From positions 1 through 24,498 of the IMG/VR virus record IMGVR_UViG_3300009419_000092: a stretch of 24,498 nt of DNA. The stretch is one strand, 5' to 3'. A model generated the notes under the pieces. That model was given only the letters and a program-made list of their open reading frames with translations. It was not told the DNA's origin and ran no database searches. The DNA is from a virus. The translations under genes and the position numbers were made by a program. Of the stretch, positions 1-24,498 are shown in pieces (the first letter of the stretch is position 1; each line of letters begins with the position of its first letter).

Positions 1-794
1 CCGTTTTTAAGAATTCGACCATCTATTAAGTTTTCAGATGCATGATATGGTTTAAAAGTATATTCTCTAAACTTTATATCTTCTTTTGGAACTTTAATAA
101 TACTGGCCATGTCCGCTAGTGCATCTTCCTTAGAAGTAATAGTATCATTATAAAGATATCCCCACCCCTGACGATGTTGTAAAGGAATGCCAAACATCCA
201 GCCATTCCGATGTGCCCAATGATGTGTATAGTTCCAGTCACCTTCTTTATGTACTGCTGCAACTAATGCATGATTAATAGGAAGGTCTACCATAGTGTAG
301 CCTGTGTAGTCTTTAGGAAACCCTCCACAATCAACTACATAATCATACACATGAATACTATTGTTGATCTTAACTTCAACACCGTTGTCTATGTTCTTCA
401 TGTACTCAACTGTACCTTCAAACGATTTAAATTTATTTGGGTAACGTTCTTTTAATCGTTCGAACCCAACTTCTTTCAATTTTGTATTATCAAAATGTAT
501 AGCATAGTTTGGCGGTAAGATTAAGCTATCAAAAGTGTGCTCTCTCCAGTTGGTATACCGAACACCGTACTTGAATGTTGCACTTAATCTCTCTGCGTCA
601 TAGGCCATGTTAAATCCTAGGCCTTTAAAGAATGCTAACGGTGCATTAGTGCTAGTTGCTTCTCCTACCCCTAAAATTGGGATATTAGGATCATACACAG
701 AATGTATTTCCCAATTGTCATCTAGGGAGGAAGCCATCTGACCTAGAGTTATAATACCAGCCGTGCCGACGCCGACTACTAAAATTTTCTTCAT
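1..794 (-). CDS. Flavin-dependent (tryptophan-type) halogenase, truncated by window edge
   Basis: The reading frame starts at ATG 794 and stays open to base 1, so about 264 N-terminal residues are visible and the C-terminus lies outside. An N-terminal FAD dinucleotide-fold motif GVGTAG is at residues 8-13. GVGEAT at 42-47 follows, then SATFKYGVRYTNW, whose K75 aligns with the catalytic lysine of PrnA-type halogenases. GWMFGIPLQHRQGWGYLY at 198-215 corresponds to the family WxWxIP signature, with the second Trp replaced by Phe (W199-M-F-G-I-P). The family uses FADH2, O2 and halide to make hypohalous acid, which the lysine delivers to the substrate. A phage member, VirX1 of cyanophage Syn10, is a known iodinase. 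The gene starts directly after the dCMP deaminase stop codon, so it is probably the last member of that cotranscribed unit. The substrate is unknown. An FAD-dependent monooxygenase of the same fold is the main alternative, but the lysine context and IP motif favour a halogenase. Confidence 0.85.
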   Translation of the reverse strand, partial: MKKILVVGVGTAGIITLGQMASSLDDNWEIHSVYDPNIPILGVGEATSTNAPLAFFKGLGFNMAYDAERLSATFKYGVRYTNWREHTFDSLILPPNYAIHFDNTKLKEVGFERLKERYPNKFKSFEGTVEYMKNIDNGVEVKINNSIHVYDYVVDCGGFPKDYTGYTMVDLPINHALVAAVHKEGDWNYTHHWAHRNGWMFGIPLQHRQGWGYLYNDTITSKEDALADMASIIKVPKEDIKFREYTFKPYHASENLIDGRILKN

Positions 795-1301
795 TTATAT
801 TTTCTTTACGTCGACGCCGGATTTTTCTAGGAACTCGACTCCGGCCATGTCCCTATAACTATTGCGATAGTATACGCTAGATATGCCGCCTTGGTATATA
901 AGTTTGGCACAATCCAAACAAGGAGCATGAGTGATAAAAATACTAGCATCACTGCCGCTTTGGCTTGACTTGGCCAACTTCGCAACTGCATTGGATTCAG
1001 CATGTAGTACCTCTGGTTTAGTTTTTAGTCCGTAACGTACATTGCGTTGAGCACCCTCGTGCCATCCTTCATAAGGATACTGTTCTTCAAACTCTTCTGG
1101 ACTTAGCCAACCGCCTGCACCCTTGTCCCATACACGGTTTTCGCAGTCATTGTCCCAACCTGCGGGCATACCATTGTAGCCGTAGCTGATAACTGAGTCA
1201 TCTTTTACAATGACTGCACCTACTTGCAATCTCTTAGCGTGACTAAGTTGAGCAGTACGATCTGCCCAGTCCATGTACATATCGATAAATTTTTGTTTCA
1301 T
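795..1301 (-). CDS. cd: dCMP deaminase
   Basis: This 168-residue zinc deaminase converts dCMP to dUMP, the substrate of thymidylate synthase. The zinc-site signatures are HAE at residues 100-102 (zinc His and proton-shuttling Glu) and PCLDC at 127-131 (two zinc Cys). GYNGMPAGWDNDCE near residue 41 matches the N-terminal substrate loop of T4-type dCMP deaminases. The roughly 40-residue insertion between this loop and the HAE motif is typical of the family. The start codon overlaps the stop of the upstream lysin gene (TAATG), which implies translational coupling. With thyX and nrdAB upstream on the same strand, it completes a route to dTTP. The closely related ComE-type deaminases are the only realistic alternative. 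Confidence 0.93.
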   Translation of the reverse strand: MKQKFIDMYMDWADRTAQLSHAKRLQVGAVIVKDDSVISYGYNGMPAGWDNDCENRVWDKGAGGWLSPEEFEEQYPYEGWHEGAQRNVRYGLKTKPEVLHAESNAVAKLAKSSQSGSDASIFITHAPCLDCAKLIYQGGISSVYYRNSYRDMAGVEFLEKSGVDVKKI

Positions 1302-2122
1302 TAGGCTACTCGCCAGATACTGTCAATTGATGAATTAGTTAATGGAGTTCCTGCTGGCCAACTAATAGTAACGTCGCCGTCACTAGGATTATTGTTCTTA
1401 CCAGATGAAGGAGTTTGATTACCTCCCACAAAGGTTGCTTTGCCGTTGTTCAGGGTGTAGATAAAATTAACATGACTGAATTTCCAAAGCACAATATCTC
1501 CCGGTTGTGCAGTTGCTGGCGTAACCTGTACTGCACCCCACCGTTCGGGATTTTGTTTAATTGCTTTAGCACTGGCTGTTTGAACATACTTCTTGCCTGA
1601 GCACTTTAATGCAAAGTTAACAAATCCCATACACCATGCTGTTTGATCAGTGTTCCAGGGACTTCCAGTAAAGCCCAGTGCTTGCCAAACTTTAAGAATG
1701 TTTTTGTTGCTGGTGCCACCACTTTGCCCCGACTCACGCCACATACCTCGACCTGCTTCTTCTAAAGTTGCAGCTAAGAAAGGCACAATGCCCGAAGCAG
1801 TAGCAACATCTGTAATTCCAGTAGAAGTAGTAGTATCTTCTGGAGTACCTGGATAGTTGCCCTTCACTCCAGAATTAGCTGCTTCTGCATTATAGAAGCT
1901 GTCAGGGTTGCTGGTATAGGCAGTGGTAAGATCAACCGCCGCAGCAGCTTCTGCTGGATCTAATGCCGGAGGTGCATTGATAGTAATACCAACGAATCCT
2001 GCACTGGTCCCAGCTTCTAGCCATAACGCTGTTGCAACATTATTTGTAAAAACATTAGGGCTACGATACACGTCAGCAACGTGTACTACTCCGTGGACTC
2101 CTGCACCTGGTACATATGGCAT
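1301..2122 (-). CDS. Virion-associated NlpC/P60-like peptidoglycan hydrolase with PAAR-like N-terminus
   Basis: The C-terminal half (about 110-273) resembles the TIGR02594/NlpC-P60 cysteine peptidases that cut peptide bonds in peptidoglycan. W163-C164-M-G-F-V-N-F supplies the candidate catalytic Cys, PGDIVLWKFSHVNFI at 207-221 supplies H217, and FVGGNQT at 231-237 is the family's GN segment. The first 35 residues (H10, H14, then SPNVFTNN at 21-28) resemble the small PAAR-type proteins that sharpen T4-like baseplate spikes. A low-complexity Ala/Pro/Thr/Ser linker joins the halves. No signal peptide is evident, so the protein probably travels in the virion rather than acting as a secreted endolysin. 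An AGGAT Shine-Dalgarno precedes the ATG, and a late promoter box lies just upstream. The hydrolase call is fairly secure. The PAAR call is inference from a short motif. Confidence 0.7.
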   Translation of the reverse strand: MPYVPGAGVHGVVHVADVYRSPNVFTNNVATALWLEAGTSAGFVGITINAPPALDPAEAAAAVDLTTAYTSNPDSFYNAEAANSGVKGNYPGTPEDTTTSTGITDVATASGIVPFLAATLEEAGRGMWRESGQSGGTSNKNILKVWQALGFTGSPWNTDQTAWCMGFVNFALKCSGKKYVQTASAKAIKQNPERWGAVQVTPATAQPGDIVLWKFSHVNFIYTLNNGKATFVGGNQTPSSGKNNNPSDGDVTISWPAGTPLTNSSIDSIWRVA

Positions 2123-2139
2123 AATAATATCCTAAACTA

Positions 2140-2147
2140 TTATTTAC
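2140..2147 (-). promoter_or_regulatory. T4-type late promoter box (GTAAATAA)
   Basis: On the minus strand GTAAATAA resembles the T4 late consensus TATAAATA. It begins about 18 bases upstream of the lysin start at 2122 and includes the TAA stop codon of the preceding 95-residue gene. Assigned by motif and position only. Confidence 0.45.
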
Positions 2148-2431
2148 ACCAATGCAATACCGGTAGTTCCTTGCATATACTGATCTGCTGCTTCTTTCTT
2201 AGCGGTCATCACAATAAACACATGTTCCCTTTTTAGAGTCATTGTTTCTTTAGCACCAAGGAATACCCAAGGAATCATACCCAGGCCACCACCGCTCATT
2301 GTGAGTGCTAGCGGTCTATTGATAGTATAACCTTGATGATCATCCTTTTCTAAACGTGCAATTAGTTCATCACCGTTGATTAACTTAATACTGACTACGT
2401 CCCCTTCGGACATTGGTTTTTCGATTAACAT
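2144..2431 (-). CDS. Small conserved phage protein with LSm-like N-terminal segment
   Basis: This is a 95-residue protein. Its N-terminal part (about 8-45) reads as alternating short beta strands, GDVVSIKLINGDELIARL then a YTINRPLAL segment, the pattern of an Sm/LSm-like barrel (strand, NGDE turn, strand). The middle has a Gly-rich turn SGGGLGMIPWVFLG, and the C-terminal part is charged. It starts one base after the upstream stop codon with a clear AGGAG Shine-Dalgarno at about 2440-2444, so the start is secure. It lies in the nucleotide-metabolism/lysin unit. Hfq-like RNA binding is only a fold guess. The family's function is not known to me. Confidence 0.6.
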   Translation of the reverse strand: MLIEKPMSEGDVVSIKLINGDELIARLEKDDHQGYTINRPLALTMSGGGLGMIPWVFLGAKETMTLKREHVFIVMTAKKEAADQYMQGTTGIALV

Positions 2432-2824
2432 TTATATTTCTCCTGATTGTGCTAATTTTAACATTAGACTATATTGTTCGTACGCTTTACGAACTGCTGG
2501 ATATGTATCACGCAGTGCTCGCTCACGTTCTTTCTGTTCCATAAGGGTTTCAAACATATTATAATGACCCTTACTTTTCATATTGTTGAACACCTGGCTT
2601 TCAAACTCAGCAATGCGTTCTAATTCACTTTCACTGATCTCAACTGTGTAAAGAGTTTCAGTTTCAAAAGTTATATGCTCTTGATAAAACTTATTATAGT
2701 CAGTCTCATAATGAAATAGGTTTACATTGGCACGAGTATGTTTGTAGGCACGTTTATTCGAGTCGATGACTCGAATGTTGTGTTCAGCTGCAAACTTTTT
2801 CAGTGTGTCACTGGGACTGGACAT
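2432..2824 (-). CDS. Conserved hypothetical phage protein
   Basis: This is a 130-residue, charged, mostly helical protein without signal peptide or membrane segment. The C-terminal half (about 65-130) is rich in Glu, Lys and Arg and looks like one or two long amphipathic helices. I recognise no catalytic motif. Its start lies inside the end of thyX (17-base overlap in another frame), and its stop is followed at once by the next gene. It is therefore cotranslated in the thyX-to-lysin unit. Reality is supported by the unbroken frame, the tight junctions on both sides and the good Shine-Dalgarno it carries for the next gene. Function unknown. Confidence 0.65.
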   Translation of the reverse strand: MSSPSDTLKKFAAEHNIRVIDSNKRAYKHTRANVNLFHYETDYNKFYQEHITFETETLYTVEISESELERIAEFESQVFNNMKSKGHYNMFETLMEQKERERALRDTYPAVRKAYEQYSLMLKLAQSGEI

Positions 2825-3479
2825 ATTCTGTCACCATTGGGAATATCTCGGAGATAACTTTAGCACACTCGCGAGCAACTTCCATATGTTCTAACTGAGT
2901 TCCGTTTCCGCTACGCAGTTCAATAAAGTGTACCCAACTACGCAGGGTACCATTCATATACAAACGGCTAACTGTGTTACCTTCTGGGAGGATTGCACGA
3001 GCCTGCTCTTTGGCAATGCCGTTCTCAATAGCCCAAGCATAATTTTCCTTGACTAAATCAATCACTGCCTGTTGTCTACGATTCCATTCAATAATCAATT
3101 CACGATTATCAGTCAGCACACTGTTTTGACGATTCTTTGTATCTTGCAGGCGAGCATCGCGAAGAACAAAGTCTAAGTCCTTTGTAGGATCGGCGTAACG
3201 TTGACTAAACTCTTGAAAGCTGAAACTACGATGACGTAGGATTTGACGAGCAATATCGCGAGTAGTTTCAATCTCAAGACAAGCCGATACCATTTCAAGT
3301 GGGCTCCAATGTTTGTGCTTGACTAGATACCGGATCAGCTTGTCAGCTGTGTCCATATTGTATTGATTAGCAGGATTGCTAACACGAGCACAAAAGGCAA
3401 TGAGCTCCTGAACATCTGTCAATCCTTCGTCATACATCCCACGACTTGGTCTGCTAGATGATACTAATTTAACTTTCAT
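2808..3479 (-). CDS. thyX: Flavin-dependent thymidylate synthase ThyX
   Basis: ThyX methylates dUMP to dTMP using methylenetetrahydrofolate and FADH2 from NADPH. The 223-residue length fits the family. The diagnostic ThyX motif RHRxxSxxxxSxRY is intact as RHRSFSFQEFSQRY at residues 82-95. WSPLEMVSACLEIE at 58-71 matches the conserved stretch before it. Near the C-terminus FIELRSGNGTQLEH corresponds to the substrate-binding arginine region. The start overlaps the upstream stop by four bases (ATGA), indicating coupling. It takes the dUMP produced by the dCMP deaminase encoded downstream, so the two form one path. Many aquatic T4-like phages use ThyX rather than ThyA. Confidence 0.96.
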   Translation of the reverse strand: MKVKLVSSSRPSRGMYDEGLTDVQELIAFCARVSNPANQYNMDTADKLIRYLVKHKHWSPLEMVSACLEIETTRDIARQILRHRSFSFQEFSQRYADPTKDLDFVLRDARLQDTKNRQNSVLTDNRELIIEWNRRQQAVIDLVKENYAWAIENGIAKEQARAILPEGNTVSRLYMNGTLRSWVHFIELRSGNGTQLEHMEVARECAKVISEIFPMVTEYVQSQ

Positions 3480-3940
3480 TTTTCTTCTTTCTTAGTTGGT
3501 AGTTCGCACAGGGCTTCTAGAGTCTTGTAGTGCTTGTATGCTTTTTGCAGTGCTTCAAAGTGTTCTAGTTTAGCAGGATCTGGAGTTAGGATAGATAGTC
3601 TTTTTTCGATAGTAGTTAGCAAGTCTCCGAGACTACGCCCCTTCCATTTGATATCTCCGTCAAACTCGGCATCACTGGTAACGTGTAATCCTGCACTCGA
3701 AACGTTTACTGCACTTGTGTTGTTAGTAGTGTAGATATAGGGACTGGCGTTCCAAGTCCCATTAGCACCTGCACCGGTAGATATTGTATACTGTGAGCCT
3801 TGGGCTCCTATTGAAGAAGTCATTGTTGTTTTTAACAAATCGTCAATTTCTTGTGCAGAAAATCCAACGTTCATAGTTAGATCATCACCACCCCATTGAT
3901 ACTCAACTGGTTTGATTTTGGAGATGGTTTCTGAGCTCAT
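3476..3940 (-). CDS. Probable virion-associated protein with S74-chaperone-like N-terminal fragment
   Basis: This is a 154-residue protein. Residues 6-36 (KIKPVEYQW, then NVGFSAQEIDDLL) resemble part of the intramolecular chaperone (peptidase S74) domain at the end of tail fibres, whose pattern is LxPVxY...GFxAQEV. The catalytic part of that domain is not visible. The centre is Ser/Thr/Gly/Asn-rich, as in fibre proteins. The C-terminal third (FDGDIKWKGRSLGDLL, then a charged helix) is a block I associate with structural proteins of marine T4-like phages. The start overlaps the end of the glutaredoxin gene by 38 bases in another frame. A GGCGGA Shine-Dalgarno-like stretch precedes it. The exact role is unknown. 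Confidence 0.6.
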   Translation of the reverse strand: MSSETISKIKPVEYQWGGDDLTMNVGFSAQEIDDLLKTTMTSSIGAQGSQYTISTGAGANGTWNASPYIYTTNNTSAVNVSSAGLHVTSDAEFDGDIKWKGRSLGDLLTTIEKRLSILTPDPAKLEHFEALQKAYKHYKTLEALCELPTKKEEK

Positions 3941-4139
3941 TAAATCCGCCTACTAGTTGTTCGTTAATAAAAATCTGTGGCACAGTTCTTGCGTTAGGTA
4001 CAGCTTCTAGTAGTTGTTCTTTAGTCCATGTACCTTCAGTAATATTGCGTTCTTCGTAGTCAATGCCACGCTGTTTTAACAATGCTTTAGCCTGGTCACA
4101 AATAGGACAGGGTGTTTTACTCCATACGGTTACTTTCAT
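3903..4139 (-). CDS. Glutaredoxin
   Basis: This 78-residue protein has the glutaredoxin/thioredoxin fold signature. The redox site CPIC is at residues 11-14, the cis-proline segment TVPQIFIN follows about 40 residues later, and then comes the GG turn that binds glutathione. It would reduce the C-terminal cysteine pair of NrdA between reaction cycles. It lies directly downstream of nrdB but after a terminator hairpin, so it may have its own start of transcription or be read through. An AAAGGA Shine-Dalgarno precedes ATG 4139. CPIC instead of CPYC is common in phage glutaredoxins. A NrdH-type redoxin is possible but less likely next to a class Ia enzyme. Confidence 0.9.
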   Translation of the reverse strand: MKVTVWSKTPCPICDQAKALLKQRGIDYEERNITEGTWTKEQLLEAVPNARTVPQIFINEQLVGGFNELRNHLQNQTS

Positions 4140-4170
4140 AGTTATAGTTCCTTTGTGTTAAGTTTAGACG

Positions 4171-4199
4171 AAAAAAGGCCCCATAGTCAAGGCCTTTTT
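4171..4199 (-). terminator. Rho-independent terminator after nrdB
   Basis: A stem of AAAAAGGCC paired with GGCCTTTTT around a 10-base loop lies 15 bases beyond the nrdB stop codon. It has a T-run on both strands and so could act in either direction. It separates nrdB from glutaredoxin. Confidence 0.75.
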
Positions 4200-4213
4200 G
4201 TGTTTTGGTGAAA

Positions 4214-5314
4214 TTAAAGATCAGGTAGTTCTTCGTACTCAACTGTGTCTGACATTACGCCGATGACATAGTTAGTTGATTCATTTTCCTGTAGTGCAGT
4301 CTGCTTCTTATTGATGTTCACATGTTTGTTAAACCAAGGAATAGGACTGAACTTAGGATGATCCTCTAAGTACTTGATACCAATTTCTTTTAGACGGGTA
4401 AATGCTGTGTAGTCCACAAAGTCTTTTAAGATGTTAGCGTTCAATCCGATAACCACACCTTTCTTGAATAAGAACTCAGCCCATTCTTTTTCTTCACGAA
4501 TAACTTCTAAGTACAATGCATACACTTCGGCCGCACATTCTTGTTCTAGTTTGACAAAGTCGGGATCATCTTTGGTCACATTGTTGATCAACCAAGCAGT
4601 CCACTCTGTGTGCAATAGCTCGTCTTGTAGGATCAAGCTGATGATGTTGCCGTTGCCGATGTAGATTTTGTTTTCTACCATTGCCAGGCTAGTGGCAAAA
4701 CTCACCATGAAGCGTAGAGCCTCCAGTGCATAGCTTGCGTGTAGTGCCATCCATATGGCTCGTTTATGCACCATAGTGTCAATTGTCTCTCCCAACTCTT
4801 TACGGCAGTTAAGCTGATGAAGATCCTCATAGTAACGACCAATGTTAGCAGCCATGCCAACAATTTCAGCTGTGTCGTGAATTTTGTTAAACTCGTCTTT
4901 AGGTACTCCATATACGTTCCTAATAATATGACTGTAGCTCTTTGAGTGAATATTTGTTTCAAAGAAACTCCAGTTGCTGACTAATGCTTCTAGTTCTGGC
5001 AAACTAATTACAGGTTGGAACACTTGATTAGGAGCACGACCTTGAATACTGTCCAATGCTGTCTGCCTTAGTAGGTTACTGGTAAAGATATGCTTGACTG
5101 CATCACTAGCTTCCTTGTGATCCATCTTGTCTTTAGTAAGACTGATTTCTTCTGGTACCCAAAAGAAGCCACGTGCTAATTCTTCGTACTTGGCAATCTT
5201 AGGATATTTGACTTCTTCGAAACGCTGTACAGTAACTGGACCAGCAGGATCCAAAAACATTGTACGCTTTAAGTAGTTTGTTTGTTTTGATAAGTTATAT
5301 TGTTCTTTGCTCAT
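4214..5314 (-). CDS. nrdB: Ribonucleotide reductase class Ia, beta subunit NrdB
   Basis: NrdB carries the diiron-tyrosyl radical used by NrdA to reduce ribonucleoside diphosphates. I start it at ATG 5314 (366 residues, MSKEQ...), because this ATG follows the upstream stop codon and has a Shine-Dalgarno AGGAAA at a good distance. A longer in-frame start at 5335 would overlap the aldolase gene. Conserved ligands by alignment to E. coli NrdB are D88 (in LDSIQGR), E119 and H123, E198 (in LEALRF), and E232 and H235 (in QDELLH). The radical Tyr is Y127 (in SKSYSHIIRN). The E119-H123 pair is spaced ETNIH rather than the usual ETIH, a one-residue insertion. The C-terminal tail ends in acidic/Leu residues, as needed for NrdA docking. 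A terminator follows. Confidence 0.95.
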   Translation of the reverse strand: MSKEQYNLSKQTNYLKRTMFLDPAGPVTVQRFEEVKYPKIAKYEELARGFFWVPEEISLTKDKMDHKEASDAVKHIFTSNLLRQTALDSIQGRAPNQVFQPVISLPELEALVSNWSFFETNIHSKSYSHIIRNVYGVPKDEFNKIHDTAEIVGMAANIGRYYEDLHQLNCRKELGETIDTMVHKRAIWMALHASYALEALRFMVSFATSLAMVENKIYIGNGNIISLILQDELLHTEWTAWLINNVTKDDPDFVKLEQECAAEVYALYLEVIREEKEWAEFLFKKGVVIGLNANILKDFVDYTAFTRLKEIGIKYLEDHPKFSPIPWFNKHVNINKKQTALQENESTNYVIGVMSDTVEYEELPDL

Positions 5315-5315
5315 T

Positions 5316-5972
5316 TTAATAATTTCCTGATGCAAGTACGATCTTGCAAATATGTTCTAGTCTCTCAATGTGTTCGTATGCACGCCACGGGCTTGTGTCA
5401 ATAGCTACTACTCCATGTCCTTTAATACCTACAATGTCATAGGCAATGTTTCCATCACGATCTAATTGTAACTGTTTGTGGCACTGGTCAGCAAGCTCTT
5501 GACTGATAGGAGGTACGTCTCCTACATTAGGTGCTACTTTGGTGTAGCGATTAAGTTCTGGAAATGCTGCACTGACTGTACTCAAATCAATTCCGGCATG
5601 CATGGCAGCAATACAATACGTAGGATGCACATGAACTACTACACGAACATCATCCTTGTGTTGTCCCATTTCTTTCTGTAGTCCGAAGTGTAATGAAATC
5701 TCTCCACTAGGTACTAGATTCTTACTTATGTCCGAGTACGGTAAGTCTCTCCAACTATAGTTAAAAGCAGCACTACCATAACCACTATGAATACTTTTAT
5801 CAATACTGATCTTTTTAAACTGATCAGGTTGCAGTGTTTGCTTTCGTACACCACTTGGTGTAATATAAAAATGGTCACGGTCATGATGACGTATTGAGAC
5901 ATTACCATCACGACTAGTAATCCAGTTACGCTTGTAAGCGTCAACCATTATGTCACATATTGTTTCTAACAT
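5316..5972 (-). CDS. Class II aldolase/adducin-family protein
   Basis: This 218-residue protein fits the metal-dependent class II aldolase fold (fuculose-, rhamnulose- or ribulose-phosphate aldolases and epimerases). Visible motifs are GNVS at 23-26 and TPSG at 38-41 (phosphate-binding loops), PSGEISLH at 88-95 with E91 as candidate catalytic acid, HVHPTY at 114-119 giving metal ligands H114 and H116, and KGHGVVA at 184-190 giving the third ligand H186. All expected metal ligands are present, so an active enzyme is likely, but the substrate cannot be read from sequence. It sits between iscU and nrdB with a one-base overlap on the iscU side. This places a sugar-phosphate or methionine-salvage-like activity in the nucleotide operon. 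The ribulose-phosphate epimerase branch or MtnB are alternatives. Confidence 0.85.
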   Translation of the reverse strand: MLETICDIMVDAYKRNWITSRDGNVSIRHHDRDHFYITPSGVRKQTLQPDQFKKISIDKSIHSGYGSAAFNYSWRDLPYSDISKNLVPSGEISLHFGLQKEMGQHKDDVRVVVHVHPTYCIAAMHAGIDLSTVSAAFPELNRYTKVAPNVGDVPPISQELADQCHKQLQLDRDGNIAYDIVGIKGHGVVAIDTSPWRAYEHIERLEHICKIVLASGNY

Positions 5973-6346
5973 TAATGTTTCTTTCTATAATCTTCTACTG
6001 CGGCTTTGATAGCATCCTCTGCTAGAATACTACAATGTATCTTAACTGGAGGTAGGGCTAGTTCTTCGGCGATTTGGGAATTTTTAAGGTTAACAGCATC
6101 ATCAATATGCATACCCTTAACCCACTCTGTAACCAACGACGAACTGGCGATTGCTGAACCGCATCCATATGTCTTAAAACGAGCATCTCTAATAATACCA
6201 TCTGAGTCTACCTTTATCTGTAACTTCATCACATCGCCGCAGGCCGGTGCTCCGACCATGCCGGTGCCAACTGTGTCGTCAATTTCAAACTTACCCACAT
6301 TTCGAGGATTCTCGTAATGATCGATTACTTTGTCCGAGTATGCCAT
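5972..6346 (-). CDS. iscU: IscU-like Fe-S cluster scaffold
   Basis: This is a 124-residue protein of the IscU/NifU-N family, on which cysteine desulfurase builds [2Fe-2S] clusters. All three cluster cysteines are present: C36 in GAPACGD, C62 in TYGCGSAIASSS and C105 in VKIHCSILAED. So is D38, which in IscU governs cluster release. The HscA-recognition pentapeptide LPPVK is intact at 98-102, so the phage protein should be able to dock with the host HscA/HscB chaperones. No IscS, HscA, HscB or ferredoxin gene is in the window, so it would depend on host partners. It lies after the ErpA-like gene (9-base gap, AAGGAT Shine-Dalgarno) and overlaps the aldolase by one base. Confidence 0.94.
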   Translation of the reverse strand: MAYSDKVIDHYENPRNVGKFEIDDTVGTGMVGAPACGDVMKLQIKVDSDGIIRDARFKTYGCGSAIASSSLVTEWVKGMHIDDAVNLKNSQIAEELALPPVKIHCSILAEDAIKAAVEDYRKKH

Positions 6347-6355
6347 ATTGTATCC

Positions 6356-6685
6356 TTATACTGAAAAACTACTGCCACAACCACATGTAGATTGTGCATT
6401 GGGATTTTGAATACTAAATTGACTACCGTGTAAATCTTCTTTGTAATCAATTACAGCACCACTAAGATACTGCATACTCATTGCATCGATTAATATCTTT
6501 ACACCTTGTTTCTCTACAACAAAATCGTCTTCGTGTTGTTCTTCATCAAATGTAAATCCATACTGGAATCCAGAACAGCCTCCGCCTTGAACAAATGTCC
6601 TAAGTTTCAACTTAGGATTATTCTCCTCTGCTAATAGGTCTGTAATTTTAACAACAGCTGATTCTGATATAGTTACTTGATCCAT
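6356..6685 (-). CDS. ErpA/IscA-type Fe-S carrier
   Basis: A-type carriers take clusters from IscU and deliver them to apo-proteins. The preferred start is ATG 6685 (MDQVTIS..., 109 residues), overlapping the nrdA stop codon (TAATG). The longer in-frame start at 6706 lies inside nrdA and adds residues absent from the family. All three conserved cysteines are present: C37 in [15 protein letters not shown] and C101/C103 in the C-terminal CGCGSSF. The segment [11 protein letters not shown] resembles ErpA more than IscA or SufA. With iscU next in line, it forms a scaffold-carrier pair inserted between nrdA and nrdB. The family assignment is secure. The ErpA subgroup is inference. Confidence 0.92.
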
Positions 6686-9030
6686 TATAGCTTGCATGCC
6701 TCGCAATCGGCGTCATCATAAATGATAACATTGTCTGCTGCATTAATTGCAAATCCGTTTATACCATTAACCTGTGTAGTTGCAGTGACGTTAGTCTTGG
6801 CACCTACCTTATTAATTAGACTATAATAAATGGTCTTAATGCCCCACTTGTATGCAAGCATCAAGTTCTTAGCAATCAATGTAGCAGGAACTTTACCGTT
6901 AGCAAAGTGTGCTGGATTATAGAATGTGTTAGTGCTCAATGATTGATCAATGTAAGCTGCTAATACTGCGGCTGTCTTCAGGTAATCAACACAGTCGGTC
7001 TGTTCCCACATCATCTGATAACGATTCTTTAAACGTCTGTACTCTGGCACGACCTGTACAAACGATCCAGCTTTCGATTCCTTTACAGAAATCAATTCCA
7101 TCGGCATTTCAATTCCGTTGGTGGAGTTTAACACAACTGAGCTGGACTCAACCGGTGCCACGGCCATCAAGGTAGCATTACGAATACCATATTTTTTCAT
7201 ACGTTCACGTAACGGCTCCCAATCCATACTGGGAGTAAAGTCTGTTAGTTCGTTAACTCCCGGATTTCTACGTTCCCAAGGAAACACTCCCTTACCGTAA
7301 TAAGTGTGCTGACTACGTCCGCATGGCCCACGCTCTTGGGCAAGCTCGACACTTGTTTCAGTAAGATAGTATGCTTGATGTTCCATCCAACGTTTGACTT
7401 CTGCTAGTGCTTCAGCTTCACCATATTTGAAACTACGCTTGGCATGCCAGTAGGCTAAGTTAGTAATACCAACACCTAATGGTTCAAAGTCTGTGTTGGC
7501 TAACTTGCTTTGAATACTTAGGAAGTCTTGATAGTTTAGTAAGTTGCTTAGACTACGTACCAATACCCTGCAGGCCTTACGCATATCTTGCGGGTTACGG
7601 AATGCACCCCAGTTTATTGATCCAAGAGTGCAAAGAGCAATTCTGCCCTCCGGGTCTTCAATGCGTTGAAAAGGTCGGGTGGGCAAGAGAATTTCTTGGC
7701 AGAGATTTGATTGATATATCGGGTCAAGAGTTGTATCGAACGGGCCTTGGTTGATGACGTTGTCAATGTTGACAAAGTAGATTCTTCCAGTATCCGTACG
7801 CTCTTTAAGTATGCCGTTTTTAAACACTTCTGCGGCGGGTAGGACTTTTTTCTTTTTTGTCTTATCTTGTTCATACTGTAAGTATAACTTCTCAAACTCT
7901 GTAGAGTCGCGATAAAATGCTCGATGTAGGTCAGGAACTTCGTTAGGATCAAAGAATGTAATGTTTTCGTTGTGCTTGTAGCGATTCCAAAACATCTTGT
8001 TAACTACAACTGAGTAATCCATTTGACGCACACGATTTTCTTCAGTACCTTGATTATTCTTTAGTACAATAAGATCTTCAAACTGAGCGTGCCAAATAGG
8101 ATATGTCACTGTGCAACTGGCATTGCGGATACCGCCTTGTGAGCATGAACGTAAATCTGCGAACCATTTCTTCAAGAAAGGAATCATTCCAGTATGCTTG
8201 ATCTCACCGTTGCGAATAGGAGCACCTAACGGTCTGATTCTGCCAATTTCGAGACCAATACCGGCTCGTTTTGAAGCATATTTGGCCATCATTTCGCCTG
8301 ATGCGAAGATACTGTCCAGTGTATCGTCAGTGCTGATAAGAACACAACTACTAAACTGTTTAGTGGTTGTGCCTAGACCGGCGAGAACAGGTGTGGCTAG
8401 CGTAAAGTGGCCGTCCCTGGCACATTCGTAGTATTCTTTTACCCACTTTAGTCTAACATCTTTAGGTTCGGAATGGAATGCTGTGGCGGCGGCAACTGCA
8501 TAACGTACTTGTGGCGTTTCGTATATTGTGTTAGTGGCACGATTCTGTACTAGATACTTTTCAGCTAACTGTGCAATGGCAGCAAATGTGTACTGTTCGT
8601 CTTTTGCATGGTCAATGAATAGATCAATAATGTTCCATTCGTCTTCTGTGTACCAATCTAGCAGTTCGCTAGTGTACATGCCTAACTCAACATTCTTCTT
8701 AACGATGTTGAATAATTTAGGTGGCTCGTAATCACCGTATACTTCTTTACGCAACATACTTAGACGCTGGCGTCCTGCTACGTATTGATAGTTGGTATGA
8801 TTTATTTCCGGATTCTCAGATTCATCAATTAGATCAACCATTGCCTTTAACAGCAATTCGTCAATTGTATTGGTGGTCATGCCATCGTGGAATTCTAATT
8901 GTGCTTTGATCTCGATCATAGACGGACTTACACCATCTATTCCGTGGCAGCTAAATGCTACTTGTCTTTGTATTTTTGAAATATCTAGTGGAACTCGCTG
9001 TCCACTACGTTTAACTACTTGAATAGTCAT
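6685..9030 (-). CDS. nrdA: Ribonucleotide reductase class Ia, alpha subunit NrdA
   Basis: This 781-residue catalytic subunit reduces ribonucleoside diphosphates to deoxy forms. The N-terminal ATP-cone is visible at about residues 3-90 ([12 protein letters not shown]...). Active-site cysteines are C229 (FSSCVLI), C444 with E446 (SNLCQEI; thiyl radical Cys and catalytic Glu) and C467 (LCTLGSINW). The C-terminal shuttle pair is C776/C779 in DCEACKL, the site expected to be reduced by glutaredoxin. Length and all motifs are complete, with no intein or intron. A Shine-Dalgarno AGGTGG stands four bases before ATG 9030. It is the first gene of a minus-strand unit running through erpA, iscU, aldolase and nrdB. 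Retention of the ATP-cone suggests normal dATP feedback may be kept. Confidence 0.97.
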
Positions 9031-9093
9031 TGTCCACCTGTTGTTTTTATTTTGTGGCCCGAGAGCCCGCTTTTCTTTTTTCTACTTAGAGTG

Positions 9094-9101
9094 ATATTTA
9101 C
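9094..9101 (-). promoter_or_regulatory. Possible late promoter box (GTAAATAT) upstream of nrdA
   Basis: The minus-strand GTAAATAT resembles the T4-type late box and includes the TAA stop of the 144-residue gene. It lies about 64 bases upstream of nrdA. As nrdA is expected to be transcribed early or mid-infection, this may be only a chance match or a second promoter. Confidence 0.3.
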
Positions 9102-9532
9102 CTAGGCCTCTGTACTTCAATTAGATTTTCTAGTTGAAATGACTCGGGGATGTCGCTAGGTGTGTTTATACCATTATCTGTGTAGTTAATAACAAACTCA
9201 TCATTGATGAACACTAGATTGTACTGCCTGGATCTGTGTGCATCTGTATATGTTTTTATCTCTATCTTGCTGTCTTTAAACGTGGCAGTTAACTTTAATG
9301 TCCAGGCTATCATTAATACTTTGGTAAAATCGTCATATTTGTTTTCAATAAGGATTTCCCAAGGAGTAGGCCAGCTACGTTGATTATACGGATCTACATT
9401 CCTATTGAAAGGAACATATGGAGGGTGATCCCAAAACTCAATTAGTGTTTCTAAGGGATTTTCTGAAGAGTCGAGACTGTGCCTGTGATCGGCCCAGGCA
9501 CTCAATCTCTCATCCGGAGATAGGTTGAACAT
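9098..9532 (-). CDS. Conserved hypothetical phage protein
   Basis: This 144-residue protein has a Trp/Pro-rich N-terminal half (ERLSAWADHRHSLDSSENPLE, then FWDHPPYVPFNRNVDPYNQ). This is followed by WPTPWEILIENKYDDFTK, then a helix (VLMIAWTLKLT) and three or four beta strands. I associate this pattern with a conserved protein of unknown function in marine T4-like phages, but can name no domain. It is not a membrane protein; the one hydrophobic stretch is short. It starts three bases after the fibre gene stop codon and may be cotranscribed with it, so a structural or assembly role is possible. No clear Shine-Dalgarno precedes ATG 9532, consistent with coupling. Confidence 0.65.
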   Translation of the reverse strand: MFNLSPDERLSAWADHRHSLDSSENPLETLIEFWDHPPYVPFNRNVDPYNQRSWPTPWEILIENKYDDFTKVLMIAWTLKLTATFKDSKIEIKTYTDAHRSRQYNLVFINDEFVINYTDNGINTPSDIPESFQLENLIEVQRPR

Positions 9533-9535
9533 AAA

Positions 9536-11167
9536 TTATCGGTAATACGCTACGTTAAAAATTACAGTACCTGTGCCAGCAGCAACAGGATTAGTATATT
9601 GTACAGTCAATGTATCGTTGCGATCAACCGGTCCGTGATCCAAAAAGGCAGCGGAGAATACCACATCGCCGTCACTGCTGCCCGCTACAGCATATGAGTC
9701 TTTATAAGAAACGCCCACATCACTGGCCACTACGCTTAATGTGCCTTTTCTTGCCAATCCAGCTTTTTCCAAAGTGTAATCAATAGTCACACTGGTAACT
9801 GTGGAATTGTAAGGTATCTTCAATAAAGTTTGAGTACTGGTGCTTTCTGGTAAAGGTTGTCTGTCTGTGAACTTTAATCTGACCTGGGCAGTACCTTCAA
9901 TGATCTCGTATTGAGGAGTGTCTAATACTGTGGTCTGCATGTACCATAGACGCTCAAAGTTGTCATTGGTTGAACTATTGCCATGGCTGGCAAAAGTAAT
10001 GATTGGGTGTGCAGGGTCAGCATCTCCGTTGCCGTTGTTACCAACATTAATAAAGTGATTATTTTCACTGTTGATCTGATTGTTGGTTGAAGTGTTTGCA
10101 CCTACAAAGATACCTTGACGTTCAATGTTGATAAATTTGTTTTCTTGAATATCTACACGAATCGGTCCAATGTTCCTTCCACTGGATGTTGTTAATGCAT
10201 TGGACAGTGTGATACCTTGATACAAGGTATCAAAAGTATTGTTCACGATCTTAACATCGCTCACATTCCAATTAGAAATAACAGGGTAAGATAAATCTTC
10301 AAAATGGCAGTGTTCGATAGTTAAGTCTTTGCTGAGATATCCTAACTCGATCGCAGAATTAACTGTGGTTGCAGTAGCACCAGATACATATGTACCTAAG
10401 AATTTAATATCAGAGATTGTTGTGTCTGCTGCATAGTTTAACACAATCATAGGAGTTGTCTGAGTAGTCAACATTGTGCCAGTATGTTCCAAGGTCATTC
10501 CAGAAATTTTAATTTGTCTTGGATTGTTAGGAGAAACAATATTTGTTCCCGTGACTCGCACACTTGGAGTACTGTCGCCGCCGATAGTTTCAAAAATAGT
10601 TGTGTTACCTGTACCGATGGAACGAATCACAGTCTTATCAATACCTGCACCTACTAGAGTTACATACGGTGGCAAATACACTGTACCGGTTACATAGTAA
10701 GTACCTGCAGGAACATTAACAGGAACACGACTCTTCGGTAATGTCTTATCAAAGGACCTTAAATAAATTTCATCAATTGCTTTTTGGAACTTGGCTGTGC
10801 AGTCAGTTTTATCTGCTACGCCAAAATCAAACATACTAACAGAGTCGTCTAGTTTTTCTTGCAGTGTACGCACTACTGGAAAGTTTGCCCCTAAAACTCC
10901 TGTGATAGTTGCAGTAATAGTGTGGCCAACATAGGTATAGTTAGTTGCTGTAAACTTGCCCGTGCTCAATAAATCAAACATTCTTGCTTCAGTAAGAACT
11001 TCTGTATTGCCTACCGCAGGAGCACCTTCTGCAACACTGCCGTTGCCAATGAATAGTCGCTGCTCGTCAACTGACCAGCCCATTTCTCCGCTGGCTAGCT
11101 GAGGCATGCCCTGCTCAGCAGTCTGCCCTCTACGTAATTGAATTTTTGAAATCTGAATAACAGCCAT
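9536..11167 (-). CDS. Tail fibre/tailspike with pectate-lyase-like beta-helix
   Basis: This is a 543-residue fibre. The N-terminus (ISKIQLRRGQTAEQGMPQLASGEMG..., to about residue 60) matches the short particle-attachment region of many phage fibres (Mtd N-terminal type), with an LFIGNGS turn at 38-44. From about 111 (SMFDFGVADKTDCTAKFQKAID) to 390 it has the right-handed beta-helix pattern: NVPAGTYYVTGTVYLPPYVTL, then repeated short strands with Asn turns (ISGMTLEH, ISDIKFLG, TIEHCHFEDL, KIVNNTFDTL, IQENKFINI). The C-terminal 120 residues look like a beta-rich trimerisation or tip domain. Such spikes bind or cut surface polysaccharide; no catalytic residues can be assigned by eye. Late box GATAAATA lies upstream. 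Confidence 0.85.
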   Translation of the reverse strand: MAVIQISKIQLRRGQTAEQGMPQLASGEMGWSVDEQRLFIGNGSVAEGAPAVGNTEVLTEARMFDLLSTGKFTATNYTYVGHTITATITGVLGANFPVVRTLQEKLDDSVSMFDFGVADKTDCTAKFQKAIDEIYLRSFDKTLPKSRVPVNVPAGTYYVTGTVYLPPYVTLVGAGIDKTVIRSIGTGNTTIFETIGGDSTPSVRVTGTNIVSPNNPRQIKISGMTLEHTGTMLTTQTTPMIVLNYAADTTISDIKFLGTYVSGATATTVNSAIELGYLSKDLTIEHCHFEDLSYPVISNWNVSDVKIVNNTFDTLYQGITLSNALTTSSGRNIGPIRVDIQENKFINIERQGIFVGANTSTNNQINSENNHFINVGNNGNGDADPAHPIITFASHGNSSTNDNFERLWYMQTTVLDTPQYEIIEGTAQVRLKFTDRQPLPESTSTQTLLKIPYNSTVTSVTIDYTLEKAGLARKGTLSVVASDVGVSYKDSYAVAGSSDGDVVFSAAFLDHGPVDRNDTLTVQYTNPVAAGTGTVIFNVAYYR

Positions 11168-11189
11168 GGTAACATTCCTAGTATAAGGG

Positions 11190-11197
11190 TATTTATC
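11190..11197 (-). promoter_or_regulatory. Late promoter box (GATAAATA) for the tail fibre gene
   Basis: GATAAATAC on the minus strand differs from the T4 late consensus TATAAATA at one base. It is 22 bases upstream of the fibre start, in the 68-base divergent gap, and late expression fits a structural gene. Confidence 0.65.
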
Positions 11198-11225
11198 ATG
11201 TCGTTTAGGTTTGACTACCCTGGGA

Positions 11226-11233
11226 AATAAATA
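11226..11233 (+). promoter_or_regulatory. Late promoter box (AATAAATA) abutting a start codon
   Basis: AATAAATAC on the plus strand ends three bases before ATG 11236 and nine before the in-frame ATG 11242. Transcription should begin about six bases after the box, so the message would be leaderless if ATG 11242 is used. Confidence 0.6.
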
Positions 11234-11235
11234 CT

Positions 11236-11712
11236 ATGATAATGTTTTACTTTATAAGACGCATCAACTTTAGCCCTAGGGTAGATTCTAGCTATTTTAG
11301 CAATCCTACTAAATTTTTAGAACTATCTTTAACTGACAATGAGCAAGAGCTACTGCGTAACTACTTGACAGTTAGTCAGCAGGTTAGATATAGAATTTTG
11401 ACAAATTTTGACGAAAACGATGTCTATCCCATGACATTTTTTGTGGAAAATGATCAATCTCTTGAAGGTTTTGTATGTGTAGGATCTACTGACATATATG
11501 AGTTTTTAGAAAAAGTTATATTCAGCAACGAGTACAGAGCAATGTCTGCTCAACTGTTAACCTGTACTGATATTATGGATTGGACTACTGATCAACTTCG
11601 AGTATGTGACAGTACAGATACTGAATTAGACTTTGCCAAAGTAAAAAGAATGTGGCTTAATGGTCAAGAAATTGCATCAGACCAGTCATGCCAAAATATA
11701 GCCTGCTGGTGA
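11236..11712 (+). CDS. Hypothetical phage protein
   Basis: This 158-residue protein reads from ATG 11236, or 156 residues from ATG 11242. The second start fits the promoter geometry better, since a late box ends at 11233. It has no signal peptide, transmembrane segment or recognisable motif. It begins with aromatic and basic residues (FYFIRRINFSPRVD) and is otherwise acidic and mixed alpha/beta. Cysteines occur at about residues 82, 110, 124, 151 and 156, without a metal-site pattern. Its 3' end overlaps the convergent oxygenase-like gene by 49 bases. It is one of few plus-strand genes here. The unbroken frame, the promoter and the divergent layout support a real gene of unknown function. Confidence 0.6.
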   Translation: MIMFYFIRRINFSPRVDSSYFSNPTKFLELSLTDNEQELLRNYLTVSQQVRYRILTNFDENDVYPMTFFVENDQSLEGFVCVGSTDIYEFLEKVIFSNEYRAMSAQLLTCTDIMDWTTDQLRVCDSTDTELDFAKVKRMWLNGQEIASDQSCQNIACW

Positions 11713-12389
11713 TATTTTTGAGCACTTGCTACTATTAAATCATTTATTTTAGATTTTAATTTGCTCTGTTGGTTAACTTCGTAGGAAGTTGCAACAATCA
11801 CAGCTATTCGTCTATCAGCACTGGTATTCTTTACGTTGTGTGCTGCTAGATAGTTATTCAAATAATAAGGTTGACGATCGCCTAGTATATGTGCAGTATG
11901 TACAGTATGTTCAAGACCTGCATCTGTTTGAAATGTTCTAAATAGATTTTCTTCTTTGCATTCGCTGCTTAATGTCTTTTTGAACAACAACTTGTCCTGT
12001 TCTCTATTTTCAAAACTTATATAGAAGCGTAGTCCTAGCTTATCAAGATCGCTGTGCCAAAACTCCTTTGACACAGCACTTGCACGTTTAGGTAACAGTG
12101 TCATTGCAACTATTTCGTTTTCAGGGATGCCCCAATCGTTAACAATATAATTTACTAACTCAGGAAATTCTTTATCAAAATTAGACTGCCAATCTAATGC
12201 TTTTGCCCATACTACTTCCCAAGGGAATACATCTTTTTCATTAATACCTGCAATGAGATAGTTTCCAGTTTGTTGCAGTAGATGTTTCTGCGGGTATACC
12301 TGTGTCATCCATGCCGTTAGCCTGTCTAGATCAATTTCTGGACAACAGGGTAAATCTAACGGAGTATAGACGATGTCTTCGGCTTTCAC
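11664..12389 (-). CDS. Putative Fe(II)/2-oxoglutarate-type oxygenase (Asp/Asn beta-hydroxylase-like)
   Basis: This 241-residue protein starts with GTG at 12389, overlapping the nuclease stop as GTGA. An iron-binding facial triad is suggested by H112-x-D114 in EFWHSDLDKLGLRFYISF and by H184 in YLNNYLAAHNVKNTSADRRIAVIV. R193 or R194, nine to ten residues after H184, is a candidate 2-oxoglutarate ligand. The HxD, then strand-rich core, then HxVxN...RIxxIV order resembles the aspartyl/asparaginyl hydroxylase branch of the double-stranded beta-helix fold. The substrate is unknown and could be protein, nucleotide or small molecule. It is translationally coupled to a PD-(D/E)XK nuclease. The family is suggested by motif order only, so confidence is moderate. 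Confidence 0.65.
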   Translation of the reverse strand: MKAEDIVYTPLDLPCCPEIDLDRLTAWMTQVYPQKHLLQQTGNYLIAGINEKDVFPWEVVWAKALDWQSNFDKEFPELVNYIVNDWGIPENEIVAMTLLPKRASAVSKEFWHSDLDKLGLRFYISFENREQDKLLFKKTLSSECKEENLFRTFQTDAGLEHTVHTAHILGDRQPYYLNNYLAAHNVKNTSADRRIAVIVATSYEVNQQSKLKSKINDLIVASAQKYHQQAIFWHDWSDAIS

Positions 12390-13084
12390 TTGTAGTAATT
12401 AACGTAGTAGTCTTCAACTTTAGCTAGCCACATGTCTTGGTATTTGTTAAAGTTATCTGGTGTTAGATCGAATTGTTGATATTGTAGATCGCGACTGCAC
12501 ATGAATACATGCCCTTCACGAATGTCTGTCCCATAGACTTCGTTATGTGCTAAAATATAAGCCATTAGCTGCAAGAAGTAATCTTCAACCCATTCTGCTT
12601 TCTTAGGTTTGTTAGTCTGTTTATAGTCACATACACTAGGATTACCTTTGTACACTGCTACTAGGTCAGTAGTACCCGAATATAGTCCCGGGAAGTACAG
12701 ACTCTGCTCCATTGCCCAAACTTCGTTAACATCTTTTAATCCCTGCTCAATGATAACATTGGCCATCTTATTGGCCTGTACATGCACCAGATTGTTGCCC
12801 GGCTGACGCTCTAGTCCAGCAAGGAATCTTTCTAAGTTATTATGCATAGCTGTACCGATCCCAGAAGCTTCTTTAGTTATCTGTGCAGCATTTTCTTCAC
12901 CAACTCTCTTACGCCATTCAATTAAATGCGTTTGATCTTTAGTAGCACTAAGGATCGTTGTAACACTTGGTGTTTTTTCTCCGTCAGGTGTTAGGTAAAC
13001 TCTCTTACGGGTTACAGGGTCATTTATTTGTTGGCAAGGTTTATATTGTACGTGTTCTACAAAAGGTGGTGGAGTATAAATCAT
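12386..13084 (-). CDS. PD-(D/E)XK (RecB/Cas4-like) nuclease
   Basis: I choose ATG 13084 (232 residues, MIYTPPPFVE...). The upstream in-frame extension to 13201 crosses the divergent promoter region and reads as non-coding. The nuclease core is E126 in WAMEQSLY, D140 in GTTDLV, D153-Y-K155 in VCDYKQTNK and Q172 in DYFLQLMAYILAHN, the order of RecB-type exonuclease domains. The N-terminal part (TPSVTTILSATKD, then GIGTAMHNNLERFL) is also usual in phage members. It has only three cysteines, so the Cas4/AddB Fe-S cluster is absent. Likely roles are processing of phage DNA ends during recombination or breakdown of host DNA. It has a good sigma70-like promoter, so expression early in infection is likely. 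Confidence 0.85.
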   Translation of the reverse strand: MIYTPPPFVEHVQYKPCQQINDPVTRKRVYLTPDGEKTPSVTTILSATKDQTHLIEWRKRVGEENAAQITKEASGIGTAMHNNLERFLAGLERQPGNNLVHVQANKMANVIIEQGLKDVNEVWAMEQSLYFPGLYSGTTDLVAVYKGNPSVCDYKQTNKPKKAEWVEDYFLQLMAYILAHNEVYGTDIREGHVFMCSRDLQYQQFDLTPDNFNKYQDMWLAKVEDYYVNYYK

Positions 13085-13091
13085 AGTATTA

Positions 13092-13120
13092 ATTATACAA
13101 CAGTTTTTATCATAACGCAA
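13092..13120 (-). promoter_or_regulatory. sigma70-like promoter for the nuclease gene
   Basis: On the minus strand TTGCGT (13120-13115) is followed by a 17-base spacer and a perfect TATAAT (13097-13092), close upstream of ATG 13084. With the -10 this near, the leader would be about zero to five bases. Confidence 0.65.
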
Positions 13121-13129
13121 ATAAAGGAC

Positions 13130-13137
13130 TATAAATA
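13130..13137 (+). promoter_or_regulatory. Late promoter box (TATAAATA, perfect)
   Basis: This exact match to the T4 late consensus lies on the plus strand, with its last base eight bases before ATG 13145. The predicted leader is about one or two bases. It sits back to back with the minus-strand sigma70-like promoter. Confidence 0.75.
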
Positions 13138-13144
13138 TTTGCCA

Positions 13145-13693
13145 ATGCAAGACTATTTTCAAAAATTCGAGTTTGAACTCAAACCATTCGACTACGAGCA
13201 ATTAAAAGGACCGCTAGCATTCCAATATGGCTATCCAGATGTTATTATTTTTCTTTACAAAATTAATAACATAGAATTATTTAAAAGTCTACACTCAACT
13301 CCAATATCGAGTATACCGCCTACTCGAGTATTCTATTCTGAAATTGTTGGGAGAGGGTATTTACAACCTCATAAAGATTTAGGAGTAGGCTGCAACTTGA
13401 ATTGGTATTTTCAAACGGACGAGTCTTCTACTGTGTTCTTCGACGAAACAGACAAGACGCAACATCTAAGCAACATTAAAGAACAAGGGGAAAACGTCTT
13501 TCACTTAGACCAGCTTACTGAACGTTGTAGATTTAGTGCAGAAAAAAATACGGCCTACTTATTAAATGTAAGTAGACCGCACAGTGTTCATAAGCCTAAA
13601 TTAAAAATTAGAAAATTCTTTTCTTACCAATGGCTCGATCATGATTATCAAACTGTACTAGACAGCCTGTTGATTAAGAAAGCGGACTGTTAA
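13145..13693 (+). CDS. Putative Fe(II)/2-oxoglutarate-type oxygenase-like protein
   Basis: This 182-residue protein starts at ATG 13145 (MQDYFQKFEF...). The longer frame opening at 13028 runs through the nuclease gene and both promoters, so I reject that start. A metal triad is suggested by H76-x-D78 in GYLQPHKDLGVGCNLNWYF and by H146 in YLLNVSRPHSVHK. R156 in IRKFFSYQW, ten residues later, is a candidate co-substrate ligand. The spacing and strand pattern fit the double-stranded beta-helix oxygenase fold. It shows no obvious sequence similarity to the oxygenase-like protein at 11664-12389 beyond this signature. Its 3' end overlaps the convergent gene by 20 bases. The substrate is unknown, and prediction from motif order is moderate at best. 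Confidence 0.6.
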   Translation: MQDYFQKFEFELKPFDYEQLKGPLAFQYGYPDVIIFLYKINNIELFKSLHSTPISSIPPTRVFYSEIVGRGYLQPHKDLGVGCNLNWYFQTDESSTVFFDETDKTQHLSNIKEQGENVFHLDQLTERCRFSAEKNTAYLLNVSRPHSVHKPKLKIRKFFSYQWLDHDYQTVLDSLLIKKADC

Positions 13694-14039
13694 GGAATTG
13701 ATTGGCTGCGGAGCTGGCCATTTGATCAACTGTCTGGCCACCTGGTTCAGGCGTTTCGCCACCTTGGGCTTCAGCATCTGGATTGTCGACTTTAGTCGAC
13801 ACAATGATTCCAGTATCATTAAAGTTGCGAACAATGGCCTGTAGCGAAGGATTACCGTCGAATATTTTCTGGAATCCTTTTGAATCAATTTCACCGTAAC
13901 CCATGTTCTTCATCATGTTTGACAAAGCAGGCCAAGTGAGTTTAAGCGTAGAATTCTTTGAATCACTACGCCCCATTTGATTCCTTAAGACCATTTCTAG
14001 ATCACTAGCAAACGAGTCCGCAACTTCAAACAATCTCAT
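13674..14039 (-). CDS. Conserved phage protein, probably virion- or prohead-related
   Basis: This is a 121-residue protein. The first 85 residues form a compact-looking domain (MRLFEVADSFASDLEMVLRN, then LTWPALSNMMKNMGYGEIDSKGFQKIFD, then IVRNFNDTGIIVST). The last 35 are a Pro/Gly/Glu-rich tail. The N-terminal MRLFEV...E opening resembles other small proteins of T4-like aquatic phages that accompany structural genes. It overlaps the upstream 521-residue gene by four bases (ATGA), so the two are coupled. No catalytic motif is seen. Function unknown; linkage suggests a shared role with the large upstream protein. Confidence 0.6.
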   Translation of the reverse strand: MRLFEVADSFASDLEMVLRNQMGRSDSKNSTLKLTWPALSNMMKNMGYGEIDSKGFQKIFDGNPSLQAIVRNFNDTGIIVSTKVDNPDAEAQGGETPEPGGQTVDQMASSAANQFLNSPLS

Positions 14040-15601
14040 TTAGATAGTCTTGCAATGATGCTGTGTGCTTCGTTTAGTTTGGCAGCAAACAATCTGCGGC
14101 TTTCACGCATTTCACGGCCGGCCATTTCTGCACCACCCGATGCTGCATCTGCTGCACCGAATTCGTCATCCATTGGAACTTCTTCGTTACCTGCATTCAT
14201 ACTGTCCATGCCAGCTTCTGCACCGCCCATGTCGCCACCCATCTCTGCACCCATTGTATCCATTGGGCTTGACTCGCCTGCTAACACAGCAACTGCATTG
14301 CTTAGTTGCTCACGTGCTTGTGTTAATGTGTTTAGAGCTGTTTCTAAAGCAGGAGCAACTGCACCCTTAAATGTTTCAGCTTGCTCTTGACCCATGTTAG
14401 CACGGATAGCGTCAGCTAACTCAATCATGCTCTTTGTCTGATATTGACCCACACGAGTCATCCAACTGGTTAAGTCGTTGACCATATCGGTGCCGGCTGT
14501 AATAGCTTTGGCTTTACCTTCTTCGTCTTCGTTGATTAATCTACGAATACTTTCGTTAACTAGTTTAACGTTTTTTCTATGTTGGCTTTCTTTCATCTTT
14601 TTCTTTCCTGCACGTAATTTAGCTAAGTCGCTCTTTTCAATCTTACCATCGTGATCGGCATCAATCTTTTCTTGATTGCCTGGAAGATTCTTAGAACCTT
14701 CTTTGACCTTAGCGGACTTTTTGGCTTTCTTGACATCGCTGTCATCTCCGCCATCAGTGAATGTATTAGACTTGCGAGTGTAGACTGTGCCTGTGCTAGT
14801 CTGCTTCTTGTCAAACTTGCCAGTAGTCTTTTCTTTTTCTGCACGAGCTTTAGCATCTGCTACAGTTGGGAAACCTTCCTCAACTGCTTCATCATACTTG
14901 TCATACTTATTACGGATCTTGTCAAGATCCTTGCCTTCTTTGCCGGCCTTGGCTAATGCTGCCATGCCGTCTTTACCGTATTTTTCGTGCCCTTTAGCTG
15001 CACGACTCATTGTTTGTTTGTCGCCTTCTTTAACTGCGTATTCTTTTCCGCCGACTTTAACTTTTTCGCCCTTTTGAATACCGTCTGACTTGGCTTTACG
15101 AACTGCTGCACCAAATGCGTTGCCTTCTGTTTTTTCGCCTTCTTTAACTTTTTGGTCTTTTAAACGACCATCAGCTTCTGCTGACCTTAGCATAGCTGCA
15201 CGATCTGCATAGCTACCACGCTTGACATCCTTAGCAGCATCCTTCTCACCTTTAGTAGGATTCTTGACATGCTTCAATGGATCAAACTTTTCAGCTACTT
15301 TCTTTTCTACACCAGACAACTTACGTTCCATAACTCTAATACTTTCACCTAGCATTTCTTTAATGCGAGTGTTTAGCAGTCCCACTAGTTGTTTGTTCTT
15401 CTGATAAGTTTCATTAGTTAAAAGATCATTAAAATTGCTCTTAGCTTCTAACTGATGAATTTCAGTACGAATTTTATTACGAGCATCTTCTAATTGCTCT
15501 CTGCTATACTTGTTAAAGTCGACTTTTACGCCGAACTTTTTGTATAGGTTCTCATTCAATTTATGAGAACTGGTGTGTTGATTAAAATCGGTTGTCTTCA
15601 T
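14036..15601 (-). CDS. Large charged helical protein with EF-hand-like loop, probable structural/prohead protein
   Basis: This is a 521-residue protein in four visible parts. An N-terminal helical domain (about 15-100) contains YSREQLEDARNKIRTEIHQL. A long Lys/Glu/Gly-rich low-complexity middle spans about 100-340. A second helical domain spans about 340-440. A Met/Gly/Glu-rich linker then leads to a last amphipathic helix. At 314-325 the sequence DADHDGKIEKSD is a canonical EF-hand calcium loop (acidic at 1, 3, 5, 9 and 12, Gly at 6, Ile at 8). I associate this architecture with a conserved protein of marine T4-like phages, perhaps of the prohead core, but cannot prove it. The middle region gives long antisense open frames that I treat as artefacts of composition. 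A late box lies upstream. Confidence 0.65.
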   Translation of the reverse strand: MKTTDFNQHTSSHKLNENLYKKFGVKVDFNKYSREQLEDARNKIRTEIHQLEAKSNFNDLLTNETYQKNKQLVGLLNTRIKEMLGESIRVMERKLSGVEKKVAEKFDPLKHVKNPTKGEKDAAKDVKRGSYADRAAMLRSAEADGRLKDQKVKEGEKTEGNAFGAAVRKAKSDGIQKGEKVKVGGKEYAVKEGDKQTMSRAAKGHEKYGKDGMAALAKAGKEGKDLDKIRNKYDKYDEAVEEGFPTVADAKARAEKEKTTGKFDKKQTSTGTVYTRKSNTFTDGGDDSDVKKAKKSAKVKEGSKNLPGNQEKIDADHDGKIEKSDLAKLRAGKKKMKESQHRKNVKLVNESIRRLINEDEEGKAKAITAGTDMVNDLTSWMTRVGQYQTKSMIELADAIRANMGQEQAETFKGAVAPALETALNTLTQAREQLSNAVAVLAGESSPMDTMGAEMGGDMGGAEAGMDSMNAGNEEVPMDDEFGAADAASGGAEMAGREMRESRRLFAAKLNEAHSIIARLSK

Positions 15602-15627
15602 GGCATTTCCAAAAAAGTTATATCTAT

Positions 15628-15635
15628 TATTTATG
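15628..15635 (-). promoter_or_regulatory. Late promoter box (CATAAATA)
   Basis: The minus-strand CATAAATA differs at one base from the T4 late consensus. It includes the TAA stop of the 161-residue gene and lies 26 bases upstream of ATG 15601. Confidence 0.65.
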
Positions 15636-16116
15636 TGATATCAATTAATTTCTTAAAGGATCTTAAGATGCGGGTTTTTAGGGCATCTTTTTGTGTTTTT
15701 GCAATACTGCATCGTGTTTCGTAAAAAATTGACTGGTCCAGTGTAATCTTCTTACGCTTGCTAGCCTGCTGATATAGCTCTTCTTCGAACAGCTTAAATC
15801 CGTAATCTCGGTCTAATTCTATAATCTTAGTATCTTGTATTCTGCCCAATGCTAGATCGTTTGCGATTAGTGCAGCAGATTGTGGGAGATTAAGATTTTC
15901 TCGGTAAACAATATTGCTGCCAGACACAGAATACAGTCCGTCTTTGTTCTTTGTTACAAGAAATTTTTCAAATTTAATAGATCCGTCAGCTTGTTGTATT
16001 GGGATAATATGCCCTTTGGCTTTGAGATCGTGTAGCACACGTTTGGCCAGAGTTTCAAACTTGCTGAATACTCTATCAGGAATTTTTTTCATTTGACGTT
16101 TTGAAAATGTGTTCAT
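15631..16116 (-). CDS. Conserved hypothetical phage protein
   Basis: This 161-residue basic protein has a helical N-terminus (KIPDRVFSKFETLAKRVLHDLKAKGHI), a central beta-rich stretch (IKFEKFLVTKNKDGLYSVSG) and a Lys/Arg-rich C-terminal helix (ALKTRILRSFKKLIDIT). No motif is recognised. Its start overlaps the preceding gene by 41 bases. A second in-frame ATG at 16092 would cut the overlap to 17 bases and is an equally possible start, as neither has a convincing Shine-Dalgarno. The high positive charge would allow nucleic-acid contact, but that is speculation. Its stop codon forms part of the late promoter of the next gene. Confidence 0.55.
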   Translation of the reverse strand: MNTFSKRQMKKIPDRVFSKFETLAKRVLHDLKAKGHIIPIQQADGSIKFEKFLVTKNKDGLYSVSGSNIVYRENLNLPQSAALIANDLALGRIQDTKIIELDRDYGFKLFEEELYQQASKRKKITLDQSIFYETRCSIAKTQKDALKTRILRSFKKLIDIT

Positions 16117-16282
16117 TATCGTTACTTATTTCGTAAATTCCTTTACGCACTAGATTTCTGGCAACAACCTGATCACGTTCTGTTAGACCTGTAATTCTAA
16201 TTTTACCTGTGTGGTTTTCTAAGAAGTTATGTTCTTCGTTAGTAAGTGGCATGGCAACATCTAAAAGTTGAACTATTTTCAT
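16076..16282 (-). CDS. Small hypothetical phage protein
   Basis: This is a 68-residue protein beginning MKIVQLLDVAMPLTNEEHNFL. Residues 13-55 (LTNEEHNFLENHTGKIRITGLTERDQVVARNLVRKGIYEI) read as helix-strand-helix with a final beta hairpin, which resembles a winged-helix element. That is only an impression. It overlaps its upstream neighbour by four bases (ATGA) and its downstream neighbour by 41, so it sits in a coupled series. No other signal is visible. Function unknown. Confidence 0.55.
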   Translation of the reverse strand: MKIVQLLDVAMPLTNEEHNFLENHTGKIRITGLTERDQVVARNLVRKGIYEISNDNEHIFKTSNEKNS

Positions 16283-16845
16283 TTTTGTAGTAAGTCTTTA
16301 GGATTCAATGTCAACTTAGGTACTCCGATGCTGGTTGCTTGACTAGTATCCAGTTCAATACCCTGCGGTCCACTCTTAGTTACTTTAATTTTGCCCACAT
16401 TAGGTAAGTCTATAGTCTGTCCCGGCTTTAGTGCCATTCCTAAATCTTCTGGCTTTTGCATAGGTGCTGCTGCTTGTTGACCACCCATTGCGTTTACAGT
16501 ACCCCTAAGTCCTAGTTGATTTGCAGCCGCATTTTTAATACCCTGCTTTGCCATGCTAGCAACACCTCCTAAACTATCAGCTTTGCCTTTGGTTAATCCG
16601 GAAATAAACGACTGTCCGATGCCCATTGGTTTCTTTGCAGCAGGTTGTGTACCGCCCGGAGTAACCTGAGTTGGACTAGCAGAACCTTGTGCGGGCTGTG
16701 CTCCTACTCCTTGTTTAACTGCATTAGGATCTGTAGGCTGTCCTAGTTTAGGCTGCTGTGCTGCCTGTTGCTGTGCAGCGGCAGCTCTTAATGCATCTGC
16801 CAATGTGGGCTCTGCTTCTTTGAGTAGGAATTCTCTAGCTCTCAT
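16279..16845 (-). CDS. Low-complexity phage protein with conserved C-terminal domain
   Basis: This is a 188-residue protein. It starts with MRAREFLLKE, a short helix also seen at the start of other T4-like structural or assembly proteins. A Gln/Ala/Pro-rich disordered region follows (about 20-75), then a Gly/Ala-rich segment with two hydrophobic stretches (about 75-125). The compact beta-rich C-terminus (145-188) reads IDLPNVGKIKVTKSGPQGIE, then LDTSQATSIGVPKLTLNPKD. The middle could be membrane-interacting but lacks a clear transmembrane helix. Four-base overlaps (ATGA) occur at both ends, so it belongs to the same coupled series as its neighbours. Function unknown. Confidence 0.6.
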   Translation of the reverse strand: MRAREFLLKEAEPTLADALRAAAAQQQAAQQPKLGQPTDPNAVKQGVGAQPAQGSASPTQVTPGGTQPAAKKPMGIGQSFISGLTKGKADSLGGVASMAKQGIKNAAANQLGLRGTVNAMGGQQAAAPMQKPEDLGMALKPGQTIDLPNVGKIKVTKSGPQGIELDTSQATSIGVPKLTLNPKDLLQK

Positions 16846-17219
16846 TTTACGAAGCTCGCAATTTTATCTATATGGCCAGTTACCCAACCTAGCACGGCTG
16901 CACCGCCTAGTAACATATATGTCCATTTGTTTTTAAATTTTTCTAATTCATCAATCTTACCGGCCAGCTCTTCGTGCTGTGCAGATTGTTTATCGTTCAG
17001 CTGATTAGCGTGTTCATAATATTTAGAGGCATTAGTACGATACTCATCAGTCATCACATTTAACTGTGCAAGTACTGTATCTCGAGTATTGTCAAGGCAG
17101 TCGTGCATTTCCTTTACGTCTACTTTTAAATCGTCGAGCTTTTCGTTCACATGGTGCACCTTTGTTTCGACTACGCTCAGTCTTTCTGCTTGAGTAGGCA
17201 TGTTAATAACTTTCCCCAT
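16842..17219 (-). CDS. Coiled-coil protein with C-terminal membrane anchor (XhlA-like architecture)
   Basis: This is a 125-residue protein. Residues 10-95 form a continuous heptad-rich helix (ERLSVVETKVHHVNEKLDDL through HEELAGKIDELEKFKNKW). A single transmembrane helix follows at about 97-113 (YMLLGGAAVLGWVTGHI), with a short basic tail. The layout is that of XhlA-type lysis-associated proteins and of some phage spanin or holin accessory proteins. Sequence identity to these cannot be judged by eye. It would sit in the inner membrane with the coiled coil on one side. It overlaps the next gene by four bases and follows the 140-residue gene after a 24-base gap with a weak Shine-Dalgarno. A lysis role is inference from architecture. 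Confidence 0.6.
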   Translation of the reverse strand: MGKVINMPTQAERLSVVETKVHHVNEKLDDLKVDVKEMHDCLDNTRDTVLAQLNVMTDEYRTNASKYYEHANQLNDKQSAQHEELAGKIDELEKFKNKWTYMLLGGAAVLGWVTGHIDKIASFVK

Positions 17220-17243
17220 TGTTGATTTTCCTATCTAAATTGT

Positions 17244-17666
17244 TTAATCACTACCTAGCAATTTGATAGTTGTATTTTTAAACTCCGGATCCGTTAGATC
17301 AAAAACCGGCTTGTCTATATTTATAGTTTCGGTTAACTTTTGAATAATTGGCACTTGGTCGATATCTCCAAGTAAGCTGCCAATTGGACCAGTTGAGTCT
17401 GCATAAATGCCGTCGCGGTCTGGTCGCAGTCTCCATGTCCATACAGAGTGCTTACCTTTGTATACTCTGCCAAATCCCAGGCCCTTAATATCCACAGTGT
17501 CAACTGTTGGTACTTGGTCGTACTCTACTACGCTGCGTAATTCCACGCACTGCTTTAATGTGATCCAATTTTTAAATTGATCGCCTTGTTGCTGTGTTCC
17601 TTGACTAGGTCTGCGTACTCCTGTATCGGTGATATCGATTAGAGTTTTTATTTCAATTACTTGCAT
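17244..17666 (-). CDS. Conserved hypothetical phage protein
   Basis: This 140-residue protein begins MQVIEIKTLIDITDTGVRRP, a start I associate with a conserved T4-like marine phage protein of unknown function. The body alternates beta strands and turns (FKNWITLKQCVELRS, VDTVDIKGLGFGRVYKGKHSVWTWRLRPDRDG) and has no membrane segment or catalytic signature. A perfect late promoter box is 22 bases upstream, preceded by a strong terminator, so this is the first gene of a late transcription unit that continues into the coiled-coil protein and beyond. Late expression suggests a structural, assembly or lysis role. Confidence 0.65.
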   Translation of the reverse strand: MQVIEIKTLIDITDTGVRRPSQGTQQQGDQFKNWITLKQCVELRSVVEYDQVPTVDTVDIKGLGFGRVYKGKHSVWTWRLRPDRDGIYADSTGPIGSLLGDIDQVPIIQKLTETINIDKPVFDLTDPEFKNTTIKLLGSD

Positions 17667-17687
17667 TATGTACCTACTTTATGTAGA

Positions 17688-17695
17688 TATTTATA
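17688..17695 (-). promoter_or_regulatory. Late promoter box (TATAAATA, perfect)
   Basis: This exact T4 late consensus lies on the minus strand, 22 bases upstream of ATG 17666 and just downstream of a terminator. It is the clearest late promoter in the window. Confidence 0.8.
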
Positions 17696-17705
17696 GTCAA
17701 AAGAA

Positions 17706-17725
17706 AAGGGAGTAAAAACTCCCTT
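17706..17725 (-). terminator. Rho-independent terminator after the 127-residue virion gene
   Basis: Perfect 8-bp stem AAGGGAGT/ACTCCCTT with a four-base loop, followed on the minus strand by TTCTTTT. It lies 21 bases beyond the stop codon at 17746 and insulates the next late promoter. Confidence 0.85.
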
Positions 17726-17745
17726 GTCTCGTGTAACTTAACGAA

Positions 17746-18129
17746 TTAAGATACGTTAGCTGCTAACATACCAGGAACAACAACAGTAGTTGTTACGCCA
17801 GTAGCTGCATCTAGCACTGCTGCTAGACGTTCAGCAAATGTTGGGCTGCTGTCTGTGTCATAAGCTGGACCAGTAGGCTGAGCTGTTGCACCGTCAACCA
17901 TAATTACAAAACCGTTATCAGCACGTGGGCCAATCCAGCTTGTTGTAGCGATAGTTTGGATAGCACGGATGGACTTGCTGAAGTTCCCATCAGTGATAGC
18001 ACCAGTTGTACCGTTTACGCTGTCAGCTGTACCAATACCAGTTCCAGTGATCTTGATAAATGTTTGTTGGTAAGCACTCATCAGAAATTCTGCTGTAACT
18101 CCACCGTGAATTCTATTAATACCAGGCAT
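17746..18129 (-). CDS. Probable virion structural protein
   Basis: This is a 127-residue protein beginning MPGINRIHGGVTAEFLMSAYQQTFIKITGTG. It has a Thr/Gly/Ala-rich, beta-strand-like composition typical of small decoration or tail proteins. The N-terminal RIHGGVTAEFL block recalls a conserved structural protein of marine T4-like phages; this is memory, not a search result. It is isolated in its own unit, with a late-like box and a small hairpin in the leader, an AAGGAGA Shine-Dalgarno before ATG 18129 and a strong terminator behind. A single-gene unit with strong signals at both ends suggests an abundant product. Confidence 0.65.
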   Translation of the reverse strand: MPGINRIHGGVTAEFLMSAYQQTFIKITGTGIGTADSVNGTTGAITDGNFSKSIRAIQTIATTSWIGPRADNGFVIMVDGATAQPTGPAYDTDSSPTFAERLAAVLDAATGVTTTVVVPGMLAANVS

Positions 18130-18155
18130 AATAATCTCCTTAATCGTAATGCCAA

Positions 18156-18170
18156 GCTCCGCTCAGGAGC
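18156..18170 (-). promoter_or_regulatory. Leader hairpin
   Basis: GCTCC and GGAGC pair around a five-base loop in the untranslated leader of the 127-residue gene, about ten bases downstream of a late-like box. It may stabilise the 5' end of the message. Confidence 0.4.
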
Positions 18171-18179
18171 ATTGTAATT

Positions 18180-18187
18180 TTATTTAG
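18180..18187 (-). promoter_or_regulatory. Possible late promoter box (CTAAATAA)
   Basis: The minus-strand CTAAATAA resembles the T4 late box. It lies about 51 bases upstream of ATG 18129 and directly after a possible terminator. Confidence 0.45.
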
Positions 18188-18195
18188 TCCGATTT

Positions 18196-18226
18196 AAAAA
18201 AAACGCCTGATATGCCCAAAAATCAG
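18196..18226 (-). terminator. Possible weak terminator after the 98-residue gene
   Basis: On the minus strand CTGAT and ATCAG form a five-base stem with a ten-base loop, followed by GCG and a run of eight T. The stem overlaps the stop codon at 18223. It is weaker than the other terminators. Confidence 0.35.
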
Positions 18227-18519
18227 TCATCTTTGACATCGCCTTCGACTAGCTTCAGAGTCTTGGCTGTTTCTTTACTGTCACGTAGTTTGCGTATACC
18301 ACGTGTAAATTTAGCAGGATCTGCGGCTTTGATACTGTTTAACAGTCTACGCTCTAGTTCGTATGCAGTTTCGGGATCAAAGTTTTCTTTGATAGACTGA
18401 ATCAAATTGATAGCACTGTCTATCACATGTGTGGCACGACTTTCGATAACTGCTTCAGTATCTTTTTTAACTGCAATATCGTTTAGTTCTTCTAGTAGAC
18501 TACGAGTGTTTCTCTTCAC
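18223..18519 (-). CDS. Conserved hypothetical phage protein
   Basis: This is a 98-residue, highly charged, all-helical protein starting with GTG at 18519. AAAGGAT is about eleven bases upstream as a weak Shine-Dalgarno. Residues 5-65 (RSLLEELNDIAVKKDTEAVIES, then AINLIQSIKENFDPETAYELERRLLNSI) form two or three amphipathic helices. The tail is acidic. I associate the RSLLEEL...PETAYELERRLLN pattern with a conserved small protein in cyanophage-like genomes, function unknown. It is the only minus-strand gene between the plus-strand island and the virion gene, and is flanked by a late-like box and a possible terminator. Confidence 0.6.
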   Translation of the reverse strand: MKRNTRSLLEELNDIAVKKDTEAVIESRATHVIDSAINLIQSIKENFDPETAYELERRLLNSIKAADPAKFTRGIRKLRDSKETAKTLKLVEGDVKDD

Positions 18520-18537
18520 AGTGGTAAATCCTTTTTA

Positions 18538-18545
18538 ATATTTAG
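18538..18545 (-). promoter_or_regulatory. Possible late promoter box (CTAAATAT)
   Basis: CTAAATAT on the minus strand lies 19 bases upstream of the GTG start at 18519 and is the only promoter-like sequence there. Confidence 0.4.
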
Positions 18546-18590
18546 CGTATGTGTTAACAAGTATAGCACACTTATTGGTGTATTAAAACC

Positions 18591-18619
18591 TTGTAATTTG
18601 TGCGGTCGCAGCATATACT
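18591..18619 (+). promoter_or_regulatory. sigma70-like promoter for the plus-strand small genes
   Basis: TTGTAA (18591-18596), a 17-base spacer and TATACT (18614-18619) match the host consensus at four and five of six positions. The leader to ATG 18674 would be about 48 bases. Confidence 0.5.
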
Positions 18620-18673
18620 TACTAAATACTCAGTAGAAACCATGAGTACTACACATTAACACACAGGAAAAAT

Positions 18674-18850
18674 ATGAAGTACATATCAGAAAAAATGCTA
18701 GCCATGTTGGAACGTCTATCCGAAATGTTCCCAGGGTCTAGCTATCAAACTCGCTTAGATCAATATCTAAGTACCAAAGGCATTACCGATGCCGCACAGT
18801 TGGAAAACTATATCCGACAATTTAACTCCCAAAAGGAATCTTACCTATGA
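18674..18850 (+). CDS. Small hypothetical protein (58 residues)
   Basis: The frame from ATG 18674 to TGA 18850 has a good Shine-Dalgarno (AGGAAA, five bases upstream). The product is helical: MKYISEKMLAMLERLSEMF at 1-19, a turn PGSSYQTRLDQYLSTKGITD, and a second helix AAQLENYIRQFN ending in a short polar tail. No domain is recognised. Its stop overlaps the next tiny gene as ATGA. The promoter, ribosome site and coupling together make a real gene likely despite the small size. It may be an early host-takeover protein, which is inference from the sigma70-like promoter. Confidence 0.6.
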   Translation: MKYISEKMLAMLERLSEMFPGSSYQTRLDQYLSTKGITDAAQLENYIRQFNSQKESYL

Positions 18851-18966
18851 AAAACTTTTTAAACACATTATACGAAATTTGCCTAAGCATTGGTCAAGCT
18901 CGTGCTGCCTCCATTCTTGCTCGTCAAGGTAAAATCGAAGAAGCTAAAGCCATATACGGAAACTAA
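18847..18966 (+). CDS. Small hypothetical protein (39 residues)
   Basis: ATG 18847 overlaps the stop of the 58-residue gene by four bases. The product is MKNFLNTLYEICLSIGQARA followed by ASILARQGKIEEAKAIYGN. The C-terminal ARAASILARQGKIEEAKAIY helix resembles short phage and bacterial proteins with an ARxAxxLARxGxxEEAxxL pattern. Function unknown. The TAA stop is directly followed by the late promoter box of the hydrolase gene. Confidence 0.55.
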   Translation: MKNFLNTLYEICLSIGQARAASILARQGKIEEAKAIYGN

Positions 18967-18972
18967 TAAATA
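18965..18972 (+). promoter_or_regulatory. Late promoter box (AATAAATA) abutting hydrolase start
   Basis: AATAAATA on the plus strand overlaps the stop codon of the 39-residue gene and ends five bases before ATG 18978. The expected transcription start falls on or next to the A of that ATG. Confidence 0.55.
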
Positions 18973-18977
18973 TTGGC

Positions 18978-19547
18978 ATGAACTTGGTGTATATTCACGG
19001 GGCCAATGCCACTAGCGAAAGCTTCAACTATATTAGAAATAAAATTGGTAGCGGTATAGATATCAACTACGACAGCCGCAACGGTTTTGAAAACAATCTC
19101 AAAGACATGTTGTCAGAACTAAAAAATGTTAAAGATATTGCATTTGTTGCACATAGTCTAGGCGGAATATATGCCCTACATATTGCCAATGCTATACCCA
19201 AACAAGTATTAGGTGCTGTTACTATCAGTACTCCGTATGGTGGGGCAGAAGTAGCTGATTATGCAAAGTATTTCTTGCCATTCAGCAGACTAATGCGTGA
19301 CATTGGTCCTAGCAGTTGGGTAATGAAGCAGGCTAACAAAATTAAGATTCAACATCCATGGACTAACATAGTCACTGTAAAGGGTCAAAGTGCTTTCATG
19401 ACAGAGCCCAATGACGGTGTTGTTAGTATTGCTAGCCAACGCCATCACGCTGATATGGAACTAATAGAAATAGAATATAATCATTATGAAGTGGTTCTCA
19501 GCGAACAAGCAATTACTATCATTCAGGAACGAACAAAAAAGTTCTAA
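18978..19547 (+). CDS. Alpha/beta hydrolase (lipase/esterase-like)
   Basis: This is a 189-residue protein. An N-terminal strand followed by HGAN at 7-10 supplies the oxyanion-hole region. The nucleophile elbow is AHSLGG at 58-63 with S60 (AHSLGG for the usual GHSLGG). The likely acid is D146 in EPNDGVVS, and the likely base is H169 in YNHYEV. So the Ser-Asp-His triad is complete and in the usual order. TPYGG after the elbow and the DGVVS loop are typical of PGAP1-/triacylglycerol-lipase-like members. No signal peptide or membrane segment is seen, so it acts in the cytoplasm on an unknown ester or thioester. A late promoter box directly precedes the ATG and no Shine-Dalgarno is visible. Confidence 0.85.
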   Translation: MNLVYIHGANATSESFNYIRNKIGSGIDINYDSRNGFENNLKDMLSELKNVKDIAFVAHSLGGIYALHIANAIPKQVLGAVTISTPYGGAEVADYAKYFLPFSRLMRDIGPSSWVMKQANKIKIQHPWTNIVTVKGQSAFMTEPNDGVVSIASQRHHADMELIEIEYNHYEVVLSEQAITIIQERTKKF

Positions 19548-19553
19548 AATCAT

Positions 19554-19587
19554 TTGCTATACATAGGCAGTCTATGTATAATAAATA
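19554..19587 (+). promoter_or_regulatory. Composite early/late promoter
   Basis: TTGCTA (19554-19559), a 17-base spacer and perfect TATAAT (19577-19582) form a sigma70-like promoter. A late box AATAAATA (19580-19587) overlaps its -10. The leader to ATG 19640 is about 50 bases. This gene could thus be transcribed both early and late. Confidence 0.65.
19558..19580. repeat. Perfect 9-bp inverted repeat spanning the promoter spacer
   Basis: TATACATAG and CTATGTATA are separated by five bases and fill the space between the -35 and -10 elements. There is no T-run after it, so it is unlikely to be a terminator. An operator for a dimeric regulator is the simplest reading. Confidence 0.6.
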
Positions 19588-19639
19588 TATAGACAGCAAA
19601 GTTGCTGTTTACACAGACATTACACACAAGGAGAATAAT

Positions 19640-19915
19640 ATGTCAAATTTTGAAACCCCAAAGCTACCAGAAGTTAAATTCAACAAGAACGGTTATGAAA
19701 TCCGTACAGACATCTTGGGCATGGCAAAAAGCCTAGTACAAGAAGACTTCCATGCTAAATTCCAAGGCTGGGAAATGACTGCTACTCGCGATGAGAAGAC
19801 TGGTCAAATCGTTAGCAAGGTAGAAATGCCAAGTTATCCAGGACTTGAAAAAGTTTTAGAAACTGCTGAAAAAATGTATAGTTTTGTCAATGCAGGTGCA
19901 TCTAATAAAAAATAA
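19640..19915 (+). CDS. Conserved hypothetical phage protein (91 residues)
   Basis: The start is ATG 19640, with a near-perfect Shine-Dalgarno AAGGAG seven bases upstream. A longer in-frame opening at 19574 lies inside the promoter and is rejected. The product starts MSNFETPKLPEVKFNKNGYE and contains IRTDILGMAKSLVQEDFHAK, then TATRDEKTGQIVSKVEMPSYPG and a C-terminal helix LEKVLETAEKMYSFV. I associate the PEVKFNKNGYEIR and RDEKTGQxVSxVEMP blocks with a small protein widespread in marine T4-like phages, function unknown. The strong ribosome site and dual promoter suggest an abundant product made throughout infection. Confidence 0.8.
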   Translation: MSNFETPKLPEVKFNKNGYEIRTDILGMAKSLVQEDFHAKFQGWEMTATRDEKTGQIVSKVEMPSYPGLEKVLETAEKMYSFVNAGASNKK

Positions 19916-19950
19916 TATATTAAGGCATAGCCAAAAATAATTTTAGATGT

Positions 19951-19976
19951 AAAAAGGACTCCTAGGAGTCCTTTTT
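19951..19976. terminator. Bidirectional terminator between convergent genes
   Basis: A 26-base perfect palindrome centred on CCTAGG, with AAAAAGGACT at one end and AGTCCTTTTT at the other. It serves the plus-strand 91-residue gene and the minus-strand desaturase. The desaturase stop codon lies within it, so the stem also encodes the last residues of that protein. Confidence 0.85.
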
Positions 19977-20705
19977 CACGAGCTTAATTACTTGCCAACC
20001 TAAATCAAATTCCCACCACTTCTTGCCGAACTGCGGATCGCTTGCACGAGCATGATGATTGTTATGCCAACCTTCTCCGGCAATTAGATATCCTGTGATA
20101 AGATTATTAGTGCTGCGATCACCTGTGTCAAAATTTTGATATCCTAGAGAATGATTTACTGTATTGGTAAAGCTGCCGGCATGCCATACAAATAATGTAG
20201 GAACAAAGTATGCATAGATAATAGCAAACGGATCAATTAGGCAGATGACGGTGATATAAATTAAATTTACTAGCCAGTAGTAATGATGCATCCACATGTG
20301 GAATTTAGAACGCAACAGATCAGGAACATATCGAATATTAGGAACCTCAAACATGCTTAGGAATTGGACTCTAAAAAATCCTTTAATCCAGGGGCTATGA
20401 GGGTCTTTTTCTTGATCAGTGAATTTGTGGTGCTCTCTATGCACAGCTACCCATCCTAAACTGGATCCGCCGCCGCCAATGGATCCAACTACTGTACCAA
20501 AATACTCAAACCACTTAGGTGCTTTAAACGATCTGTGAGTTAGTAATCTATGGTAAGTTACTGTGCCGCCGATGGTAGCAAAGAAAAGATACAATCCTGC
20601 CGCAATAGCCCATTGTGCTAGTGTACCGTAGTAAAGCAGTATAAAAAATGAAAGGTGTGCTAGTATTTGAAATACTATTAGTGAATTTCTAGTTAATGTG
20701 AACAT
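19962..20705 (-). CDS. Fatty acid desaturase (delta-9 type)
   Basis: This 247-residue integral membrane diiron enzyme introduces a cis double bond into acyl chains. The three histidine boxes are complete: HRLLTH at 52-57, HREHH at 89-93 and HNNHH at 214-218, plus the extra NHS at 184-186 of this family. Hydrophobic segments lie at about 8-27, 30-50, 66-80, 144-160 and 160-180. The order and GxVTYHRLLTHRSF context match DesC/SCD-like acyl-CoA or lipid desaturases. It lies opposite the hydrolase-containing plus-strand island with a shared terminator between. No promoter was identified. Phage versions would alter membrane fluidity during infection. The electron donor would have to come from the host. 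Confidence 0.93.
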   Translation of the reverse strand: MFTLTRNSLIVFQILAHLSFFILLYYGTLAQWAIAAGLYLFFATIGGTVTYHRLLTHRSFKAPKWFEYFGTVVGSIGGGGSSLGWVAVHREHHKFTDQEKDPHSPWIKGFFRVQFLSMFEVPNIRYVPDLLRSKFHMWMHHYYWLVNLIYITVICLIDPFAIIYAYFVPTLFVWHAGSFTNTVNHSLGYQNFDTGDRSTNNLITGYLIAGEGWHNNHHARASDPQFGKKWWEFDLGWQVIKLVKKDS

Positions 20706-20804
20706 AGTGTAGTTATCTCACAATTACAGTTAGCGTATTATTGCTGGTTACTTTCTCCAGCGTACACTGACGGGGTACAGTCTTATTCATCCGGACGCCT
20801 AGGC

Positions 20805-20993
20805 CTAAGCCTTAACCGTTACGACAACGGGCCCTAAGGTGGGTTCTTTACCAGTAAGAGACTTGATAAATGAGTAAGTCTCTTTCTTAGGTTTTTCTAT
20901 GCTGTGCCCGCCCTCCATCAGTGCTAATTCCATTTCACTGAATTTAGGCTGCTCTTTCTTTACTTTCCAAAAATTGTAATAGCCATTACTCAT
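20805..20993 (-). CDS. Small hypothetical protein (62 residues)
   Basis: The product begins MSNGYYNFWKVKKEQPKFSE and has a central helix MELALMEGGHSIEKPKKETYS with a hydrophilic C-terminus. No domain is recognised. Its start overlaps the end of the 31-residue gene by eight bases (ATGAGTAA), so translation is probably coupled. It is the last gene of the unit that begins with the secreted nuclease. No terminator was found behind it. Function unknown. Confidence 0.55.
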   Translation of the reverse strand: MSNGYYNFWKVKKEQPKFSEMELALMEGGHSIEKPKKETYSFIKSLTGKEPTLGPVVVTVKA

Positions 20994-21081
20994 CAGGATA
21001 ATCCGCTGGATAAGGAAGTCCGGCTAGTCCGCATCCGAACCTTGCTAGCCCTTCAATGATATCATTTAGGAATTGTTTCAT
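20986..21081 (-). CDS. Very small hypothetical protein (31 residues)
   Basis: The frame runs from ATG 21081 to TAA 20986. It overlaps the nuclease stop by four bases (ATGA) and the next gene's start by eight. The product is MKQFLNDIIEGLARFGCGLA followed by GLPYPADYPDE: an amphipathic helix, a short Gly-rich hydrophobic turn with one Cys and a Pro/Tyr/acidic tail. Coupling on both sides, with the frame filling the gap exactly, argues that it is translated. Function unknown. Confidence 0.6.
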   Translation of the reverse strand: MKQFLNDIIEGLARFGCGLAGLPYPADYPDE

Positions 21082-21524
21082 TGGCACCAGCTTTGTTTAG
21101 CTTCGCCGTAGTATTCACGTGCAAAGCCGTTGGCAATTAATCCAGCACGTAGACTTTGTCCGTTAATTAAAATGTCACCGAGTACACGACCACCAAACTT
21201 ATCCCATCCATAAAGTGTTGCTTGAAACTTTCCGCCTTGTGCGGCTGCTTGGGCAATTGCATTTTTAGTGAAAGCGGATGCTGCTTCCCCACGCTGTGCT
21301 TCTGAAGGGCACTGAGCACGGAATCCTTTTTCGGGTGTGTCAACCCCAAAGACTCTGACAGCCAATTCTGGCTTGAGCGGTGCAGGTAGAAAGGGTGCTG
21401 CGATAACAACTGTGTCGCCATCGCTTACTCTTAAAATCTGTGCGTCATACGTAACACCCTTTGGTGTTTTTTGTGCAAATGCTAGTACTGGGACTAACAA
21501 TAATAATGCTAATAATTTCTTCAT
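21078..21524 (-). CDS. Secreted staphylococcal-type nuclease (thermonuclease)
   Basis: This 148-residue protein has a clear signal peptide (KK, then LLALLLLVPVLAFA, cleavage likely after A17). The SNase fold follows: DGDTVVI at 35-41, then VRVFGVDTPE at 56-65 with R57, D62 and E65, and WDKFGGRVLGDI at 108-118 with R113. R57, E65 and R113 correspond to the catalytic R35, E43 and R87 of staphylococcal nuclease, and the aspartates fit the calcium site. Two cysteines (C72, C147) could form a disulfide after export. The protein would act in the periplasm or outside, degrading DNA or RNA. A perfect late box lies upstream. Confidence 0.92.
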   Translation of the reverse strand: MKKLLALLLLVPVLAFAQKTPKGVTYDAQILRVSDGDTVVIAAPFLPAPLKPELAVRVFGVDTPEKGFRAQCPSEAQRGEAASAFTKNAIAQAAAQGGKFQATLYGWDKFGGRVLGDILINGQSLRAGLIANGFAREYYGEAKQSWCQ

Positions 21525-21550
21525 TTTAAATACCTTTTATTAAGTGCTAA

Positions 21551-21558
21551 TATTTATA
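21551..21558 (-). promoter_or_regulatory. Late promoter box (TATAAATA, perfect)
   Basis: This exact T4 late consensus is on the minus strand, 27 bases upstream of the nuclease start. It includes the TAA stop of the preceding virion gene. Confidence 0.75.
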
Positions 21559-22387
21559 GTACGTTCTGTATCAAAATTAAACTGTAAGCACAACCGGCGG
21601 CAGTACCAGATACACTTGCTAGTAATGTAACATCTAAGTCAGTCTTTTCTGGCAGGGCTAATGGTGCGTCAAATGTATAATCAAACGTAGATTGAAACAG
21701 TAGGAATGTTATGGCTGTTTGGAATGATCCGCCGTATATACGATACTTGAACTTACCAAAGCCGTCGTTACCTTTGCCTATGTTAGTACTACCATTTAAC
21801 AAGTATGCGGTATATCCAGCAGGTACAGTGTACTGAGCCATTTGGCCTTGCCCTTCACCCGCCCCGACATAGCCTACTACTCCGCCGTTTCTATATGTGT
21901 GTATCTCACCAACGTTGGTATCACTTCCACTGTAGGACAAACTGTTGATACGTATAAAACTATTAGTAGTAACTACAGGAGTCGTTCCTGTCATTGTTAC
22001 TAGTTCTGTTACTTCAGTCCAGTCGCTGGCTTTTAATCCTGTAATGTATAATGTTCCAGTATCACTAGCACTGGAACTAACACAACTTAGTGTGCCACCT
22101 GCTCCCCAGGACGCCCAAGGATAAGCAACACTATGACTCCATATGCTTTCTTCTGTGTTGTTAGCAATACTAGGATTGTATCCTGCTTTGAATACATTTC
22201 GAGCACCAGTAACTAATCCTCTTGATACTTGTAAGTACCATGGAGCACTGGTTAAACTTAAACTGTTAGTAACACGCAGTTCAGGCTTACCGTCAGTGTT
22301 ATAGTCCATAGCCTTATGGACGTTCAATAGGTTAGGTTCGTGGGGATGCTGGTAGTTAGTGGTATTCTGACGAATCTCTTGTGCCAT
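21554..22387 (-). CDS. Probable virion/tail structural protein
   Basis: This is a 277-residue protein, rich in Thr, Ser, Gly and Asn and strand-like throughout, with no signal peptide. The N-terminus MAQEIRQNTTNYQHPHEPNLLNVHKAMDY is polar. The repeated short strands and turns (YITGLKASDWTEVTELVTMTG, then FIRINSLSYSGSDTNVGEIH and YTVPAGYTAYLLNGSTNIGKG) resemble receptor-side or collar proteins of marine T4-like phages. It overlaps the preceding 102-residue gene at TAATG and shares the fibre gene cluster. A distal-tail or fibre-tip role is inferred from composition and location. Confidence 0.65.
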   Translation of the reverse strand: MAQEIRQNTTNYQHPHEPNLLNVHKAMDYNTDGKPELRVTNSLSLTSAPWYLQVSRGLVTGARNVFKAGYNPSIANNTEESIWSHSVAYPWASWGAGGTLSCVSSSASDTGTLYITGLKASDWTEVTELVTMTGTTPVVTTNSFIRINSLSYSGSDTNVGEIHTYRNGGVVGYVGAGEGQGQMAQYTVPAGYTAYLLNGSTNIGKGNDGFGKFKYRIYGGSFQTAITFLLFQSTFDYTFDAPLALPEKTDLDVTLLASVSGTAAGCAYSLILIQNVL

Positions 22388-22695
22388 TAATCTAGATCAA
22401 TAATGCTAACGGCAGAGTTTGATGCAGATATTAACGCAACTTTATCGCCGCTCTTGAAGTTAAATGTTAAACAAGTATTAGCAGGAACTAGCAATCCTGT
22501 GCTGGTGCTGACTACTGGTGTTGCACCAAATGCTATAAACGCAGGGCTTGCTCCGTTGGAGATAGCAATACGTCTAGATGTAATTGCGGTACTGGTACTG
22601 ACTGCACCTGCTGTTAATGTAACAGTCTGATACTTGACTGTGTTTGTTGCGGTGCTGGCTTCGTCGATACGAAACGGTGTAAAATATTGGCTCAT
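22387..22695 (-). CDS. Probable small virion structural protein
   Basis: This is a 102-residue, Ser/Thr/Ala-rich, all-beta-looking protein (YQTVTLTAGAVSTSTAITSR, then RIAISNGASPAFIAFG, then a VPANTCLTFNFKSGDKVALI stretch). The pattern of strands with SNG and GATP turns resembles small jelly-roll-like virion proteins. It sits between two other genes with TAATG junctions, which implies coupled translation. A structural role fits the fibre cluster. No enzymatic motif is seen. Confidence 0.6.
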   Translation of the reverse strand: MSQYFTPFRIDEASTATNTVKYQTVTLTAGAVSTSTAITSRRIAISNGASPAFIAFGATPVVSTSTGLLVPANTCLTFNFKSGDKVALISASNSAVSIIDLD

Positions 22696-23018
22696 TAATT
22701 TGGTCCTTGATAATTTGGATACATGCTGGGATCTTTTACTCTTAGATCAGCTGGGTGTTTGACGTTGCCGCCTGCGTCAGTTGTTACACTGGCAATACCT
22801 GCAATTACTTCTGCAGGGCTGTTGTCGTATTGTTGACTACGTTCAGCGGACAGGATGTCGAAGATCTGTTTAAATCTACGAGGCCCATCGTCTAGTTCAG
22901 TAGCAGGTGTTAGATCTACTGCTGTTATTTCAGGTGCAGGTGCTACTGAAACTTGTTGTTTTCCGTCAATTATATCAATAAGACATAATAATTCTCTAAT
23001 GATATCGCTAGCTTTCAT
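22695..23018 (-). CDS. Conserved hypothetical phage protein
   Basis: This 107-residue protein begins with a helix (KASDIIRELLCLIDIIDGKQ), then has a Pro/Ala/Thr-rich segment and a charged helix (PRRFKQIFDILSAERSQQYDNSP). It ends in a Gly/Pro/Asn tail that resembles a disordered region. Four-base overlap (ATGA) with the upstream 123-residue gene and TAATG junction with the downstream gene. The N-terminal helical part and position among fibre genes suggest a fibre-attachment or assembly factor, not proven. Confidence 0.55.
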   Translation of the reverse strand: MKASDIIRELLCLIDIIDGKQQVSVAPAPEITAVDLTPATELDDGPRRFKQIFDILSAERSQQYDNSPAEVIAGIASVTTDAGGNVKHPADLRVKDPSMYPNYQGPN

Positions 23019-23386
23019 CGTTTAATCCCTGCTAACATTTTTAACATGCTCACGTCAACACTTTCGTCTTGCTTGGGCATCTGACCCGAATCTGGGCTAC
23101 TTTGGGCAGCACTGACTGTTTCGTAATCTGCCATTGTGAGTGTGCCTTTGTCTTTAATGGATAACAGCCTTTCAACAAGATTATGCAGGTCCATGTCTGT
23201 TTTTACATCTTCACGAACCAGTTCAAACACACGAATTAATAACGGAACGTCCATAGTAACAGTGTCAACTTTATCAATGTTGGCTGCACGGTCAGCTTCT
23301 TTTTCCAAACGTGCTAACAGTGCATCTTCGTAGCTGATGCTTTCACGTACCACAGGTTTTTTAGTTAGAGATTTTAAGAATTCCAT
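23015..23386 (-). CDS. Conserved hypothetical phage protein, possible fibre assembly factor
   Basis: This is a 123-residue, highly charged, helical protein (MEFLKSLTKKPVVRESISYE, EDALLARLEKEADRAANIDK, then VPLLIRVFELVREDVKTDMD, LHNLVERLLSIKDKG, and a C-terminal LKMLAGIKR). No domain is recognised. A late-type box (GTAAATAA) ends five bases before the ATG, so the message may have no leader. It is the first gene after the large fibre gene and is coupled to the next two. Role unknown; location suggests fibre assembly. Confidence 0.55.
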   Translation of the reverse strand: MEFLKSLTKKPVVRESISYEDALLARLEKEADRAANIDKVDTVTMDVPLLIRVFELVREDVKTDMDLHNLVERLLSIKDKGTLTMADYETVSAAQSSPDSGQMPKQDESVDVSMLKMLAGIKR

Positions 23387-23390
23387 AGTG

Positions 23391-23398
23391 TTATTTAC
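23391..23398 (-). promoter_or_regulatory. Late promoter box (GTAAATAA) abutting a start codon
   Basis: The minus-strand GTAAATAA includes the TAA stop of the large fibre gene. It ends five bases before ATG 23386, with no Shine-Dalgarno between. Confidence 0.45.
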
Positions 23399-24498
23399 AT
23401 TCCTGCATCAGCTAGTTCAATTGTTTCTATCTTGGCTACCCAACGAATTTGTTTGTCGCTAGGCCCCTGTACCTGTACTAATAAGCATCCAATATTGTTT
23501 TCGGTAGTAACACTGACTTGCCATGTGGTTGCAGTATTGCCGTTAACCACTGTTGGGTTCACAATTGACAATAAGTTAGTAGTGCTATTGCCTGCATTTC
23601 TATACACTGTGCCTTTTAGATCCCAAACTACAATTTCTGGATTTGCTGTAGGATACAATTCTTTTGCAATAATTGTGCCCGAGAAGTAGATTGCCGAATT
23701 GTCAACCAGTGTGATCTGATTAGTTGCATCTATGTTACCCGAACCGTCTGTGGTCAAGTCTACTGGGCTAGCACTTAATACAGTATTGCCACCTAGTAGG
23801 TAATGACCTGTTTGAATCTTACCGCTTGAATTGCTCTGTCCGCCTGTGGCATAGTGAGGTACAATCACAGCACCTTTAATGCCTCTAGCATTACCGTTAA
23901 CTCCGCCTAATACCAATGCATAGTCTGCATCAGCTGTATTATTATTGCCCCCAACGACTACGCTGTGTAATCCTGTGGCCTGATTAAAGCTGCCGCCACC
24001 AATAACAGAAAAATTGCCACTAGCTACTTGATCTGTTGTGCTTCTAATTCTCTGCCAGTCAACTGCGTATTCGCCACGCTTATTTCCTGTGTCGTCGTTG
24101 GCTACAGCCCCTAATCCTTGTGCTTTTAATACTGCATCTATATTAGTCTGTGTACCGGTAACAATTAGGCTGACCACTGCTGTTTGACTGCTGTCTACTA
24201 CAGTTTTACTTTCTGTCCAATATTGCAGTCCTTCTCTTACGCTGATAGTTCCGCTACTGGTAATACTAATTCCTGTTCCGATCTTAACGCCGCCTAATGT
24301 TGCAGTAGTTGCAGTTGTTAAATCCTGTGCAGAAACTGTGATGTTAACCTGTGATCCTGTGCTGGTTGCAGTAATTGCATTACCCACAAAATTAAGTATT
24401 GTAGTGGTTGTGTTTACAATATTGCCTTCGTCTTTGACAACAAAAGGACCAGATCCGCCACTACTTGTTCCGCTACTAGATACGTACCACTTAGTACC
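23395..24498 (-). CDS. Large tail fibre-like protein, truncated by window edge
   Basis: The frame is open to base 24498, giving 367 visible C-terminal residues; the true start lies outside. An ATG at 24387 is internal, since fibre-like sequence continues upstream of it (GGSGPFVVKDEGNIVNTTTT). Visible parts are Gly/Ser/Thr-rich repeats (GNAITATSTGSQVNITVS). A YadA-like left-handed roll follows, with the pattern VIGGGxxNxAxGxxSxVxGGxxNxA (FSVIGGGSFNQATGLHSVVV, then GGNNNTADADYALVLGG). A C-terminal beta-rich domain (VPHYATGGQSNSSGKIQTGH through QIRWVAKIETIELADAGM) ends the protein. It may form long trimeric fibres that bind the host surface. Confidence 0.8.
   Translation of the reverse strand, partial: GTKWYVSSSGTSSGGSGPFVVKDEGNIVNTTTTILNFVGNAITATSTGSQVNITVSAQDLTTATTATLGGVKIGTGISITSSGTISVREGLQYWTESKTVVDSSQTAVVSLIVTGTQTNIDAVLKAQGLGAVANDDTGNKRGEYAVDWQRIRSTTDQVASGNFSVIGGGSFNQATGLHSVVVGGNNNTADADYALVLGGVNGNARGIKGAVIVPHYATGGQSNSSGKIQTGHYLLGGNTVLSASPVDLTTDGSGNIDATNQITLVDNSAIYFSGTIIAKELYPTANPEIVVWDLKGTVYRNAGNSTTNLLSIVNPTVVNGNTATTWQVSVTTENNIGCLLVQVQGPSDKQIRWVAKIETIELADAGM

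Follow-up and report, generated by a model that had tools for sequence, protein, structure and literature searches.

What is the natural role of viral halogenases? The question is addressed here through a compact flavin-dependent halogenase (FDH)-like gene located at the extremity of a phage contig. The whole stretch of DNA analysed (hereafter the window) comprises 24,498 bp and corresponds to an entire IMG/VR record.

The truncated gene and its full-length form

The 5' part of the gene (residues 1-264) occupied positions 3..794 of the minus strand, as an open ORF starting with ATG and running off the contig. Since the window is the whole record, the truncation is an assembly effect and no stop codon is responsible for it. 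The motifs listed in the earlier note were all confirmed in ORF 794..3. These are the FAD-binding GxGxxG motif GVGTAG (residues 8-13, 756..773, minus strand), where G8, G10 and G13 were invariant in alignment A2; GVGEAT (residues 42-47, 654..671, minus strand), where G44 and E45 were likewise invariant; K75 (570..572, minus strand), which aligned to the RebH/PyrH lysine and is the equivalent of the catalytic K79 of PrnA/RebH; and W199-M-F201-G-I-P204 (WMFGIP, 183..200, minus strand), a variant of the WxWxIP signature. The fragment matched PHROG 2928 'tryptophan halogenase' (E=1e-53) and scored 91 bits with Pfam PF04820 (Trp_halogenase, cut-off 21), the full protein reaching 101.9 bits.

Relatives of the gene were present on seventeen viral contigs. 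Three of them (L002, L003 and L004) carried a full-length gene with 97-100% identity across the fragment and two of these, L002 and L003, were 100% identical to it, so that the full gene sought by the earlier note could be obtained from near-identical viral contigs as a protein of 411 aa, encoded at 8001-9233 of L002. Past the truncation point it reads NGNRYMFFEPMEALSMEYY...YHGGSIYDTDFW. E275, found within FFEPMEA in L002 and L003, occupies the place of the PrnA catalytic glutamate (E346), and F331-W332 matches the position of Thal DTPFW. FFEPME also agrees with FX[DE]PX[EFL], a published FDH motif (PMC8407142). Other signatures were altered: F replaces the second W of WxWxIP, and the tunnel motif Fx.Px.Sx.G reads F270..P273..A276.S278. 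Compared with Thal, the protein lacks about 67 substrate-module residues (W83 to H100, from the lysine strand to the HFD strand, span 17 residues against 84 in Thal), is shorter after DCxGF and has no counterpart of the last C-terminal part. The C-terminal halogenase region, on which the earlier note had made its assignment depend, was thus found in part: FxEPxE and F331-W332 are there, while the substrate-module residues and the C-terminal end are not. Given 411 aa and an incomplete substrate module, 'halogenase' designates here an activity that we infer.

Predicted fold and family membership

An AlphaFold2 model of the 411-aa protein, built from 51 viral sequences, reached a pLDDT of 92.2 and a pTM of 0.89, with structural matches spanning residues 1-404. 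Its top matches were nearly all variant-A halogenases (SttH, AbeH, BrvH, RebH, PrnA and Thal), with Z scores of about 32-42 over some 375-390 residues. VirX1, a viral iodinase, followed with Z 31.5, and the variant-B enzymes CndH (Z 29.5) and CmlS (Z 27.8) ranked below the variant-A matches. By its predicted fold, the protein would be nearer to halogenases than to other flavin monooxygenases, a common fold being no proof of function. The family identity proposed in the earlier note was upheld by the sequence and by the whole predicted fold, and the model matched variant-A halogenases over about 390 residues. A halogenase-like identity is well supported, and halogenase activity is likely. Because it departs from WxWxIP, from Fx.Px.Sx.G and from the full substrate module, we named it a compact variant, probably working like a flavin-dependent halogenase, rather than a classical variant-A member.

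A compact, mostly viral branch

In viral contigs, profile searching confirmed 280 relatives; the best 80 of these 280 were kept and yielded 55 distinct proteins of 380-430 aa, each ending in a stop. K75 was invariant (71/71 phage sequences). F201 occurred in 55/55 clade members, a count to which the scan pattern, partly selecting for F, contributed, and in 8/9 short isolate-phage proteins found independently by tblastn, the exception being Campylobacter phage CP21 with W at this position. Among long bacterial proteins, GWxWxIP was found in 67/80 and GWxFxIP in 0/80. At least 90% of core-clade members keep E275; in S-SSM7, P-TIM40 and CP21 the residue is Q. In the likewise compact group L099-L108, Ser stands in for the catalytic Glu (EPISATS) and the lysine is kept. 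Given these S or Q replacements, the general base is not conserved across the wider group.

In a tree of 93 proteins, all the sampled short WxF proteins (45/45) fell on one side of a single branch, which had 100/98 support and was present in all bootstrap trees. Thal, VirX1, bacterial proteins and long phage proteins were on the other side. The suspicion that the W-to-F change marks a subgroup was thus borne out. Length and the W-to-F change are imperfectly coupled, since F also occurs in one of the long phage proteins (L072).

The bacterial pattern scan detected no compact WxF cellular relatives. The phylum of G019 gave 0/398 matching genomes, a result which, without a positive control, shows little. 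Short WxF relatives were found in 2/292 genomes of a cyanobacterial phylum, which ruled out a strictly virus-only clade; we therefore call the clade 'mostly viral'. The two cellular genes encode halogenase-like proteins of 443 aa (L194, 1288-2619, minus strand) and 414 aa (L195, 1501-2745, plus strand). Both are short, display GWxFxIP and lie on the compact side of the main branch, but they differ from the phage proteins in being cellular, in having other neighbour genes and in scoring 167-177 bits to the clade model.

The altered signature also bears on the chemistry. WxWxIP has been proposed as a block to monooxygenation (PMC10696468; PMC5945002), and because the W-to-F change touches this proposed shield, an enzyme that hydroxylates, or that does both, has to be taken seriously as an alternative. 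Loss of the second Trp and alteration of the halide loop could have turned the enzyme into a flavin monooxygenase whose C4a-hydroperoxide hydroxylates the substrate, or into a HOX-releasing oxidase, true halogenase chemistry being lost. The extension of WxFxIP to the whole clade, the reading of EST/G as EAL/S and the loss of E275 in some members all fit this explanation. Yet K75 is invariant, though a plain monooxygenase needs no such lysine, and E275 is kept in most of the core clade. Phe, moreover, is still a bulky aromatic residue and some accepted FDHs have no WxWxIP (PMC8407142). Serious as it is, we judge this loss of halogenation rather unlikely.

Gene neighbourhood in the window

As the earlier note had stated, the gene lies directly after dCMP deaminase (795..1301, minus strand; PHROG 174, E=1.4e-45): the deaminase stop codon (795-797) abuts the halogenase-like ATG (792-794) with a gap of 0 nt. 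Further upstream on the same strand are a ThyX-type thymidylate synthase (2808..3479; PHROG 85, E=2e-72) and the small (4214..5314; PHROG 86, E=4e-108; Pfam PF00268) and large (6685..9030; PHROG 84, E=5e-264) subunits of ribonucleotide reductase. The order in this lineage is nrdA, Fe-S proteins, aldolase-like, nrdB, glutaredoxin, thyX, ..., dCMP deaminase, FDH. The Fe-S genes between nrdA and nrdB encode a NifU-like scaffold (PF01592, 5972-6346, minus strand) and an A-type carrier (PF01521, 6356-6706, minus strand). Elsewhere in the window were observed a fatty acid desaturase domain (PF00487, E=5e-16; 19962-20705, minus strand) and an ORF (13028-13693, plus strand) with a weak match to the 2-oxoglutarate (2OG) oxygenase model c3 (E=5e-6) and no Pfam hit. 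NrdA displayed 61% identity to that of Xanthomonas phage X1, and one structural protein of the window had no match among phage records.

This position had suggested a base or nucleotide as substrate, halogenated as a product or substrate of dCMP deaminase or of the nucleotide unit. The abutment speaks for it, as do the same adjacency in L038 (FDH 63% identical), the NrdB-FDH order in L040 and L066 and the Nudix genes that, together with tail-type genes, stand beside the FDH in L041-L048. However, the suggestion rested on one neighbour kept in just two closely related lineages; elsewhere its place is taken by NrdB, Nudix/tail or 2OG-oxygenase genes. The neighbour varies even inside the window's own subclade (L051 has a 2OG oxygenase there, along with a tail-assembly-like gene), and most clade members are accompanied by oxygenases, other FDHs and fibre-type genes. 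As only the closest relatives retain the deaminase next door, the case for a nucleotide substrate is weak, and we consider it very unlikely. Co-orientation and abutment with dCMP deaminase are read as an insertion site instead of a substrate clue.

Small-molecule tailoring, in which free tryptophan, indole or a host metabolite would be halogenated as by PrnA, appears equally improbable. It is in line with the Pfam and PHROG family names and with the guess in cyanophage papers that the host gains antibiotic protection (PMC2984593; PMC9964418), but the enzyme lacks the block that Trp halogenases have in their substrate module, and biosynthetic pathway genes are absent from the window.

2OG-Fe(II) oxygenase cassettes

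Across the clade, the commonest neighbours were 2OG-Fe(II) oxygenases and further halogenases, grouped in cassettes of 10-15 kb. PF13759 oxygenases within 5 kb of a compact gene numbered 35 against 13.4 expected (p=2e-4, whole-contig counts) and, after rough dereplication, 20 against 9.1 expected (p=0.009). Our results support a branch that is compact, mostly viral and repeatedly linked to 2OG oxygenases. The window-phage gene itself is not part of such a cassette: in its sister contig a single PF13759 oxygenase was found, about 24 kb away.

Five contigs displayed 3-5 FDHs together with 4-11 2OG oxygenases. The G013 cassette (L082, L202-L203; 58.4-70.3 kb) contained four FDHs and seven oxygenases, and the G009 cassette (L068, L218-L219; 30.7-46.8 kb) five and eleven, respectively, by profile models. 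Those of G015 (33.8-44.1 kb), G016 (61.0-70.7 kb) and G018 (33.6-45.4 kb) resemble them, the first two with NodU-type carbamoyltransferase and GT9-like genes. Very large fibre-type or glycine-rich genes adjoin all five. The closeness of glycine-rich (PF21722) genes to compact FDHs was not significant (p 0.06-0.39), so that the link to tail fibres comes from the layout. Two further features were recorded: a family of about 250 aa without Pfam match, c9 (e.g. L100, 5709-6473), recurs in cassettes and beside VirX1, and a GroEL-type chaperonin gene, recognised by eye, adjoins the oxygenase cassette downstream in L054, L065, L068, L077 and L084.

On the basis of the five cassettes beside fibre-type or glycine-rich genes and of the VirX1 locus layout, compact and VirX1-type halogenases might, with 2OG-Fe(II) oxygenases, form a module by which the phage decorates its own proteins, adding halogens and hydroxyl groups to tail fibres or adhesins. 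This proposal is speculative and rather unlikely.

Proposed mechanism

Family, predicted fold, K75/E275 conservation, compactness, the single subgroup and the 2OG linkage of the wider clade are findings of this analysis. The reading we prefer, with a probability of roughly 0.55, is that of a compact FDH-type enzyme of tailed phages with an open site, a large aromatic target and host-supplied reduced flavin. FADH2 from a host flavin reductase would bind the GxGxxG Rossmann site and, with O2 and halide, presumably yield HOX. This would travel through the protein interior to K75 and its partner E275, where an electron-rich aromatic group would be halogenated. The site is probably open, as the block of about 67 residues of the Thal/RebH/VirX1-type substrate module is missing, and may suit substrates that are large or macromolecular. 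In many clade phages the enzyme would probably act jointly with phage 2OG-Fe(II) oxygenases. Flavin_Reduct (PF01613) was found in 0/8 related phage contigs, which are possibly fragments, and in 13/14 control genomes.

The characterised halogenases are now separated from a branch that is compact, mostly viral and altered in its signature. The gene neighbours of this branch as a whole point away from nucleotides, and it recurs, like VirX1, beside 2OG-Fe(II) oxygenases. Testable predictions on the natural role of viral halogenases follow. With 390-411 aa, the enzyme may prove to be the shortest halogenase scaffold with this fold.

Comparison with known systems

Bacterial variant-A FDHs (PrnA, RebH, PyrH, Thal, SttH and BrvH) share with the phage protein the fold over about 390 residues, GxGxxG and the catalytic Lys and Glu. 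They differ by their size (about 510-540 aa), by WxWxIP and FxxPxxSxG, and by an identity to the phage protein of about 20%.

Tryptophan halogenases of cyanophages are familiar from the literature (PMC3037559, PMC2984593, PMC10452541), and short gene sizes of 1104, 1116 and 1167 bp were already tabulated in 2010, apparently without comment. Proteins of S-SSM5 (ADO97842) and S-MS29 (PHROG 2928; T4-like GC 212) belong to the same tree clade as the window-phage protein, which displayed 40% identity, over 95% of its length, to the compact cyanophage 'tryptophan halogenases'. The latter have 388 aa, keep K and E and read GWMFGIP; in contrast, their hosts are marine Synechococcus and the gene follows gp33 instead of dCMP deaminase. 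A limited search of the open-access literature returned no description of the compact WxF branch or of FDH-2OG cassettes, and no assay of any compact protein was found in the literature searched.

VirX1 corresponds to CPUG_00131 of Cyanophage Syn10 by PDB match (6QGM), CPUG_00132 being the adjoining gene. In Syn10 (L019, 1827-8736) it is annotated as a hypothetical protein (5508-7100), in tandem with a second halogenase. The gene order is two Gly-rich genes (Gly_rich_2), a 164-aa gene without Pfam match, FDH, VirX1, c9, a short gene and a 2OG oxygenase (PF13759). VirX1-like genes of two bacterial MAGs (L114 and L115), possibly mis-binned phage contigs, nest in the phage VirX1 branch. Close kinship between VirX1 and the compact protein was ruled out by the tree (deep split, 100/98, all bootstrap trees). 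The tree with VirX1 that the earlier note had called for resolved the clade, but the grouping with VirX1 did not appear: VirX1 is distant and stands across a deep branch with PrnA/Thal-type enzymes, so that its iodinase activity is not transferable to the compact protein. Both are of phage origin and share the FDH fold and the catalytic lysine. VirX1, however, has 530 aa, intact WxWxIP and PLESTG and additional substrate-module residues, and falls among bacterial FDHs. Its locus resembles the compact cassettes in carrying, besides a c9-family protein, a 2OG oxygenase.
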